Shown piece by piece: positions 1 to 64,000 of a DNA stretch of 64,000 bases. The DNA comes from Streptomyces sp. TP-A0356 (GTDB lineage: Bacteria; Actinomycetota; Actinomycetes; Streptomycetales; Streptomycetaceae). Location: the NCBI RefSeq assembly GCF_001417775.1, contig NZ_BBZJ01000020.1, forward strand, positions 382,422-446,421, in the 5' to 3' direction. Each line of letters opens with the position of its first letter. Positions within the stretch are counted from its first letter, which is position 1. The notes below the pieces were generated by a model, which made no database searches, had not been told where the DNA came from, and saw only the letters and a program-made list of their open reading frames with translations. The position numbers and the translations under genes were made by a program.

Positions 1-99
1 GGGTGGGCGGGCGACCGGGCGGCTCGGTGGCGGGGTGAACTGGGCGAACCGGGTGAGCGGGCGGTCGGGTGAGTCGGATCACCGGGGGCCGGAGGGCGC

Positions 100-310
100 C
101 CGGAGGCTGGGTGGCTGGGCGGCCGGGCGAGCCGGTGGGCCGGATGGCCGGGCGAGCCGGATGACTGGGTGGCTGGGCGAGCCGGTGGGTCGGATGACTG
201 GGTGGCTGGGCGAGCCGGTGGGCCGGATGACCGGGCGAGCCGGATGACTGGGTGGCTGGGCGAGCCGGAGGGCCGGAGGGCCGGTGGCCGGGCGAGCCGG
301 ATGGCCGGAT
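100..310. repeat. Degenerate GC-rich tandem repeats, 33-bp unit
   Basis: Near-identical 33-bp copies begin with GATGACTGGGTGGCTGGGCG at 160, 193 and 243. A shortened 17-bp copy lies between them at 226-242, and degraded copies extend to either side. The surrounding bases 1-99 and 311-389 are G-rich and have no convincing gene. The ORFs across the tract are Gly/Arg/Trp-rich repeats in more than one frame, so I read it as a non-coding spacer before rpe, prone to slippage. No promoter is evident in it. Confidence 0.8.
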
Positions 311-389
311 GGGCGTCATCGATTTCAGGGCTTTTCCCAGTAGCCGGACCGAGGACACCAACCCGTGCCGGGCATGGCAGGCTTGGCTC

Positions 390-1076
390 ATGGCCGTGCA
401 GATCAACCCCAGCATCCTGTCCGCCGACTTCGCCCGTCTCGCCGAGGAGGCGAAGGCCGTGGAAGGGGCCGACTGGCTCCACGTCGACGTCATGGACAAC
501 CATTTCGTTCCGAACCTGACGCTCGGCGTGCCGATCGTGGAGTCCCTGGTACGGGCGACGGACACCCCGCTGGACCTGCACCTGATGATCGAGGACGCCG
601 ATCGGTGGGCGCCCCAGTACGTCGAAGCGGGTGCCGGATCCGTCACCTTCCACGTCGAGGCCGCCGCCGCGCCCGTGCGGCTCGCCCGTGAGATCCGGGC
701 CAAGGGCGCCCGGGCCTCCATGGCCCTCAAGCCCGCGACGCCCATCGAGCCGTACGAGGACCTGCTGCCCGAGCTGGACATGCTGCTGATCATGACCGTC
801 GAGCCCGGCTTCGGCGGTCAGGCGTTCCTGGACATCATGCTTCCCAAGATCCGCCGCACCCGTGAGCTGATCAGCAAGCACGGCCTCGAACTCTGGCTGC
901 AGGTCGACGGCGGTGTCTCGGCCTCCACCATCGAACAGTGCGCGGAGGCGGGCGCGGACGTCTTCGTGGCCGGTTCGGCGGTGTACGGGGCGGCCGACCC
1001 GGCCGCCGCGGTACGTGCATTGCGCACCCAGGCGGAGCGGGCGACCGCCCGAGGGTCATGGGCGTGCGACGACTGA
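390..1076 (+). CDS. rpe: Ribulose-phosphate 3-epimerase
   Basis: This is a 228-residue TIM-barrel epimerase interconverting D-ribulose 5-phosphate and D-xylulose 5-phosphate in the cytosolic pentose phosphate pathway. The protein opens [17 protein letters not shown]. The metal-binding [12 protein letters not shown] motif lies near residues 31-42, HLMI follows, [10 protein letters not shown] is the phosphate/active-site loop, and DGGVS is near the C terminus. The length is normal for the family. The frame is open upstream to 252, but that part is repeat tract, so I place the start at the ATG at 390, where family similarity begins. The ribosome binding site is weak. The neighbouring SorC-type regulator could control it or another sugar function. 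Confidence 0.96.
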
Positions 1077-1154
1077 GCCAACGGAACCTGAACGCCGACC
1101 GTCCGGGCTGATCAAGTACGCCGGATCTGCAAGGATGAACGGCGAATGCACCGT

Positions 1155-2198
1155 GTGAACAGCAGTGAGGAGATGGCCGTGTCGGGTATGTCGGCGGGCC
1201 GGTCAGCCATGCGGATGGGACCCGCTGAGCTGGTGCAGGCGGCGGCCATGGCCCGTCGCTTCTATCTCGAGGGCAAGTCCAAGATCCAGATCGCTGAGGA
1301 GTTCGGCGTCAGCCGCTTCAAGGTGGCCCGGGTCCTGGAGACCGCCCTCGAACGGGATCTCGTACGGATCGAGATCCGTGTGCCGGCCGAGCTGGACGCC
1401 GAGCGCTCCGATGCGCTGCGCGCCCGCTACGGCCTCAGACACGCTGTCGTGGTCGAGTCCCCGGCCGATGCCGAGGAGTCGCCCGACCCCGAGAACCTCG
1501 GAGAGGTGGCCGCCGACCTGCTCGGCGAGCTGGTCACCGAGGGGGATGTGCTGGGCCTGGCCTGGGGCCGCTCCACCATCCACATGGCGGCGGCCCTGGA
1601 CCGACTGCCGCCCTGCACGGTGGTGCAGCTGACGGGCGTGTACGACGCCGGGACCGCCGAGCGCGGCTCGGTGGAGGCCGTCCGCCGGGCCGCGCAGGTC
1701 GCGGGCGGCGACGCGCACCCCATCTACGCGCCGATGCTGCTGCCCGACGCGGCGACCGCGGCGGCGCTGCGCAACCAGACGGGGATCGCCCGCGCCTTCG
1801 AGTACTTCGACAAGGTCACGGTCGCCTGTGTCTCCATCGGCTCCTGGGAGCCGGGCATCTCGACGGTGCACGACATGCTCAGCGACGAGGAGCGCGCCCA
1901 CTACGCGTCCCTCGGTGTCGCCGCCGAGATGTCAGCGCACCTCTTCGACGCCGAGGGCCGCCGGGTCGGACGGGACCTGGGGGAACGATGCATCACCGTC
2001 AAGGCGGACCAGCTGCGTCGTATCCCCGAGGTCGTCGCGATCGCGGGCGGGCAGCGGAAGGCGGCCGCGATCGACGCGGTGCTGCGGTCGGGGCTCGTCA
2101 CCAGCCTGGTGACGGACACCTCGGCGGCGGACTATCTGATGTCGGCGGGGCCGACGCCGAGGCCCGCGCTCAACCGCGCGGACCCGGACGGGCACTGA
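1155..2198 (+). CDS. SorC/DeoR-type sugar-binding transcriptional regulator
   Basis: This is a cytosolic DNA-binding regulator of about 347 residues. An N-terminal helix-turn-helix (SKIQIAEEFGVSRFKVARVL, roughly residues 38-57) is followed by a SorC-type phosphosugar-sensing domain running to the C terminus. That domain includes GLAWGRSTIHMAAAL and the VACVSIGSWEPG segment. I chose the GTG at 1155; the in-frame ATG at 1146 and the later ATG codons are alternatives. It starts 78 bases after rpe on the same strand. In this family the effector is usually a phosphorylated sugar, which would fit a pentose-phosphate neighbour, but no operator was recognised and the target is unknown. Confidence 0.9.
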   Translation: MNSSEEMAVSGMSAGRSAMRMGPAELVQAAAMARRFYLEGKSKIQIAEEFGVSRFKVARVLETALERDLVRIEIRVPAELDAERSDALRARYGLRHAVVVESPADAEESPDPENLGEVAADLLGELVTEGDVLGLAWGRSTIHMAAALDRLPPCTVVQLTGVYDAGTAERGSVEAVRRAAQVAGGDAHPIYAPMLLPDAATAAALRNQTGIARAFEYFDKVTVACVSIGSWEPGISTVHDMLSDEERAHYASLGVAAEMSAHLFDAEGRRVGRDLGERCITVKADQLRRIPEVVAIAGGQRKAAAIDAVLRSGLVTSLVTDTSAADYLMSAGPTPRPALNRADPDGH

Positions 2199-2238
2199 CA
2201 GGCGCTCGCGAGGGGACGGCTGTGGCAGCATCGGCGCC

Positions 2239-2633
2239 ATGCTGCTGCGGTCCGTCCCTCGCGCGCTCGCGGGGCTCTTCGTCTGTCTGACCGTCCTGCT
2301 CACCGCGTGTTCCCCGACGCACCCCAGCGCCTCGGCGCCGACCGCGTCGTCGGCCCGGCGGACGGCGACCGTCCAGGAGTCCCGGCTGCCCGTCGAGGCC
2401 CGGCACACCCTCGCCCTCATCGACAAGGGCGGCCCCTTCCCGTACGCCCAGGACGGCGTCGTCTTCGGCAACTTCGAGCGCCTGCTGCCACAGCACGCGC
2501 GTGGCTACTACCACGAGTACACGGTGCGGACACCGGGCTCGCGCGACCGGGGGGCCCGCCGCATTGTCACCGGGCAGGGCGGTGAGATCTACTACACGGA
2601 CGATCACTATCACTCGTTCAAGGCGGTGCTGAG

Positions 2634-2637
<4 letters not shown>
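2239..2637 (+). CDS. Lipoprotein guanyl-specific ribonuclease, RNase Sa/barnase family
   Basis: The 132-residue protein resembles RNase Sa of Streptomyces, an extracellular guanyl-specific ribonuclease. The catalytic pattern is present: Glu93 in YYHEYTV, Arg107/108 in ARRIVTG, and His123 in YYTDDHYHSF. It differs from secreted RNase Sa in carrying a lipobox (LTAC, Cys24) after a hydrophobic signal segment, so it should be a membrane-anchored lipoprotein with the enzyme outside. The two cysteines that form the disulfide in RNase Sa are absent. The next gene, a barstar-like inhibitor, overlaps its stop codon, which implies translational coupling of toxin and antidote. Confidence 0.9.
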
Positions 2638-4537
<1,900 letters not shown>

Positions 4538-4554
4538 CGCACGCCGCCCTCGGT

Positions 4555-4594
4555 ACGGCCCCTGCTGTCCCTTCGCCGGGAGACCGGGGGCCGT
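4555..4594 (+). terminator. Hairpin downstream of guaB1
   Basis: ACGGCCCC (4555-4562) pairs perfectly with GGGGCCGT (4587-4594) across a 24-base loop, 17 bases after the guaB1 stop codon. There is no U tract, as is usual in Streptomyces. Confidence 0.5.
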
Positions 4595-4666
4595 CGGTGT
4601 GTCACCGCGCCGACGGGCCGCTGTGCCGGCTTTGACGTCGATCCACCGTGACGACACGCTGGAGGA

Positions 4667-5062
4667 GTGACCACACCGGAGAACGTCGAACCCCGGTACA
4701 CGCTGCTGACCGCCGCCGCCCGGCTGGACGAGCTGCGCGCCCGGGAGTCGCTCGCCGGGGCCGGGAGCGGCGCCGGTCAGCCGGATCGTGGGGAGCTGCT
4801 GGAGCTGCTGGCGCTGAGCGAGGTCGTGGCCCGCAAGGCGGCGTACGGGCGGCAGCTCACCGTGCGCGCGGCGCGGGCTGCCGGGGCCTCCTGGGCGCAG
4901 ATCGGTGCCGCGCTCGGTACCAGCAGGCAGGCCGCCTGCGAGGCCCACGCGCGGTGGCTGGACGCCCATGCGGCGGCCTATGGGCGACCTGGACGGCGGG
5001 GCACGGGCACGGTGGACGCGGCCGGGACACGGACGGCCTGCGGGGAGCCCGGGGAGAGCTGA
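4667..5062 (+). CDS. Conserved hypothetical protein with HTH-like segment
   Basis: The 131-residue protein has no name I recognise. It is Ala/Arg-rich. Residues about 75-100 (RAAGASWAQIGAALGTSRQA) resemble a helix-turn-helix, and the C-terminal 25 residues are low-complexity Gly/Thr/Arg. A role in DNA binding is possible but unproven. The start is the GTG at 4667. GGAGGA sits directly against that codon, so the spacing is poor and a downstream start cannot be excluded. It lies between the guaB1 hairpin and the boxes that precede the permease, so it could be a local regulator. Confidence 0.7.
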   Translation: MTTPENVEPRYTLLTAAARLDELRARESLAGAGSGAGQPDRGELLELLALSEVVARKAAYGRQLTVRAARAAGASWAQIGAALGTSRQAACEAHARWLDAHAAAYGRPGRRGTGTVDAAGTRTACGEPGES

Positions 5063-5128
5063 CAACGGACGGCGGCGCAGCGGACGGCGGCCACACGGCC
5101 AGGTCCCGCTGCCTCGGTGAAGGGGCGT

Positions 5129-5207
5129 GCGCAAACATCGAAAGGGCTTGCGCAACGAACATCGCGTGACCGCCCGATGAACGCAACGATCTTCCGGAGA
5201 CGCGCAA
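5129..5207 (+). promoter_or_regulatory. Four phased GCGCAA-type boxes upstream of the APC permease
   Basis: GCGCAA occurs at 5129-5134, 5150-5155 (inside the palindrome TTGCGCAA) and 5202-5207, and ACGCAA at 5181-5186. Start-to-start distances are 21, 31 and 21 bp, close to two, three and two helical turns, so all boxes face the same side of the DNA. This fits a multimeric regulator such as an Lrp/AsnC protein, and one is encoded just after the permease. The function is inferred. Confidence 0.45.
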
Positions 5208-5354
5208 GGTTGCTGCATTACGCCCGTGAAGGGCGGACTCGTAAGGTCGTGCGCTATACGTGGCGTGGCGAGGACCCCGCTCGGTGGTCCCCCGTCCCGT
5301 GGGTGCTGCCGGTCCCGCCTGCCCCCTTGACCGGCAGCGATAAGGAGCCGACGC

Positions 5355-6848
5355 GTGCTCGACCAAGGCGCACCCCCGCAGTCCCACACCCATCCAGACT
5401 CCGCGACACCCGGCCTAGGCGCACGTCTGATGCGCCGCAAGCCCGTGGAGCGCCTGGTCGCCGAGGGCGGCCAGGGCGAGGGAGGGACGCTGCGGCGTTC
5501 CCTCGGGCTGTGGCAGCTCACCATGATCAGCATCGGTGCCACCCTCGGCACCGGCATCTTCGTGGTCCTCGGCGAAGCCGTCCCCAAGGCCGGTCCCGCC
5601 GTCACCCTCTCCTTCGTGATCGCCGGCCTCACCGCACTGTTCTCCGCCCTCTCCTACGCCGAGCTGGCGGGTACGATCCCGGTCTCCGGGTCCTCGTACT
5701 CGTATGCGTACGCAACGATGGGCGAGCTGATCGCCTGGATCTGCGGCTGGTGTCTGGTCCTGGAGTACGGCGTGTCGGTCGCCGCCGTCGCGGTCGGCTG
5801 GGGCCAGTACCTCAACGAGCTGCTGGACGGGACCATCGGCGTCACCATCCCGGCCGCGCTGTCCGCGCCGCCCGGGGACGGTGGCATCTTCAACCTGCCC
5901 GCGCTGATCGTCGTCATGCTCGCCATGGCGTTCCTGCTCGGCGGCGCCAAGGAGTCCGCGCGAGCCAACACGATCATGGTCCTTGTGAAGATCGCCGCGC
6001 TGGTGCTGTTCTGCCTGATCGGCATCCAGGGCTTCCGCTCCGGCAACTACGCGAACTTCATGCCGCTCGGCATGGCCGGCGTCAGCGCCGCGGGGGCCAC
6101 GCTCTTCTTCTCGTACATCGGCTTCGACGCCGCCTCCACGGCCGGTGAGGAGGCGAAGAACGCACAGCGCGACCTGCCACGCGCCATCATGCTGTCGCTG
6201 GTCATCGTCACGGCGCTGTACGTCGTCGTCGCGGCCGTCGCCGTGGGCGCGAAGCCCTGGAAGCGGTTCAACGACTCGGAGGCCGCGCTCGCCCAGATCA
6301 TGAAGGACGTCACGGGACAGACCTTCTGGGGCACGCTGCTCGCTGCCTGTGCGGTCATCGCCATCGCGAGCGTCGTGCTGACCGTGCTCTACGGCCAGAC
6401 GCGCATCCTCTTCGCGATGTCCCGGGACGGCCTCGTGCCCAAGGTGTTCTCGCGCGTCCACCCGCGGACCGGCACGCCCCGCGCCAACACCGTCATCGTC
6501 TCCGTCTTCTGCGGTGTCCTCGCCGCCGCGATCCCGCTCGGGCAACTCGCCGACGCCACCAGCATCGGCACGCTCTTCGCCTTCGCGCTGGTCAACGTCG
6601 CGGTGGTGGTGCTGCGCCGGATGCGTCCGCACATGACCCGCACCTTCCGGGTGCCGCTGTCGCCGGTGCTGCCCGCGATCGGCTTCTTCTTCTGCGTCTG
6701 GATGATGGGCAGCCTCTCGGCCGTCACCTGGGTGGTCTTCGGTGTCTGGATGGCCGTCGGGCTCGTGTTCTACTTCGTGTATGGCCACCGGCGCTCCCGG
6801 TTGGCCGCCGTGGAGCCCGCGGCATCCGCAGTCACCGCAGAGAAGTGA
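5355..6848 (+). CDS. APC-superfamily amino acid permease (CAT/YfnA-like)
   Basis: This 497-residue polytopic membrane protein probably imports amino acids. The conserved first helix of the APC family is visible as LTMISIGATLGTGIFVVLGE, followed by GPAVTLSFVIAGL and about ten further hydrophobic segments. A cytosolic loop with EEAKNAQRDLPRAI is typical of cationic-amino-acid-transporter-like members. AAGGAG ends 8 bases before the chosen GTG at 5355. Ten bases after its stop comes an Lrp/AsnC regulator, so the two are probably co-transcribed and the regulator likely controls uptake. The substrate cannot be read from the sequence; a cationic or broad-range amino acid is a guess. Confidence 0.9.
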   Translation: MLDQGAPPQSHTHPDSATPGLGARLMRRKPVERLVAEGGQGEGGTLRRSLGLWQLTMISIGATLGTGIFVVLGEAVPKAGPAVTLSFVIAGLTALFSALSYAELAGTIPVSGSSYSYAYATMGELIAWICGWCLVLEYGVSVAAVAVGWGQYLNELLDGTIGVTIPAALSAPPGDGGIFNLPALIVVMLAMAFLLGGAKESARANTIMVLVKIAALVLFCLIGIQGFRSGNYANFMPLGMAGVSAAGATLFFSYIGFDAASTAGEEAKNAQRDLPRAIMLSLVIVTALYVVVAAVAVGAKPWKRFNDSEAALAQIMKDVTGQTFWGTLLAACAVIAIASVVLTVLYGQTRILFAMSRDGLVPKVFSRVHPRTGTPRANTVIVSVFCGVLAAAIPLGQLADATSIGTLFAFALVNVAVVVLRRMRPHMTRTFRVPLSPVLPAIGFFFCVWMMGSLSAVTWVVFGVWMAVGLVFYFVYGHRRSRLAAVEPAASAVTAEK

Positions 6849-6858
6849 ACCGCCCGCC

Positions 6859-7311
6859 TTGCTGAACGATCTCGACGAACGCATCGTCCACGCCCTCGCC
6901 GAGGACGCCCGCCGCTCCTACGCGGACATCGGGCAACTGGTCGGCCTGTCCGCGCCCGCCGTGAAGCGGCGCGTGGACCGACTGCGCGCGACCGGCGCCA
7001 TCACCGGGTTCACCGTACGGGTGGATCCGGCGGCGCTCGGCTGGGAGACCGAGGGGTTCGTCGAGATCCACTGCCGGCGTAACACCTCGCCGGAGACCAT
7101 CCAGCGGGGCCTGGAGCGTTACCAGGAAGTCGTGGCCGCCTCCACCGTCACCGGTGAGGCGGACGCGATCGCCCAGGTCTTCGCCTCCGACATGCGCCAC
7201 TTCGAGCGCGTGCTGGAGCGGATCGCCGGGGAGCCGTTCGTGGAGCGCACCAAGTCGGTGCTCGTGCTGTCGCCGCTGCTGCGACGGTTCTCGTCCGGCT
7301 CGCCGACCTAG
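6859..7311 (+). CDS. Lrp/AsnC-family transcriptional regulator
   Basis: The 150-residue protein has an N-terminal winged helix (LNDLDERIVHALAEDARRSY, then ADIGQLVGLSAPAVKRRVDR). A C-terminal RAM/ligand-binding domain follows, with the family signature around VVAASTVTGEADAIAQVF. The start is the TTG at 6859; no ATG/GTG lies at the family N terminus, and CTG at 6862 is the only near alternative. It follows the APC permease by 10 bases in the same direction. Members of this family sense amino acids and bind as octamers to repeated phased sites. I infer that it acts on the four boxes upstream of the permease. Confidence 0.92.
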   Translation: MLNDLDERIVHALAEDARRSYADIGQLVGLSAPAVKRRVDRLRATGAITGFTVRVDPAALGWETEGFVEIHCRRNTSPETIQRGLERYQEVVAASTVTGEADAIAQVFASDMRHFERVLERIAGEPFVERTKSVLVLSPLLRRFSSGSPT

Positions 7312-7315
7312 GGCG

Positions 7316-7406
7316 CTTCTGACGGATCCCCGCGGGACAAGGAGCGGCGTCCGGTGCGGCGAGAGTGGGTGCCGGGCGTCGCGACGCCGCGGAGCTCCGT
7401 CAGAAG
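7316..7406. terminator. Large inverted-repeat structure between convergent genes
   Basis: CTTCTGACGGA (7316-7326) and TCCGTCAGAAG (7396-7406) are perfect 11-bp inverted arms. Inside, a GCGGCGTC segment can pair with GACGCCGC near 7384-7391. It begins 4 bases after the stop of the Lrp/AsnC gene and lies before the 3' end of the convergent GntR gene, so a bidirectional terminator is the simplest reading. Its 91-base span is long for one. Confidence 0.5.
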
Positions 7407-7509
7407 GGCCCTGGGCCGGCCGGCGGCGCGTGGCTGTGGCAGCCCAACGGCGTCGGCCCGCGCAACGCGTTCCGCGCGGCCGCCGTCCGGGGAGTAGGTC
7501 CGTGTCCGG

Positions 7510-8250
7510 TCACTCGGCGGGTTTGCGTGCCAGTGCGTTGTTGCCGATCGAGTTGTGCACGCTGAAGCTCACGGCGTCCGAGCGGTAGCGGTCGTCCGAC
7601 CACTCCACCGGGCGCCCTTCGCGCGTCGTGGTCACCCGGCGGACCCGCAGGAGCGGGCTGGTGCGGCGTACGCCGAGCAGTTCGGCGTCCTGGGCGCCTG
7701 CCGCCACCGCGTCGATGACGTGCTCGCCGTAGGCGAAGACCAGGCCCGTGTCCTCGAAGAGCCGCTGGGTGACGGACGGGCAGTCGGGCTCGATGGCCTC
7801 CACCGCCGGAGAGATCCAGTCCGCGTACACGGTTCGCTCCAGGAGCACCGGCTCACCGTCCAGCCCGCGCACCCGCAGCACGTGCAACACCCGTGTCCTC
7901 TCCCGCAGTTGGAGGCGCAGGGCATCCTCCTTCGTCGCCGGGCGGTACTCCTGCTCGACCACCTGGCCGGTCGCCTCGCGCCCCATCGTCCGCGCCCACT
8001 GCGCGAAGCTGCGCAGCTCGGCGAAGCTCTGGCTGCGGCGGCTGGCCAGAACCACCCGGCGCGCGCCCTGCCGCGAGCCGATGAGCCCCTCGGTGGTCAG
8101 GGCCGCCACGGCCTGGCGGACCGTGCCGCGCGAGACGCCGTAGTGGGCCGCGAGAACCGTCTCCGCCGGGAGGAGACTGCCCACCGTGTACTCCTCGCGG
8201 TCTATCGCCCGCCGCAGTTCGTCGGCGATCTCCTCGTGTCGCGCCGCCAT
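7510..8250 (-). CDS. GntR-family (HutC/UTRA type) transcriptional regulator
   Basis: This is a 246-residue regulator. The N-terminal winged helix (ARHEEIADELRRAIDREEYT, then VLAAHYGVSRGTVRQAVAAL) covers about residues 1-70. A UTRA-type ligand-binding domain covers about 95-235, containing LHVLRVRGLDGEPVLLERTV and GRPVEWSDDRYR. The start at 8250 (MAARHEE) has GGGGA in front of it; the frame is open further but that part is not family-like. It is divergent from the ABC importer operon, and the spacer holds three inverted repeats. I infer that it represses the operon and itself, and that it responds to the imported compound. Confidence 0.92.
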   Translation of the reverse strand: MAARHEEIADELRRAIDREEYTVGSLLPAETVLAAHYGVSRGTVRQAVAALTTEGLIGSRQGARRVVLASRRSQSFAELRSFAQWARTMGREATGQVVEQEYRPATKEDALRLQLRERTRVLHVLRVRGLDGEPVLLERTVYADWISPAVEAIEPDCPSVTQRLFEDTGLVFAYGEHVIDAVAAGAQDAELLGVRRTSPLLRVRRVTTTREGRPVEWSDDRYRSDAVSFSVHNSIGNNALARKPAE

Positions 8251-8270
8251 GCTTCCCCTCTGAGTCGGCT

Positions 8271-8336
8271 GCTGTGCACAGCGTGACCAGCCTAATCGAG
8301 ACCTGGGTGTGATCTGCACAGGAGGAGATTGTGCAG
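8271..8336. promoter_or_regulatory. Two inverted repeats, candidate GntR operators near the gntR start
   Basis: GCTGTGCACAGC (8271-8282) is a perfect 12-bp palindrome 20 bases upstream of the gntR start codon. CTGCACA (8314-8320) and TGTGCAG (8330-8336) are perfect inverted arms 9 bases apart. Both contain the TGTGCA/TGCACA element, so they may be two sites for one protein, probably the adjacent GntR regulator acting on its own gene. Confidence 0.5.
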
Positions 8337-8402
8337 GCAAACAGGGCTCAGGGTTTCGTCGTCGTTAACCGACAGGACACCAGTAGCGGGCGTACTGGGG
8401 CC

Positions 8403-8420
8403 AACTTGTTCGGACAAGTT
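8403..8420. promoter_or_regulatory. Palindrome upstream of the ABC operon, candidate operator
   Basis: AACTTGT (8403-8409) and ACAAGTT (8414-8420) form perfect inverted arms around TCGG, 42 bases before the substrate-binding-protein start codon. The ACTTGT...ACAAGT form is like operators of HutC-type GntR regulators, so this is the best candidate for repression of the importer operon. Confidence 0.55.
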
Positions 8421-8462
8421 CTTCGTCTGAGCTCACCCTCGTGCGTACTCTCAGGAGAGACC

Positions 8463-9620
8463 GTGACCGTGTTCCTGCCGAGGACAGCCGTCCTCACCGG
8501 TGGCCTCGCCGTCGCCGCCGCACTCGCCCTCAGCGCCTGTGGCGCGGCCCCCGACAACGCGTCGACCACCGCGGGCGGCAAGAGCGCGGCCACCGCGACC
8601 TCCGCCGCGGACTTCGGCGGCCTCGACGCCCTCGTGAAGGCGGCCAAGAAGGAGGGCACGCTGCACGCGATCGCCGTGCCCCGCGACTGGGCCAACTACG
8701 GCGCCGTGATCGACGGCTTCCAGAAGAAGTACGGCATCAAGGTCGATGTCGAGAACCCGGACGGCTCCAGCCAGGACGAGATCAACGCCGTCACCTCCCG
8801 CAAGGGCCAGGACCGCGCCCCCGACGTGCTCGACCTCGGCAGCTCCTTCGCGCTCAGCGCCGCCCAGCAGGGGCTCCTCGCCCCGTACAAGGTGACCGGC
8901 TTCGCCGGCATCCCCGCGGGCCAGAAGGACCCGCAGGCGCGCTGGTACAACGACTACGGCGGCTACGTCTCCATCGGCTGCGACGCCAAGCGCGTGAAGA
9001 CGTGCCCCACCACCTTCGCCGACCTGCTCAAGCCGCAGTACAAGGGCCAGGTCGCGCTGAACGGCAACCCGACCAAGTCGGGTTCGGCCTTCGGCGGCGT
9101 CTATGCGGCGGCCCTCGCGAACGGCGGCTCGTTCGACAACATCCAGCCGGGCCTCGACTTCTTCGCCAAGCTGAAGAAGAGCGGCAACTACACGCCGGTC
9201 GAGTCGACGCCCGCCACGGTCGAGAAGGGCGAGACCCCGATCAGCATCGACTGGGACTACCTCAACGCCGGGTACGCCGACGAGTTCAAGTCCAAGGGCC
9301 TGGACTGGAAGGTCGCCGTCCCGAGCGACGGCAAGTTCTCCCAGTACTACTCCCAGGCCGTCAACAAGGACGCCCCGCACCCGGCGGCCGCCCGTCTGTG
9401 GCAGGAGTACCTCTACAGCACCGAGGGCCAGAACCTCTGGCTCAAGGGACACGCCCGCCCGGCCCTGATGCCGGCGATGGAGAAGGCCGGCACGCTCGAC
9501 AAGGCCGCCGCGGCCAAGCTGCCCCAGGTGACCGGCACGCCCACCTTCCCGACCGAGGCCCAGCAGAGCAAGGCCAAGACGGTCATCGCGCAGGGCTGGG
9601 GGAAGGCCGTCTCCGGATGA
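8463..9620 (+). CDS. ABC transporter substrate-binding lipoprotein
   Basis: This is a 385-residue extracytoplasmic solute-binding protein. A signal peptide ends in the lipobox ALSAC, with Cys26 as the lipidated residue. The mature part has the type II periplasmic-binding fold of the iron/spermidine/phosphonate group: KAAKKEGTLHAIAVPRDWAN near the start, and APDVLDLGSS, NPTKSGSAFGGVYAA and SIDWDYLNAGY further on. AGGAGA at 8453 supports the GTG at 8463; the GTG at 8469 is also possible. The next gene overlaps the stop by 4 bases. The ligand is unknown; phosphorus- or sulfur-containing organics are plausible from the downstream phosphatase fusion. Confidence 0.9.
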   Translation: MTVFLPRTAVLTGGLAVAAALALSACGAAPDNASTTAGGKSAATATSAADFGGLDALVKAAKKEGTLHAIAVPRDWANYGAVIDGFQKKYGIKVDVENPDGSSQDEINAVTSRKGQDRAPDVLDLGSSFALSAAQQGLLAPYKVTGFAGIPAGQKDPQARWYNDYGGYVSIGCDAKRVKTCPTTFADLLKPQYKGQVALNGNPTKSGSAFGGVYAAALANGGSFDNIQPGLDFFAKLKKSGNYTPVESTPATVEKGETPISIDWDYLNAGYADEFKSKGLDWKVAVPSDGKFSQYYSQAVNKDAPHPAAARLWQEYLYSTEGQNLWLKGHARPALMPAMEKAGTLDKAAAAKLPQVTGTPTFPTEAQQSKAKTVIAQGWGKAVSG

Positions 9621-10516
9621 CCGCCGTCCTCACCGAGGCCGAGATGGCGCCCGCCGCTGCACCGAAGCAGCGGCGGCGCCGCGCCTCCGGCCGGCTCGCC
9701 GTCGTCCCGCTGCTGGTCGTCACGGCCATCGCCTTCGGAATACCCGCCCTCGCCATGCTGAACGGCGCCTTCACCGTCAAGGACCCGACGACGGGCGCCA
9801 CGTCGTACAGCACGGCCAATCTGACCCAGTCCCTGCACGGCGCCTACCTCACGGCCATGATCGGCAGTGTCAAGCTGTCCGCCCTCTCCGCCGCCCTCGG
9901 CACCGTCCTCGGACTGCTGCTCGCCCAGGCCGTGGTGACCTCCCGCTTCCGCGCGCTGCGCGAGGCCGTGCTCACCGCGTCCGGCGTCCTCGCCAACTTC
10001 GGCGGCGTCCCGCTGGCCTTCGCCTTCGTCGCCACCCTCGGCAACTCGGGAGTGCTGACCCGCCACCTGGGCCTGAGCGACAAGGGCTGGAGCCTCTACA
10101 GCTTCTGGGGTCTGGTCATCGTCTATCTGTACTTCCTGATCCCGCTGATGGTCCTCACCATCACCCCGGCTCTGGAGGGCCTGCGCTCCCAGTGGCGCGA
10201 GGCCGCGCAGAACAACGGAGCCACCGGCTTCCAGTACTGGCGGCATGTCGCCCTGCCCGTGCTGCTGCCCTCGCTGCTCGGCGGATTCGTCCTGCTCTTC
10301 GGCAGCGCCTTCTCCGCGTACGCCACCGCCGCGGCCATGGTGGGCAGCGCGGTCCCGCTGGTCACCCTGCAGATCGCCGACGCCATCTCGGGCAACGTCC
10401 TGGTCGGCCAGGAGAACGTGGCGCTCGCCCTCAGCCTCGACATGGTCCTCGTCGCGGCCCTGGTCATGGCCGTCTACCTGCCCCTGCAACGACGGAGTGC
10501 GCGATGGCTCGCCTGA
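9617..10516 (+). CDS. ABC transporter permease, subunit 1
   Basis: This 299-residue integral membrane subunit has about six hydrophobic helices, from VVPLLVVTAIAFGIPALAML to LVAALVMAVYLPL. The permease (EAA) loop, which docks to the ATPase, is EAAQNNGATGFQYWRHVALP. It belongs to the MetI-like group seen in spermidine, iron and 2-aminoethylphosphonate systems. The ATG overlaps the substrate-binding-protein stop (ATGA), and its own 3' end overlaps the second permease by 13 bases, so the four transporter genes are tightly coupled. Confidence 0.9.
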   Translation: MTAVLTEAEMAPAAAPKQRRRRASGRLAVVPLLVVTAIAFGIPALAMLNGAFTVKDPTTGATSYSTANLTQSLHGAYLTAMIGSVKLSALSAALGTVLGLLLAQAVVTSRFRALREAVLTASGVLANFGGVPLAFAFVATLGNSGVLTRHLGLSDKGWSLYSFWGLVIVYLYFLIPLMVLTITPALEGLRSQWREAAQNNGATGFQYWRHVALPVLLPSLLGGFVLLFGSAFSAYATAAAMVGSAVPLVTLQIADAISGNVLVGQENVALALSLDMVLVAALVMAVYLPLQRRSARWLA

Positions 10517-11316
10517 ACCTGTGGCGGTGGGCCGTCCTGGCCTGCGCCGGACTGTACTTCCTGGTCCCGCTCGCCGCGTCCGTGCTCTTCACGGTCGACG
10601 TGTCCGGCCAGGGCATCACCTTCGACGCCTACCGGCAGATCGTCTCCACCCCCGGCTTCGGCTCCAGCCTGCTGCTCTCGCTGGAGCTGGCCGCCGCCAC
10701 CATCGCCCTGGTCCTGCTGCTGATGGTGCCCGCCATGGTCGCGCTGCGGCTCGGCGCGCCCCGGCTGCGGCCCGTCGTCGAGGTGCTCTGCTCGCTGCCG
10801 CTGGTCGTACCCCCCATCGCGTTCGTCGCGGGCATCGCCACGGTCCTGAAGTGGGGGCCCGAGTACCTGTCGCGCACCCCGTTCTTCCAGACGCTCCTGG
10901 CGATCCAGAACCCGGACTTCCCGTTCGTGCTCGTACTCGCCTACGTCGTGATGGCGCTGCCGTTCGCGTACCGGGCGCTGGACGCGGGCCTGCGCGCCAT
11001 GGACGTACGCACCCTCGTCGAGGCCGCACGCAGCTGCGGGGCGAGCCTGCCGTGGGCCCTGGTGCGGGCGGTGCTGCCCAATCTGCGCGGCGCGCTGCTC
11101 AACGCGTCCTTCCTCACGCTGGCGCTGGTCCTCGGCGAGTTCACCGTCGCCCAGCTGCTGGGCTTCACTCCGTTCGCCGTGTGGATCTACAGCGTCGGCG
11201 GCTCGCAGGCCCAGCTGTCCGTCGCCGTCTCCGTGCTCAGCCTGCTCGTCACCTGGGCCCTGCTCCTCTCGCTCTCCGTCTTCGGCGGACGTACCCGTAC
11301 CGCCGCCAAGGGATGA
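10504..11316 (+). CDS. ABC transporter permease, subunit 2
   Basis: This 270-residue second transmembrane subunit has about six helices. Its EAA loop reads EAARSCGASLPWALVRAVLP. It pairs with the first permease to form the translocation channel. The ATG at 10504 lies inside the end of the preceding gene in another frame, and the stop overlaps the ATPase start by 4 bases. Two distinct permease genes rather than one fused gene is one of the known arrangements for this transporter type. Confidence 0.9.
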   Translation: MARLNLWRWAVLACAGLYFLVPLAASVLFTVDVSGQGITFDAYRQIVSTPGFGSSLLLSLELAAATIALVLLLMVPAMVALRLGAPRLRPVVEVLCSLPLVVPPIAFVAGIATVLKWGPEYLSRTPFFQTLLAIQNPDFPFVLVLAYVVMALPFAYRALDAGLRAMDVRTLVEAARSCGASLPWALVRAVLPNLRGALLNASFLTLALVLGEFTVAQLLGFTPFAVWIYSVGGSQAQLSVAVSVLSLLVTWALLLSLSVFGGRTRTAAKG

Positions 11317-12401
11317 ACCACATGACGCTCGACAAGGCCGCAATACGAGACAAGGCCGCCGCCACCGTCGAATTCCACGGTCTGCGCCGGGAGTTCGGCC
11401 CGACCGTCGCCCTCGACGGGCTCGACCTGACCGTGCAGCCCGGTGAACTCCTCGCCCTGCTCGGCCCGTCCGGCTGCGGCAAGACCACCGCGCTGCGCAT
11501 GCTCGCCGGGTTCGAGCACCCCGACTCCGGCGAGGTGCTGGTCGACGGCCAGGACGTCACCCGTGTACCGGCGCACCGCCGCGACGCCGGCATGGTCTTC
11601 CAGTCCTACAGCCTCTTCCCGCACCTCAACGCCGTCGACAACGTGGCCTTCGGGCTGCGGATGCGCAAGGTGCGTACGGCCGAACGCCGCAAGCGGGCCG
11701 CCGACCTGCTCGACCTGGTGGGGCTCGGCGACAAGGCCGAGCGCTTCCCGCACCAGCTCTCCGGCGGGCAGCAGCAGCGCGTCGCACTGGCCCGTGCGCT
11801 CGCCCTGCGCCCTCGCGTCCTGCTGCTCGACGAGCCGCTGTCGGCGCTCGACGCCAAGGTACGGCTCACGCTGCGCGAGGAGATCCGCCGCCTTCAGCAG
11901 GAACTCGGCATCACCACCCTGTTCGTCACGCACGACCAGGAGGAGGCCCTGTCCATGGCGGACCGGGTCGCGGTGATGCGCGCGGGCAAGCTCGAACAGT
12001 GCGCCGCTCCGGCCGAGTTGTACGGCCGCCCGGCCACCCCCTTCGTCGCCGAGTTCGTCGGCACGATGAGCCGGATCCCGGGAGTGCGCACCGACGACAC
12101 GGTGGAGGTCCTCGGCCGGAAGCTGCCGGTCGACGGGGAGGCGCCCGCCGCGTCCGAGGTCGACGTGCTGGTGCGGCCCGAGGCGGTCCGGGTGGAGGCG
12201 GACGAGGAGGGCGACGCGCGGATCGTCGCCACTGCCTTCCTCGGCGCGGCCGTCCGGGTCACCGTTCGGCTCGCCGACGGCACCGAGGTCAAGGCCGACG
12301 TGCCCGCACACGAAGCCGCGGGGCTCGGCGCCGGGACCGCCGTCGGCGTGGCGCTGCCCGAGCGTCCGGTCCTCGTGGCAGAACGTATGAACCACTCGTG
12401 A
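11313..12401 (+). CDS. ABC transporter ATP-binding protein
   Basis: This is a 362-residue ATPase with Walker A GPSGCGKTT (from about residue 51), Q-loop MVFQSYSLFPH, signature LSGGQQQR, Walker B VLLLDEPLSALD and switch histidine VTHDQ. A C-terminal TOBE-like regulatory domain (about 275-360) contains DVLVRPEAVRVE. It would energise the two permeases. The ATG at 11313 overlaps the upstream stop codon; the ATG at 11322 is an alternative. The phosphatase fusion follows after 11 bases, so it is likely part of the same transcript. Confidence 0.93.
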   Translation: MNHMTLDKAAIRDKAAATVEFHGLRREFGPTVALDGLDLTVQPGELLALLGPSGCGKTTALRMLAGFEHPDSGEVLVDGQDVTRVPAHRRDAGMVFQSYSLFPHLNAVDNVAFGLRMRKVRTAERRKRAADLLDLVGLGDKAERFPHQLSGGQQQRVALARALALRPRVLLLDEPLSALDAKVRLTLREEIRRLQQELGITTLFVTHDQEEALSMADRVAVMRAGKLEQCAAPAELYGRPATPFVAEFVGTMSRIPGVRTDDTVEVLGRKLPVDGEAPAASEVDVLVRPEAVRVEADEEGDARIVATAFLGAAVRVTVRLADGTEVKADVPAHEAAGLGAGTAVGVALPERPVLVAERMNHS

Positions 12402-12412
12402 AAGAGGGAAAC

Positions 12413-13879
12413 GTGACCCCCCACCCCCGACTCCCGCTCCAGGCCGTTCTGTTCGACATGGACGGCACGCTCGTCGACACCGAGCGGCTGTGGTGGGAGG
12501 CGGTGGAGCACGTCGCAGGAAGGGCCCTGACCGAGGCGGACCAGCCGGAGGTGCTCGGCCGGCCGGTCGAGCACACCGCCGCATGGCTGGGCGAGGCCAC
12601 GGGTGCGCCCGTCGCGGACCTCGCGGCCGCGCTGCACCGGGAGTTCACCGGCCGCGTCCGCACCGGCGTCGTGCCCCGCCCCGGAGCTCTGGACCTGCTC
12701 GACGCCCTCGCCCGGGACGGCGTGCCCACCGCCCTGGTGACCGCCTCCCCGCGCGCCCTCGCCGACACCGTCATCGAGGCCCTCGGCGCCGGGCACTTCG
12801 CGGTCTCCGTCACCGCCGACGACACCGAGCGCACCAAGCCCGCGCCCGACCCGTACCTGGCCGCCTGCCGCGCGCTCGGCGTCGACCCCGTGGGCTGTGT
12901 GGCCGTCGAGGACACCGAGACCGGTGTGGCCTCCGCCGAGGCGGCCGGCTGTGCCGTCCTCGCGGTCCCGTCGCTCGCCCCCATCGGCGCGGCGCCCGGC
13001 CGGACCGTGCGCGAGAGCCTCACCGGGGTCACCCCGGAGCAACTCGGCGCCCTGGTCACCGGTGAACTGCGCGTCATGAGCTGGAACCTCTGGCTGGGCG
13101 GCACCAGGGTCGACGACCACCGGGCCAAGCAGCTCAAGGCCGTCCTGGAGAGCGGGGCGGACGTCGTCGGGCTCCAGGAGACGGGCGGCACCGCGGCCCA
13201 GGAACTGGCGGAGGCCCTCGGCTGGTACCACCACCGGGCCGGCGAGAACCTCGGCGTCATCAGCCGGTACCCGATCACGGCCCGCTTCGGGGACCCCGCC
13301 GTCGGCTTCTACGGGGCGGCGGGCGTACGCATCCGGATGGACCGGGGCCGTGAGGTGGACGTCTGGACGGCCCATCTGCACTACACGCCGTACGGCCCCT
13401 ACGAGTCCGTCTTCGACGGGCTCCCGCCGGCCGAGCTGATCGCCCACGAGGAGGTGCGGCTCGCGCAGATGCGGGACACCCTGCGGCGGATCGGCGAGTC
13501 GTCCGCCGACGGGGTTCCGATCGTCCTCGTGGGCGACTTCAACTGCCCCTCGCACCTGGACTGGCCGGAGGTGGAATGGCCGGTGACGAAGGCCGCCGAG
13601 GAGGCGGGCCTGCGCGACTCCTACCGGGAGGCGCACCCGGACCCGCTCGCCGACCCCGGCCCGACCTGGTCGCCGATCCACCCCGTGCACGAGGACGGCA
13701 GCGGACGCCCCGAACCGCAGGACCGGATCGACTACGTGCTGCACCGCGGTCTCACGGTCCTCGACTCCCGCACGTACGTGGTGGGCACCCCGCGCCCCTG
13801 GCCCGAAGTCGCCGGGAACGACTGGCCGTCGGACCACGCGGCGGTGCTCACCACCTTCGCGGTGCCCCGGACGGCCTGA
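12413..13879 (+). CDS. HAD-family phosphatase fused to an endonuclease/exonuclease/phosphatase (EEP) domain
   Basis: This is a single 488-residue frame with two enzymes. Residues about 10-215 are a HAD subfamily IA phosphatase: DMDGTLVD with Asp15/Asp17, TALVTASPR, KPAPDPY, and VEDTETGV. Residues about 219-488 are an EEP-fold phosphoesterase: VMSWNLWLGG, VGLQETGG, LVGDFNCPSHLDW, and the metal/catalytic SDHAAVL at the end. There is no signal peptide, so both act in the cytosol. AGAGGG precedes the GTG at 12413. Its place at the end of the importer operon suggests that an imported phosphodiester is cut by the EEP domain and the monoester is dephosphorylated by the HAD domain. The substrate is unknown and the fusion is the notable part. 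Confidence 0.88.
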   Translation: MTPHPRLPLQAVLFDMDGTLVDTERLWWEAVEHVAGRALTEADQPEVLGRPVEHTAAWLGEATGAPVADLAAALHREFTGRVRTGVVPRPGALDLLDALARDGVPTALVTASPRALADTVIEALGAGHFAVSVTADDTERTKPAPDPYLAACRALGVDPVGCVAVEDTETGVASAEAAGCAVLAVPSLAPIGAAPGRTVRESLTGVTPEQLGALVTGELRVMSWNLWLGGTRVDDHRAKQLKAVLESGADVVGLQETGGTAAQELAEALGWYHHRAGENLGVISRYPITARFGDPAVGFYGAAGVRIRMDRGREVDVWTAHLHYTPYGPYESVFDGLPPAELIAHEEVRLAQMRDTLRRIGESSADGVPIVLVGDFNCPSHLDWPEVEWPVTKAAEEAGLRDSYREAHPDPLADPGPTWSPIHPVHEDGSGRPEPQDRIDYVLHRGLTVLDSRTYVVGTPRPWPEVAGNDWPSDHAAVLTTFAVPRTA

Positions 13880-14016
13880 CCGGGTGTTACCCCAGGCAAC
13901 CATTGCGGTCGCGTGTGCCATCCCGTAGGTTGTGCGGCACTCGCTACCGCCGGGTAACCGGGGGTAACGCCAGCCCCCCGCAAGCCACCCGAACGTCCTG
14001 CCGCCCTGGGGAGACC

Positions 14017-16419
14017 ATGCGCTGGCCCTTCGGCCGTCCCACCACGGTACGAGCCCGGATCGTGGCGCTCGCGCTCGCTCCGGCGATCGCCCTGATGACG
14101 CTGTGGAGTTTCGCCATGGTGTCGGTCACCGGCGAACTCCGCGCGCTCGTCAGACTCCAGGGCGTGTACGTGGACTTCGGCACGCCCGTGGACACGGCCA
14201 TCGGGCAGATCCAGATCGAACGGCGGCTCGCGGCGGCGTATCTGGGCGGCGGTCACCGCAACGGGGCCGCCGTCGACCTGCTGGAGCAGCAGCGCCGTAC
14301 CGACCAGGCCGTGAACGCCATGCGCGACGCGATCCAGAGGGGGGACCGCAGCCGGCTGTCCGAACGGCAGCGTCAGGTGCTCGACGGCACACTCGCCGCC
14401 GTGGGCAAGCTGGAGGGGCTGCGGGAGCGCGTGCTGGGTGGCCGCATCTCCTGGGACGGTGCGGTGGCCGAGTACAGCACCCTGGTGGAACCGGGCTTCG
14501 ACGTGCAGTCCTCGCTCACCGCCCTTCAGGCGGGTCAGCTCGCGCGGGAGGCGCAGGTCGTCATCGAGCTGGTGCGGGTGCGGGAGTTCGTCTCGCGCGA
14601 GGACGCGCTCGTCGCGGGTGCGCGGGCCGCCGGCCGTCTGACCGACCCGCAGTACGACGCCCTGACGGCGACCATAGAGGACCGGCGGGTCTTCGAGCGG
14701 ACGTATGTGCCCGACCTGCCGTCCGACTCGCGTGCGCTCTTCGAGGAGTTCCAGCGCGGGCCGGTGCACCGGGCGCTGACCCAGGGGGAGGACGCCCTGC
14801 TCGGGGCGGGGGCCGGGCACGCGGGTCAGGCCGTGGCGGCCGACGCGTGGCGGACCACCACCGACCGGGCGGTCAAGCAGTACATGCTGATGTGCACGCA
14901 GTCGGCCGAGAACTCGGCCGCGCGCGGGCGGGCGTTCGCCTATCGGGAGTTCTTCAAGGCCGCCGCCGTCGGTGTGCTCGGCCTCGCCGCCATGGGGCTG
15001 TCGCTGTGGTTCGCGGTGCGCGGCGCACGCCGAATCTCCCGCCGTCTGGAGACGCTGCGGGACACCGCCGACCTGCTGACCACCCGGCAGCTGCCGCACG
15101 TCATGGAGCGGCTCAGCGCGGGCGAGGAGGTGGACGCCGCTGCCGAGGCGCCGCCCCTGGCCGACGAGGAGCTCAGGCCCGACGAGATCGGCCAGGTCGG
15201 CCGGTCCTTCAACGCCGCGCGTCTGGCCGCCGTGGAGGCCGCCGTCAAGCAGGCCACCCTGCGCCGGGGGCTGTTCGCGGTGCTGCTGAACATCGCACGC
15301 CGCAACCAGGCGCTGGTGCATCGGCAGTTGAAGCTCGTCGACACGCTGGAGCGGCGCACGGACGACCCGGACGTCCTGGAGGAACTGTTCCGGATCGACC
15401 ATCTGACCACTCGTATGCGGCGCCACGCGGAGAGCCTGATCATCCTCTCCGGCGCGGCGCCCGGACGCCGATGGCGGCGGCCCGTGCCGATCGCCGACGT
15501 GGTGTCCTCCGCGGTGAGCGAGATCGAGGACTACGCGCGCGTCGTGGTCCCGCCGATGCCGGAGGCCGGTGTCGCGGCGGACGCCGTCGCCGACGTCGTC
15601 CATCTGATCGCCGAACTCCTGGAGAACGCCACGGTGTTCTCGCCGCCGCACACCCAGGTCACCATGCGCGCGAGCCGGGCGGGCGGCGGATTCGTCCTGG
15701 AGATCGACGACCGCGGCCTGGGCCTCGGCCCCGAGCAGAGCGACGAGGCCCGGCGCACCCTGACGCGCCCGGACGACTTCGACCCGACGCGTCACGACCG
15801 GCTCGGGCTGTACGTCGTGGGCCGGCTCGCCGCCCGGCACGGCATCGAGGTCACGCTGTGCCGGTCGCCGTACGGCGGCACGACGGCGGTGGTGCTGCTG
15901 CCCGAGACGGTACTGGCGGACGTGGAGCTCGCGGCGCCCGTACGGCCGGCGGACGCGCCGGTACGGGGGCTGCCCTCCCGGAGGGGGACGGCGGTGCTCT
16001 CCCGTGAGCAGGCGCCCCGGCGCCTGCGCGAGCAGGGGCTGCGCGTGCTCGGCACCACGGAGGACCCCCCGGCCGACGGCGCGGAGCAGGTCCCCGGGGC
16101 GGCCGGCCAGGACGGGGGTCGTGCTACGGAGACCCGGGACAGGGGCCGAAGGAAGGACAGCCAGGCCGCCGGCCCCGCCCCCGGCACCCCCGCCCTGCCC
16201 ACCCGGGTCCGTCAGACCTCCCTGGCCCCGGGCCTGCGCGACGAGGCCACGTCCGCCGACGACTCCCCGGGGCGGGAGCTGAGCGCCGAGGAGGTGCGGG
16301 CCGTCTTCGGCGCCTTCCAGCGCGGGCTCGACCGGGGCCGCAGGGGCGTCCCGACGAGTACCGGCCCCACGGAGCGAACCCACACCGAGGAAGGGACGGA
16401 GGCGGACGATGCGCCGTGA
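14017..16419 (+). CDS. cvnA: Conservon sensor-kinase-like protein CvnA (NIT domain)
   Basis: This 800-residue membrane protein has a first transmembrane helix near residues 13-38, then an extracellular nitrate/nitrite-sensing-type (NIT) helical region to about 305. A second helix around AAAVGVLGLAAMGLSLWFAV follows, then a HAMP-like stretch, and a histidine-kinase-type ATPase domain (N box LIAELLENATVFSP; G boxes DRGLGLGP and LGLYVVGRLAARHG). The C-terminal 150 residues are low-complexity. In other conservons CvnA sits at the membrane with CvnB, CvnC and the GTPase CvnD. GGGGAG precedes the ATG at 14017. The next gene overlaps it by 11 bases. Confidence 0.93.
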   Translation: MRWPFGRPTTVRARIVALALAPAIALMTLWSFAMVSVTGELRALVRLQGVYVDFGTPVDTAIGQIQIERRLAAAYLGGGHRNGAAVDLLEQQRRTDQAVNAMRDAIQRGDRSRLSERQRQVLDGTLAAVGKLEGLRERVLGGRISWDGAVAEYSTLVEPGFDVQSSLTALQAGQLAREAQVVIELVRVREFVSREDALVAGARAAGRLTDPQYDALTATIEDRRVFERTYVPDLPSDSRALFEEFQRGPVHRALTQGEDALLGAGAGHAGQAVAADAWRTTTDRAVKQYMLMCTQSAENSAARGRAFAYREFFKAAAVGVLGLAAMGLSLWFAVRGARRISRRLETLRDTADLLTTRQLPHVMERLSAGEEVDAAAEAPPLADEELRPDEIGQVGRSFNAARLAAVEAAVKQATLRRGLFAVLLNIARRNQALVHRQLKLVDTLERRTDDPDVLEELFRIDHLTTRMRRHAESLIILSGAAPGRRWRRPVPIADVVSSAVSEIEDYARVVVPPMPEAGVAADAVADVVHLIAELLENATVFSPPHTQVTMRASRAGGGFVLEIDDRGLGLGPEQSDEARRTLTRPDDFDPTRHDRLGLYVVGRLAARHGIEVTLCRSPYGGTTAVVLLPETVLADVELAAPVRPADAPVRGLPSRRGTAVLSREQAPRRLREQGLRVLGTTEDPPADGAEQVPGAAGQDGGRATETRDRGRRKDSQAAGPAPGTPALPTRVRQTSLAPGLRDEATSADDSPGRELSAEEVRAVFGAFQRGLDRGRRGVPTSTGPTERTHTEEGTEADDAP

Positions 16420-16858
16420 CCAGAACCCCGAGCACTCCGCCGGGGCCCCCGAGCCGCCGGGCACGGACCTCGGCTGGCTGCTCGACGACCTCGTGGCCAG
16501 AACCGACCATGTCCGCCAGGCCGTCCTGCTGACCGCCGACGGCCTTCCGCTGAGCTGTTCGGACGGCATGCGCAGACGGGACATCGAGCACCTGGCCGCC
16601 GTATGCTCCGGCTTCCACAGCCTCGCGGACTCGGTGGGGGAGCGGTTCGGCGCCGGGGAGGTGCGGCAGACGATGGTGATGCTCGACGACGCCTACCTCT
16701 TCATCACCCCGGCCGGTGACGGCACCCGCCTGGCCGTGCTCAGCGAGGTACAGACCGACGTCGGGCAGCTGGCCCACGAGATGGCGCTGCTCGTCCGCCG
16801 CGTGGGCCGCCACCTGGACGCCGCCGTGCGCTCGGCCGCGGGCCCCGCCGGCTCCTGA
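16409..16858 (+). CDS. cvnB: Conservon protein CvnB, roadblock/LC7 domain
   Basis: This 149-residue cytosolic protein has the roadblock/LC7 fold: LGWLLDDLVARTDHVRQAVL, then TADGLPLSCSDGM and LAVLSEVQTDVGQLAHEMALLV. Roadblock proteins of this type regulate small GTPases. Here it should link the kinase-like CvnA to a GTPase, which is not encoded next door. The ATG lies inside the end of cvnA, and cvnC starts 6 bases after its stop, so A, B and C are one operon. Confidence 0.93.
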   Translation: MRRDQNPEHSAGAPEPPGTDLGWLLDDLVARTDHVRQAVLLTADGLPLSCSDGMRRRDIEHLAAVCSGFHSLADSVGERFGAGEVRQTMVMLDDAYLFITPAGDGTRLAVLSEVQTDVGQLAHEMALLVRRVGRHLDAAVRSAAGPAGS

Positions 16859-16864
16859 CCGGCA

Positions 16865-17245
16865 GTGTCGGACGACCACTGGTACGAGGACGAGACCGGG
16901 TCGATGGTGCGCCCCTACACCGTGACCCGGGGGCGGACCCGCCCCTCGGCCCGGCATGCCATCGATCTGATGTCGCAGGTCAGCGCGGTGGAGGCGGACG
17001 ACGCCCCAGCGCGCGTCGACCATGCCCGCGCCTGCCTGCTCGACCTGGTGCGCCATGGCCCCCGGCCGGTCGCCGAGCTCGCCGCGGACGCCGACCTCCC
17101 CCTGACCGTCGTACGCGTCATGCTCGGCGACCTGGCCGAGGCCGGACTGGTGCGCATCGACGAGCCGCGGCGCGCGGTGCGCGGCGGGCCGGAGGCCGAC
17201 CCGGAACTGCTGCGGGAGATCGTGGAGCGGCTGCGCGAGCTGTGA
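16865..17245 (+). CDS. cvnC: Conservon protein CvnC, DUF742
   Basis: This 126-residue DUF742 protein starts with the typical acidic DDHWYEDETGSMVRPYTVTRG segment followed by a winged-helix-like region (PVAELAADADLPLTVVRVML, then GDLAEAGLVRI). The start is the GTG at 16865. In the usual four-gene conservon the next gene is the GTPase CvnD, normally overlapping or adjacent. Here 188 bases of non-coding sequence follow, and then an unrelated nitrilase-family gene, so the cluster stops at C. Confidence 0.92.
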   Translation: MSDDHWYEDETGSMVRPYTVTRGRTRPSARHAIDLMSQVSAVEADDAPARVDHARACLLDLVRHGPRPVAELAADADLPLTVVRVMLGDLAEAGLVRIDEPRRAVRGGPEADPELLREIVERLREL

Positions 17246-17433
17246 GCCGTGTGACACTCTCGCCCAGAGACGCAGGTCACACGCCGAGAGCGCACAACGA
17301 ATCGCCGCCCGGCCCCGTTCGCACGCAACGATCCGCTCACCGGCGCGCAACGGCTCCTCCTTGTCCGGCAAAGGGCGCCGACCGTACCTTTAGCTGAATC
17401 CCAACCCCCCTTCCGTACCGGTGGAGAACACGC

Positions 17434-18222
17434 ATGCGCACCGCCCTGCTCCAGAGCTCCGGACGCCCCGGCTCGGTCGCCGAGAACCTCAAGGTGCTCG
17501 ACGAGGCCGCGGGCCGTGCCGCCGCCGCGGGCTCCGCGCTGCTGGTCGCACCGGAGATGTTCCTCACCGGGTACGCGATCGGCGGCGACATCGCCCGGCT
17601 CGCCGAGCCCGCCGACGGCGACTCCGCGGACGCGATCGCCGAGATCACCTCCCGGCACGGTCTCGCGATCGCCTACGGCTACCCGGAGCGCGACGGCGAG
17701 ACCGTCTTCAACTCCGCCCAGCTGATCTCCGCCGACGGCACCCGCCTCGCGAACTACCGCAAGACCCACCTCTTCGGCCGCTTCGAGCGCGATCACTTCA
17801 CGCCGGGCGAGAAGCCGGTCGTGCAGGCGGAGGTGGACGGGCTGACCGTCGGCCTGATGATCTGCTACGACGTCGAGTTCCCGGAGAACGTCCGCGCCCA
17901 CGCCCTGGCCGGCACCGACCTCCTCGTGGTCCCGACGGCCCAGATGCATCCGTTCCAGTTCGTCGCCGAGTCCCTCGTCCCGGTGCGGGCCTTCGAGAAC
18001 CAGATGTACGTCGCCTACGTCAACCGGGTCGGACAGGAAGGGGAGTTCGAGTTCGTCGGGCTGTCCGCCCTCGCCGGGCCCGACGGGATCGCCCGTGCCC
18101 GGGCCGGCCGTGGCGAGCAGCTCGTCCTCGCCGACGTGGACCCCGCCCACCTCGCCGCCTCCCGCGAGGCGAACCCGTACCTCAAGGACCGCCGCCCCGG
18201 TCTCTACGGGTCCCTCGTCTGA
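17434..18222 (+). CDS. davA: Carbon-nitrogen hydrolase, DavA-like 5-aminovaleramide amidase
   Basis: This 262-residue nitrilase-superfamily amidase has the Glu-Lys-Cys triad visible as Glu41 (APEMFLTGY), Lys110 (YRKTHLFG) and Cys144 (LMICYDVEFPE). In overall length and motif wording it closely resembles Pseudomonas DavA, which converts 5-aminovaleramide to 5-aminovalerate. The assignment rests on the next gene, a DavB-like lysine 2-monooxygenase that would make the amide. The ATG at 17434 is preceded by about 190 bases without a gene, so the pair may have its own promoter. Other omega-amidases remain possible. Confidence 0.82.
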   Translation: MRTALLQSSGRPGSVAENLKVLDEAAGRAAAAGSALLVAPEMFLTGYAIGGDIARLAEPADGDSADAIAEITSRHGLAIAYGYPERDGETVFNSAQLISADGTRLANYRKTHLFGRFERDHFTPGEKPVVQAEVDGLTVGLMICYDVEFPENVRAHALAGTDLLVVPTAQMHPFQFVAESLVPVRAFENQMYVAYVNRVGQEGEFEFVGLSALAGPDGIARARAGRGEQLVLADVDPAHLAASREANPYLKDRRPGLYGSLV

Positions 18223-18271
18223 CCCCCTTCAGCCTTCCCAGAGTTCATTCCGCGCAAGGAGTCCGTACCCC

Positions 18272-19969
18272 ATGACGTCCACGGTGCCCAACGCCGTCGA
18301 GCACGCAGACGAGCAGCAGCCGCCGATCACCATGTTCGGCCCGGACTTCCCGTACGCGTACGACGACTTCCTCGCCCACCCGGCGGGTCTCGGTCAGATA
18401 CCCGCGACCGAGCACGGCACCGAGGTCGCGGTGATCGGCGGCGGCCTGTCCGGCATCGTGGCCGCCTACGAGCTGATGAAGATGGGCCTCAAGCCCGTCG
18501 TCTACGAGGCCGACCGGATCGGCGGCCGACTGCGCACCGTCGGCTTCGACGGCTGCGACCCGTCCCTGACCGCCGAGATGGGCGCCATGCGCTTCCCGCC
18601 GTCCTCCACGGCGCTGCAGCACTACATCGACCTGGTGGGTCTGGAGACCAGGCCGTTCCCCAACCCGCTGGCCGAGGCGACCCCGTCGACCGTGGTCGAC
18701 CTCAAGGGCGAGACCCATTACGCCGAGACGCTCGCCGACCTCCCGCAGGTCTACCGCGACGTGGCGAACGCGTGGAACGCCTGCCTGGAGGAGGGCGCCG
18801 ACTTCTCCGACATGAACCGCGCCATGCGGGAGCGGGACGTCCCCCGCATCCGCGAGATCTGGGCGAAGCTCGTCGAGAAGCTCGACAACCAGACGTTCTA
18901 CGGCTTCCTCTGCGACTCCGAGGCCTTCAAGTCCTTCCGGCACCGCGAGATCTTCGGTCAGGTCGGCTTCGGCACCGGCGGCTGGGACACCGACTTCCCC
19001 AACTCCATCCTGGAGATCCTGCGGGTCGTCTACACCGAGGCCGACGACCACCACCGCGGTATCGTCGGCGGCTCCCAGCAGCTGCCGCTGCGCCTGTGGG
19101 AGCGCGAGCCGGCGAAGATCGTGCACTGGGCCCACGGCACGTCCCTGAAGTCCCTGCACGAGAACGGCGAGCCCCGTCCCGCCGTCACCCGGCTGCACCG
19201 CAGCGCGGGCAACCGGATCACCGTCACCGACGCGAACGGCGACATCCGTACGTTCCAGGCGGCCGTCTTCACCGCCCAGTCCTGGATGCTGCTGTCCAAG
19301 ATCGCCTGCGACGACGCGCTCTTCCCGATCGACCACTGGACGGCGATCGAGCGGACGCACTACATGGAGAGCTCCAAGCTCTTCGTGCCGGTCGACCGGC
19401 CGTTCTGGCTCGACAAGGACGAGCGGACCGGCCGTGACGTCATGTCGATGACGCTCACCGACCGCATGACCCGCGGCACCTACCTCCTGGACGACGGTCC
19501 GGACAAGCCCGCCGTCATCTGCCTCTCCTACACCTGGTGCGACGACAGCCTGAAGTGGCTGCCGCTGTCCGCGAACGAGCGGATGGAGGTCATGCTGAAG
19601 TCGCTCGGCGAGATCTACCCGAACGTCGACATCAGGAAGCACATCATCGGCAACCCGGTGACGGTCTCCTGGGAGAACGAGCCCTACTTCATGGGCGCGT
19701 TCAAGGCGAACCTGCCGGGCCACTACCGCTACCAGCGGCGCCTGTTCACGCACTTCATGCAGGACCGGCTGCCGGCCGACAAGCGGGGCATCTTCCTGGC
19801 CGGCGACGACATCTCCTGGACCGCCGGCTGGGCCGAGGGCGCCGTGCAGACCGCGCTCAACGCCGTGTGGGGCGTCATGCACCACTTCGGTGGCGCGACC
19901 GACCCGGCCAACCCCGGCCCGGGCGACGTCTACGACGAGATCGCTCCGGTCGAGCTGCCGGAGGACTGA
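18272..19969 (+). CDS. davB: Flavin monoamine oxidase family, DavB-like L-lysine 2-monooxygenase
   Basis: This 565-residue flavoenzyme has an FAD-binding Rossmann motif (VAVIGGGLSGIVAAYELMKM) near residue 50 and ends GAVQTALNAVWGVMHHFGG, as in the tryptophan/lysine 2-monooxygenase group. Stretches such as ITMFGPDFPYAYDDFLAHPA, EIFGQVGFGTGGWDTDFPNS and MTLTDRMTRGTYL match my memory of Pseudomonas DavB. It would convert L-lysine, O2 and release CO2 to form 5-aminovaleramide, the substrate of the upstream amidase. AAGGAG lies 10 bases before the ATG at 18272. A tryptophan-type activity (indole-acetamide) is the main alternative. Confidence 0.83.
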   Translation: MTSTVPNAVEHADEQQPPITMFGPDFPYAYDDFLAHPAGLGQIPATEHGTEVAVIGGGLSGIVAAYELMKMGLKPVVYEADRIGGRLRTVGFDGCDPSLTAEMGAMRFPPSSTALQHYIDLVGLETRPFPNPLAEATPSTVVDLKGETHYAETLADLPQVYRDVANAWNACLEEGADFSDMNRAMRERDVPRIREIWAKLVEKLDNQTFYGFLCDSEAFKSFRHREIFGQVGFGTGGWDTDFPNSILEILRVVYTEADDHHRGIVGGSQQLPLRLWEREPAKIVHWAHGTSLKSLHENGEPRPAVTRLHRSAGNRITVTDANGDIRTFQAAVFTAQSWMLLSKIACDDALFPIDHWTAIERTHYMESSKLFVPVDRPFWLDKDERTGRDVMSMTLTDRMTRGTYLLDDGPDKPAVICLSYTWCDDSLKWLPLSANERMEVMLKSLGEIYPNVDIRKHIIGNPVTVSWENEPYFMGAFKANLPGHYRYQRRLFTHFMQDRLPADKRGIFLAGDDISWTAGWAEGAVQTALNAVWGVMHHFGGATDPANPGPGDVYDEIAPVELPED

Positions 19970-19996
19970 GCCGGGCCGGTGCCCAGGGGCTGCCGG

Positions 19997-20926
19997 TCAG
20001 ATCCCGGCCGCCCGCGCCGCCGTGTACAGCTCGGCGGCCACGTCCTTCAGCTCCTGCGCGTCCCGCGTCGAACCCTGCAGGTCGACGAAGATGTCGTCGA
20101 GGCCGATCTCGGCGTGGGCCGCCAGGTCCGCGATGATCTGATCGACGTTCCCCTGGAAGGGGCCGCGGTCAGGGCCGTCGTACGCCTTGGCCGTGTACGC
20201 GGCGTTGACGCGGAGCACGGTCTGCAGGGGCGTGGTGCGGCCCCGCTCGGCGGCCAGATCCTGCAACTCGCGCCACTGCGCGGCCACCACGTCGGCGCCC
20301 AGTCCGATCGGGAGCCATCCGTCGGCCTTGTCGACCAGCCGCCGCTGGGCCGTTCTGTTGGTCGCCGCCAGCAGGATGGGGATGGGCCGGGCCGGCTTGG
20401 GGGAGACCGCCGCCGAGTAGATCTTCGTGATCCTGCCCTCGTAGCTGACCGGGTCCGGGCCCCAGACCGCGCGGCACACCTCGATCACCTCGTCCATCAC
20501 CTTGCCGCGCTCCTCGAAGGGGCGGATGCCGGCCGCGGCGTACTCGTCGAGGGACCAGCCCGTGCCCAGGCCCGCCACGACCCGGCCGCCGCTCGCCGCG
20601 TCCAGCGAGGCGAGCGCCTTGGCGAGCTGGAAGGGCACGTGCAGGGGCGCCACCAGCACGCTCGTGCCGAGCCGGGCCCGGTGGGTCGCGGCGGCGGCGA
20701 GCGTGAGCGTCACCAGCGGATGGGCCACCCCGCGATAGCTGTCCGGCCAGGGCAGTCCCTCGATGCCGTACAGGCCCTGGGTGGTGGACTCGGGGAACAG
20801 CGCCCGCTCGTACACCCACAGGCTTTCGTAGCCCATTTCCTCGGCGGCGCGTGCCACGTCGGGCACGTCCCGCCCGATGTCGTACTGCTTGTTCTGGGGG
20901 AGGCTGAGTCCGAGCCGGGTCGCCAT
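19997..20926 (-). CDS. LLM-class F420-dependent oxidoreductase
   Basis: This 309-residue TIM-barrel enzyme is of the luciferase-like monooxygenase class, most likely using coenzyme F420. Family features are ATRLGLSLPQN at the start, GYESLWVYER, TSVLVAPLHVPFQLAKALAS, GRVVAGLGTGWSLDEYAAAG, and the C-terminal hydride-transferase segment. The substrate is unknown. It is convergent with the davB-like gene, with only 27 bases between stop codons. The start at 20926 gives the typical N terminus; a longer frame upstream is not family-like. Confidence 0.9.
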   Translation of the reverse strand: MATRLGLSLPQNKQYDIGRDVPDVARAAEEMGYESLWVYERALFPESTTQGLYGIEGLPWPDSYRGVAHPLVTLTLAAAATHRARLGTSVLVAPLHVPFQLAKALASLDAASGGRVVAGLGTGWSLDEYAAAGIRPFEERGKVMDEVIEVCRAVWGPDPVSYEGRITKIYSAAVSPKPARPIPILLAATNRTAQRRLVDKADGWLPIGLGADVVAAQWRELQDLAAERGRTTPLQTVLRVNAAYTAKAYDGPDRGPFQGNVDQIIADLAAHAEIGLDDIFVDLQGSTRDAQELKDVAAELYTAARAAGI

Positions 20927-21014
20927 ACTGTGCTCCTTCGCCGTGGATGTGCCTCCCGCCGAACGTATCGTGATCACACGACGGTTCAGGCCGCGACAGG
21001 CGTGGACACGTGGA

Positions 21015-21689
21015 TCAGTGCGGCAGCGGTGTGAGCAGCATGCGGCTCGCGAATCCCGTCGCCGCGTCCAGCCGCCGTGCGAACTCCCCGGCCAGCTCCG
21101 GCAGTCCGCGCAGTGCCCACAGCGCACGGGCCGCCGACCAGGCTGCCTCGCGCGCCCGTTCCAGACTCCACGCGTCGAACAGATGCGTGAGCGGGTCGGC
21201 GATGTGGAGCAGGTCGGGACCCGGCATCAGATCTTCGCGGATGCGCTCCTCCAGCGAGACGAGGATGTCGCCCACGCCGTCGAACTCGTCCTGCAGATCG
21301 GCCGGTTCGCAGCCGAGCGTACGACAGGCGTCCACGACGGAGAGCGCGAGGTCGTGCCCGATGTGCGCATTGATGCCCGCGAGCGCGAACTGCAACGGCC
21401 GTACGCCCGGATGGCGCCGGAACTGGAACAGCGGCCGCCAGCAGGCGGGCAAGGGCCCCCCTTCGGCCACGGACAGATACCGCTCGGCGAACCGCACGTC
21501 GAGGGTTGTCGCGGCCCGTGCGTCCGGGAAGCACCCGGCGTCCAGCCGGCGGTCGACCTCCTCGGTGACGGTGAGGTAGACGCGGTTGAAGACGGCGACG
21601 CCGTCCCGCGGCAGCCAGGCCTCGTCGAGCGCGCGCATACGTGAGACGACCGCGTCCACTCCGGTCGTGAACTGCTCCGACAGCACCAT
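21015..21689 (-). CDS. DUF5995 family protein
   Basis: This is a protein of about 224 residues from the ATG at 21689 with the DUF5995 pattern: TTGVDAVVSRMRALDEAWLP, VFNRVYLTVTEEVDRR, DVRFAERYL, GINAHIGHDLALSVVDAC. The HIGHDLALS segment, with its histidines, recalls helical metal- or terpenoid-enzyme-like proteins, but no activity is established. The frame stays open to a TTG at 21899, so up to 70 further residues are possible; that extension is Pro/Ala-rich and I favour the shorter form. The 282 bases to the permease stop hold no other gene. Confidence 0.8.
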   Translation of the reverse strand: MVLSEQFTTGVDAVVSRMRALDEAWLPRDGVAVFNRVYLTVTEEVDRRLDAGCFPDARAATTLDVRFAERYLSVAEGGPLPACWRPLFQFRRHPGVRPLQFALAGINAHIGHDLALSVVDACRTLGCEPADLQDEFDGVGDILVSLEERIREDLMPGPDLLHIADPLTHLFDAWSLERAREAAWSAARALWALRGLPELAGEFARRLDAATGFASRMLLTPLPH

Positions 21690-21971
21690 GAGGGCAGGGT
21701 CGCAGCCCTGGGTCGGCCGGAGTGCCACCGGCCCGCGGGCTTCCCCGGAACGGGGGATCCCGCCGGTGGTCCATGCGGGGGACAGGGGGGTGAGCGGTAC
21801 CGGTTGGAACCCGGCCGTCGAACAGGCCTCGCCGCTGGGCCGCGCGGGCGCCGCCGCGCCCGAGGGCTCCGACGGCGTCGAGACCAGCCGCAACGGCAAC
21901 GGCGCCCCGGCCCGACGGCCAGCGGCGCGACCCGGTCGGCCGCAGGATCAGTCGGCGGCCCCGTCGGCGGG

Positions 21972-23399
21972 CTACGAACCGGTGCGCCGGCCGGTGTCCG
22001 GTACGGAGGCGTCGACCTTCTCGCCGGTCGCTTCGCCATACGTGGAGGTGCCCGAGTCCAGCAGCGGCTCCTGAGCCTTGAGGTGGGCGGGAGCCAGGGC
22101 CCGCAGGGCGTGGTAGCCGGTGATGACGACCAGCGTGCCCAGCGCGATGCCGCTCAGCGAGAAGGTGTCGGTGAACTTCAGGGAGACGTTGCCGACGCCG
22201 ATGATGATGCCCGCCGCGGCCGGCACCAGGTTCAGCGGATTGCGCAGATCGACCTTGGAGTTGATCCAGATCTGCGCGCCGAGGAGTCCGATCATGCCGT
22301 AGAGGATCACGGTGATGCCGCCGAGCACCCCACCGGGGATCGCGGCGACGATCGCACCGAACTTGGGGCAGACCCCGAACAGGAGGGCGAAGCCGGCCGC
22401 GGCCCAGTAGGCGGCGGTCGAGTAGACGCGGGTGGCGGCCATCACGCCGATGTTCTCGGAGTACGTGGTGTTCGGCGGGCCGCCGACCGCGGTGGAGAGC
22501 ATGGAGGCGACACCGTCGGCGGAGATCGCCGTGCCCAGCTTGTCGTCCAGCGGGTCGCCGGTCATCTCGCCGACCGCCTTGACGTGCCCGGCGTTCTCCG
22601 CGACCAGCGCGATCACCACGGGCAGGGCGACCAGGACCGCGGACCACTGGAAGGACGGCCCGTGGAAGTGGGGCAGACCGATCCAGTCCGCATGGCCGAC
22701 GCCCGACAGGTCCAGTCGCCAGTGGTCGGTGAGCCTGCCGCTCGCGTCCACCGAGTGGATCTTCCCGAGGATCCGGTCGAACAGCCATGAGATCCCGTAC
22801 CCGAGGACGAGCCCGAGGAAGATGGCGATCCGGGACCAGAAGCCGCGCAGACAGACCACGGCGAGACCGGTGAACAGCATCACCAGCAGGGCGGTCCACT
22901 GGTCCTGCGGCCAGTACGTCGACGCGGTCACCGGCGCGAGGTTGAACCCGATCAGCATGACGACCGCGCCGGTCACGATCGGCGGCATCGCCGCGTTGAT
23001 GATCCGCGCCCCGAACCGCTGGACCGCGACGCCCACCAGGAACAGGGCGACGCCCACCACGAACACCGCGCCGGTGACGGTCGCACTGGTGCCGCCCTGT
23101 GCCCGGATGACCGCGGCGACTCCCACGAAGGAGAGCGAGCAGCCGAGGTAGCTGGGCACCCGTCCTCGGGTGGCCAGGAGGAAGATCACCGTCGCGACGC
23201 CCGACATCATGATCGCGAGATTGGGGTCGAGCCCCATCAGCACGGGCGCCACGAAGCTCGCGCCGAACATGGCCACGACGTGCTGGGCGCCGAGCCCGAT
23301 CGTGCGGGGCCAGGAGAGCCGTTCGTCGGGTCGGACGACCGCTCCGGGTGCGGGTGTGTGCCCGTCACCGTGCAGCTTCCAGCGCACGCCGAGGTCCAT
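21972..23399 (-). CDS. NCS2-family uracil/xanthine permease
   Basis: This is a 475-residue nucleobase-cation symporter with about 12-14 hydrophobic segments. Signatures include LGAQHVVAMFGASFVAPVLM, YLGCSLSFVGVAA, VALVAENAGHVKAV (the NAGH motif that follows the substrate-binding Glu) and NTTYSENIGVMAATR. It probably imports uracil or a purine base. The start at 23399 (MDLGVRWKLHGDG) is preferred over upstream codons by family length; no clear ribosome binding site is seen. It is divergent from the alginate-lyase-family gene. Confidence 0.93.
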   Translation of the reverse strand: MDLGVRWKLHGDGHTPAPGAVVRPDERLSWPRTIGLGAQHVVAMFGASFVAPVLMGLDPNLAIMMSGVATVIFLLATRGRVPSYLGCSLSFVGVAAVIRAQGGTSATVTGAVFVVGVALFLVGVAVQRFGARIINAAMPPIVTGAVVMLIGFNLAPVTASTYWPQDQWTALLVMLFTGLAVVCLRGFWSRIAIFLGLVLGYGISWLFDRILGKIHSVDASGRLTDHWRLDLSGVGHADWIGLPHFHGPSFQWSAVLVALPVVIALVAENAGHVKAVGEMTGDPLDDKLGTAISADGVASMLSTAVGGPPNTTYSENIGVMAATRVYSTAAYWAAAGFALLFGVCPKFGAIVAAIPGGVLGGITVILYGMIGLLGAQIWINSKVDLRNPLNLVPAAAGIIIGVGNVSLKFTDTFSLSGIALGTLVVITGYHALRALAPAHLKAQEPLLDSGTSTYGEATGEKVDASVPDTGRRTGS

Positions 23400-23521
23400 G
23401 GTGAAGCTTCGCTTTCTCTGTACGTGAAGAACTGTCCGAACCATTGTCAGGGGCACCAGGCGGTCCTACGCTCACACGGTCCCATTCATGAACTGCATTC
23501 ACATAGCTGATCGGAGTCTTG

Positions 23522-24796
23522 ATGAGTGCCCGCTCCCGCCTGGCCACCCTGCTCGCCGCTGTGACGGCCTTCACGGCCTGCACGGCCGTCGGTGTGCCCG
23601 TCGCCTCCGCCCACACGGCACCGAGGGCCCCCCGCACGGTCGTCCTCGACGGCACCCGGCTCCAGCAGACCAGACTCCGGCTCCACCACGGAGACCCCGG
23701 ACTGCGGCGGGCGCTCGAGGACCTCACCACGCGCGCCGACGCCTGGCTGGACCAGGGCCCCTGGACGGTCGTCGACAAGCCGAAGCCCGCGCCCGGCGGT
23801 GACGTCCACGACTACCTCAGCCAGGCCCCGTACTGGTGGCCCACCCAGCCGAAGACCGCCGGCAACCCCTGGGGCTGCCCCTATGTGCAGCGCGACGGGC
23901 AGCGCAACCCCGAGGTCGACACCGGAACCGACCGCCAGGACGCGGAGAAGGTCTTCGACTCGACCTATGACCTCTCGCTCGCCTGGTACTACACCGGGAA
24001 GCGGCAGTACGCCGAGAAGGCCGCCCAGGTCCTGCGCACCTGGTTCCTCGACCCGGCGACGAGGATGAACCCCGACCTGAACCACGGACAGTTCATTCCC
24101 TGCAAGTACGACGGCCGCGCCATCGGCATCATCGACTTCTCGCAGTCCTACACCAGCGTCCTGGACGCGATCGCCATCCTGGACACCGGCGCACCCGGCT
24201 GGTCCCCGGCCGACCGGACGGGGATGCGCGAGTGGAACACCGCCTTCCGTACCTGGCTGACGGACAGCGCCTTCGGCAAGGAGGAGGGGGCGGCCAGGAA
24301 CAACCACGGCACCTTCTACGACATGCAGCTCGCCGCCCTGGCCTGTGCGACCGGCGACGAGACGCTGGCCCGGCAGACGGTCCTGGACGCGCGTGCCAGG
24401 CGCATCGACACTCAGATCGCCGGTGACGGCAGCCAGCCGCAGGAGCTCGCCCGGACGCGCAGCTGGCACTACTCGACCTTCGACCTGGTGGCGTACACCC
24501 GGCTCGCGGCCATCGGCCGGCACGTCGGCGTGGACCTGTGGTCCTACCGGGGACCGGACGGGCAGAGCCTGTTCAGGGCGGTGGACCATCTGCTGCCGGC
24601 CGCGACCGGCGCCGCGCCCTGGACGTACCCCGAACTGGAGTTCCATCGCTACGCGGCGACCGACGTCGTGCACGCGGCGGCGGACGCGGGCGATGCCCGG
24701 GCCCGGCAGGCCGTACGCAGGCTGGAGACACCGCCCGGCGGTGACCTCTGGGCGCTGCGGCCGGCCGCCGAGCAGCTGGACTCGATCGCGGGCTGA
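23522..24796 (+). CDS. Secreted alginate-lyase-family (PL5-like) protein
   Basis: This is a 424-residue protein with a Sec-type signal peptide (hydrophobic LATLLAAVTAFTACTAVGV, cleavage around ASA-HT). The mature protein has the alpha-barrel of the PF05426 alginate lyase family: DYLSQAPYWWPTQPK, SQSYTSVLDAIAIL, NNHGTFYDMQ (the catalytic Asn-Asn-His region) and RSWHYSTFDLVAYTRLA. It probably cleaves a uronic acid polysaccharide outside the cell. The ATG at 23522 is preferred over the adjacent TTG. The 122-base divergent spacer contains TTCATGAA and a repeated CATTCA, possible operator material. Confidence 0.88.
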   Translation: MSARSRLATLLAAVTAFTACTAVGVPVASAHTAPRAPRTVVLDGTRLQQTRLRLHHGDPGLRRALEDLTTRADAWLDQGPWTVVDKPKPAPGGDVHDYLSQAPYWWPTQPKTAGNPWGCPYVQRDGQRNPEVDTGTDRQDAEKVFDSTYDLSLAWYYTGKRQYAEKAAQVLRTWFLDPATRMNPDLNHGQFIPCKYDGRAIGIIDFSQSYTSVLDAIAILDTGAPGWSPADRTGMREWNTAFRTWLTDSAFGKEEGAARNNHGTFYDMQLAALACATGDETLARQTVLDARARRIDTQIAGDGSQPQELARTRSWHYSTFDLVAYTRLAAIGRHVGVDLWSYRGPDGQSLFRAVDHLLPAATGAAPWTYPELEFHRYAATDVVHAAADAGDARARQAVRRLETPPGGDLWALRPAAEQLDSIAG

Positions 24797-24893
24797 CCCA
24801 CGGGGGAGCCTGCTGAGCGACCGCTTACCATGGGCGTGTCCAGCGCCGCGGCGCCGCGAGCGCCTCACCAGGCCGATCCGAGGAGCCCCACCC

Positions 24894-25352
24894 GTGACCG
24901 CCGAAGCCCAGGCCGCGCCCGTCCTGTCCTACGGCCGGCTGATCCCCGTCGTCGTCCACTTCGACGACCTGGACGCGCTCGGCCTGCTCCACAACGCCCG
25001 CTACCCGGTGATGGTCGAGCGCGCCTGGACCACCCTCTGGCACGAGCGGGGCTTCGGCTTCGACGGCGACTGGGAGGCGGCGGGCGACTTCTGCAACGCC
25101 GTCAAGGAGCTGCGGATCTCCTACGAGGCCCCGGTGAACAAGCCGGGCGCGTACGCCGTGCACCTGTGGCTGGAGCGGCTCGGGAACACCGGACTGACGT
25201 ACGGGTTCCGGTTCTGCTCGTCCGACGGAGCGGTGACGTACGCGCAGGGCACCCGGGTCCTCGTCCGGCTCGACGCGGCGACGCTGCGCCCGACGTCGTG
25301 GAGCGAGCGGTTCAGGGCCGTGGGCCGGGAACTGCTGCGCTCGGCCGACTGA
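24894..25352 (+). CDS. Acyl-CoA thioesterase, hot-dog fold (4HBT/YbgC-like)
   Basis: This 152-residue cytosolic thioesterase has VVVHFDDLDALGLLHNARYP, the typical Asp-containing active-site helix of the 4-hydroxybenzoyl-CoA thioesterase group, followed by VKELRISYEAPV. GAGGAG precedes the GTG at 24894. The 3' end overlaps the convergent MFS gene by 41 bases. The substrate is unknown. Confidence 0.9.
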   Translation: MTAEAQAAPVLSYGRLIPVVVHFDDLDALGLLHNARYPVMVERAWTTLWHERGFGFDGDWEAAGDFCNAVKELRISYEAPVNKPGAYAVHLWLERLGNTGLTYGFRFCSSDGAVTYAQGTRVLVRLDAATLRPTSWSERFRAVGRELLRSAD

Positions 25353-26532
25353 CCTTCGGTCGGTCGCGGTCGCCCGCGCGCAGAACGCCGGCGAACCCCG
25401 CGAGCCCGCACGCCAGCACCGTCACCAGGCCGAACGACACCACCAGGCTGGTGGCCTGGGCGAGGGTGCCGATGGCGCTCGGCGCGACCAGACCCGAGGT
25501 GTACGTGATGGTCGCGACACCCGCGATGGCCTGGCTCGGGTTGGGGCCGCTGCGGCCGGCCGCAGCGAAGCACAGCGGTACGACGACCGCGATACCCAGA
25601 CCCATCAGCCCGAACCCGGCCATCGCCACCGCCGGGTGGCCCGCGACGACGACGAGCAGCCCCCCGAGCGTGGTGAACAGGCCACCGACCCGCACGGTCC
25701 GCACCGCGCCGTACCGGTCCACCACCCGGTCGCCGGCGATCCGCGCGATCGCCATGGTGAGCGTGAAGCCCGTGGTGCACGCGGCGGCGAGGCCGGCCGA
25801 ACTGTCCAGCCGATCACGCAGATAGACCGCTGACCAGTCCAGGCTCGCCCCCTCCGCGAACACCGCGCAGAAGCCGACAGCGCCGATGAGCAGCGCCGAC
25901 TTGGGCGGCAGTGCGAACCGGGGCGGTGGTTCCTCGTCCTCGGCGGGCCCCAGATCGAGGACCCAGGTGCACGCGACGAGGCCCAGCACGGTCAGCACCG
26001 CGGCGGCCAGGGCATGGTGCAGCCGGGCGTCCGAGCCCAGGTGCGCCGCGAGCGTGCCGGCCGCCGAGCCGATCAGGGCGCCCGTGCTCCACAGGCCGTG
26101 CAGACCGGACATGATCGATCTGCCGAGGCGGTTCTCGACCTCCACGCCCAGCGCGTTCATCGCCACGTCCGCCATGCCGGCCGAGGCGCCGAACACGAAC
26201 AGGCCCACACACAGCAGCGGCAGGTTCGGGGCGAGGGACGGCAGGATCAGCGAGAGCGTCCACAGCGAGATCAGTCCGCGCAGCGCCGGGCGGGCGCCGA
26301 AGCGGTGGCTGATCCGGCCCGCGAGCGGCATCGCGACGGACGCGCCGAGCGCCGGGAACGCGAGGGCGAATCCCAGCTGGCCCGGGCCGACCTGCGCGTG
26401 GTCCTGGATCCAGGGCACGCGGGTCGCGAACGAGCCGGTGACGGCGCCGTGCACGGCGAACACCGCGGCCACGGCGTACCGGGCGCGCCTCACCTCCCGT
26501 CGACGGCCGACCCCTTCGGTCATCTCGCTCAT
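25312..26532 (-). CDS. MFS transporter, divergent from a ROK regulator
   Basis: This is a 406-residue membrane transporter with about 12 helices and the MFS loop LAGRISHRFGARPALRG between helices 2 and 3. It resembles the Streptomyces MFS proteins paired with ROK regulators, presumed sugar transporters or exporters. The start at 26532 (MSEMTEG) leaves the operator-like palindrome just upstream; the ATG at 26523 is also possible. Its 3' end runs 41 bases into the thioesterase gene. The divergent arrangement with the ROK gene and the shared palindrome suggest direct control. Confidence 0.9.
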   Translation of the reverse strand: MSEMTEGVGRRREVRRARYAVAAVFAVHGAVTGSFATRVPWIQDHAQVGPGQLGFALAFPALGASVAMPLAGRISHRFGARPALRGLISLWTLSLILPSLAPNLPLLCVGLFVFGASAGMADVAMNALGVEVENRLGRSIMSGLHGLWSTGALIGSAAGTLAAHLGSDARLHHALAAAVLTVLGLVACTWVLDLGPAEDEEPPPRFALPPKSALLIGAVGFCAVFAEGASLDWSAVYLRDRLDSSAGLAAACTTGFTLTMAIARIAGDRVVDRYGAVRTVRVGGLFTTLGGLLVVVAGHPAVAMAGFGLMGLGIAVVVPLCFAAAGRSGPNPSQAIAGVATITYTSGLVAPSAIGTLAQATSLVVSFGLVTVLACGLAGFAGVLRAGDRDRPKVSRPSAAVPGPRP

Positions 26533-26578
26533 TGTCCGCCCCCTTCCCGGCTGTGTCCGCCCGGACTGCGCGCGTAAA

Positions 26579-26601
26579 CTATCAGGAACCCTGCCTGATA
26601 G
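26579..26601. promoter_or_regulatory. Inverted repeat, candidate ROK operator
   Basis: CTATCAGG (26579-26586) and CCTGATAG (26594-26601) are perfect 8-bp inverted arms separated by AACCCTG. They lie midway between the divergent MFS and ROK start codons. TAAACT (26575-26580), overlapping the left arm, could be a -10 element. Control of both genes by the ROK protein is inferred. Confidence 0.65.
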
Positions 26602-26657
26602 ATAGGTGCGGAAGAGCCGCCGGGTGAGCGGCCCCGCCGATCTGGAAGGATCCCGGC

Positions 26658-28055
26658 ATGCCCGCATCCCCGAGCACCGCCCGGGCCATCAACGACCGGC
26701 TCGCCCTGCGGCTGCTGCAGCAGGAAGGTCCCTTGACGGCCGGGCAGTTGAAGCAGCTCACCGGCCTGTCCCGGCCCACGGTCGCCGACCTCGTGGAACG
26801 GCTCACCGCCGCCGGGTTCGTCGCGGTGGTGGGGGAGTCGGGCGAGCAGCGGCGCGGTCCGAACGCACGGCTGTACGGGATCGTCGCCGACCGCGCCCAT
26901 CTCGCCGCGCTCGACGTGCGTACCGAGAGCGTCTCGGTCCTCGTGTCCGATCTGCTCGGCGAGGTGCTCGCCGAGGCGTCGGTGCCGATCGGCGGGGACA
27001 CCGGAACGGGACCCGCGGTCGAGCAGGCGGTGACGCTGGTGGAGCGCGCCGCGAAGGAGGCCGGTGCCGAACGGCTGCACACGGTGGGGATCGGGGCGCC
27101 CGGGCTCATCGACCCGGCCAGCGGCGAACTGCGCGACTCCTCGGGACTGCCGGAGTGGCACCGCCGTCTGGCCGTCGCGCTCCAGGAGCGGCTGCCCGCC
27201 CGTGTCATCGTGGAGAACGAGACCAACCTCGCCGCCCTGGCCGAGCAGCGCGAGGGCGTCGCCCGGGACCGGGACACCTTCGTGCTGCTGTGGCTGGGGC
27301 ACGGCACGGGTGCGGCCGTGGTGCTGGACGGGGCGCTGCGCCGTGGCGCGTCGGGCGGCACCGGCGAGATCGGCTTCCTGCCGGTCCCGGGCACCGGAGC
27401 CCTGCCGTCGGCGAGGGACTGCGAGGGCGGCTTCCATTCCCTGGCGGGAGCGTCGGCCATCGCGGAACTGGCGGCGCGGCACGGTCTGTTGACGACGGGC
27501 ACGGGACGCCAGCCGGTGGCGGCGGAGTTGGTGGGGCAGGCCGCGGCGGCGGTCGCGCGGGGCGAGGGCGCGGGGACCGCGACGACCGGCGCGGCGAGGG
27601 GAGCGGGGACCGACGTGGCACACGGCGCGGCGACCCATGCGGCGACGGGCGCGGGGACGGCGCCCGGTGAGGCGGACCGGGCCGCGCTGCCGGTCGCGAC
27701 GCCCGGCGGGCACGGCGCCCGCGGGCACACCGGGCCCGCGCCGGACAGGAACCCCGGCCCGTCCGGTGCCGACCGCGCTGCGCGCTTCCTCGACGCCCTC
27801 GCCGATCGTCTCGCCATCGGCGCCGCCTCCGTCACCGCGATCCTCGACCCCGGCTGTGTGGTGCTCGGTGGCGAGATCGGTCAGGCGGGCGGGGACGTGC
27901 TCGCGGCGCGCGTGGCGGAGCGGCTGGCGCGCATGTCGCCGCTGCCGACCGAGGTACGGGCGAGTGCGCTGGGCGGCGGCGCGGTGCTGCGGGGCGCGCT
28001 GCTGACCGCCCGGGACGGCGCCCAGGACGAACTCTTCACACCGCCCTCCCGCTGA
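26658..28055 (+). CDS. ROK-family transcriptional regulator with low-complexity insert
   Basis: This 465-residue protein has an N-terminal helix-turn-helix (AGQLKQLTGLSRPTVADLVE) and a ROK sugar-kinase-like domain (IGAPGLIDPASGELRDSSGL, VENETNLAALAEQREG, GGTGEIGFLPVPG). It is longer than usual ROK regulators (about 380-400 residues) because residues about 297-371 are an Ala/Gly/Thr-rich insert made of short imperfect repeats. The normal zinc-binding Cys cluster is reduced to one Cys (ARDCEGGFHSLAG). It is divergent from an MFS gene with a shared palindrome. The effector is presumably a sugar, which cannot be named. Confidence 0.9.
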   Translation: MPASPSTARAINDRLALRLLQQEGPLTAGQLKQLTGLSRPTVADLVERLTAAGFVAVVGESGEQRRGPNARLYGIVADRAHLAALDVRTESVSVLVSDLLGEVLAEASVPIGGDTGTGPAVEQAVTLVERAAKEAGAERLHTVGIGAPGLIDPASGELRDSSGLPEWHRRLAVALQERLPARVIVENETNLAALAEQREGVARDRDTFVLLWLGHGTGAAVVLDGALRRGASGGTGEIGFLPVPGTGALPSARDCEGGFHSLAGASAIAELAARHGLLTTGTGRQPVAAELVGQAAAAVARGEGAGTATTGAARGAGTDVAHGAATHAATGAGTAPGEADRAALPVATPGGHGARGHTGPAPDRNPGPSGADRAARFLDALADRLAIGAASVTAILDPGCVVLGGEIGQAGGDVLAARVAERLARMSPLPTEVRASALGGGAVLRGALLTARDGAQDELFTPPSR

Positions 28056-28202
28056 GCGACGATCCGCGGGGCCACGCCGGGCGGCGGCGCCGACTCCACG
28101 GGCGGCGCGTCGGCTCCACGGGCGCCGCAGCCCGGCGGCCCGGGTTTCGCCGGCCGCCGCAGCATCCGGGCGCCGGCGGCGTGCGTCCGTCGCCGTGGGG
28201 CG

Positions 28203-28964
28203 TCAACCCCGCGCGGACGACCCACTTCCGTACCGCGCCGCCAGATGGTCCTCGAACGTGCCCTTGCCGCCCTCGTTCCCGGGTGTCAGGTGGCCGCCGC
28301 TGCGCAGGGCGCGGTACGCCTTGCCCGGGACCGGTACCTCCAGCATCGGCCGCCTGCGTCCCGTCGCCCGCAGCCAGGCGCGGGCGAGGTCCGGGAACGT
28401 CCGCGCCCGGGGGCCGCCCATGTCCTCGACCCGTCCGGCCGGCGCGCCCAGCGCCAGTTCGGCCAGCCGGTCGGCCACCTCGGCGACCTCGATCGGCTGA
28501 TCGCTCACCCCCGCCGGGAGCGGCAGCACCGGCAGCCTGCCCACCGCCTCGAACATCTGCACGAGCAGATCGTGGAACTGGGTCGTCCGCAGGATCGTCC
28601 AGCCGAGCCCCGACTCCTCGATCTGCCTCTCGACCGCGTACTTGGCCTTGTAGTAGCCGAGCGGCACCACGTCCACACCGACGATCGAGATGTACACGAG
28701 GTGGCCCACGCCCGCCCGGCGCGCGGCCGCGATCAGATGGGCGGCCGCCTTCTCGTCACCGCCGCGCGGCGTGCTCGCGCAGTGCACGATCGTGTCCACC
28801 CCCGCGACCGCCGCGCCCAGGCCGCCGCCGCCCCGGATCAGATCGACGGCGTACGGCTGCGCGTGCCGGGACAGGACACGCACCTCGTGCCCGTCCGTCC
28901 GCAGCCGCTCCGCGACGAGCCGGCCGAGGGTTCCGGTGCCGCCGGTCACCAGGATCGTGGTCAT
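28203..28964 (-). CDS. NAD(P)-binding SDR-type (NmrA-like) protein
   Basis: This 253-residue Rossmann-fold protein begins TTILVTGGTGTLGRLVAERL (dinucleotide-binding GxxGxxG) and continues with HLVYISIVGVD and the YYKAKYAVERQIEESGLGWT segment typical of atypical SDR/NmrA-like proteins. A classical catalytic Tyr-Lys is not certain. Its function is unknown; relatives reduce quinones or sense NAD(P). The 147 bases on its 3' side, up to the ROK gene, hold no recognised feature. Upstream lie a strong hairpin and a chitinase-like promoter pointing at it. Confidence 0.88.
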   Translation of the reverse strand: MTTILVTGGTGTLGRLVAERLRTDGHEVRVLSRHAQPYAVDLIRGGGGLGAAVAGVDTIVHCASTPRGGDEKAAAHLIAAARRAGVGHLVYISIVGVDVVPLGYYKAKYAVERQIEESGLGWTILRTTQFHDLLVQMFEAVGRLPVLPLPAGVSDQPIEVAEVADRLAELALGAPAGRVEDMGGPRARTFPDLARAWLRATGRRRPMLEVPVPGKAYRALRSGGHLTPGNEGGKGTFEDHLAARYGSGSSARG

Positions 28965-29102
28965 GCTGTTCCGCCCTTCCGGACGCCGGGCGCTCCCTGT
29001 TGGAGTGCCTCCCGGCCACTACGACGGGACGGCGGATCCGGAATGTGACACGGCTCAGGCGGAGGCGGGTCGCCGCTCCGCGGTCGTGCGGCACGGTGTG
29101 GG

Positions 29103-29145
29103 GGCCCGGCGGCGGGGCAAGGGCCTCCGTCACCGCCGCCGGGCC
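29103..29145 (-). terminator. Strong GC hairpin between the promoter relic and the SDR gene
   Basis: GGCCCGGCGGCGG (29103-29115) pairs perfectly over 13 bp with CCGCCGCCGGGCC (29133-29145), loop of 17 bases. It begins only about 30 bases downstream of the predicted start of the leftward promoter. Bases 28965-29102, between it and the SDR start, show no further recognised feature. Confidence 0.6.
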
Positions 29146-29178
29146 GTTCGTGGACGGCGTAGCGCGCCGGGACCGCCG

Positions 29179-29221
29179 ACACTAAGAGGACTAGACCAGG
29201 GCAGTCAATAGGTATGGACCA
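29179..29221 (-). promoter_or_regulatory. Chitinase-type promoter with two TGGTC direct repeats, apparently orphan
   Basis: Read leftward: -35 TTGACT (29203-29208), an 18-base spacer and -10 TAGTGT (29179-29184). Two direct repeats, TGGTCCATACC (29211-29221) and TGGTCTAGTCC (29188-29198), overlap and flank the -35 region. This arrangement is characteristic of Streptomyces chitinase promoters and resembles DasR/chitin-responsive sites. No chitinase gene follows. Confidence 0.6.
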
Positions 29222-29387
29222 ATCCTCAAGCACCCTTCACCAGGCGGGTGTTGCTCCTGTCGCCGGCCGGTGCGAGCCCCGTGTGAGCGGCCCGAGAAGT
29301 CCAGCATGTGAACATGTGAGCCAGCACACAGTAGTTCACCCGCATGGCGTCGATCAGGCGTGGCACACTGAGCCTGTACCAGAAGCA

Positions 29388-29514
29388 GCGCACTCCGGGG
29401 TCGGTGAAAGTCCGAACCGGCGGTTACAGTCCGCGACCCGGTCGCTTCCAGCGGCCGGTTGACCAGGTGAAATTCCTGGACCGACGGTTAAAGTCCGGAT
29501 GGGAGGCAGTGCGC
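29388..29514 (+). promoter_or_regulatory. FMN riboswitch (RFN element)
   Basis: The conserved RFN blocks appear in order: CGGGGTCGGTGAAAGTCCGA, ACCGGCGGTTACAGTCCGCG, GGTGAAATTCCTGGACCGAC, GGTTAAAGTCCGGATGGGAG. The closing P1 stem is GCGCACT (29388-29394) with AGTGCGC (29508-29514). It lies 150 bases before ribE and should switch the riboflavin operon off when FMN is high. Bases 29222-29387 upstream must hold its promoter, which I could not place. Confidence 0.96.
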
Positions 29515-29663
29515 GGCGGGCGGGCACTCGTGCGCGCCGCCGTATCGGCTCGTCCAGAGGGACGGGCTCTGTCCGGCGTCGCCCCGGTGTTCTCGCCCGT
29601 GTCTGCTGTCGTCATCGACAGGCCCCGGAGTCCGTGCCCTAAAGAGGCAGGAGGACCCGGGAA

Positions 29664-30266
29664 GTGTTCACCGGAATCGTCGAAGAGCTGGGTGAGGTCA
29701 CCGCCGTCGAGAATCTCGGCGACTCCTCCCGCTTCCGGCTCCGTGGACCCGTTGTCACCGAAGGCGCCCAGCACGGTGACTCCATCGCCGTCAACGGCGT
29801 CTGTCTCACCGTGGTGGAGCACGAGGGCGACGAGTTCACCGCCGACGTCATGGCGGAGACCCTGAACCGCTCCAGCCTCGGCGCCCTCACGGTCGGCTCC
29901 CGCGTCAACCTCGAACGGCCCACCGCCGTCGGCGCGCGGCTCGGCGGGCACATCGTGCAGGGTCATGTCGACGGCACGGGCACCGTCCTGGAGCGCAGGC
30001 CCTCCGACAACTGGGAGCTCGTCACGGTCTCGCTCCCGGCGGACCTGTCCCGCTACGTGGTCGAGAAGGGCTCCATCACCGTCGACGGCATCAGCCTCAC
30101 CGTCGTCGAGGCCGGCCCCGACCGCTTCACCGTCAGCCTCATCCCGACGACCCTCGCGCTGACCACGCTCGGCATCAAGCAGCCCGGCGACCCGGTCAAC
30201 CTGGAGGTCGACGTCATCGCCAAGTACGTCGAGCGACTGCTGGCCGGTCAGGGGGCCACCAAGTGA
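29664..30266 (+). CDS. ribE: Riboflavin synthase, alpha chain
   Basis: This 200-residue enzyme converts two 6,7-dimethyl-8-ribityllumazines into riboflavin plus a pyrimidine. Two lumazine-binding repeats are visible: [12 protein letters not shown] at the start with NGVCLTVVE, and [13 protein letters not shown] with DGISLTVVE near the C terminus. The length is normal. The start is the GTG at 29664 after GGAGGA. It is first in the operon under the FMN riboswitch, and its stop overlaps the next start by 4 bases. Confidence 0.97.
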
Positions 30267-30907
30267 ACTGGCTCAATGCGGAGGCCTTCACGCTCTTCGG
30301 CCAGCACATCAAGTGGTCGGACATGATCGGCAACGTGATCGGTCTGGTCGCCCTCGCCTTCGGCTGGCGGCGCTCCATATGGAGCTGGCCGGCGCAGTTC
30401 CTCTCCGGCGTCATCCTCTTCTCGGCCTTCGCCACGGCCCACCTCTCCGGCAGCGCCGGCAAGCAGGTCGTCGTCATGGTGGTCGCCGTCTACGGCTGGT
30501 GGCAGTGGAAGAGCGGCACGGGGCAGGCGGAGGACGGCCACATCGCCGTACGGTTCGCCACCTGGCGCGAGCGCGCGGTCCTGGCGGGCGCCGCGGCCGT
30601 GGGCACGCTCGCCGTGGCGAGCCTGTTCACCGCCTTCCCGGCGCTGTCATGGGACCCGTGGCCGGACGCGTACATCTTCGTCGGCACGATCGTCGCCATG
30701 TACGCCCAGGCACGCGGCATGGTCGAGTTCTGGTTCGCCTGGCTGCTCGTCGACGCCGTGGGCGTCCCGCTCAACTTCGCCAACGGCTTCGCCTTCTCCG
30801 GTTTCGTCTACGTCATCTACGGCGCGCTCGTCCTGTGGGGCCTGCGCGACTGGTGGCTGCGCTCCCGCAGGGCCGCGCGGCCCGTTCTGGAAGGAGCCCC
30901 GGCATGA
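30263..30907 (+). CDS. ribM: RibM/PnuX-type riboflavin transporter (PnuC family)
   Basis: This 214-residue membrane protein of the PnuC fold has about six to seven helices, including [37 protein letters not shown] and [20 protein letters not shown]. Within actinobacterial riboflavin operons this family transports riboflavin rather than nicotinamide riboside (RibM of S. davawensis, PnuX of Corynebacterium). The position between ribE and ribBA supports that role. It is coupled at both ends by 4-base overlaps. The start is the GTG at 30263. Confidence 0.9.
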
Positions 30908-32193
30908 CGGTCGCGCCGATCCTGTACAGCACGGACAACATCGAGGACTTCGCGCTCGACCCGGTCGAGCAGGCCATCGCCGACATCGCGGCCGGCCGCC
31001 CGGTGGTCGTGGTCGACGACGAGGACCGGGAGAACGAGGGCGACCTCGTCATCGCCGCCGAGAAGGCGACCCCCGAGATCGTCGCGTTCATGATGAGCGA
31101 ATGCCGCGGTCTGATCTGCGCCCCGATGGAGGGCGAGGAACTCGACCGCCTGCAGCTTCCGCAGATGGTCGACCACAACACCGAGTCCATGCGCACGGCG
31201 TTCACCGTGTCCGTCGACGCGAGCGGCGCCCATGGGGTGAGCACCGGCATCTCCGCCTCCGACCGCGCCACCACGCTGCGGCTGCTGGCCGGGGGAGAGG
31301 CGGGCCCCGGCGACTTCGTCCGCCCCGGCCATGTCTTCCCGCTGCGCGCCAAGCCCGGCGGCGTGCTCGTCCGCAACGGCCACACCGAGGCCGCCGTCGA
31401 CCTCGCCCGGCTGGCGGGGCTGCGTCCGGCCGGGGCGATCGTGGAGATCGCGGGCGAGGACGGCCATATGCTGCGCCTGCCGGAACTGATCCCGTTCGCC
31501 CGCAAGCACGGCCTGACGATCATCTCCATCGAGGACCTGATCGCCCACCGGCGCTCCTCCGAGCCCACCGTCCGCCGTGAGGCCGAGGTCCATCTGCCCA
31601 CCGCCTTCGGCGAGTTCACGGCGTACGGCTACCGCTCCACCGTCGACGGTGTCGAGCACGTGGCCCTCGTCCACGGCGACATCGGCGACGGCGAGGACGT
31701 TCTCGTACGCGTCCACTCCGAATGCCTCACGGGTGATGTCTTCCACTCCCTGCGCTGCGACTGCGGCCCCCAGCTGGAGGCGTCCATGCGGCGCATCCAG
31801 ACCGAGGGCCGGGGCGTGGTCGTCTATCTGCGCGGGCACGAGGGCCGCGGTGTCGGGCTGATGTCCAAGCTGCGCGCCTACGAGCTCCAGGAGCGCGGCC
31901 GCGACACCCTGGACGCCAACCTGGAGCTGGGCCTGCCCGCGGACGCCCGGGACTACGCGGCGGGCGCCCAGATCCTGGAGGACCTGGGCGTGCGCGGCCT
32001 GCGCCTGATGACGAACAACCCCGACAAGACCGAGGCCCTGCTCCGGCACGGCCTGAAGGTCACCGCACGGGAACCGATGCCCGTGCAGGCCGGCGAACAC
32101 AACCTCCGCTACCTGCGCACCAAGCGGGACCGGATGGGGCACGACCTGCCCTGGCTGGACACGACCGCCGTGTCCGCCTGCGGCAACCAGTAA
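30904..32193 (+). CDS. ribBA: Bifunctional 3,4-dihydroxy-2-butanone-4-phosphate synthase / GTP cyclohydrolase II
   Basis: This 429-residue enzyme has two parts. About residues 15-215 are the DHBP synthase part ([44 protein letters not shown]). About 220-415 are the GTP cyclohydrolase II part (zinc ligands in [39 protein letters not shown]). Together these make both precursors of riboflavin. The ATG overlaps the ribM stop. Both sets of catalytic residues look intact, so neither half appears degenerate. Confidence 0.97.
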
Positions 32194-32212
32194 GAGAGCA
32201 CTGAGGAGAGAC

Positions 32213-32698
32213 GTGAGCGGCAAGGGTGCACCGGAGCTGTCCGTACGCAACGCGAGCGATCTGCGGGTCGCCGTCATCGCGGCACAGTGGCACGAGAAGG
32301 TGATGGACGGTCTGGTGGACGGCGCCCTGCGCGCCCTGCGGGAACTGGGCATCGACGAGCCGACCCTGCTGAGGGTCCCGGGCAGCTTCGAGCTCCCGGT
32401 CGCCGCCAAGGTCCTCGCGGGCCGTGGCTACGATGCGATCGTCGCCCTGGGGGTCGTCGTCCGCGGCGGCACCCCCCACTTCGACTATGTGTGCCAGGGC
32501 GTCACCCAGGGCCTCACCCAGGTCTCCGTCGAGACCGGTGTCCCCGTCGGCTTCGGCGTGCTGACCTGCGACACGGAGGAGCAGGCCCTGGACCGCGCGG
32601 GCCTGGAGGGCTCCAGCGAGGACAAGGGGCACGAGGCCGTGACGGCGGCGGTGGCGACCGCCGCCACGCTGCGCTCGGTATCCGAGCCCTGGCACTGA
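32213..32698 (+). CDS. ribH: 6,7-dimethyl-8-ribityllumazine synthase
   Basis: This 161-residue enzyme condenses the RibBA products into the lumazine. The family signature [21 protein letters not shown] and [20 protein letters not shown] are clear. GAGGAG precedes the GTG at 32213. It is last in the riboflavin operon, 19 bases after ribBA. Confidence 0.97.
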
Positions 32699-32732
32699 GG
32701 ATTGGCCCGGAGCGCGTAGGGTTAGGACCACC

Positions 32733-33005
32733 ATGTCCAAGAAGACGTTCGAGGAGCTCTTCACCGAGCTCCAGCACAAGGCCGTCCACGGCGACCCCGC
32801 CACCTCCCGCACCGCAGAGCTGGTCGGCAAGGGCGTCCATGCCATCGGCAAGAAGGTCGTCGAGGAGGCCGCCGAGGTCTGGATGGCCGCCGAGTACGAG
32901 GACAAGGAAGCGGCCGCCGAGGAGATCTCGCAGCTGCTGTACCACGTCCAGGTGATGATGGTGGCCCGCGGAATCTCCCTGGACGACGTCTACGCCCACC
33001 TCTGA
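32733..33005 (+). CDS. hisE: Phosphoribosyl-ATP pyrophosphohydrolase
   Basis: This 90-residue all-alpha MazG-like enzyme hydrolyses phosphoribosyl-ATP to phosphoribosyl-AMP in histidine synthesis. The acidic motif is in [20 protein letters not shown]. It has normal stand-alone HisE length. It begins 34 bases after ribH. TTGGCC and TAGGGT/TAGGAC in that gap could form a short promoter, so the histidine pair may be transcribed separately. Confidence 0.95.
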
Positions 33006-33059
33006 GTCCCGCCCCACACACGCACAGACAGCACGGAACGAACGAAGGAAGCCGACCTC

Positions 33060-33908
33060 ATGCTGCGCATCGCCGTCCCGAACAAGGGTTCCCTGTCCGG
33101 CCCTGCGGCGGAGATGCTGCATGAGGCCGGCTATCAGCAGCGCCGCGAGTCCAAGGAGCTGCGGATCGTCGACCCGGAGAACGAGGTCGAGTTCTTCTAC
33201 CTCCGCCCCCGCGACATCGCGATCTACGTCTCCTCGGGCCGCCTCGACATCGGCATCACCGGCCGCGACCTGCTCATCGACTCCGGAGCCAACGCCGAGG
33301 AGATCCTCCCGCTCGGCTTCGCCCGCTCCACCTTCCGCTACGCCACCAAGCCCGGCACGGCCGACGGCGTCACGGAACTGAACGGCATGACGGTCGCGAC
33401 CTCCTACGAGGGCATCGTCGCCAAGCACCTCGCCGACAACGGCATCGACGCCTCCGTCGTCCACCTCGACGGCGCCGTCGAGACCGCCATCGAGCTCGGC
33501 GTCGCCGAGGTCATCGCGGACGTCGTCGAGACCGGCACCTCGCTGCGCAACGCGGGTCTGGAGGTCATCGGCGAGCCGATCATGAAGTCGGAGGCGATCG
33601 TCGTCCGCCGTACCGGCGCCGGCACCGAGGAGCCCAAGGTCCAGCAGTTCCTGCGCCGCCTCCAGGGCGTCCTGGTGGCCCGGACGTACGTGATGATGGA
33701 CTACGACTGCCGGGTCGAGCAGTTGGAGAAGGCCGTCGCGCTCACCCCGGGCCTGGAGTCCCCGACCGTCTCGCCGCTGCACAACGAGGGCTGGGTCGCG
33801 GTGCGGGCCATGGTGCCCGCCAAGGAGGCGCAGCGGATCATGGACGACCTGTACGACATCGGCGCCCGGGCCATCCTGACCACGGCCATCCACGCCTGCC
33901 GTCTGTGA
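33060..33908 (+). CDS. hisG: ATP phosphoribosyltransferase (long form)
   Basis: This is a 282-residue HisG, first step of histidine biosynthesis. The N terminus is MLRIAVPNKGSLSGPAAEML, with GRLDIGITGRDLL and the phosphoribosyl-binding EVIADVVETGTSLRNAGLEV. The C-terminal ACT-like regulatory domain (about 210-282) marks the long, hexameric, histidine-feedback-regulated form. The ATG is at 33060. It is separated from hisE by 54 bases and likely co-transcribed with it. Confidence 0.97.
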   Translation: MLRIAVPNKGSLSGPAAEMLHEAGYQQRRESKELRIVDPENEVEFFYLRPRDIAIYVSSGRLDIGITGRDLLIDSGANAEEILPLGFARSTFRYATKPGTADGVTELNGMTVATSYEGIVAKHLADNGIDASVVHLDGAVETAIELGVAEVIADVVETGTSLRNAGLEVIGEPIMKSEAIVVRRTGAGTEEPKVQQFLRRLQGVLVARTYVMMDYDCRVEQLEKAVALTPGLESPTVSPLHNEGWVAVRAMVPAKEAQRIMDDLYDIGARAILTTAIHACRL

Positions 33909-33922
33909 GGGACCGTACGGCG

Positions 33923-34378
33923 ATGTCGGACCTGCCCACCCTCCCCGTCACCTTCCGGCCGGGCCGCACCCGTGCCGTGCTGCTGACCGCGTGCGTCGCG
34001 ATATTCGTGGTCATCACCACGGTCGCGATGCTGCTGGAGCAGCTCACCCCCGCGGAGCGCGCCAGCTTCGTCTTCACGGCCGCGGTCCTGTGCGGAGTGC
34101 TGCTCCTGCTCTCCCGGCCCAAGGTCGTCGCCGAGGAGAACGGCGTGACCGTCGTCAACATCGCGAGCCGGCGCCACCTGGACTGGGCGGAGATCCTCCA
34201 GGTCAACCTGCGTCCCGGTGACCCCTGGGTGTTCCTCGACCTCAGCGACGGCACCAGCCTGCCCGCCCTCGGCATCCAGCCGGGCATCGCCAGGCAGCGC
34301 GCGATCGAGGACGCGCGCACGCTCCGGGCACTGGCCGAGGCGCGCTCCACGGCCGTTCCGAAGCGACATCAGGGCTGA
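33923..34378 (+). CDS. PH-domain membrane protein
   Basis: This 151-residue protein has two hydrophobic helices (AVLLTACVAIFVVITTVAML and FVFTAAVLCGVLLLLS) followed by a small PH-like domain with VVNIASRRHLDWAEILQVNL. Its role is unknown. The ATG at 33923 has GAGGGA at good spacing; a GTG at 33905 overlapping the hisG stop would add six residues. It follows hisG directly, so it is probably the last gene of the hisE-hisG transcript. Confidence 0.85.
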   Translation: MSDLPTLPVTFRPGRTRAVLLTACVAIFVVITTVAMLLEQLTPAERASFVFTAAVLCGVLLLLSRPKVVAEENGVTVVNIASRRHLDWAEILQVNLRPGDPWVFLDLSDGTSLPALGIQPGIARQRAIEDARTLRALAEARSTAVPKRHQG

Positions 34379-34427
34379 CTCAGGGCCGTCCACCCCGACA
34401 CGCATGCCCTTGTCTTGATTAACCTGG

Positions 34428-34460
34428 GGGGCGGAGGCGCTCGTATGGCGCCTCCGCCCC
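34428..34460 (+). terminator. Perfect 13-bp terminator hairpin
   Basis: GGGGCGGAGGCGC (34428-34440) pairs with GCGCCTCCGCCCC (34448-34460), 7-base loop. It lies 50 bases after the PH-domain gene and ends the riboflavin/histidine block. Bases 34461-34614 contain no gene and should hold the promoter of the next operon. Confidence 0.8.
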
Positions 34461-34614
34461 TGATGTTTCCGCCCGGTGCACAGGGGCTCCTGCTATCCGA
34501 GGAGTGACTCCCTCCGGCGATGGACGGATCGTCCTGCAGTACCTGCGCCGCCCCCTGCCGACATAGCGCGTACCGAACCCCCGAGGTACGCGCCCACGCG
34601 GAGGCGGCGGCATC

Positions 34615-35952
34615 ATGAGCGTCCCCCTGCTGCTCCTCGGAGCGGCGTTCCTGCTGATCCTGGCCAACGGCTTCTTCGTCGCGGCCGAATTCGGACTGGT
34701 CACGGTCGAGCGGCCCGACGCCGAGAAGGCCGCGGCCGACGGCGACCGACGGGCCGGTACGGTCGTCGAGTCGCTGAAGGAGCTGTCCTTCCAGCTCTCC
34801 GGCACCCAGCTGGGCATCACCATCACCTCGCTCGTCGTCGGCATGCTCGCCGAACCGGCGCTCGCCGAGGTGCTGCACGGCCCGTTCACCGCCATCGGGA
34901 TCCCCGACGGCGCGGCGGACGGCATCGCCGTGGTCGTCGGCATGCTGCTGGCGTCGGCCGCCCAGATGGTGATCGGCGAACTCGTGCCCAAGAACTGGGC
35001 GGTGTCCCGGCCGCTCCAGGTCGCGCGCTTCGTCGCGGGCCCGCAGCATCTGTTCTCACGGCTGTTCCGGCCCGTGATCGCGGCCCTCAACGCGGTCGCC
35101 AACCGGCTGGTACGCGCCCTGGGCGTGGAGCCCGCCGAAGAGCTGGCCTCCGCCCGCACCCCGGGCGAACTCGTCTCCCTGGCCCGGCACTCGGCTCAGG
35201 CCGGCGCGCTGGAACAGGACACGGCCGACCTGTTCGTACGGACGCTGTCCCTGGGCGAGCTGACCGCACAGCATGTGATGACCCCCCGGGTGAGGGTGAG
35301 CGCGCTGCAGTCGTCCGCCACGGCGGAGGACGTGGTCAATCTGACCCGGGCCACGGGTCTGTCCCGCTTCCCCGTCTACCGGGAGAAGATCGACGAGGTC
35401 ATCGGCATGGTGCACCTCAAGGACGCCCTCGCGGTGCCCTCGCAGGAGCGGCTGCGCACGCCCGTCACCCGCATCGCTCAGACGCCGCTGCTCGTCCCGG
35501 AGACGCTGCCCGTGCAGCCCCTTCTGGAACGGCTGCGCAGCGAGCAGCCCATCGCGGTCGTCGTCGACGAGTACGGCGGCACGGCGGGCGTCGTCACCCT
35601 TGAGGACATCGTCGAGGAACTGGTCGGAGAGGTGCGCGACGAGCACGACGGACTGGACCTGCCCGAACTGGTCGCCGCGCCGCCGGAGGACGGGCGTCCC
35701 GCCTGGGACGCCGACGGCAGCTGCCGGGTCGACGTCCTGCAGCGGATAGGCCTGGACGTGCCGGAGGGGCCGTACGAGACCGTGGCCGGACTCGTCGCCG
35801 ATCTGCTGGGCCGTATCCCCGCTCCCGGGGACCGCGCCGAACTGCCGGGCTGGCGGCTCACGGTCCGCGAGGTCGGGCACTATCGTGCCGAACGGGTGCG
35901 GCTGGTGAAGACCGCGGACGCCCCCGCCGTCACCGCGGAGGCCGTGCGATGA
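34615..35952 (+). CDS. CNNM/CorC-family protein (DUF21-CBS-CorC_HlyC)
   Basis: This is a 445-residue membrane protein once annotated as hemolysin. An N-terminal DUF21 transmembrane domain (about 1-190, ILANGFFVAAEFGLVTVERP) is followed by a CBS pair (VMTPRVRVSALQ to VEELVGEV). A C-terminal CorC_HlyC domain spans about 350-435. Relatives act in magnesium or cobalt efflux/homeostasis. The next gene is a shorter paralogue overlapping by 4 bases, which suggests a heteromeric transporter. Confidence 0.9.
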   Translation: MSVPLLLLGAAFLLILANGFFVAAEFGLVTVERPDAEKAAADGDRRAGTVVESLKELSFQLSGTQLGITITSLVVGMLAEPALAEVLHGPFTAIGIPDGAADGIAVVVGMLLASAAQMVIGELVPKNWAVSRPLQVARFVAGPQHLFSRLFRPVIAALNAVANRLVRALGVEPAEELASARTPGELVSLARHSAQAGALEQDTADLFVRTLSLGELTAQHVMTPRVRVSALQSSATAEDVVNLTRATGLSRFPVYREKIDEVIGMVHLKDALAVPSQERLRTPVTRIAQTPLLVPETLPVQPLLERLRSEQPIAVVVDEYGGTAGVVTLEDIVEELVGEVRDEHDGLDLPELVAAPPEDGRPAWDADGSCRVDVLQRIGLDVPEGPYETVAGLVADLLGRIPAPGDRAELPGWRLTVREVGHYRAERVRLVKTADAPAVTAEAVR

Positions 35953-37022
35953 GCCTTCTCCAACTGGTGTTCGCCGCGATGCTGGTGCTCGTCAACGGGT
36001 TCTTCGTGGGCGCCGAGTTCGCGCTGGTGTCGGTGCGCCGCAGTCAGATCGAGCCGCTCGGGACCGCACGGGCCCGACAGGTGCTGTACGGGCTGGAGCG
36101 GCTGCCGCAGATGATGGCCGCGGCCCAGTTCGGCATCACCGTCTGCTCGCTCACGCTGGGCGCGGTCGCCGAGCCCACGGTGGCGCATCTTCTGGAGCCG
36201 GTGTTCGCGGCGGCGCACGTCCCCGACGGGATGGTTCACCCGCTCGGATATGTGATCGCGCTCGCCGCGGTCGTCTTCTTCCATCTGGTGATCGGCGAGA
36301 TGGTGCCGAAGAACCTGGCGATGGCGGCGCCGGAGAAGGCCGCGCTGTGGCTGAGCCCGGGCCTTGTGGCGTTCGCGCGGCTGTGCCGGCCGGTGACGGT
36401 CGCGCTGAGCGCCTGCGCCAGGGTGATCCTCAAGCTGTTCCGGGTGGAGCCGAAGGACGAGGTCGAGGCGGTCTTCACCAGCGAACAGCTCAACCAGCTG
36501 GTGGAGGACTCGGGCCAGGCCGGGCTGCTCGACCCGGTGGAGCAGGAGCGCCTGGAGGACGCGCTGGAGCTGGGTTCGCGTCCGGTGACGGACGTGCTCC
36601 TGGACCCGGACCTGCTGGTGACCGTGGAGCCGGCGGTCACGCCGGGCCAGGTGGTGGCGCTCACCGCGCGCACCGGGTACTCGCGGTTCCCCGTGGTCGC
36701 GGGGAGCGGCGCCTTCATGGGCTATCTGCATGTGAAGGACGTCCTCGACCTGGAGAACTCCGAGCGGGCGGTGCCGCAGCAGCTGTGGCGGCCGATGACC
36801 ACGCTCGCCGCGGAGCTGCCGCTGGACGACGCGCTGACGGTGATGCGCCGGGCCGCCACGCACCTCGCGCAGGTGGCCGACGCCTCCGGCCGGGTGCTCG
36901 GCCTGGTCGCCCTGGAGGACGTACTGGAACTCCTGGTGGGCGAGGTCAGGGACCCGGCCCACCGCGAGGCCCCGCCGCAGCCCCGCATGGCCGAATCCCC
37001 GAAGGAAGCGGTGCCGGGCTGA
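35949..37022 (+). CDS. CNNM/CorC-family protein, short paralogue
   Basis: This 357-residue protein has the same DUF21 domain (LVNGFFVGAEFALVSVRRSQ) and a CBS pair (VTDVLLDPDLLVTVEP to DVLELLVGEVRD). It ends soon after, lacking the C-terminal CorC_HlyC domain of its upstream partner. The ATG overlaps the previous stop. The complementary domain content suggests the two work as a pair. Confidence 0.9.
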   Translation: MSLLQLVFAAMLVLVNGFFVGAEFALVSVRRSQIEPLGTARARQVLYGLERLPQMMAAAQFGITVCSLTLGAVAEPTVAHLLEPVFAAAHVPDGMVHPLGYVIALAAVVFFHLVIGEMVPKNLAMAAPEKAALWLSPGLVAFARLCRPVTVALSACARVILKLFRVEPKDEVEAVFTSEQLNQLVEDSGQAGLLDPVEQERLEDALELGSRPVTDVLLDPDLLVTVEPAVTPGQVVALTARTGYSRFPVVAGSGAFMGYLHVKDVLDLENSERAVPQQLWRPMTTLAAELPLDDALTVMRRAATHLAQVADASGRVLGLVALEDVLELLVGEVRDPAHREAPPQPRMAESPKEAVPG

Positions 37023-37031
37023 TGCCGGGTC

Positions 37032-37057
37032 CCCCGCGCCCCGAGAGGGGCGCGGGG
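37032..37057. terminator. Bidirectional terminator hairpin
   Basis: CCCCGCGCCCC (37032-37042) and GGGGCGCGGGG (37047-37057) pair perfectly around GAGA. It sits between the 3' ends of the CNNM operon and the convergent AAA gene. Confidence 0.8.
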
Positions 37058-37152
37058 CCCTGTCCCTGAGCGGCTCCGCAAGCGTGGGCGCGACAAGCCG
37101 CATCGAACCGGCACCCGCAAGACGTCAGAACCGACCGGCTGCCGGGCGGCTG

Positions 37153-39009
37153 TCACAACCCCGGAGGATCCTGCGGCCCCCGCCCCGACAGGACCTCCCC
37201 ATACGCCTGCATCAGATCCGGCAACCGCAAAGTCGACAAGTCGTCCCGGGTCGGCACCCCGGGGTATCCACTCAGCCGAAGATCCCGGTACGCACAACTC
37301 TTCTCGTACAGCGTCCGCAGGAACCGGCCGTTGCCGAGTTCGTCGATCCACCCCTGGTTCACGACATGGCCGGCGATCGAGCGGAGCTCCTCCAGGGCCT
37401 CCTCGTCCCAGACGTCGCCGTTCTCGGCCGCGAGGACCTCGCCGATCGCGGTCAGCTCCAAGGGGCGGTACGACGGGAAGTCGACCCGGGTCGTGAAGCG
37501 GGAGGACAGGCCGGGGTTGGCGGCCAGGAGGCGGTCCATGCCCTCGGGATAGCCCGCGAGGATCACCACCAGGTGGTCGCGGTTGTCCTCGGCCCGCTTC
37601 AGGAGCACCTGCAGTGCCTCGTCGCCGTACGCGTCGCCCTTGCCATAGCCCGAGTTGGACAGCGAGTACGCCTCGTCCACGAACAGCACGCCGCCGATCG
37701 CCGAGTCGATCAGCTCGTTCGCCTTCACCGCGGTCTGGCCCAGGTACTCGCCGACCAGATCCGCCCGCTGGGCCTCCACCAGGTGGTCGCCGCCGAGCAG
37801 TCCGAGCGCGTAGAAGACGCGGCCCAGAATGCGTGCCACTGTCGTCTTGCCGGTGCCCGAGGGGCCGGAGAAGACGAAGTGCCGTTTGGGCGGCTGCACG
37901 GGTAAGCCCTGGCCCGCCCTCAACCGCGCCATGTTCAACTGCGCCGACAACGCCTTCACCTGGCGCTTCACCGGCTCAAGTCCGACCATGCGCTCCAGCT
38001 CGGCCAGCGCCTCCTCCAGCAGTGCCGGGTCCGTGGGCCCCGCGGGCAACGGCTGGGCCGGTACCGAGGCCTTCTCGCGTACGAGGTCGCTCTGTGCCGG
38101 CAGCCCACCCGGAGGAGGTTCGGGATCGGAGAGCTTCACATCACGGCCGTCGGCGTCGAAGAGCGGATCGAGACCGTCCGGCCCCTCAAGCGCGTCCCCG
38201 CCCCCGGCGAACGCCATCGCCGTGAGGTCGCCCGACTCGTCGTACCCGTCTCCCTCGGCGATGGCCGCGAGCCGCGCGGAGGTGTCCATGAACGCCGGAT
38301 CCACCCGGTGCACCGCCCGGTACAGGGGAAGGGCTGCCGCCGAGCGGCCCGTGCCCTCGTGGGCCCGGGCCAGCCAGTACCGCAGCTCCTTGCGCTGCGG
38401 CTGCTCGCTGCGGCAGCGCATCAGGGCGGCGGACAGCAGCGGCTCCGCCTGCCCGTACATCTCCAGGCGGACCCTGGCCATCCCCCCGAACAGCCCGGCC
38501 TCGATGCCCAGCATGGGGTCGTCGATCAGCGGATCGGTGTGCCGGATCAACTGCTCCCAGTCCTTGACCAGGTAGGCGCGGCAGGCGTGCAGGAACCGGA
38601 CCTGGGGGTCGGTGTCCACGGGCGGCAGTCCGGCCAGCGCCCGGTCCAGCTCGGGGACGTGGCGGCCGTCCAGCCAGTGCGAGGCGTGCGCGAGCAGCAG
38701 GTCGCGCGGGCTCTCAAGCACCGGCTGCACCCACCAGCCCAGCCAGTACCAGGAGTTGAGCGTGCGGCGGTGCCGTGCGCGCTGCTCCCCGAAGCGGTCC
38801 CGGTGGCGGAACATCCGCAGCAGCGCGGTCGTCGTGTCGACCCGCAGCGCGTGCAGCCCCAGCCAGCCGTCCGCCATCCCCGGGTCCATCCGGACGGCAG
38901 CGCGGAACTCCTCCTCCGCCTGCGGATAGGCGCCCATCGTGTAGGCGTCGACCCCTCGCAGCCAGGCGAGGTCGGCCGGGGCCTGAGGGCCCTGCGTGCC
39001 GAAGTCCAT
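37153..39009 (-). CDS. AAA ATPase with N-terminal TPR-like region (CbxX/EccA-like)
   Basis: This is a 618-residue protein. Residues about 10-260 are helical, TPR-like (MGAYPQAEEEFRAAVRMDPG; ALPLYRAVHRVDPA). A Pro/Asp-rich linker follows. About 340-600 is an AAA domain of the CbxX/SpoVK type with Walker A GPSGTGKTTVARI, Walker B VLFVDEAYSL and sensor VVILAGYPEGMDRLL. This architecture is that of EccA from ESX/type VII secretion, but no other secretion genes are nearby. The start at 39009 matches MDFGTQ; GTG at 39012 would add one residue. The substrate is unknown. Confidence 0.87.
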   Translation of the reverse strand: MDFGTQGPQAPADLAWLRGVDAYTMGAYPQAEEEFRAAVRMDPGMADGWLGLHALRVDTTTALLRMFRHRDRFGEQRARHRRTLNSWYWLGWWVQPVLESPRDLLLAHASHWLDGRHVPELDRALAGLPPVDTDPQVRFLHACRAYLVKDWEQLIRHTDPLIDDPMLGIEAGLFGGMARVRLEMYGQAEPLLSAALMRCRSEQPQRKELRYWLARAHEGTGRSAAALPLYRAVHRVDPAFMDTSARLAAIAEGDGYDESGDLTAMAFAGGGDALEGPDGLDPLFDADGRDVKLSDPEPPPGGLPAQSDLVREKASVPAQPLPAGPTDPALLEEALAELERMVGLEPVKRQVKALSAQLNMARLRAGQGLPVQPPKRHFVFSGPSGTGKTTVARILGRVFYALGLLGGDHLVEAQRADLVGEYLGQTAVKANELIDSAIGGVLFVDEAYSLSNSGYGKGDAYGDEALQVLLKRAEDNRDHLVVILAGYPEGMDRLLAANPGLSSRFTTRVDFPSYRPLELTAIGEVLAAENGDVWDEEALEELRSIAGHVVNQGWIDELGNGRFLRTLYEKSCAYRDLRLSGYPGVPTRDDLSTLRLPDLMQAYGEVLSGRGPQDPPGL

Positions 39010-39443
39010 CACGTCCCCCACAAACCGTGCCCCCGATGGTTCACCGCCGGGCCCGTGCCCGGTGGCCGCCTTGCTCGAACCGCTGTGCCGCGGACCGGAG
39101 TTGCGACGGTGCGCGGAGCAGCGTTGTTCGAAGGCCGCACCGAGAGGCATCGTACCTGCGGGGCGGTGGCGCACCGAAGGGTGCCGCACAGGCCGTTTGG
39201 CGAGGTGGGGGCAGACGGGGCGCACTCCGCGTGGTGACCGAGGGTGAGCGAACCACGCCGCCGGGCGCCCGGGGAAGGTGCTCAGGGCAGAACGAAGCCC
39301 CCGATCACGGGGGAACAACCGGGGGCTTCGCGTCTGGGGGCGACTTCGAAAGCCGCACATTGAGAACGTAAGACCTGTACGGTCCCCCGGTCAAGCCGAC
39401 TTGGAGCACTCAAGGAAGTTCTCCCGCAAGGGCCTTCACGAGT
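39010..39443 (-). other. 434-bp intergenic region with promoter-like element and terminator hairpin
   Basis: There is no gene here. CGAAGCCCCCG (39293-39303) and CGGGGGCTTCG (39320-39330) make a perfect 11-bp stem. On the minus strand, upstream of it, TTGACC (39389-39394), an 18-base spacer and TACGTT (39365-39370) form a promoter-like pair. The hairpin could end the uridine-kinase-like transcript, or it could stop or attenuate RNA started at this promoter before the AAA gene. Bases 39010-39290 show nothing else I recognise. Confidence 0.55.
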
Positions 39444-40109
39444 TCAGCACACTGCCGATGATCCGTCACTGTGGGTGAGGCCCTGGTCCGGACCAGAGGC
39501 CCCGGCGGGCCCTTGAAGCACCTCATACCCCTCGGTCCCCTGTCGTACCAGGAGATCGGCGAAAGGACGCGAGGGGTCCTCGGCGAAGTGCCCGCGCTCC
39601 GCCGCGACCCACTCGGCCCAGAACGCGCGCTGTTCCTCGCCGTCCCGGGCCCGCCCGCGCGTCCATGCCTCCTCGTTCGGCACTTCCATCCACAGCAGCC
39701 GCGCCAGATGCGGGCGCAGGGCCCGGCGGCCGGCGCCGACCCCTTCGACCAGCACCACGGGTTCGGGCGGCAGTGCGCGGGCGGGGCCGAAGTGCCGGGT
39801 CCGCCAGTCGTAGGGGCGGTAGTGCGCGACCTCGCCGCGGGCCAGCGGCTCGACCACCTCCCGCAGCAGTCGCTCCGTCCAGGCGAACAGTTCCTCGTGG
39901 GTGGCGATGTCGTCGAGGTGCAGTACGGGCGCGTCGTCGAGCGCGGCCGCCAACTGCCCGGAGAAGGTGGACTTCCCGGAGCCGGCGTGCCCGTCGACGC
40001 CGACGAGGCGGACCGGGCCGCAGGACGGTGGCAGCCGCCGCAGGCGGGAGGCGAGGACGTGAATGACGATTCCCGGGGTGAGGGGGATTGGGGTATTTCG
40101 GAAGAACAC
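39444..40109 (-). CDS. Uridine-kinase-like P-loop protein
   Basis: This P-loop kinase of about 221 residues has Walker A GVDGHAGSGKSTF, the APVLHLDDIATHEELF region, YRPYDWRTRHFGPARALPPE, VVLVEGVGAGRRALRP and a LLWMEVPNEEAW segment. It resembles the uridine/cytidine kinase superfamily; the real substrate is uncertain. The start is unclear: GTG at 40109 is my choice, ATG at 40196 would extend it by 29 residues through less GC-rich, non-family-like sequence. Confidence 0.8.
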   Translation of the reverse strand: MFFRNTPIPLTPGIVIHVLASRLRRLPPSCGPVRLVGVDGHAGSGKSTFSGQLAAALDDAPVLHLDDIATHEELFAWTERLLREVVEPLARGEVAHYRPYDWRTRHFGPARALPPEPVVLVEGVGAGRRALRPHLARLLWMEVPNEEAWTRGRARDGEEQRAFWAEWVAAERGHFAEDPSRPFADLLVRQGTEGYEVLQGPAGASGPDQGLTHSDGSSAVC

Positions 40110-40345
40110 TTTACGCGCATGTAAAACTCGCGCGGCCGTCCGGGCGGCGAGGCGCCTGTCATCGCCGATGAAGCCGTGTCGCATTGAACAGTTCATTCCT
40201 CAATCACTGGCGCGGTCTTTCGCGCCCCGATCGGGAGACCGCATAGGAGCAGGCATTTGGGAATCTCCGTTCCGGTTGCGCCCGATGGTGAGTAGGGTGC
40301 TTGGTGCACAACTGCGTCGTGTCGTACGGGGATGGACAGGGGAGC

Positions 40346-41302
40346 ATGGCCGCGGGGTTATTCGAAGGGCAGTATGTGTGGCATCCGGCGGCCGACGACC
40401 GCGAGCTCGCGAGCGTATGCGTGGAAGTGCGGGCCGGTCGCTATCTGAGCGCGTACGAACTGCTCGTCGAGACGCGCGAGGACGCCGGTCTGCGGGCCCA
40501 TCGCTCCCTGGTACTGGCCTCCGAGGCCGCCGACTCCGACCTGGCCGAACGCTGGCTGGCCGAGGAGCCCACCCCGGAGGCCGCGCTGGTGTGGGCCCGT
40601 GTCGCCGTCCTGCGGGCGCTGCGTGCCGCCGACGCCCGGGACGAGCGGGGCCGCGCGCTGGAGCGCATCGCGCTGAACGCGTGCGAACGCGCCACGGTCA
40701 TGGCGCCGTACGATCCCACCCCCTGGGTGGCCAGGCTGTCGCTGGCGCGTCTGCACGAGATCAGGGAGCCGGCCCCGCAGGGGCTGCTCACCGCGCCGCC
40801 GGGCCCCTGGCAGCTGTTCTCGCACATCCTGCGGCTCGACCCCTTCCATCGCGAGGGCCACCACCGGTTCCTGGCCTACTTCTTCGTACGCCACGGCGGC
40901 TCGGTGAACGCCGCCTGGGACGTGGCGGCCTTCCTCGGCCAGCGGGCGCCCGCCGTCTCGCCGCTGCGTCTGCTGCCCCTGGTCGCGCTCGTCGAGAGCT
41001 ACGACCCCTCGCGGCTGCTGGCCGACCGTGTCTGGGAGCAGCCCCAGTGGCGCTCCACCGCGCTCGCGATCTACCAGAACTGGCTGCCCGCGGTCTCCGG
41101 TTACCGCTTCACGCCGGTGCTCGATCTGGCGTACCTGGCGCACGCGCTGGTCATGGGCCAGCGCGAGTTCGAGGCGCGGGCCGTCCTCATGGCCATGGGG
41201 CCGTACGCCTCCCGTATGCCCTGGAGCGTCTTCGGCGACCCCGAGGAGCAGCTCTCGCGCGCCCGTCGCGCCTGCGGACTGCCCGTGCCGGGAGCCGCCT
41301 GA
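40346..41302 (+). CDS. Conserved hypothetical helical-repeat protein
   Basis: This 318-residue cytosolic protein is of no recognised family. It is Ala/Leu/Arg-rich and predicted mostly helical, with TPR-like spacing (SLVLASEAADSDLAERWLAE, LVWARVAVLRALRAAD, LNACERATVMAPYDPTPWVA). This recalls the helical part of the AAA protein encoded nearby, but on this evidence they are not obviously paralogues. GGGGAGC precedes the ATG at 40346; a GTG at 40301 is possible but less supported. It ends 46 bases before the permease, so the two may be co-transcribed. Confidence 0.82.
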   Translation: MAAGLFEGQYVWHPAADDRELASVCVEVRAGRYLSAYELLVETREDAGLRAHRSLVLASEAADSDLAERWLAEEPTPEAALVWARVAVLRALRAADARDERGRALERIALNACERATVMAPYDPTPWVARLSLARLHEIREPAPQGLLTAPPGPWQLFSHILRLDPFHREGHHRFLAYFFVRHGGSVNAAWDVAAFLGQRAPAVSPLRLLPLVALVESYDPSRLLADRVWEQPQWRSTALAIYQNWLPAVSGYRFTPVLDLAYLAHALVMGQREFEARAVLMAMGPYASRMPWSVFGDPEEQLSRARRACGLPVPGAA

Positions 41303-41348
41303 ACCGTCGATCTCCCTTCCGGTCAACCCCCCACAGAAAGGTCCGGTT

Positions 41349-42890
41349 GTGTCAGAACGGACGTCAGTGCCCCGTACGAGACGACATGCGGGTCGGGAAC
41401 CCGTCGCGATCGACGACGACGCGACCCTGCATGCGATGGGATATCCGCGAAAACTCACCCGGCGGTTCCAGGCCTTCGACAATTTCGCCATATCGTTCAC
41501 CATCATCAACATCCTCTCCGGGATCTTCTCCTCCTTCGGATTCGGAATGGGCGCGGGTGGCCCGCGCATACTCGTCTTCGGCTGGATCGGCGTCTCGGTC
41601 ATGGTGCTGTTCATCGGTGCCGCGATGGCGGAGGTGGCCTCCGCGTACCCGACGAGCGGGGCGCTGTATTTCTCCGCCGGGAAACTCGCCAAACGCCATC
41701 GGGGCGCATGGTCCTGGTACACCGGCTGGCTGAACTTCGTGGGGCAGGTGGGCGGCACGGCGGCCACCGGATACGCGGCCGCCACCTTCATCCAGGCGTT
41801 CCTCGCCCTGCAGTGGCCTTCGTACCGGCCGACCACGCACCAGACGGTGCTGATCACGGCGCTGGTCATCGTGGTCCAGGGGCTGGCCAACACCTACACC
41901 GTGCGGCTCGTCGCCGTCCTGAACCGGATCTCCGTCTGGTGGCTGCTGATCGGGCTCGTGGTGATCGTGGGCGCGCTGGTCGCGGGGCCGCACGAGCACC
42001 GGCCGGCGTCGTACGTCACGCATTTCGTGAACAACACCGGCTTCACCAACGGGCTGTACGGAGGCATGCTCGGACTGCTGGTCACCAGTTGGACCTTCAC
42101 CGGCTTCGACGGCAGCTTCCACATGTCCGAGGAAACGGTCCGGGCGACGGTGAACGCGCCCCGGGGCATTACCCGCTCCATCGGCTATTCGGCCGTCACC
42201 GGTCTGATCCTCCTCCTCGCTCTCGTGTACAGCATCGGTGACTACGACAAGGTCGCCGCCTCTTCGGCGCCGCCCGTACAGATCCTCATCGATGGGCTTG
42301 GCATGGGCACTGCAAAGGTGTTGCTGCTGATCGTCATCGGCGCCATGCTCTTCTGCGGTCTGGCCAATCTGACCAGCAACACACGGCAGATCTTCGCGTT
42401 CTCCCGGGACGGCGCGATGCCCGGCTCCCACTGGTGGCACTCGGTCTCACCGCGCACCCGTACCCCCGTCAAGGCGGTCTGGCTCGCGGTCGGCTGCTCG
42501 CTCGTCCTGGTGCTGCCCGGCTGGTGGTCCCACACCGCCTTCACCGCCATCGTCAGCGTCAACGTCGTGGGACTCTTCCTCGCCTATGCCGTGCCGATCT
42601 TCCTGCGGCTGCGCCTGGGTGACGAGTTCCGGCGCGGTCCCTGGCACCTGGGACGGTGGAGCGCGCCCATCGGAGTCCTCGCCGTCGCCTGGATCCTGCT
42701 CAGCAGTGTGCTGTTCATGCTGCCGCAGGCATCCCCGATCACCGTCGACTCCTTCAACTACGCGCCGATCGCTCTTGCGGTCGTGCTGGTCGTGGCCACG
42801 GTGTGGTGGTTCGCCACCGCGCGGCGCCGCTTCCAGGGGCCGGTCAGCTACGGCCGTCCGGACGAGGTCGCGGCGATGGACCTGGTCTGA
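41349..42890 (+). CDS. APC-superfamily amino acid permease
   Basis: This 513-residue transporter has about 12 helices. The first is preceded by LTRRFQAFDNFAISFTIINI and contains LSGIFSSFGFGMG; AEVASAYPTSGALYFSAGKL and TGFDGSFHMSEET are further markers of the amino acid/choline/GABA permease branch of the APC superfamily. It differs from the CAT-like permease near 5.4 kb. The start is the GTG at 41349. The substrate cannot be assigned; GABA- or choline-type permeases are closest in motif. The 195 bases after it hold no recognised feature. Confidence 0.9.
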   Translation: MSERTSVPRTRRHAGREPVAIDDDATLHAMGYPRKLTRRFQAFDNFAISFTIINILSGIFSSFGFGMGAGGPRILVFGWIGVSVMVLFIGAAMAEVASAYPTSGALYFSAGKLAKRHRGAWSWYTGWLNFVGQVGGTAATGYAAATFIQAFLALQWPSYRPTTHQTVLITALVIVVQGLANTYTVRLVAVLNRISVWWLLIGLVVIVGALVAGPHEHRPASYVTHFVNNTGFTNGLYGGMLGLLVTSWTFTGFDGSFHMSEETVRATVNAPRGITRSIGYSAVTGLILLLALVYSIGDYDKVAASSAPPVQILIDGLGMGTAKVLLLIVIGAMLFCGLANLTSNTRQIFAFSRDGAMPGSHWWHSVSPRTRTPVKAVWLAVGCSLVLVLPGWWSHTAFTAIVSVNVVGLFLAYAVPIFLRLRLGDEFRRGPWHLGRWSAPIGVLAVAWILLSSVLFMLPQASPITVDSFNYAPIALAVVLVVATVWWFATARRRFQGPVSYGRPDEVAAMDLV

Positions 42891-43085
42891 GCGGTGCCGT
42901 GGCCCGGCGGACGGCGACCGTGTTCGCCGGGGCCACGGCACCCCAGGTCATGCCAGTGGTCGCGACCAATGTCGGTCGCCGCGCCGACGGCCGAAGTGCT
43001 GGCAGAAGTGCGCGCGCGAGGGCCATAGTTGGCGCACACCGTGCGTCTCGACCGCTGCTTCCGGACAACTGGGGGTCACCCACCG

Positions 43086-44444
43086 ATGACCAGAGCCGCA
43101 GAGCCGTCCCGCAGAACCATCATCGCCGCGGCGGTCGCCACGGCCACGGCGACCGGCGCCGCGGGCCCGGCGGCCGCGGCCACCCCGGCCGCCCGGCCGA
43201 CGAAAGCATCCCCGAGCCTCGTGGACCACCGCGCCTGGACCTCGTACACCGACTGGCGCAGCGGCACCGCGCAGGGCGTCCGTGCCGTGTCCGGCGCCCG
43301 CCCCGGCGTGGAGATCGCCGTCCCCGCCGGCCGCACCGACTACACCGATCCGCACACCGGCAGGACCACCACCTGGGAGTACGCCACCTGGACCTCCCCG
43401 GTGCACCGGCTCGGCGTGCCCTCGACCGAGGCCATCGCATCCTGGAACGCGCGTACCCCGGCCGGCACCTGGCTCCAGGTCGAACTGCTGGGCACCTACT
43501 CCGACGGCACGACCACCCCCTGGTACGTGATGGGCCGCTGGGCGGCCGGCGACCAGGACATCCGGCGGACCTCCGTCGACAACCAGACCGACGGCAAGAG
43601 CAGCATCGGGACCGACACCTTCGCCATCGCGGACGCCGCCTCGGGCCTGCGCCTGGTGTCCTGCCGTCTGCGCCTGACCCTCTACCGGCGGCCCGGCGGC
43701 AAGAGCACCCCGACCGTGTGGCGGCTCGGCGTCATGGGCTCCGACATCCCCGACCGCTTCACCGTCCCGGCCTCCACCCCCGGGCTGGTCCGGGAACTGG
43801 TCGTCCCGCGCTACTCGCAGGAGATCCACAAGGGGCAGTACCCCGAGTACGACAACGGCGGCGAGGCCTGGTGCAGCCCCACCTCATCGCAGATGATCAT
43901 CGAGTACTGGGGCCGGAGGCTCACCCCGCAGCAGCTGTCCTGGGTCGACCCGTCCTACGCCGACCCGCAGGTCTGCCACGCCGCCCGCTCCACCTATGAC
44001 TACCAGTACCAGGGCTGCGGCAACTGGCCGTTCAACGCGGCCTACGCGGCGACGTTCAAGGACCTGCAGGGCGTGGTCACCCGGCTGTCCTCGCTCACCG
44101 ACCTGGAGACGCTGATCGCGGCGGGCATCCCGGCCATCACCTCCCAGTCGTTCCTGAAGGGGGAGCTGACGGGGGCCGGGTACGGCACCTCGGGCCATCT
44201 GATGACCGTGATCGGCTTCACCGCCGGCGGAGACGTCATCGCCAACGACCCGGCCTCGCCCGACGACCAGGCGGTGCGCCGCGTCTACAAGCGGCGGGAG
44301 TGGGAGAACATCTGGCTGAGGACCAAGCGCTACAACGCCTCCGGCAAGGTCGTCTCCGGCACCGGCGGCGTCTGCTACCTGTACTTCCCGGCCCATCCCG
44401 ACTCGCGGCAGCGCAAGGCGCTCGCGGCGGTGGGCGTCCGCTGA
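43086..44444 (+). CDS. Secreted C39-like cysteine peptidase (Tat signal)
   Basis: This is a 452-residue protein with a twin-arginine-type signal (PSRRTIIAAAVATATATGAA, ending AAA). The mature protein has an N-terminal beta-rich region and a C-terminal peptidase C39-like domain with Cys263 in GEAWCSPTSSQM, His371 in GTSGHLMTVIGF and Asn/Asp in VIANDPASPDD. This makes a papain-like Cys-His-Asn/Asp site. Export by Tat implies folding before secretion. The substrate is unknown. The ATG at 43086 has the best signal-peptide fit; the frame is open upstream. Confidence 0.87.
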   Translation: MTRAAEPSRRTIIAAAVATATATGAAGPAAAATPAARPTKASPSLVDHRAWTSYTDWRSGTAQGVRAVSGARPGVEIAVPAGRTDYTDPHTGRTTTWEYATWTSPVHRLGVPSTEAIASWNARTPAGTWLQVELLGTYSDGTTTPWYVMGRWAAGDQDIRRTSVDNQTDGKSSIGTDTFAIADAASGLRLVSCRLRLTLYRRPGGKSTPTVWRLGVMGSDIPDRFTVPASTPGLVRELVVPRYSQEIHKGQYPEYDNGGEAWCSPTSSQMIIEYWGRRLTPQQLSWVDPSYADPQVCHAARSTYDYQYQGCGNWPFNAAYAATFKDLQGVVTRLSSLTDLETLIAAGIPAITSQSFLKGELTGAGYGTSGHLMTVIGFTAGGDVIANDPASPDDQAVRRVYKRREWENIWLRTKRYNASGKVVSGTGGVCYLYFPAHPDSRQRKALAAVGVR

Positions 44445-44470
44445 CACCGCGGAACCCCGGCAGCGACCCA

Positions 44471-44497
44471 CGGGCCCCCGGGAGATCCGGGGGCCCG
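44471..44497 (+). terminator. Perfect 11-bp terminator hairpin after the C39-like gene
   Basis: CGGGCCCCCGG (44471-44481) pairs with CCGGGGGCCCG (44487-44497) across the loop GAGAT. Confidence 0.85.
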
Positions 44498-44696
44498 CGT
44501 GTGACTTCGAGCAGGGGGACCCCCATGCTGATCACACAGCTCGGCCTGCTCTGAGCCGCGCGGTCACCCATGTCCCGCATCGGCCGGGGGCATATGCCGA
44601 ACAGTGTCCGACCTGTCGACTGAGTCGAACATGCCGACGGGTGTCGTTCTGCAATACTGCCGCTGTCCCGTCGGCAGCCGGAGGCTTGGGCTGACA

Positions 44697-45356
44697 TTGA
44701 ACAGTAGTCAACAGCGAGGTGCCGTACACCCCCAGATGCGCGGTACCGATCGCTCCCTCGCGCGCCGCGCCGAACTCATCGCCATCGGGCGGAAGTTGTT
44801 CGCCGACACCTCCTACGACGCGCTGTCGATGGACGACATCGCGCGCCACGCCCAGGTGGCCAAAGGGCTGATCTACTACTACTTCACATCGAAGCGCGGG
44901 TATTACCTCGCCATCGTCGAGGATTCCGTGGGCGATCTCGTCACCCAGGCGGCAGGCGGTCTCGACCTGCCGCCGGTGGAGCGCGTGCAGCGCACCATCG
45001 ACCGCTATCTGCGCTACGCCGAGCACAACCAGGCCGCCTACCGCACGATCGTCAGCGGGGGCGTGGGGTTCGACGCCCAGGTGCACGCCATCCGGGACGG
45101 GGTGCGGGAGGCGATCGTCGCCACCATCGCCGAGGGGGCCTACGACCGGCGCGACATCGCCCCGCTGGCACGCATGGGGCTCCTCGGCTGGGTGTGCAGT
45201 GTGGAGGGCGCGACCCTCGACTGGATCGACCGCCCCGAACTGTCCCGCGACACCATGCGGGAACTGCTCGTGAAGACGCTCGGCGGCACCCTGCGCGCCA
45301 TCGAGGAACTGGAACCCGGGTACCCGGCCCCGTCTCCCGCCCGCCGGGAGGCCTGA
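44697..45356 (+). CDS. TetR-family transcriptional regulator
   Basis: This regulator of 219 residues from the TTG at 44697 has an N-terminal TetR DNA-binding domain (RRAELIAIGRKLFADTSYDA, then IARHAQVAKGLIYYYFTSKR). A C-terminal ligand-binding helical domain follows. An upstream GTG at 44604 is in frame, but the intervening codons lack the usual GC bias, so I prefer the TTG, which has GGAGG about 12 bases before it. The neighbouring acyl-CoA dehydrogenase gene is a plausible target. Confidence 0.9.
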   Translation: MNSSQQRGAVHPQMRGTDRSLARRAELIAIGRKLFADTSYDALSMDDIARHAQVAKGLIYYYFTSKRGYYLAIVEDSVGDLVTQAAGGLDLPPVERVQRTIDRYLRYAEHNQAAYRTIVSGGVGFDAQVHAIRDGVREAIVATIAEGAYDRRDIAPLARMGLLGWVCSVEGATLDWIDRPELSRDTMRELLVKTLGGTLRAIEELEPGYPAPSPARREA

Positions 45357-45428
45357 CCGCCGCGGGCGGGAGCCCTCACATGAATGGCGCGGACCCGCCC
45401 GCCGTCGCCCGGCACGGCTTTCTTGAAG

Positions 45429-45442
45429 TAAGCGATCGTTAA
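45429..45442. promoter_or_regulatory. Imperfect palindrome, candidate TetR operator
   Basis: TAAGCGATCGTTAA is a 14-bp imperfect palindrome (5 of 7 base pairs symmetrical). It lies 73 bases after the TetR stop and 171 bases before the acyl-CoA dehydrogenase start, the region where its promoter should be. Confidence 0.4.
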
Positions 45443-45612
45443 CCGGTGACGCGGTGCCTCCGATCGGGCATACTCCAAGCGCCACAGCCGCTGGTCAGCC
45501 GCTTCCGCGACCCGGAACGGCGAGCATCGGCCGGGCCCAGTGAGACCTGGCGGCGCCGCCCCACCCAAGGCGCACGTCCGCCGATGTGCCCGACAGGGAG
45601 GAGAGCGTCGCC

Positions 45613-46785
45613 ATGCCCGACCGCGCCCCGCAGCCGGTGGACCGAGAACTGCCCTCGGAGGAGGCCCGGGACCTGATCTCGCTCGTGCGTGACATCGCGC
45701 AGCGGGAGATCGTCCCCAGGGCGGCCGAGGAGGAGGACGCCGGACGCTTCCCACGCGAGACCTTCCGGCTGCTCTCGGCATCCGGGCTGCTCGGCCTGCC
45801 CTACGACTCCGCGTACGGCGGCGGCGACCAGCCCTACGAGGTCTACCTGCAGGTACTGGAGGAGCTGGCCGCGGCCCGCCTCACCGTGGGCCTCGGCGTC
45901 AGCGTCCACACCCTGGCCTGCCATGCCCTCGCGCACTACGGCACCAAGGAACAGCAGGTCGAGCATCTGCCCACGATGCTCGGCGGCGGTCTGCTGGGCG
46001 CGTACTGCCTGTCCGAGGCATCGTCCGGCTCGGACGCGGCGTCCCTGCGGACCAAGGCCGTCCGTGACGGCGACCACTGGGCGATCACCGGGACCAAGGC
46101 GTGGATCACCCACGGCGGCATCGCCGACTTCTACACCGTGATGGCGCGAACCGGTGAGGAGGGCCCGCGCGGCATCACCGCGTTCCTGGTCCCCGGCGAC
46201 GCCGCGGGGCTGACCGGTGCCGCGCCCGAGAAGAAGATGGGCATGAAGGGCTCACCCACCGCACAGGTCCACTTCGACGGGGTGCGGGTGCCCGACGAGC
46301 GGCGCATCGGCGAGGAGGGCCAGGGCTTCGCGATCGCGCTGTCCGCGCTCGACTCCGGGCGGCTCGGCATCGCGGCCTGCGCCATCGGCCTGGCCCAGGC
46401 GGCCCTCGACGAGGCCCTCGCGTACGCGACCGACCGACGCCAGTTCGGACGGCCGATCTCCGACTTCGAGGGGCTGCGCTTCCTGCTGGCCGACATGGCG
46501 ACCCAGATCGAGGCGGGGCGGGCGCTGTACCTGGCGGCGGCGCGGCTGCGTGACGCCGGCCGGCCGTTCGCCAAGCAGGCGGCGATGGCGAAGCTGCACT
46601 GCACCGACACGGCGATGAAGGTCACCACCGATGCCGTCCAGGTGCTCGGCGGGTACGGCTACACCGCGGACTTCCCCGTCGAGCGCTATATGCGCGAGGC
46701 CAAGGCGCTGCAGATCGTCGAGGGGACGAATCAGATCCAGCGGATGGTCATCGCCCGTCACCTGGCTGGTCCCGAGTCGCGCTGA
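45613..46785 (+). CDS. Acyl-CoA dehydrogenase
   Basis: This 390-residue FAD enzyme oxidises an acyl-CoA at the alpha-beta bond. It has the family signatures AYCLSEASSGSDAASLRTKA and QVLGGYGYTADFPVERYMRE, with the catalytic Glu in QIVEGTNQIQRMVIARHL. AGGGAGGAGAG (45594-45604) supports the ATG at 45613; the GTG at 45586 would add nine residues. The electron acceptor should be ETF. It follows a TetR gene. Its last 38 bases overlap a convergent small gene. Confidence 0.93.
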   Translation: MPDRAPQPVDRELPSEEARDLISLVRDIAQREIVPRAAEEEDAGRFPRETFRLLSASGLLGLPYDSAYGGGDQPYEVYLQVLEELAAARLTVGLGVSVHTLACHALAHYGTKEQQVEHLPTMLGGGLLGAYCLSEASSGSDAASLRTKAVRDGDHWAITGTKAWITHGGIADFYTVMARTGEEGPRGITAFLVPGDAAGLTGAAPEKKMGMKGSPTAQVHFDGVRVPDERRIGEEGQGFAIALSALDSGRLGIAACAIGLAQAALDEALAYATDRRQFGRPISDFEGLRFLLADMATQIEAGRALYLAAARLRDAGRPFAKQAAMAKLHCTDTAMKVTTDAVQVLGGYGYTADFPVERYMREAKALQIVEGTNQIQRMVIARHLAGPESR

Positions 46786-47011
46786 ACGGGGCCTGGCCCG
46801 TCCCCCGCCGGTTCACCCCGGCAGGGGGCGCCGCGAGCCGCGCCCACTCCGGGTCGTGGCGCCCGGGCAGCGTGCGCCCGCGGTCGGCCCAGGTGCGCAT
46901 CAGCGCACGGTAGATGGGCGGATCGGGGAGCTGCGGCGGTGGAAGCCATTCGGGCGGTGCGGGAACGAACACCCGCCGCCGACGCCCGGTCGCCGATTGT
47001 GTGGGGGTCAT
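46748..47011 (-). CDS. Small conserved hypothetical protein (PEWLPPPQLPDPP motif)
   Basis: This 87-residue protein is Pro/Arg-rich. The core PAPPEWLPPPQLPDPPIYRA followed by TWADRGRTLPGRHDPEWARL seems conserved in Streptomyces from memory. There is no known function, no signal peptide and no membrane segment. The start at 47011 (MTPTQSATG) is preferred over the ATG at 47038. Its 3' end overlaps the acyl-CoA dehydrogenase gene by 38 bases in the opposite direction. Confidence 0.7.
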   Translation of the reverse strand: MTPTQSATGRRRRVFVPAPPEWLPPPQLPDPPIYRALMRTWADRGRTLPGRHDPEWARLAAPPAGVNRRGTGQAPFSATRDQPGDGR

Positions 47012-47180
47012 ACATGGGGAACGCGGGGGCCTGCGCACAGGTCACCGGCCCCGGCAATCGGGCGTGAGTTCCCCAGGGGCTCGTACGGGGGCATGACGTG
47101 CCTTCTGCGGACGCGTCGGGCCGCCGGGCGCTATCGGGCGCCACTGGGACGGGTGAGGCTGGACGGGCCGGCCGCGAGGC

Positions 47181-47609
47181 TCAGGCGGCCTGGCGCCGCA
47201 GCGTCCGCGTGCGCATCGGGTGCGAGCCCGGGCCGCCGACGTGCGAGAACGGCTGCATCCGCCAGTCGAGCCCCTGAGGGAGCGTCAACAGCAGGGCGGT
47301 GTCCTGCTCCTGGGGCGCCGCGGACTCGTCCGCGGGCCGGGCGTCGGCCGCCGCGCGGCCGGTACCGGCACAGACCGTGAGACCGAACGGGTTCCACGGC
47401 GAGGCGCACAGCGCGTGCTCGGGCAGGACCTCCTCGTCCGCCAGGAGCGCGATGGGCTGCGCGCAGTCCGGGCAGATCACCCGGTACATCTCGAAGGTGT
47501 CGTACGCGTCGAACTCGTCGTCGGCGGGTTCGACGCCCTCCGGCTCGGGCTCGACGACCGGCTGCTGCCGCTTGGACACCGAACGACCAGGGCGCTTCAG
47601 ACTCTGCAT
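47181..47609 (-). CDS. Conserved hypothetical protein with Cys motifs
   Basis: This 142-residue protein begins MQSLKRPGRSVSKRQQPVV. An acidic stretch (EPEPEGVEPADDEFDAYDTF) precedes a CPDC motif and two further Cys (LCASPWNPFGLTVC), which together could bind zinc. There is no known function. GGGGGAGAGTCCC lies in front of its ATG. The 170 bases on its 3' side up to the next small gene have no recognised feature. Confidence 0.75.
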   Translation of the reverse strand: MQSLKRPGRSVSKRQQPVVEPEPEGVEPADDEFDAYDTFEMYRVICPDCAQPIALLADEEVLPEHALCASPWNPFGLTVCAGTGRAAADARPADESAAPQEQDTALLLTLPQGLDWRMQPFSHVGGPGSHPMRTRTLRRQAA

Positions 47610-47877
47610 GGGACTCTCCCCCTCGGGCTGGGCCGGCGAGGCGCTGTGGCCTCGACCACAGCAAGCACTTCCCGTCCCGTCTCGGCGGTAATCACGAGGA
47701 CATCACGAAGCCTGTCCGGGTGCTGTGGCATTCGTCACATGCCGCCCGCAGGTGCCGGGCCCGGCGGTCGTGTCCCACGGACGGCTCACTGCCCGCCCTC
47801 CACCACATCACAAACCGGGTATGACCTGCGCCGCTGAGGTATCCGCCGGGATCGGGCGCACTGTAGGTTCTAGCGCC

Positions 47878-48318
47878 ATGGAGGAGCTGGACCGACAGAT
47901 CGTGCAGCTGCTCGTCAAGGACGGGCGGATGAGCTATACCGACCTGGGCAAGGCCACGGGCCTGTCCACGTCGGCCGTGCACCAGCGGGTGCGCCGGCTG
48001 GAACAGCGCGGCGTCATCCGCGGTTACGCCGCCGTCGTCGATCCGGAGGCCGTCGGGCTGCCGCTGACCGCCTTCATCTCGGTGAAGCCGTTCGACCCCA
48101 GCGCGCCCGACGACATCGCCGAACGCCTCGCCGGCGTCCCCGAGATCGAGGCATGCCACAGCGTCGCCGGGGACGAGAACTACATCCTCAAGGTCCGCGT
48201 CGCCACCCCCCACGAACTGGAGGAACTGCTGGCACGCCTGCGGACCCTCGCCGGGGTGTCGACGCGTACGACGGTGGTGCTCTCGACGCCCTACGAGGCA
48301 CGGCCGCCCCGCGTCTGA
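47878..48318 (+). CDS. Lrp/AsnC-family transcriptional regulator
   Basis: This is a 146-residue regulator with an N-terminal winged helix (LDRQIVQLLVKDGRMSYTDL, then GLSTSAVHQRVRRLEQRGVI) and an effector-binding RAM domain (EIEACHSVAGDENYILKVRV). The ATG is at 47878. The last residues and stop codon lie in a 22-bp tandem duplication. It precedes an amidohydrolase gene by 91 bases. In this window it is the second of its family, and its effector is unknown. Confidence 0.92.
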   Translation: MEELDRQIVQLLVKDGRMSYTDLGKATGLSTSAVHQRVRRLEQRGVIRGYAAVVDPEAVGLPLTAFISVKPFDPSAPDDIAERLAGVPEIEACHSVAGDENYILKVRVATPHELEELLARLRTLAGVSTRTTVVLSTPYEARPPRV

Positions 48319-48353
48319 GGCACGGCCGCCCCGCGTCTGAGCCACGGCCGCCC
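48295..48353 (+). repeat. 22-bp tandem repeat spanning the AsnC stop codon
   Basis: Two identical 22-bp copies at 48295-48316 and 48317-48338 begin GAGGCACGGCCGCCCCGCGT. A 15-bp partial third copy with one mismatch follows. The TGA stop at 48316-48318 straddles the junction between copies 1 and 2, so the end of the protein coincides with the repeat boundary. Confidence 0.85.
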
Positions 48354-48409
48354 GGTGGCCGGCGGACCTGCGTGCCGGGCGACTCGCGGCAGGCGCGAGA
48401 CTGTTCCCC

Positions 48410-50035
48410 ATGAACGAGCGCACCGCCCCCTCGCAGACCGTCCTGCTGCGCCGAGGAGAAGTCCACAGCCCCGCCGATCCCTTCGCGACCGCCATGGTCG
48501 TCGAGCGGGGACAGGTCGCCTGGGTCGGCTCCGAGGGCGCCGCGGACGCCTTCGCGGAGGGTGTGGACGAGGTCGTCGACCTGGACGGCGCGCTCGTGAC
48601 CCCGGCGTTCACCGACGCGCATGTGCACACCACCGCGACCGGTCTGGCGCTCACGGGTCTCGACCTGTCCGGCGCGCCGTCCCTGGCCGCCGCCCTCTCG
48701 CTCGTCCGCGACTTCGCCGCCGCCCGCCCGGACGACCGTGTCCTCCTCGGCCACGGCTGGGACGCGGCCCGCTGGCCCGAACGGCGGGCTCCCCGGCGGG
48801 ACGAACTCGACGAGGCCGCCGGCGGCCGTCCGCTCTATCTCAGCCGGATCGACGTCCACTCGGCCGTCGTCACCACCGCCCTGCTGGATCTGGTGCCGGG
48901 CGCACGCGGCAGGGCGGGTTTCACCGACGGGGAACCGCTCACGCGCGACGCCCACCACGCCGTGCGCGCCGCCGCCCTGGCGGCGATCACCCCCGCCCAG
49001 CGCACCGAGGCCCAGCGCGCCGCGCTCGCGCACGCCGCCTGCCTCGGCATCGGTTCGGTCCATGAGTGCGCGGGCCCGGAGATCTCCTCCGAGGACGACT
49101 TCACCGGGCTGCTGAGGCTCGCCGCAGAGGAACCCGGGCCCCGGGTCGTGGGCTACTGGGCCGAGCGTGCCGAAGAGGGCGTCGCCAGGGCACGGGAGCT
49201 GGGCGCGCTCGGCGCCGCGGGAGACCTGTTCGTCGACGGCGCCCTCGGCTCGCACACCGCATGTCTGCACGCGCCGTACGCCGACGCGAGCCACACCGGC
49301 ACCGCCTACCTGGACGCCCCGGCCGTCGCCGCGCACGTCGTCGCGTGCACCGAGGCCGGGCTGCAGGCGGGATTCCACGCCATCGGCGACGCCGCCGTCA
49401 CCAGGGTGGTCGAGGGGGTGCGCGCCGCCGCCGAGAAGATCGGCCTCAGCCGCGTCCGCGCCGCCCGCCACCGCGTCGAGCACGCCGAGATGCTCACGCC
49501 CGAGACCGTCGCGGCCTTCGCCGAGCTCGGCCTGACCGCCTCCGTCCAGCCGGCCTTCGACGCGCTGTGGGGCGGTGCGGACGGTATGTACGCCCAGCGT
49601 CTCGGCGCCGGGCGGGCCCGCACCCTGAATCCCTTCGCGGCCCTGCTGCGCGCCGGCGTCCCGTTGGCCTTCGGCTCCGACAGCCCCGTCACCCCGCTGG
49701 ATCCCTGGGGCACGGTCCGGGCGGCGGCGTTCCACCGCACCCCCGAGCACCGGGTCTCCGTGCGGGCCGCGTTCACCGCGCACACGCGCGGCGGCTGGCG
49801 GGCGATCGGCCGGGACGACGCAGGTGTGCTGGTGCCGGGCGCACCCGCGGACTACGCGGTCTGGCGCACCGGCGAACTCCTCGTCCAGGCCCCCGACGAC
49901 CGGGTGGCCCGCTGGTCCACGGACCCCCGTTCCGGTACCCCCGGACTGCCCGATCTGACCCCTGGCACCGACCTCCCCGTCTGTCTGCGCACCGTCGTCG
50001 GCGGCCGGACCGTGTTCGTACGGCCGGGCGAGTGA
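48410..50035 (+). CDS. Amidohydrolase (YtcJ-like)
   Basis: This 541-residue metal-dependent hydrolase has LVTPAFTDAHVHTTATGLAL with the first metal-binding HxH-type site. Later come GFHAIGDAAVTRVVEGV, RHRVEHAEMLTPE and FGSDSPVTPLDPWGT, in family order. It belongs to the YtcJ-like/N-substituted formamide deformylase branch, whose natural substrates are mostly unknown. It is predicted cytosolic, with no signal peptide. The ATG is at 48410; the end is followed by a long non-coding region. Confidence 0.9.
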   Translation: MNERTAPSQTVLLRRGEVHSPADPFATAMVVERGQVAWVGSEGAADAFAEGVDEVVDLDGALVTPAFTDAHVHTTATGLALTGLDLSGAPSLAAALSLVRDFAAARPDDRVLLGHGWDAARWPERRAPRRDELDEAAGGRPLYLSRIDVHSAVVTTALLDLVPGARGRAGFTDGEPLTRDAHHAVRAAALAAITPAQRTEAQRAALAHAACLGIGSVHECAGPEISSEDDFTGLLRLAAEEPGPRVVGYWAERAEEGVARARELGALGAAGDLFVDGALGSHTACLHAPYADASHTGTAYLDAPAVAAHVVACTEAGLQAGFHAIGDAAVTRVVEGVRAAAEKIGLSRVRAARHRVEHAEMLTPETVAAFAELGLTASVQPAFDALWGGADGMYAQRLGAGRARTLNPFAALLRAGVPLAFGSDSPVTPLDPWGTVRAAAFHRTPEHRVSVRAAFTAHTRGGWRAIGRDDAGVLVPGAPADYAVWRTGELLVQAPDDRVARWSTDPRSGTPGLPDLTPGTDLPVCLRTVVGGRTVFVRPGE

Positions 50036-50144
50036 TCTCGCGGGGTGGCGCGGCGTCGCTCACCCGCCGAAACCGCGTCGCACGACCTGCGCATCCTCCG
50101 CGCTGAGCAGGTCATTGGCGAAAGACCCGCACTTCAGACGGCTG

Positions 50145-50203
50145 TTGACAGCGAGGCGCGTGGGGCCGGTAGGTTCGGCCGGGTCCACCGTCGGACGTCC
50201 GAC
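50145..50203 (+). promoter_or_regulatory. Promoter-like element with downstream palindrome
   Basis: TTGACA (50145-50150) and TAGGTT (50170-50175) are separated by 19 bases. Starting near the predicted transcription start is the perfect 14-bp palindrome GTCGGACGTCCGAC (50190-50203). The arrangement suggests a repressible promoter, though no gene follows closely. Confidence 0.45.
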
Positions 50204-50480
50204 CGTGAAACCTCCGCGCAGTCGCCGGAGCGCCGCTGGGTCATGGGTGGTGTGTCGCACCGGCGCACCACCACTGGGAGCCAGGCTCAGCGCCCGCGCC
50301 ATGGCGAGGGCAACGTTTCGGTCGGCAGGGTGTGACCCGGGTGGGGCCCGGACGTCCAGTAGACAACGGCTTTCGGTCGACCCGCAGCCAGCGGGTTCCA
50401 GGTCGGCCCGAAGGGCGCCGGGCCCCGATCCGCAGGGTGGCCCGGTTCCGGGGGCCACCGGGCCCCGTCCACGGCCCCGT

Positions 50481-50543
50481 GTACGGCAGGGAACGCGCGA
50501 GGTACGGCAGCGAACGCGCGATGTACGGCAGGGAACGCGCGAG
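50481..50543 (+). repeat. 21-bp tandem repeat, three copies
   Basis: Three near-identical copies begin GTACGGCAGGGAACGCGCGA at 50481, 50502 (one change) and 50523. They lie about 120 bases upstream of the mannose synthase start. A 21-bp period keeps both helical phase and any reading frame. Confidence 0.85.
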
Positions 50544-50659
50544 CGGCGCTCTTACTCGACTCTTGTGGAATCGACACCCCCATACGACCGTGCGGTCACG
50601 TCGGTGCATACGGGGGACACTATGGTTGGTCACCTGCGAACGGACATGAAGGGGCAGCA

Positions 50660-51454
50660 GTGAACGACGGCGACGGGACCCTTGCGGCAGGAGCCCAGGG
50701 GAGGCAGTTCGGTCCGCTCGGCACGGCCTTGGTGATCATCCCGACCTACAACGAGGCGGAGAACATCAAGGCGATCGTCGGCCGGGTGCGGTCGGCCGTG
50801 CCCGAGGCGCACGTCCTCGTGGCCGACGACAACAGCCCTGACGGCACGGGCAAGCTCGCGGACGAGTTGGCGGCCGAGGACGACCACGTCCAGGTGCTGC
50901 ACCGCAAGGGCAAGGAAGGACTGGGCGCCGCGTACCTCGCGGGCTTCCGGTGGGGCCTGGAACGTGACTACGGCGTCCTCGTCGAGATGGACGCCGACGG
51001 TTCCCACCAGCCGGAGGAACTTCCGCGCCTGCTGACCGCGCTCAAGGGCGCCGACCTCGTGCTCGGCTCCCGCTGGGTGCCGGGCGGCCGGGTCGTGAAC
51101 TGGCCCAAGTCCCGTGAGTTCATCTCCCGCGGCGGCAGCCTCTACTCGCGCCTGGCGCTCAGTCTGCCGCTGCGCGACATCACGGGCGGCTACCGCGCCT
51201 TCCGGCGCGAGACCCTTGAGGGCCTCGGCCTCGACGAGGTCGCCTCGCAGGGGTACTGCTTCCAGGTCGACCTGGCCCGCCGAGCGGTCAAGGCCGGCTA
51301 CCACGTGGTCGAGGTGCCCATCACCTTCGTCGAGCGGGAGCTGGGCGACTCCAAGATGAGCCGCGACATCCTGGTCGAGGCGCTGTGGCGGGTCACGGCG
51401 TGGGGCTTCGGGGATCGCGTCGCCAAGCTCAAGGGCCGCGGCAAGTCCTCCTGA
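50660..51454 (+). CDS. ppm1: Polyprenol-phosphate mannose synthase (Ppm1/DPM1-like)
   Basis: This 264-residue GT2 glycosyltransferase transfers mannose from GDP-mannose to polyprenol phosphate, supplying protein O-mannosylation and lipoglycans at the membrane. Markers are LVIIPTYNEAENIKAIVGRV, VADDNSPDGTGKLAD, the DxD motif in VLVEMDADGSHQPEELPRL, and GYCFQVDLARRAVKAGYHVV. It is the soluble catalytic domain alone, without the Ppm2-type membrane part. The start is the GTG at 50660. From memory, the S. coelicolor counterpart is needed for phage phiC31 infection. It is followed by two hairpins, so it is monocistronic. Confidence 0.92.
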   Translation: MNDGDGTLAAGAQGRQFGPLGTALVIIPTYNEAENIKAIVGRVRSAVPEAHVLVADDNSPDGTGKLADELAAEDDHVQVLHRKGKEGLGAAYLAGFRWGLERDYGVLVEMDADGSHQPEELPRLLTALKGADLVLGSRWVPGGRVVNWPKSREFISRGGSLYSRLALSLPLRDITGGYRAFRRETLEGLGLDEVASQGYCFQVDLARRAVKAGYHVVEVPITFVERELGDSKMSRDILVEALWRVTAWGFGDRVAKLKGRGKSS

Positions 51455-51490
51455 GCGACCTCGCGGGTCCCCGCGGGCACCGAACGTCAA

Positions 51491-51543
51491 CCAGGGGCCG
51501 CTTCCGGTGGTCACCCGTAAGGGCTCACCGGTACGGCCCCTGG
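51491..51543 (+). terminator. Long structured terminator after the mannose synthase gene
   Basis: CCAGGGGCCG (51491-51500) pairs with CGGCCCCTGG (51534-51543). Nested inside, CCGGTG (51504-51509) pairs with CACCGG (51525-51530). Confidence 0.75.
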
Positions 51544-51571
51544 CAGCACAGATGCGAGTGATCAGTCCCTT

Positions 51572-51595
51572 AGGGGTCCTTGTGCAAGGACCCCT
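51572..51595. terminator. Second hairpin, near-perfect palindrome
   Basis: AGGGGTCCTTG (51572-51582) and CAAGGACCCCT (51585-51595) pair across TG. It is 47 bases before the FxsA start codon, so it could also be a regulatory site for that gene. Confidence 0.6.
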
Positions 51596-51641
51596 TGTCC
51601 CGCTTATCCCGCGCTGAGCCCGCACCAGGCACACTGGGAGC

Positions 51642-52214
51642 ATGACGACTGGCGCACCCACTTCTCCGTACCCCGCCCGGCCGCGGCGTTCCCGACTGGG
51701 CACGTTCCTGCCGCTGGGCGTCGCCGCATGGCTGGTGCTGGAGATCTGGCTGCTCACGGTGGTGGCGGACGCGGCCGGCGGGTTCGCGGTGTTCCTGCTG
51801 CTGGTCGCCGGTTTCGTGCTCGGCTCCGTGGTCATCAGGCGGGCCGGGCGCCGCGCCTTCCGCAATCTGAGCGAGACGCTGCGGGCGGGCTCGCCCGGCG
51901 CGGAGCCGACGGGCGGCGGTGGCAACGGGCTGACGATGCTCGCCGGCCTGCTGCTGATGCTGCCGGGCCTGATCTCCGACGCGGTGGGCCTGCTGCTCCT
52001 GCTCCCGCCGGTCCAGAAGACCGTGCGCGGTTACACGGAGCGCACCATCGACCGCAAGCTCCGCGCGACGCCTTACGGCAGCTTCGGCGACGCCTTCCAG
52101 CAGGCTCGCATCCACCGTCCGGACGGCAAGGTCGTCCAGGGTGAGGTCGTCAGGGACGACGCGCGGGACTCGGACGAGTCCTCGCAGGAGCCGCGCCCGC
52201 CGCTGACCCGCTGA
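51642..52214 (+). CDS. fxsA: FxsA-family membrane protein
   Basis: This 190-residue protein has transmembrane helices at about 20-65 (FLPLGVAAWLVLEIWLLTVV; GGFAVFLLLVAGFVLGSVVI) and 95-125 (MLAGLLLMLPGLISDAVGLL). The MLPGLISDAVG motif is typical of FxsA. In E. coli, FxsA overproduction lessens F-plasmid exclusion of phage T7; its normal job is unclear. The ATG is at 51642. The hydrophilic C-terminal tail is poorly conserved. Confidence 0.9.
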   Translation: MTTGAPTSPYPARPRRSRLGTFLPLGVAAWLVLEIWLLTVVADAAGGFAVFLLLVAGFVLGSVVIRRAGRRAFRNLSETLRAGSPGAEPTGGGGNGLTMLAGLLLMLPGLISDAVGLLLLLPPVQKTVRGYTERTIDRKLRATPYGSFGDAFQQARIHRPDGKVVQGEVVRDDARDSDESSQEPRPPLTR

Positions 52215-52223
52215 GCTGCTCTC

Positions 52224-52302
52224 GTGCGGTGGACCGGCGCCGGTCCACCGCACGCACGCGACAGTGGGCGCCGTACGTCACACCGACGTACGGCGCCCAC
52301 TG
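52224..52302. terminator. Two strong back-to-back terminator hairpins
   Basis: A perfect 30-bp palindrome, GTGCGGTGGACCGGC plus its complement, occupies 52224-52253. A second stem of 18 bp pairs CAGTGGGCGCCGTACGTC (52262-52279) with 52285-52302. They separate the convergent fxsA and rbpA genes and should stop transcription from both sides. Confidence 0.9.
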
Positions 52303-52340
52303 TTCGGTGTGCGCTGTGTGCCGCCCGGCCCCCGGAGGGG

Positions 52341-52715
52341 CTACGCGGACTTGCGGCTGTCCCGCGGATGAACCGCGATGTTCATCGCGCCGGAACGGAG
52401 AACGGCCAGACGCTCCTCGAGGACCTCTTCGAGCTCCTCACGGGTGCGCCGCTCCATCAGCATGTCCCAGTGCGTACGCGCGGGCTTGGCCTTCTTCTCC
52501 TCCGGGCCGTCGCCGTCCACCAGGAGTGCCTGGGCTCCGCAGACCTTGCACTCCCACTCCGGCGGGATCTCCGCCTCGACCGAGAAGGGCATCTCGAAGC
52601 GGTGCCCCTTCTCGCATGCGTACTCCACGGCCTGGCGCGGGGCCAGGTCGATGCCGCGGTCCGTCTCGTAGCTGGTCACCACGAGGCGCGTGCCGCGAAG
52701 AGCTCGCTCACTCAT
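52341..52715 (-). CDS. rbpA: RNA polymerase-binding protein RbpA
   Basis: This 124-residue actinobacterial RNA polymerase factor binds the primary sigma factor and stabilises the open complex. The N-terminal segment MSERALRGTRLVVTSYETDR is followed by a zinc-binding core (YACEKGHRFEMPF; WECKVCGAQALL), a basic linker (PEEKKAKPARTHWDML) and the sigma-interacting domain (RRTREELEEVLEERLAVLRS). All expected parts are present. A sigma-R type promoter lies upstream, in keeping with its known role in oxidative-stress and rifampicin responses. Confidence 0.97.
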   Translation of the reverse strand: MSERALRGTRLVVTSYETDRGIDLAPRQAVEYACEKGHRFEMPFSVEAEIPPEWECKVCGAQALLVDGDGPEEKKAKPARTHWDMLMERRTREELEEVLEERLAVLRSGAMNIAVHPRDSRKSA

Positions 52716-52776
52716 GAATCGTGCCTCCCGGGCTTGTCGCCCACAGGACAGGTGTCGCTGTCGTCGTCATCCGGTC

Positions 52777-52802
52777 AACGTCCGGTCGGCGGTAAAGATT
52801 CC
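52777..52802 (-). promoter_or_regulatory. Sigma-R type promoter of rbpA
   Basis: On the minus strand GGAAT (52798-52802) is followed after exactly 18 bases by GTT (52777-52779), the consensus of sigma-R (disulfide-stress) promoters in Streptomyces. The rbpA start codon is about 60 bases downstream. Confidence 0.8.
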
Positions 52803-52878
52803 CGTTCCGAGTCCCGTTCCGGGTCATGCGTCGCCGTCGTAGCCGCCCCTTGTTGTACCCACCGGCGCCCGGTTTGTC

Positions 52879-52896
52879 ACATCTGCTAGCAGATGT
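52879..52896. promoter_or_regulatory. Perfect 18-bp palindrome upstream of rbpA
   Basis: ACATCTGCTAGCAGATGT is fully symmetrical. It sits about 80 bases upstream of the sigma-R promoter and 87 bases downstream of the UMF1-type transporter's 3' end, so it may be an operator or that gene's terminator. It is less GC-rich than the hairpins I call terminators. Confidence 0.5.
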
Positions 52897-52982
52897 CACC
52901 CAGCGTTTCGGCTCCTTTGACGCGCAGTAACGGTACGCCTGGCAGGCCAAACGCGTACACTACAGCCCTTTGCGCTCGGGTG

Positions 52983-54368
52983 CTAAATCCTCTCGGGTAC
53001 CGGATTGCCCGCGTCGCGCACCGCCTGCCGTACCGGCACCCGTGCCAGCAGCGCGAACCCCAGGACGAAGAAGGCCACCAGCGAGATGATCGCGTCCCGG
53101 TAGCTTCCGGTCAGCTGGTACGTGAGCCCGAACAGCAGCGGGCCCAGCCAGCTCATGCCGCGGTCGCTCATCTCGTACGCCGAGAAGTACTCGGCCTCCT
53201 TGCCCGGCGGAACGAGATGGGAGAAGAGGGAGCGGGACAGCGCCTGGCTGCCGCCGAGGACCAGTCCGATGGAGGCGGCGAGCACGAAGAACCACGTCGG
53301 CGCGCCCGCGGGGAGGAAGTAGCCGGCGCCGAGCGTCACGGTCCAGGCGACGAGCGAACCGAGGACGGTGCGCTTGGCGCCGTACGTCCGGGCCAGCCGT
53401 CCCATGCCCAGGGCACCGCCCACCGCCAGCACCTGTACCAGCAGCACGGCGACGATCAGCGTCGACTGGCTCAGGCCCAGCTCCTGGGAGCCGTACACCG
53501 ACGCCTGGGAGATCACGGTCTGGATGCCGTCGTTGTAGACGAGGTACGCGAGCAGGAAGGCGAGGGTGAGCGGTGTGCGGCGCATGTCCCGGACCGTGGC
53601 CGCCAGCTGCCGCCAGCCGTGCACGGCCGGGGCCGTGGACGTCGTGCGCCGGTCGCGCAGCCGCCTCAGCGGTACCAGTGTGAAGGCGCCCCACCAGATG
53701 CCCGCCGAGGCCAGGCAGATGCGCACGGCCATGGACTCGGAGACGCCGAAGGAGTCATGTGCCGTGAAGAGGACCAGGTCCCCGATCAGGACCAGGGAAC
53801 CGGCCGCGTAGCCGAAGGCCCAGCCGCGCGAGGAGACGGCGTCGCGCTCCTCGGGCGGGGCGATCTGCGGCAGATACGAGTTGTAGACGACCATCGAGAC
53901 GGCCACCGACGCGTTGGCGACGACCAGCAGCAGCCCGCCGAGCAGATAGCGGTGTCCGCCCAGGAAGAACATGCCCGTGGTGGCGGTGGCGCCCAGATAG
54001 GCGCACAGGGCGAGCAGGGGCTTCTTGCGGCCGCTGCGGTCGGCCGCCGCGCCCGCGAGCGGCATCACCAGGATCGCCAGGACGACGGAGGCCGAGACGG
54101 AGTACGCGAAGAACGAGCCCGCTCGGACCGGGACGCCCAGCGGGTGCACATATCCGTCGGCGTCCGCAGCCGACTTGGCCACCGATGTCAGATAGGGGCC
54201 GAGGAACACGGTCAGCACGCTCGTCGAATAGACGGAGCACGCCCAGTCGTAGAAGTACCAGCCGCGCTGTTCGCGCCGTCGTCCGGCGGCCTCCTCGGCC
54301 TCCCCCAAGGACTCCGACAGGCTCCGTCCAGGGGGGACCCCCATCGTCTGCTCGGTGTCGGTGCCCAC
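52983..54368 (-). CDS. UMF1-type MFS transporter
   Basis: This 461-residue membrane protein has about 12 helices, resembling the UMF1/Atg22-like group: WYFYDWACSVYSTSVLTVFL, AGAAADRSGRKKPLLAL, MVVYNSYLPQIAPPEERDAV, RSLFSHLVPPGKEAEYFSAY. Relatives in yeast export amino acids from vacuoles; the bacterial substrate is unknown. The start at 54368 is a GTG. Residues about 9-26 are encoded by a dispersed-repeat-like sequence, so a start downstream of it (about residue 27) is conceivable. Confidence 0.88.
   Translation of the reverse strand: MGTDTEQTMGVPPGRSLSESLGEAEEAAGRRREQRGWYFYDWACSVYSTSVLTVFLGPYLTSVAKSAADADGYVHPLGVPVRAGSFFAYSVSASVVLAILVMPLAGAAADRSGRKKPLLALCAYLGATATTGMFFLGGHRYLLGGLLLVVANASVAVSMVVYNSYLPQIAPPEERDAVSSRGWAFGYAAGSLVLIGDLVLFTAHDSFGVSESMAVRICLASAGIWWGAFTLVPLRRLRDRRTTSTAPAVHGWRQLAATVRDMRRTPLTLAFLLAYLVYNDGIQTVISQASVYGSQELGLSQSTLIVAVLLVQVLAVGGALGMGRLARTYGAKRTVLGSLVAWTVTLGAGYFLPAGAPTWFFVLAASIGLVLGGSQALSRSLFSHLVPPGKEAEYFSAYEMSDRGMSWLGPLLFGLTYQLTGSYRDAIISLVAFFVLGFALLARVPVRQAVRDAGNPVPERI
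54301..54342 (-). repeat. Dispersed-type Streptomyces hairpin repeat inside a coding region
   Basis: On the minus strand the element begins GGGGGTCCCCCCTGGAC and ends GTCCTTGGGGGA, which can fold back on itself. Similar GGGGGTCCCCC...TTGGGGGAG elements are, from memory, scattered through Streptomyces genomes. Here it encodes GVPPGRSLSESLGEA near the N terminus of the UMF1-type transporter. Confidence 0.55.
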
Positions 54369-54411
54369 CCGTGCCCTCGCTTCCCCGTGAACGTGACCGC
54401 GCGCGGGGCGT

Positions 54412-55179
54412 TCAGAGCCAGGTGCCCCGGTCCTCCAGGACCTTGCGCAGAGTGTCGATGTGATCGGTCATGATGCCATCCACTCCTAGGTCCAGGAGCC
54501 GGTGCATGCGATCGGGTTCGTTGACCGTCCACACATGCACCTGCAGCCCGAGCGTATGGGCCGTGCGCACGAACCGGTGGTCGACCACGGGTATGCCCGA
54601 CTGGGACTCCGGAACCTGGGCGGCGACCGCCGAGCGGCGCAGCGCCGCGGGGATGCCCCAGGAGCGCAGCCGCAGGCCCAGCACACCGCGTGTCCCGTAC
54701 GACGTCGCAAGGCGCGGCCCGGCCAGGCGCTGGGCGCGCACGACGCGCGCCTCGGAGAACGAGCCGACGCAGATCCGGTCCCAGGCGCCGGCGCGCTCGA
54801 TCAGGTCGAGCAGTGGGTGCAGGGCGGGCTCCGCCTTGACGTCGACGTTCCAGCGCACCTCGGGGAACTCCTCCAGCAGCTCCTCGAAGAGGGGCACCGG
54901 CTCGCTGCCCGCCACGCGCGCGTGCCGCACGTCCTCCCAGGGGAGATCGGCGATCCGCCCCGCACCGTCCGTCACCCGGTCCAGGGTCGCGTCGTGGAAC
55001 GCCACCAGCTTCCCGTCGGCCGTGGCGTGCACGTCCGTCTCGATATAGCGGTAGCCCGCCGCCACTGCGCGCCGGAACTGCGTCATGGTGTTCTCCAGGC
55101 CGTCCGCCGCCCCGCCCCGGTGGGCGAAGGCGATCGGGCCCGGATGGTCGAGATAGGGGTGGCGTATGAGGGTGGTCAC
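54412..55179 (-). CDS. Glycerophosphodiester phosphodiesterase family protein
   Basis: This 255-residue TIM-barrel GDPD has the substrate- and metal-binding motifs IAFAHRGGAADGLENTMTQF, YIETDVHATADGKLVAFHDA and, at the end, VHVWTVNEPDRMHRLLDLGV followed by DGIMTDHID. It would hydrolyse glycerophosphodiesters to glycerol 3-phosphate. It has no signal peptide, so it is cytosolic. The start is the GTG at 55179, overlapping the yczE-type stop by 4 bases, so the two are one transcript. Confidence 0.92.
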   Translation of the reverse strand: MTTLIRHPYLDHPGPIAFAHRGGAADGLENTMTQFRRAVAAGYRYIETDVHATADGKLVAFHDATLDRVTDGAGRIADLPWEDVRHARVAGSEPVPLFEELLEEFPEVRWNVDVKAEPALHPLLDLIERAGAWDRICVGSFSEARVVRAQRLAGPRLATSYGTRGVLGLRLRSWGIPAALRRSAVAAQVPESQSGIPVVDHRFVRTAHTLGLQVHVWTVNEPDRMHRLLDLGVDGIMTDHIDTLRKVLEDRGTWL

Positions 55180-55838
55180 CGGGGCAGTATCGCTCGCTCC
55201 GGTTGCCCGGTGGCAACCACCGTGCTGCGCCCCGATGCCGAGGGGACGGCGAACACGCGCAGGAAGAGCTGGGCGAGCGGGCCGATGGACAGCGCGTACA
55301 GGACGGTGCCCACTCCGACGGTGCCGCCGAGGACGAACCCGGTCGCGACGACGGCGATCTCCACGGCCGTACGGATCAGCCTGATCGAGCGGCCGGTACG
55401 CCGGTGCAGTCCGGTCATGAGGCCGTCGCGCGGGCCGGGGCCGAAGGCGGCGGCGATGTAGAGGCCGGTGGCCACGCCGTTGAGCAGGATGCCCGCGAGG
55501 AGCAGGGGCACCCGGACGGTCAGGGAGCGAGCGTCGGGGAGCGCGGCGAGGGCGGCGTCCATGGCGAAACCGATCACGAGGACGTTGGAGACGGTGCCGA
55601 GACCGGGGCGCTGGCGCAGCGGGATCCACAGCAGCAGGACGCTCGCGCCCACGATCGTCAGCACCACGCCCATGCTGAGTCCGGTGAGCTCGGCGAGACC
55701 CTGGTGAAGGACGTTCCAGGGCTCCAGACCGAGACCCGCCTTCACGAGGAGGGCGGAGCTCGCGCCGTACAACGCGAGTCCCGCGTACAGCTGGAGGAGC
55801 CGTCGGACGAGACGGCTGCTCGGCGATGGCTCGGACAT
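55176..55838 (-). CDS. yczE: YczE/YyaS/YitT-type membrane protein
   Basis: This 220-residue integral membrane protein has about five to six helices. Markers are LQLYAGLALYGASSALLVKA, LGLEPWNVLHQGLAELTGLS and GPGPRDGLMTGLHRRTG. YczE-type proteins are typically encoded next to the MocR-like regulator YczR, as here, and are its presumed target; the transported compound is unknown. The start at 55838 (MSEPSPSSRL) leaves a compact divergent promoter region. The 3' end overlaps the GDPD gene. Confidence 0.9.
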   Translation of the reverse strand: MSEPSPSSRLVRRLLQLYAGLALYGASSALLVKAGLGLEPWNVLHQGLAELTGLSMGVVLTIVGASVLLLWIPLRQRPGLGTVSNVLVIGFAMDAALAALPDARSLTVRVPLLLAGILLNGVATGLYIAAAFGPGPRDGLMTGLHRRTGRSIRLIRTAVEIAVVATGFVLGGTVGVGTVLYALSIGPLAQLFLRVFAVPSASGRSTVVATGQPERAILPR

Positions 55839-55872
55839 GCCAGCGGACAAAACGTGCCCCCCTGTGGTGGTA

Positions 55873-55924
55873 GTGGCCTGGCGCATGTCACCCTGTGGCT
55901 TGGAGAGGGAAGCCATCCATGGCC
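55873..55924. promoter_or_regulatory. Phased TGGCC/TGGCT direct repeats, candidate YczR sites
   Basis: GTGGCCTGG (55873-55881) and GTGGCTTGG (55895-55903) are direct repeats 22 bp apart, and a third TGGCC occurs at 55920-55924. They lie in the yczE/yczR divergent region. MocR-type regulators bind direct repeats, so these are candidates for YczR binding. Confidence 0.4.
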
Positions 55925-55950
55925 AATTCGGGGAAGGTGGACTGGAAATC

Positions 55951-57450
55951 ATGGCGCAGTGGACCTCGGCGGTGGGTGCGGCACAGCTTGCCCGGCTGCT
56001 CAACTCCCAGCAGGACCGCCCAGCCGGCCCGGGCACCCGTCGCCCGCCCGCCTATCGCGCGCTCGCCGACGGCATCCGGCTGCTCGTCCTGGAGGGCCGG
56101 GTGCCGGTCGCGGCCCGGCTGCCCGCCGAGCGTGAGCTCGCGCTCGCCCTGTCCGTGAGCCGTACGACGGTCGCGGCCGCGTACGAGGCGCTGCGCACCG
56201 AGGGCTTCCTGGAGTCCCGCCGCGGAGCGGGCAGCTGGACGGCCGTGCCGGCCGGGAACCCGCTTCCGGCGCGCGGACTCGAACCACTCCCGCCCGAGGC
56301 GCTGGGCTCGATGATCGACCTGGGCTGCGCGGCGCTGCCGGCCCCGGAGCCCTGGCTCACCCGGGCGGTGCAGGGCGCCCTGGAGGAACTGCCGCCGTAC
56401 GCGCACACGCACGGCGACTACCCGGCGGGTCTGCCCGCGCTGCGCGCCATGCTCGCCGACCGCTACACGGCACGGGGTATCCCGACCATGCCCGAGCAGA
56501 TCATGGTGACCACGGGCGCCATGGGCGCGATCGACGCGATCTGCCATCTCTTCGCCGGGCGGGGCGAGCGCATCGCGGTCGAGTCGCCGTCGTACGCCAA
56601 CATCCTCCAGCTGATGCGGGAGGCGGGCGCCCGGCTGGTCCCCGTGGCCATGGCCGAGGGGCTCGACGGCTGGGACCTGGACCGCTGGCGCCAGGTGCTG
56701 CGGGAGGCCGCGCCGCGGCTCGCCTACGTGGTGGCCGACTTCCACAACCCGACAGGCGCGCTGGCCGACGAGGACCGGCGCCGACGGCTGGTCGAGGCGG
56801 CCCGCTCCGCCGGGACGGTGCTGGTCGTCGACGAGACGATGAGCGAGCTGTATCTGGAGGACGGCGTGCGGATGCCGCGCCGGATGTGCGGCTTCGACCC
56901 GGCGGGCTCCACGGTCATCACCGTGGGGTCGGCGAGCAAGGCGTTCTGGGCGGGCATGCGCATCGGCTGGGTTCGGGCGGCCCCGGATGTGATCCGCAGT
57001 CTGGTGGCGGCCCGCGCGTACGCCGACCTCGGTACGCCGGTCCTGGAGCAGCTGGCCGTGAACTGGCTGCTGAGCACGGGCGGTTGGGAACAGGCGGTGG
57101 AACTGCGGCGCGGGCAGGCCCGGGAGAACCGGGACGCGCTGGTGGCCGCCGTCCGCAGGGAGCTGCCGACGTGGGAGTTCTCGGTGCCGCAGGGCGGTCT
57201 GACGCTGTGGGTGCGCACGGGAGGTCTGTCGGGCTCCCGTCTCGCGGAGGCCGGGGAGCGGGTCGGCGTCCGGGTGCCGTCGGGGCCGCGCTTCGGGGTG
57301 GACGGAGCGTTCGAGGGGTACGTGCGGCTGCCGTTCACGGTGGGCGGCGCCGTGGCGGAGGAGGCGGCGGTACGCCTGGCGGCCGCCGCCCGCCTGGTGG
57401 AGACGGGTGCCTCGGGCTCCGCCGAGGCACCACGCACCTTCGTCGCCTGA
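55951..57450 (+). CDS. yczR: MocR-like regulator YczR (GntR HTH plus aminotransferase domain)
   Basis: This 499-residue protein is a fusion of a GntR winged helix (about 30-100, PAERELALALSVSRTTVAAA) and a type I aminotransferase domain (about 120-490). The PLP lysine is in TVGSASKAFWAGMRIGW, and the substrate/cofactor region includes VADFHNPTGALADEDRRRRL. It regulates transcription using a PLP-bound effector domain. The divergent neighbour yczE is the likely target. The ATG at 55951 fits; a longer frame upstream (from 55837) would read through the promoter. Confidence 0.92.
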   Translation: MAQWTSAVGAAQLARLLNSQQDRPAGPGTRRPPAYRALADGIRLLVLEGRVPVAARLPAERELALALSVSRTTVAAAYEALRTEGFLESRRGAGSWTAVPAGNPLPARGLEPLPPEALGSMIDLGCAALPAPEPWLTRAVQGALEELPPYAHTHGDYPAGLPALRAMLADRYTARGIPTMPEQIMVTTGAMGAIDAICHLFAGRGERIAVESPSYANILQLMREAGARLVPVAMAEGLDGWDLDRWRQVLREAAPRLAYVVADFHNPTGALADEDRRRRLVEAARSAGTVLVVDETMSELYLEDGVRMPRRMCGFDPAGSTVITVGSASKAFWAGMRIGWVRAAPDVIRSLVAARAYADLGTPVLEQLAVNWLLSTGGWEQAVELRRGQARENRDALVAAVRRELPTWEFSVPQGGLTLWVRTGGLSGSRLAEAGERVGVRVPSGPRFGVDGAFEGYVRLPFTVGGAVAEEAAVRLAAAARLVETGASGSAEAPRTFVA

Positions 57451-57528
57451 CCCGGCGGCCCGGGGCCGGAGCTGCGACGGGCCGGCTGGTCTGCGTTCCC
57501 TGCCGCCGCCGGGGGTTGCCGGGGGGTG

Positions 57529-59082
57529 TCAGCCCTCCGTGGCCAGTGCCTCCGCCGGTACCGCCTCGACGGGGTCGCTGCGGCGCGGCAGCAGCCCCAG
57601 GACCGCCTGGCGGTGCTGCTCGCTGGTCGCGTCGTCGTACGGGTCCGGAGTGGCCGGTACCTGGAGACGGTGGACCGGGCCCGAGCCCAGGCGGGCGTAG
57701 CCGCGGCCGGGCGGGACGTCCTCGGTGGGCGTGGTGTGCGGCGGCGCGCCGAGTACGGCCTCCAGCTCGTCCGGCGCCGCGGAGCCGAGCACCACGCGCG
57801 CGCGGGTGTACTGCCGGACCGCGTCGGACAGCCCGTCCAGCCCGTCGAACTGCTCGGCGACCACCACCGTGACGTTGGCCGCGCGCCCGTGCCGCAGGGG
57901 CACCTGCAGCAGCGTCTGGGGATCGCCCCGGCCGTCGGCCGCCGCGAGATGCCCCAGCACGCTCGGCCGGTCCAGCAGGATCCACAGCGGTCGTCTGATG
58001 TCGTCCGGCGGAGGGTGTCCGGCCTGCCGGGCACGGTTGGCGGCGATCAGCCGCCGTTCCGTCTCGTGTGTCGCCCACTCCAGGCTCGCCATCGCCCCCG
58101 CGAGTCCCGACTCCACCGCCAGCACGCCGTGTCGGCCCGTCAGGCACGCGTACTCACCGGTGCCGCCGCCCTCGACGATCAGGACATCGCCGTACTGCAG
58201 CGCCTGGAGGGCGATGGAACGCACGAGCGTCGTCGTGCCGCTGCCGGGTCCGCCGACGATCAGCAGATGCGGTTCGGTGGAGCGCGTGCCCGTGCGCCAC
58301 ACCACCGGGGGGACGTCGCGCTGCTCCTCGCCGTGGGTGAGGGGGAGGGTGCGCTGGACGCCGGTCGGGTCGGTGAAGCCGAGGACCGTCTCGCCCGGGG
58401 CGGTCACGAAGCGCTGTGCGGCGATGTCCGTGGGCAGCGGCGGCAGCACCGTCACCGCCAGCTCGTTGCCCTCTTCGTTCCACGCGAAGTGGTACTCGCG
58501 GCCCCGGCCCGACTTGGCGTGCAGGAGCTGCTCGATCCGGGCCCGGGAGGCGGCCTCGCCGTCCGTGAAGTAGGCCGGGTAGCGGACGAGCAGGCGCGAG
58601 ACGCGCCCGGTGTCGTCGAAGTCGTACGAGGGGAAGGCCTGCGTCCAGTCCCCGCCGTGCGCGTACAACGGAGCCGGGTCCCCGGCGGCCGAGAAGTACG
58701 GCACCAGCGCCTCGTACAGCGACCGAAGGCGCTTGGTCCCTGAGTCGTCCGGCCCCTTGGGCGCGGGCGTGCCGCGGCCGCGGCCCTGCCAGGCCGCCGC
58801 CGCCATCACGGTGGTGACGGCGAACAGCGGCCCGTACGGCACCAGGGCCACGACCAGGATCACCGAGGCGACCAGGAAGAGGAGCGGTCCCCGCCGGTCC
58901 TTCGGTGTGTCCGCCCACCTGCGCCGCCCTGCCCCGGCCAGCAGGCGCAGTCCACGGGTGACGGTGATCAGCGGCTGGAGGATGTCGGTGGCGCCGCCGG
59001 CCGCGGTTCGCGCCAGCTCCCGGCTGCGGGCGATCTGTGCGCTGCCGTTGCTCAGAATGCGAGGGAGTGGGCGCCGGGCCAC
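57529..59082 (-). CDS. sffA: SffA, SpoIIIE/FtsK-like sporulation-septum protein
   Basis: This 517-residue protein has an N-terminal membrane segment (about 68-97, LLFLVASVILVVALVPYGPL) and a C-terminal FtsK/SpoIIIE-like domain. As I recall, in S. coelicolor SffA is targeted to sporulation septa by SmeA and affects spore DNA. The nucleotide-binding motifs look degenerate: the Walker A position reads GGPGSGTTT, with Thr where the conserved Lys should be, and the Walker B region reads WILLDRPS, with no Glu after Asp. It may not hydrolyse ATP in the usual way. It is 37 bases downstream of smeA. Confidence 0.88.
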   Translation of the reverse strand: MARRPLPRILSNGSAQIARSRELARTAAGGATDILQPLITVTRGLRLLAGAGRRRWADTPKDRRGPLLFLVASVILVVALVPYGPLFAVTTVMAAAAWQGRGRGTPAPKGPDDSGTKRLRSLYEALVPYFSAAGDPAPLYAHGGDWTQAFPSYDFDDTGRVSRLLVRYPAYFTDGEAASRARIEQLLHAKSGRGREYHFAWNEEGNELAVTVLPPLPTDIAAQRFVTAPGETVLGFTDPTGVQRTLPLTHGEEQRDVPPVVWRTGTRSTEPHLLIVGGPGSGTTTLVRSIALQALQYGDVLIVEGGGTGEYACLTGRHGVLAVESGLAGAMASLEWATHETERRLIAANRARQAGHPPPDDIRRPLWILLDRPSVLGHLAAADGRGDPQTLLQVPLRHGRAANVTVVVAEQFDGLDGLSDAVRQYTRARVVLGSAAPDELEAVLGAPPHTTPTEDVPPGRGYARLGSGPVHRLQVPATPDPYDDATSEQHRQAVLGLLPRRSDPVEAVPAEALATEG

Positions 59083-59119
59083 GTCGTTCTCCTGGGTGTA
59101 CGTGCGGTCGGGAGCGGGG

Positions 59120-59314
59120 TCAGAAATTGAGCCCGCTCAGGAGTCCCGCGAGGCTTTGGCCACCGGCCTTGATGCTCGGGGCGATCGCGGTGCTCGAGAG
59201 GAAGAACCCGAAGAGCCCGCAGACCGTGGCGTGAGAGCTCTTCAGGCCGTGGTTTCGGCAGAACAGGAAGACGATGGTGCCGAGCAGGACGACGCCCGAG
59301 ATGTTCAGAATCAT
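59120..59314 (-). CDS. smeA: SmeA, small sporulation membrane protein
   Basis: This is a 64-residue protein with two hydrophobic segments (ILNISGVVLLGTIVFLF and VCGLFGFFLSSTAI). It is directly upstream of sffA in the same direction, as in S. coelicolor, where SmeA targets the FtsK-like SffA to sporulation septa and loss causes spore wall and chromosome defects. AGGAGAG precedes the ATG. It is short and easily missed in gene finding. Confidence 0.9.
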   Translation of the reverse strand: MILNISGVVLLGTIVFLFCRNHGLKSSHATVCGLFGFFLSSTAIAPSIKAGGQSLAGLLSGLNF

Positions 59315-59649
59315 TTGCTCTCTCCTGGTTCGTGGCGGCAGTTACCATGAGTCCTTCCAGGTTCACAGAATGTATCCATAGGATAAAAGGTGCAACCGGG
59401 TGAAAACTAATGCAATTCGTCCGACTGGGGGAGTAGTCTGCACCGCCTGAGCAGGGCTGATGCGCTCAACAGGCGCTGCGCCGATCTTTGCCTGGTGCGG
59501 CGCCCGTCATGGGCCATGAAAGCCAGTACGCTGGCGATTCACCCGTACGGCGTCACCACTCGCCGCCGTTCGAGCCCGTGTACGACCGCTCCGCTCGCTG
59601 TCGTACGCTCCCGCAGTCCCAGCAGTCGCAGTGAGAGGCGGTCCGGCCG
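59315..59649. other. 335-bp divergent intergenic region, smeA / ankyrin gene
   Basis: It contains an AT-rich block at about 59367-59412, unusual for this genome and the likely smeA promoter region on the minus strand. The opposite half carries a 41-codon open frame at 59509-59634, not credited as a gene. The right half should hold the promoter of the ankyrin-repeat gene; no clear -35/-10 was placed. Confidence 0.5.
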
Positions 59650-60042
59650 ATGACTGAAGCCCCCGACCCCGAGGTCGTGGAGCTCGCGACCAAGATCTTC
59701 GATCTGGCGCGCCGAGGCGAGACCGAGACGCTCGTGGCATACGTCGACGCGGGCGTGCCGGCCAACCTCACCAATGACCGCGGCGACTCCCTCGTGATGC
59801 TCGCCGCCTACCACGGCCACGCCGGCACCGTCCGGGCGCTGCTGGAGCGCGGCGCGGAGGCCGACCGGGTCAACGACCGAGGCCAAACCCCGCTCGCGGG
59901 CGCGGTCTTCAAGGGCGAGGAAGAGGTCGTACGGGCCCTGCTGGACGGCGGCGCCGACCCGGCCGCGGGCACCCCCTCGGCCATCGACACCGCCCAGATG
60001 TTCGGCAAGAAGGACCTGCTCGAACTGTTCGGCGCACACTGA
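59650..60042 (+). CDS. Ankyrin-repeat protein
   Basis: This 130-residue protein is made almost entirely of ankyrin repeats: YVDAGVPANLTNDRGDSLVM followed by LAAYHGHAGTVRALLERGA, EADRVNDRGQTPLAGAVFKG with EEVVRALLDGGADPAA, then a shorter capping repeat. It is a protein-protein interaction module with no enzymatic residues. The ATG is at 59650. The partner is unknown; its neighbours smeA/sffA and the HEAT-repeat gene do not define one. Confidence 0.92.
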   Translation: MTEAPDPEVVELATKIFDLARRGETETLVAYVDAGVPANLTNDRGDSLVMLAAYHGHAGTVRALLERGAEADRVNDRGQTPLAGAVFKGEEEVVRALLDGGADPAAGTPSAIDTAQMFGKKDLLELFGAH

Positions 60043-60343
60043 TGCGAACGCTCTGACCAGCGAAGACGACGAAAACGGGGGAGGCGGTACGGGGCCGCCC
60101 GAAATAAGGTCGCGGCAGCGAGAGACGCCGGGTCATCATGACGTCGTGGTTCACGGACGCGATGGCTGGGCAGGTGTTGCCGCACCGCGCGGACCGTGAT
60201 GCGGTCCGCACGGGCCACCGACGAGAGGCAGAGGAAGATGGTCTACAGCAAGCAAGAGACGGCGGGTGCCCCGACGTGTTGTCACGCGGCCAGGTAGTGC
60301 GTGTTCCCCGGTTGCGTCGACGCTTGATGTGAGGCTGTTTCCC
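60043..60343 (+). other. 301-bp leader region of the HEAT-repeat gene
   Basis: It holds a perfect hairpin, GCGGACCG (60189-60196) with CGGTCCGC (60202-60209), and a 19-codon reading frame at 60238-60297. Both suggest a regulated leader rather than a plain promoter. The overlapping 64-codon ORF (60138-60332) has no GC bias and is not credited. Confidence 0.55.
60238..60297 (+). CDS. Candidate 19-residue leader peptide with Cys-Cys-His
   Basis: The frame reads MVYSKQETAGAPTCCHAAR and stops. GAGGAAG precedes the ATG, so it has a plausible ribosome binding site. The Cys-Cys-His run near the end resembles the codon runs of attenuator leader peptides, where slow translation at scarce Cys or His could alter RNA folding. 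It lies 46 bases before the HEAT-repeat gene and just after a perfect hairpin. I think similar peptides occur in other Streptomyces, but cannot verify it. It may also be chance. Confidence 0.5.
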   Translation: MVYSKQETAGAPTCCHAAR

Positions 60344-61762
60344 ATGTTCGAACCGGTCATAGCGCCCAGCGGTACGCTGCTCGGCCTGCTCCAGAGGGGT
60401 CGCGGCGACGGTACGCTGCATGCGCTCACCGCACCGCGTGCCGAGGCGCTCGCGGCTCTCGACCACTGTGTGCTGCGCGACCCCCGCCACGACTGGCAGG
60501 TGGAGAACCGCTCCCTGTACTACGCCCGGCTCTACGTCGATCTGAACGGCGAGCTGGACGGCATCGAGGCCCATCTCTTCAGCGCCGAGGACGTCCTCGA
60601 CACCGACGAGTGCCGCACCGGGCTGTCCCTCGCGGTCCTCGGGCACCTCGCCTCCTACGGCAGGCGCGACGCGCTGGAACTGCTGCGCAGGTACGCGGCC
60701 TCGGGCGCCAACTGGGCCTGGGCCCTCGACGAGCTGGCGCTGCGCGACGACGACGCGGGGCTGCGCGCCCTCGCCGCCCCGGTCCTGGCACGCTTCCCCG
60801 CCGACGCCGAGGGCGAGGCCGAACTCGCCGTCGCCGTCCGGGACGCCTTCGAACCGCGGCCCTGGCGCCTGTGGGCCGACGACCCGCGCGAGTCCATCGC
60901 CACGCGGGTCCGTGCCGCCCATGAGGCCGGCTGTTTCGACCGCTGGCAGCGGCAGCTGCGACCGCAGGGACCCCGGCCGGGGTGGAGCGTGCAGGCCGTC
61001 TTCGACTGGGCCCAGCAGGGCATCGAACGCGGCGCCGCGCTCCATGTGCCCGCCGCCCGCTGCCTCACCGCCGTCGCGGGTCCCGAGGACCGCCCCGAGA
61101 TCGTCGAGGCCGCGCGCGGGGGCAGCGACGGGGCGCGTTGTACCGCCCTGCGCTACCTCGCCGACGGCGACGATCCCGACGCCCTCGATCTCATCGAGGG
61201 CGCCGTGTCCACCGGATCCGCGCTCGTGGCCGACGCGGCCGCGGACGCTTTCGAACGCATGCGCAGTATCGCTGCCGTCGAGCGGGCGCGCGGCTGGGCC
61301 CACCGGCCGGACGTTCTGGGTGCCGCCGCCGGGCGCATGCTCGCCTGCCGGGGCGGTGCCCAGGATCGCGACCTGGTGCTCGCGGCGCTGCGGGAGGCGG
61401 TACGGGGCGAGGGCCCCGACGCGCCGACCCTGTGGACCCTCGTCGACGGCGCCGGACGGCTGGAAATCGCCTGCGCCGCACCCGTGCTGCGCCATGTCTA
61501 CCGTGAGACCGCCTCGTCCCATCTCCGCGGCCGCGCGGCCCGCGCGCTCGCCGCCACCGACCCCTCCTTCCCCGCCGGGTTCGCCGTCGAATGCCTCTGG
61601 GACTGCGAGGAGTCCACCCGCGAGATCGCCGCACGGCACGCCGAGACCGGGGACGCCCGTGTCGTCGAGCAGTTGCGCCGGCTCGCCGCGGATCCGGCCG
61701 AGGAGGCCGAGGTGCAGACAGCGGTACGCAGCCGGATCGGGCCCGACATGCCTGCCGTATGA
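60344..61762 (+). CDS. HEAT-repeat domain protein
   Basis: This 472-residue protein is rich in helical HEAT-like repeats, for example AVLGHLASYGRRDALELLRR, ARCTALRYLADGDDPDALDL and HVYRETASSHLRGRAARALA. It contains no recognised catalytic motif or membrane segment, so it is likely a scaffold. The ATG at 60344 is preferred; the frame is open upstream to 60266 through the leader. Function is unknown. It is preceded by the leader-peptide candidate. Confidence 0.87.
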   Translation: MFEPVIAPSGTLLGLLQRGRGDGTLHALTAPRAEALAALDHCVLRDPRHDWQVENRSLYYARLYVDLNGELDGIEAHLFSAEDVLDTDECRTGLSLAVLGHLASYGRRDALELLRRYAASGANWAWALDELALRDDDAGLRALAAPVLARFPADAEGEAELAVAVRDAFEPRPWRLWADDPRESIATRVRAAHEAGCFDRWQRQLRPQGPRPGWSVQAVFDWAQQGIERGAALHVPAARCLTAVAGPEDRPEIVEAARGGSDGARCTALRYLADGDDPDALDLIEGAVSTGSALVADAAADAFERMRSIAAVERARGWAHRPDVLGAAAGRMLACRGGAQDRDLVLAALREAVRGEGPDAPTLWTLVDGAGRLEIACAAPVLRHVYRETASSHLRGRAARALAATDPSFPAGFAVECLWDCEESTREIAARHAETGDARVVEQLRRLAADPAEEAEVQTAVRSRIGPDMPAV

Positions 61763-61901
61763 ACGTTCGGTGACCCGGGAGTCAGTAACGCATGGACGCG
61801 GGCTGACCTGCTCGGCCGCGCAGCCCAACGCTCACAGGACGTTCCCCGGCTGGAAAGATCGACGTTGACGCGGCCACGTCCGGCGCGGCGAGAACACGGG
61901 T

Positions 61902-63068
61902 ATGCGTGTCGTCATCGTGACCGAATCCTTTCCCCCCGATGTGAACGGCGTGGCCCACTGCGCGCTCCAGACCGCCCGGCACCTCGTCGATCGCGGTCAC
62001 GTTCCCCTCGTCGTCGCTCCGGCCTCCCCCAAGTCCTCGACCTCGTCCGGACCGGGAGGCAGCGCCATCGCCGGCACCGGGCCGGACGCCCTCGCGCCCT
62101 GCCCCGTCGTCCGTGTCCCCTCCCTTCCGCTCCCCGGCTACCCCCAGGTGCGCGTCGCACTCCCCAGCCGACGCGTCGCCGCGGCCATCACCGAGCACCG
62201 CGCCGACATCGTGCACCTGGCCAGCCCCTTCATCCTCGGCGTCCGCGGCATGGCGGCCGCGGCCCGGCTCGGCATCCCGGCCGTCGCCATCTACCAGACC
62301 GACCTGGCCGGATACGCCCGCACCTACATGGGCGCCGGCGAGGCGGCGGCCTGGCGGCGCATCCGCTCGGTGCACGCCGCCGCCGACCGCACCCTCGCAC
62401 CCTCCAGTGCGGCTCTGCAGGACCTTGAGGCACACGGCATTCCCCGGGTGAGGCTGTGGCCGCGCGGCGTCGACACGGTCCGCTTCCGCCCCGACCTTCG
62501 CAATGAGGCCATACGGCGGGAACTCGCCCCCAACGGCGAGCTGATCGTCGGCTACGTCGGCCGGCTCGCGCCCGAGAAGCAGGTCGAACTCCTCGCCGGT
62601 GCCTGCGGACTGGACGGCGTACGCGTCGTCGTCGTGGGCGACGGGCCGAGCGAGACGAGCCTGCGGGGCGCCCTGCCCGGCGCCGCCTTCCTGGGCCGCC
62701 GCACCGGCGACGAACTCGCCCGGATCTTCGCCTCCTTGGACGTCTTCGTGCACACCGGCCCCTTCGAGACGTTCTGCCAGACCGTGCAGGAGGCCATGGC
62801 GAGCGGTGTTCCGGTCGTCGCGCCCGCCGCGGGCGGGCCGCTGGACCTGGTCGCCCACGGCCGCACGGGACTGCTCGTCCCCCCCGGCGACGTGGCCGCG
62901 GTGCGGGACGCGGTGTGGGCGCTGGCCGTCGACCCGGCGCAGCGGCAGGCGTACGGGGCCGCCGGACGCGCCACCGTCGAGGGCCGCACCTGGGCGGCCG
63001 TCGGCGACCAGCTCATCGGGCACTACGCCGATGTGCTCGCCGAGCGCCGGACGGCGGTGGCGGCATGA
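61902..63068 (+). CDS. GT4-family glycosyltransferase (mannosyltransferase-like)
   Basis: This 388-residue GT-B enzyme has the N-terminal TESFPPDVNGVAHCALQTAR typical of the MgtA/PimB-like group. It also has IYQTDLAGYAR, RGVDTVRFRP, IVGYVGRLAPEKQVELL, and the nucleotide-sugar-binding FETFCQTVQEAMASGVPVVA. It probably transfers mannose or a related sugar from a GDP-sugar to a lipid or glycan acceptor. It is predicted cytosolic or membrane-associated. The ATG is at 61902, and its stop overlaps the next glycosyltransferase by 4 bases. Confidence 0.9.
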   Translation: MRVVIVTESFPPDVNGVAHCALQTARHLVDRGHVPLVVAPASPKSSTSSGPGGSAIAGTGPDALAPCPVVRVPSLPLPGYPQVRVALPSRRVAAAITEHRADIVHLASPFILGVRGMAAAARLGIPAVAIYQTDLAGYARTYMGAGEAAAWRRIRSVHAAADRTLAPSSAALQDLEAHGIPRVRLWPRGVDTVRFRPDLRNEAIRRELAPNGELIVGYVGRLAPEKQVELLAGACGLDGVRVVVVGDGPSETSLRGALPGAAFLGRRTGDELARIFASLDVFVHTGPFETFCQTVQEAMASGVPVVAPAAGGPLDLVAHGRTGLLVPPGDVAAVRDAVWALAVDPAQRQAYGAAGRATVEGRTWAAVGDQLIGHYADVLAERRTAVAA

Positions 63069-64000
63069 GCTTCGCCACCGAGCGGACCGGCGGCGGTCTG
63101 CGGATCGTGCGGCTCGCCAACTTCGTCGCGCCCGCCTCCGGCGGTCTGCGCACCGCGCTGCGCGAGCTGGGCAAGGGCTTCAAGGAGGCCGGACACGAGC
63201 CGGTGCTCGTCGTGCCCGGTGACCGCCACACCGACCAGGAGACCGAGCAGGGCCGGGTCATCACCCTGCCCGCGCCGATGCTGCCCGGCACCGGCGGCTA
63301 CCGCGTCCTGACGGACAAGCGGCGTGTCGCCGCCCTCCTGGAGGAGCTGGCCCCCGACCGCCTGGAGGTCTCCGACCGGACCACGCTGCGCTGGACCGGC
63401 AAGTGGGCGCGGCGCGCCCGGGTCCCCGCCGTGATGGTCTCCCACGAGACCGCCGACGGCGTCCTGCGCACCTGGGGCCTGTCCGAGAACCTGTCCCGGC
63501 GGGCCGCGGACGCCCTCAACATCCGTACGGCGCACACCTACGCGCGCGTGGTGTGCACCACCGAGTTCGCGGAGCGGGAGTTCGTCCGGATCGGGGCCCG
63601 CAACGTCGTACGGGCCCCGCTGGGCGTCGACCTGGAGCAGCGGCATCCGGCGCTGCGGGACCCGGCGCTGCGCGACCGGCACGCGCGCGGGGACGAGACG
63701 CTGCTCGTCATGTGTTCCCGCCTCTCCGTGGAGAAGCGGCCCGGTACGGCCCTGGACGCCCTGGAGGCGCTGCTGCTGCGCGGGCGGCGCGTAGTGCTGG
63801 TGGTCGCCGGGGACGGACCGCTGCGGGCCCGGCTCGAACAGCGGGCGCAGGAGCGGCGGTTGCCGGTGACCTTCCTCGGCCATGTCGGCGACCGGGACCT
63901 GCTCGGCGCGCTCCAGGCCTCCGCCGACGTGTGCCTGGCCCCGGGGCCCGCCGAGACGTTCGGGCTGGCCGCCCTGGAGGCGATGGCCTGCGGCACGCCC
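63065..64000 (+). CDS. GT4-family glycosyltransferase, partial (cut by window end)
   Basis: At least 312 codons are present and the frame is open at the window end. It starts MSFATERTGGGLRIVRLANF, continues with APASGGLRTALRELGKGF, then PLGVDLEQRHPALRD, VMCSRLSVEKRPGTALDALE and, near the end, AETFGLAALEAMACGTP, all GT-B/GT4 features. It is a second glycosyltransferase translationally coupled to the first, and the two probably act one after the other on the same acceptor. The C-terminal part is missing from this window. Confidence 0.88.
   Translation, partial: MSFATERTGGGLRIVRLANFVAPASGGLRTALRELGKGFKEAGHEPVLVVPGDRHTDQETEQGRVITLPAPMLPGTGGYRVLTDKRRVAALLEELAPDRLEVSDRTTLRWTGKWARRARVPAVMVSHETADGVLRTWGLSENLSRRAADALNIRTAHTYARVVCTTEFAEREFVRIGARNVVRAPLGVDLEQRHPALRDPALRDRHARGDETLLVMCSRLSVEKRPGTALDALEALLLRGRRVVLVVAGDGPLRARLEQRAQERRLPVTFLGHVGDRDLLGALQASADVCLAPGPAETFGLAALEAMACGTP

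Follow-up and report, generated by a model that had tools for sequence, protein, structure and literature searches.

A gene without an assigned function in Streptomyces sp. TP-A0356 is preceded by a short open reading frame that carries Cys-Cys-His close to its stop codon, which raises the question of whether translation of this frame governs the gene and, if so, which amino acid is read. A sequence-only reading of the locus had proposed translational attenuation by cysteine or histidine supply, built from a perfect hairpin, a 19-codon frame and a downstream HEAT-repeat gene. We examined the proposal in a 64,000-nucleotide stretch (the window) of the 8.4 Mb genome, in related loci, in folding models and against the literature. 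Our answer, which we hold with about even confidence, is that 60102-60343 forms a translational leader: the start of the HEAT-like gene is opened by translation of the upstream open reading frame (uORF), probably prolonged at its cysteine codons.

The locus and its target gene

From 5' to 3', a promoter-like box pair is followed by the hairpin, a Shine-Dalgarno (SD) stretch, the uORF, the SD box of the HEAT-like gene (HEAT SD box) and the gene itself (Table 1).

Table 1. Features of the leader and the adjoining genes, in window coordinates
Feature	Position	Strand	Remarks
Ankyrin-repeat gene	59650-60042		5' of the leader
Conserved promoter-like element	60102-60146	+	Boxes AAATAAGGTCGCGG (60102-60115) and GGGTCATCATGACGTCG (60130-60146)
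5' leader hairpin, GCGGACCG-TGATG-CGGTCCGC	60189-60209	+	Direct sequence; arms 60189-60196 and 60202-60209, loop 60197-60201; perfect 8 bp
SD region of the mini-ORF, GAGAGGCAGAGGAAG	60223-60237	+	Columns of alignment A2 (55 leaders) mostly invariant or nearly so
Predicted helix H1, 5' strand: uORF SD end, start codon, codons 2-6	60233-60253	+	RNAfold, RNAalifold per clade, duplexes
19-codon uORF MVYSKQETAGAPTCCHAAR, TAG stop	60238-60297 (stop included)	+	Cys codons 14-15 at 60277-60282
Predicted helix H3, 5' strand: uORF codons 15-19	60281-60294	+	Pairs with left half of the conserved box; RNAfold, duplexes
Predicted helix H3, 3' strand, CCCGGTTGCGTCGAC	60307-60321	+	Conserved box, left half; most A2 columns nearly invariant
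Predicted helix H1, 3' strand with SD of the HEAT-like gene, GCTTGATGTGAGGCTGTTTCCC	60322-60343	+	
Target gene, 472 aa, helical-repeat (HEAT-like) protein	60344-61762	+	ATG start at 60344

Both the hairpin and the 19-codon frame ending in TCCHAAR are present as first read, the ribosome site of the frame lying directly before its ATG. Perfect 8-bp hairpins are not rare within the window, which holds 39 (loops of 3-8 nt, overlaps counted) against 13-36 in ten order-2 Markov windows. The mini-ORF, in contrast, is rare for its surroundings: a filter for an ATG start, 14-24 aa, an SD-like site and Cys-Cys in the last nine residues returns it as the sole match on both strands, and 20 Markov windows together contain two such ORFs. 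The hairpin sits 5' of the uORF and is not a predicted masker of the HEAT start. When 156 distinct 5' segments were folded, every one was predicted to form an uninterrupted stem of at least 4 bp, and 153 one of at least 5 bp. The mean z against mononucleotide shuffles was -1.54 (52 segments tested), and one hairpin pair, across 80 segments fitting the clade A pattern, occurs as G-U in 39, A-U in 19, G-C in 16, A-C in 5 and U-C in 1.

The promoter-like element accompanies the uORF closely. Within it, the GGGTCATCATGACGTCG box holds the inverted repeat GTCAT-C-ATGAC (also noted as GTCATCATGAC), and it occurs at no more than three mismatches in 186 of 187 uORF leaders. At the same threshold it was found in 147 of 148 uORF loci vs none of 24 uORF-less loci (21 Streptomyces and 3 distant), where the best match has at least four mismatches. 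The two boxes stand 13 or 14 nt apart in the 147 leaders with both scored, and the element ends 91 nt ahead of the uORF ATG in 85 of these 147, with distances of 36-121 nt across the set. The element gave no match to the sigma-70 consensus. We infer a promoter here, with a transcription start just 3' of the boxes.

The gene start at 60344, as read earlier, agrees with conservation: the frame 5' of this position is not kept, because the spacer between uORF stop and HEAT ATG varies in length (44-114 nt, with 129 of the 187 leaders at 45 or 46 nt). The 'HEAT-repeat' label is weakly supported, HEAT_2 (PF13646) matching at E 0.003 with 18.2 bits, under the Pfam gathering score of 27.7. Neither an NCBIfam search nor a sequence search of solved structures gave the target protein any match up to E 1. 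Its structure model is all-helical and weak (pLDDT 65, pTM 0.38; alignment with just 22 close sequences), and Foldseek with this model reached a best E of 2.9e-3, its matches being helical-repeat proteins. As the model is weak and no match came at E 0.001 or better, the fold search is at most compatible with a helical repeat. Among the NCBIfam and Pfam matches we found neither a tie to cysteine nor a resistance family. It is the leader alone that suggests a thiol link for this protein.

Presence and history of the leader

Homologues of the HEAT-like gene occur in 126 of 199 relatives, all those of at least 60% identity lying in the window's own genus, and in 119 of 121 sampled genomes of that genus. 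We analysed 107 of these 119 (30 + 77 loci), the other 12 being mostly partial or weak matches, and added 80 named loci; as these are the best 80 of 553 related stretches, they are close relatives only, and the nearest among them at the locus are all Streptomyces. The 190 oriented loci gave 172 distinct ones with at least 230 nt upstream, and in 148 of them the uORF lies directly 5' of the HEAT-like gene.

A covariance model of the leader matched 125 of 297 genomes of the family, in one of 17 genera, and 23 of 296 genomes of the class, in one of 114 genera, with one match per genome, under stricter filters that can lose weak matches. From the 125 genomes we took 40 regions with weaker scores and dropped one of them (L221, interrupted at a contig end), which brought the full set to 187 leaders. 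These encode 101 distinct peptides, 17-22 residues long; two uORFs missed by the search pattern (L235 and L254) were placed by hand. The 39 leaders added in this way are not independent evidence of presence, because they were chosen for matching the model. The HEAT-like gene lies directly 3' in 39 of the 40 new regions, the fortieth being the one at the contig end. There, unrelated sequence flanked on both sides by GGGGATGTC breaks the leader 3' of the uORF stop, which is possibly an insertion or an assembly artefact.

The stop codon of the uORF is TAG in 102 leaders, TAA in 49 and TGA in 36, and all eight indels within the uORF in alignment A2 (55 rows) are multiples of three, whereas spacers outside it shift by single bases; both observations are to be read knowing that the ORF search itself demanded an open frame. 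A mini-ORF not conserved or not translated in related strains would, by the first reading's own terms, have refuted it; on the side of conservation the proposal stands, since comparison of the leaders shows frame, cysteines, boxes and gene order kept across a large Streptomyces clade, S. coeruleorubidus ATCC 13740 (L056) being one carrier. We consider it very probable that the uORF is real and translated.

Patterns for the uORF ribosome site and the HEAT SD box revealed no other copies in the source genome: the ribosome-site pattern has 17 further matches at two to three mismatches, fewer than the 52 of a control with the pattern reversed. For the HEAT SD box, the pattern GGTTGCGTCGACGCTTGATG occurs once at up to three mismatches.

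The 55 representatives with a uORF form one group in the protein tree, nested in a series of uORF-less Streptomyces branches. As the uORF-bearing genes group together, one gain of the leader within Streptomyces is the simplest reading, which is not proven given the weak node support (0.20 for the uORF-bearing node alone, 0.92 with the nearest uORF-less neighbour, L157). By eye, the DNA 5' of the gene looks quite unlike the leader in uORF-less Streptomyces (L157-L166, L176, L178, L180-L188): TTGCCA-like and GATGCT-like boxes, separated by about 17 nt, lie immediately ahead of the HEAT ATG. The adjacency of these boxes to the ATG suggests that the HEAT mRNA of these relatives may be leaderless. 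The spacer holds extra sequence in several clade B leaders (L140, L141, L145, L146, L149, L241, L244-L248), where short hairpin-like inserts lie between uORF stop and box; the spacer reaches 94 nt in these insert-bearing leaders and 114 nt in L224, and the box is untouched.

Late cysteine codons and selection on the peptide

At least one Cys is present in 186 of 187 peptides, and in as many of them Cys falls within the last six residues; 149 have at least two, 37 have one, and one has none. Two or more lie in the last seven residues in 148, the first Cys is at position 14 in 127, and the pair is adjacent in 135, the rest being split, single or absent. Among distinct uORFs, adjacent pairs are found in 37 of 61 in clade A, 34 of 49 in clade B and all 12 in clade C. 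The single uORF without Cys (L223, MVDTKQKTTGGIRWHRAA) stands in a leader that has also lost the greater part of the box's left half, the H3 partner, with the HEAT SD half intact. Of the two supplies first named as the signal, cysteine is the better candidate. Histidine supply was rejected, 76 of the 187 peptides having no His at all, and the motif Cys-Cys-His is not kept.

At the codon level, clades A and B differ. In clade B the Cys codons vary often synonymously and seldom in residue (pS 0.62 vs pN 0.16), and for this reason the cysteine residue itself seems to be kept there. In clade A, codons 2-13 resemble weakly constrained coding sequence (dN/dS 0.33-0.40), and the last six codons have a pS of 0.034 vs 0.255 in the HEAT gene, with a dN/dS of 4.36. 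Since synonymous sites in this tail are frozen while residues change, the constraint would be on the RNA, and the conservation of cysteine in clade A is therefore confounded with it. Selection thus probably acts on both peptide and RNA. Codon choice is skewed as well, with a UGU:UGC ratio of 161:76 in distinct uORFs vs 45:101 in the first 100 HEAT codons (Fisher P 1.7e-12, for sequences that are related to one another).

A peptide of this kind could act in ways other than reporting on tRNA supply. Its basic head and C-x-x-A-A tail, with Thr at residue 8 in 156 of 187 peptides and Ala-Ala in the last three residues in 153, would suit a nascent chain that arrests in response to an antibiotic or a metabolite, as in erm-type or whiB7-type leaders. 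We judge this quite unlikely, as the residues of the clade A tail vary freely and the downstream protein matches no resistance family. It is also conceivable that the peptide of 17-22 residues is itself the product, for example a metal-binding microprotein using Cys and His, and that the conserved boxes are its own expression signals. The conserved frame is in line with such a product, but the uORF is far less constrained than the HEAT gene (dN/dS 0.69 vs 0.14 in clade A), the Cys-Cys-His motif and even His are dispensable, the HEAT SD box is conserved more than the peptide, and the uORF precedes one and the same gene in nearly all of the model-picked regions. We therefore give this idea very little credence, the least of the explanations considered here.

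Predicted masking of the HEAT start and the proposed switch

If the uORF is translated and cysteine is kept near its end, the remaining question is how this could reach the HEAT-like gene. A scan for GC-rich stems followed by T-runs found no terminator-like site in 60000-60420 (Rho-dependent or T-less kinds lie outside such a scan), and attenuation of transcription at an intrinsic terminator was set aside. The mode would thus be translational, as first proposed, and the RNA can be modelled as masking the HEAT SD. In the RNAfold structure of the window's leader, helix H1 joins the uORF SD, start codon and codons 2-6 to the HEAT SD box, and helix H3 joins codons 15-19 to the box's left half. RNAalifold consensus structures, built from 13 sequences of clade A, 14 of clade B and 5 of clade C, likewise set codons 1-6 opposite the HEAT SD box. 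Across 55 representatives, 90.7% of cells in H1 and 88.4% in H3 are paired, vs 36-47% with the partner slid by one to three columns.

The box that serves as partner is close to invariant, GCTTGAT and TGAGGC being unchanged in the 55 rows of A2 (the later leader L257 has GCTCGAT). Covariation did not rise above shuffled controls in the 55 leaders (89.7% paired vs 89.6%); because shuffled 3' letters pair equally well, there is no covariation signal beyond conservation. A tree-based test of pair-keeping was null for H1, with 55 pairs kept and 57 lost where 50.3 kept were expected (P 0.19; also P 0.26), and marginal for H3, with 38 kept and 39 lost where 31.7 kept were expected (P 0.048). On the box side, more changes break a pair than keep it (7 kept and 21 lost in H1, 21 kept and 24 lost in H3). 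In the innermost block, C-R-R-G-C against GCUUG, which was picked post hoc, each of the five pairs is broken in at most 2 of 173 rows.

When duplex energies are compared with those of synonymous re-codings, H3 is in the strongest 5% in 29 of 55 leaders (mean share 0.19) and is unremarkable in most of clade B, and H1 reaches this range in just 8 of 55 (mean share 0.24). Swapping H1 and H3 strands across clades showed no clear clade specificity; clade C uORFs, for example, averaged -26.3 with the clade A box vs -23.7 with their own.

Invariant boxes of this extent go beyond the needs of an SD, and together with the inverted repeat in the promoter-like box they might point to a riboswitch or an operator, a leader bound by a ligand or protein, with the uORF as a mere bystander. 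This we regard as very improbable. At gathering score Rfam has nothing at the locus, and up to E 5 it gives there one match, BSnc150, on the other strand (17.1 vs 73 bits); the fold is no more stable than that of dinucleotide shuffles (z -0.97 and 0.13), and the conserved frame, stop and cysteines point to a translated uORF. The one Rfam element in the window is an FMN riboswitch (RF00050) at 29386-29516 (+), with 98.9 bits.

A further measure of masking is what it costs to open the HEAT start itself. Natural leaders need 11.05 kcal/mol on average vs 8.34 after synonymous re-coding with HEAT-gene codon usage, and the natural cost exceeds the re-coded mean in 58 of 64 leaders (25/27 in clade A, 29/33 in B, 3/3 in C and 1/1 in D), the mean share of re-codings with a cost at least as high being 0.17. 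As the leaders are related, these are not 64 independent tests; the clades agree. When only the RNA 3' of a ribosome at the first Cys is folded, the cost drops from about 11 kcal/mol to 6.1 in clade A, 5.7 in clade B and 4.3 in clade C, a fall to which the synonymous comparison is the better control, because folding less RNA lowers the cost for any leader. A ribosome at the uORF start alone gives 6.5 (A), 6.9 (B) and 9.3 (C) kcal/mol. With a single stalled ribosome and pairing allowed around it, the values are 9.2 in clade A, 10.4 in B and 11.5 in C, compared with 11.3, 11.0 and 10.9; the model therefore requires either that pairing near the stalled ribosome is blocked or that another ribosome is present. 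The SD as such remains largely paired in the models, its unpaired probability on modelled release rising just from 0.23 to 0.34 in clade A, from 0.27 to 0.30 in B and from 0.21 to 0.35 in C. Masking of the HEAT start and its release thus find support in the folding models and re-codings but not in covariation, fold stability or the unpaired probability of the SD, and a switch is plausible if a ribosome blocks nearby pairing or a second one loads behind it, with a modest range in the models. We consider it probable that the uORF controls the HEAT-like gene in cis, at the level of translation.

The same opening costs and re-codings would fit plain translational coupling, in which uORF translation frees the HEAT start without sensing any amino acid, and cysteine follows from an RNA need for a UGUUG-like sequence or from constitutive slowing. 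That the clade A tail is frozen synonymously yet tolerates residue changes, and that 24 of 61 distinct clade A uORFs have just one of the two Cys, speak for such coupling; the near-universal late Cys and its survival of synonymous changes in clade B speak against it. We find it rather unlikely. That cysteine is the sensed signal we believe with a little less than even confidence.

The switch that we favour would work as follows. A dedicated promoter would give an mRNA with the 5' hairpin and the SD-led 19-codon uORF. While the uORF is empty of ribosomes, H1 would form between its codons 1-6 and the HEAT SD box, H3 between its codons 15-19 and the left half of that box, and the HEAT start would be masked; a ribosome on the uORF would break H1 and H3, and the start would open. 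The one to three late Cys codons are the likely dwell site, and slow delivery of Cys-tRNA would hold one ribosome there; a second could occupy the start codon, so that the HEAT start stays open. We infer uORF translation, stalling at cysteine and induction under cysteine limitation as its steps: because translation of the uORF would open the start and dwelling at Cys would prolong the opening, HEAT expression would be expected to rise when Cys-tRNA is scarce. In erm-type translational attenuators, the translation state of a leader ORF likewise frees a masked downstream SD. The present leader would differ in that the masking strand is the start region of the uORF itself, and the inducer of erm-type systems is a macrolide.

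More tentatively, and with some doubt, we suggest that this cysteine-sensing translational switch was gained once in Streptomyces in place of a leader-free ancestor, that it ties a helical-repeat protein to thiol or cysteine status, and that masking by the uORF start region lets ribosome loading and Cys dwell be read together. If so, an unassigned gene found across Streptomyces would gain a functional lead, its dose following translation of a Cys-codon leader, and control by such leaders would extend beyond cysteine genes. Related Streptomyces with and without the leader offer a natural comparison.

Leaders with Cys codons are known from other bacteria, and the present one is probably a member of that kind with an unusual target, undescribed in the literature searched. 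One close parallel is with the mycobacterial polycysteine leader ORFs (Canestrari et al. 2020, doi 10.1111/mmi.14498, as presented in PMC9094748 and PMC9031893), short ORFs before a gene, where downstream translation is reported to depend on ribosome speed at Cys codons. According to the account in PMC9031893, those ORFs are leaderless and their Cys codons contiguous, whereas the Streptomyces uORF has its own SD-like site directly before the ATG, a putative 5' UTR following from the proposed transcription start, and usually two Cys. The mycobacterial ORFs also precede cysteine or sulphur genes; here the target has just a sub-threshold HEAT_2 match, which leaves room for an indirect link.

Similar comparisons apply further afield. 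In Rhodobacterales, the uORFC-8-2 leader before cysS has tandem Cys codons usually at 14 and 15, as described in the relevant part of PMC8632094, and these are the commonest positions here too. It differs in carrying a U-run consistent with an intrinsic terminator and in preceding the cysteinyl-tRNA synthetase gene, whereas our locus has no terminator-like site and a target without a known cysteine role. For actinobacteria, Seliverstov et al. 2005 (PMC1262725) proposed Cys leader peptides that precede cbs in B. longum and cys operons in both Mycobacterium and P. acnes, and that share with ours the Cys runs near the stop and the lack of an obvious terminator; unlike ours, they precede cysteine genes, and the sections of that paper on these leaders name none for Streptomyces cysteine. 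Cys-rich leader ORFs have also been noted by ribosome profiling, as mentioned in PMC4633059. Within the genus, S. lividans TK24 has short leader ORFs in 5' UTRs as well, the eight leader peptides listed in PMC8079986 depending on Leu, Trp, Ala, Ile, Met or Thr; none of those listed is Cys-dependent or lies before a HEAT-like gene. In the parts that we covered of the largely open-access literature on Streptomyces leaders, Cys leaders and HEAT genes, we found no description of the present leader. Its distinctive traits would be an SD of its own, a target without a known cysteine role and, from the folding models, a masking strand in the uORF start region.

Downstream of the HEAT-like gene lies a family-4 glycosyltransferase gene (61902-63068, +). 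Its best NCBIfam similarity is to GlcN_PG_synth (154.6 bits vs a cut-off of 480), and similarities to MshA and BshA are seen too, far under their cut-offs.
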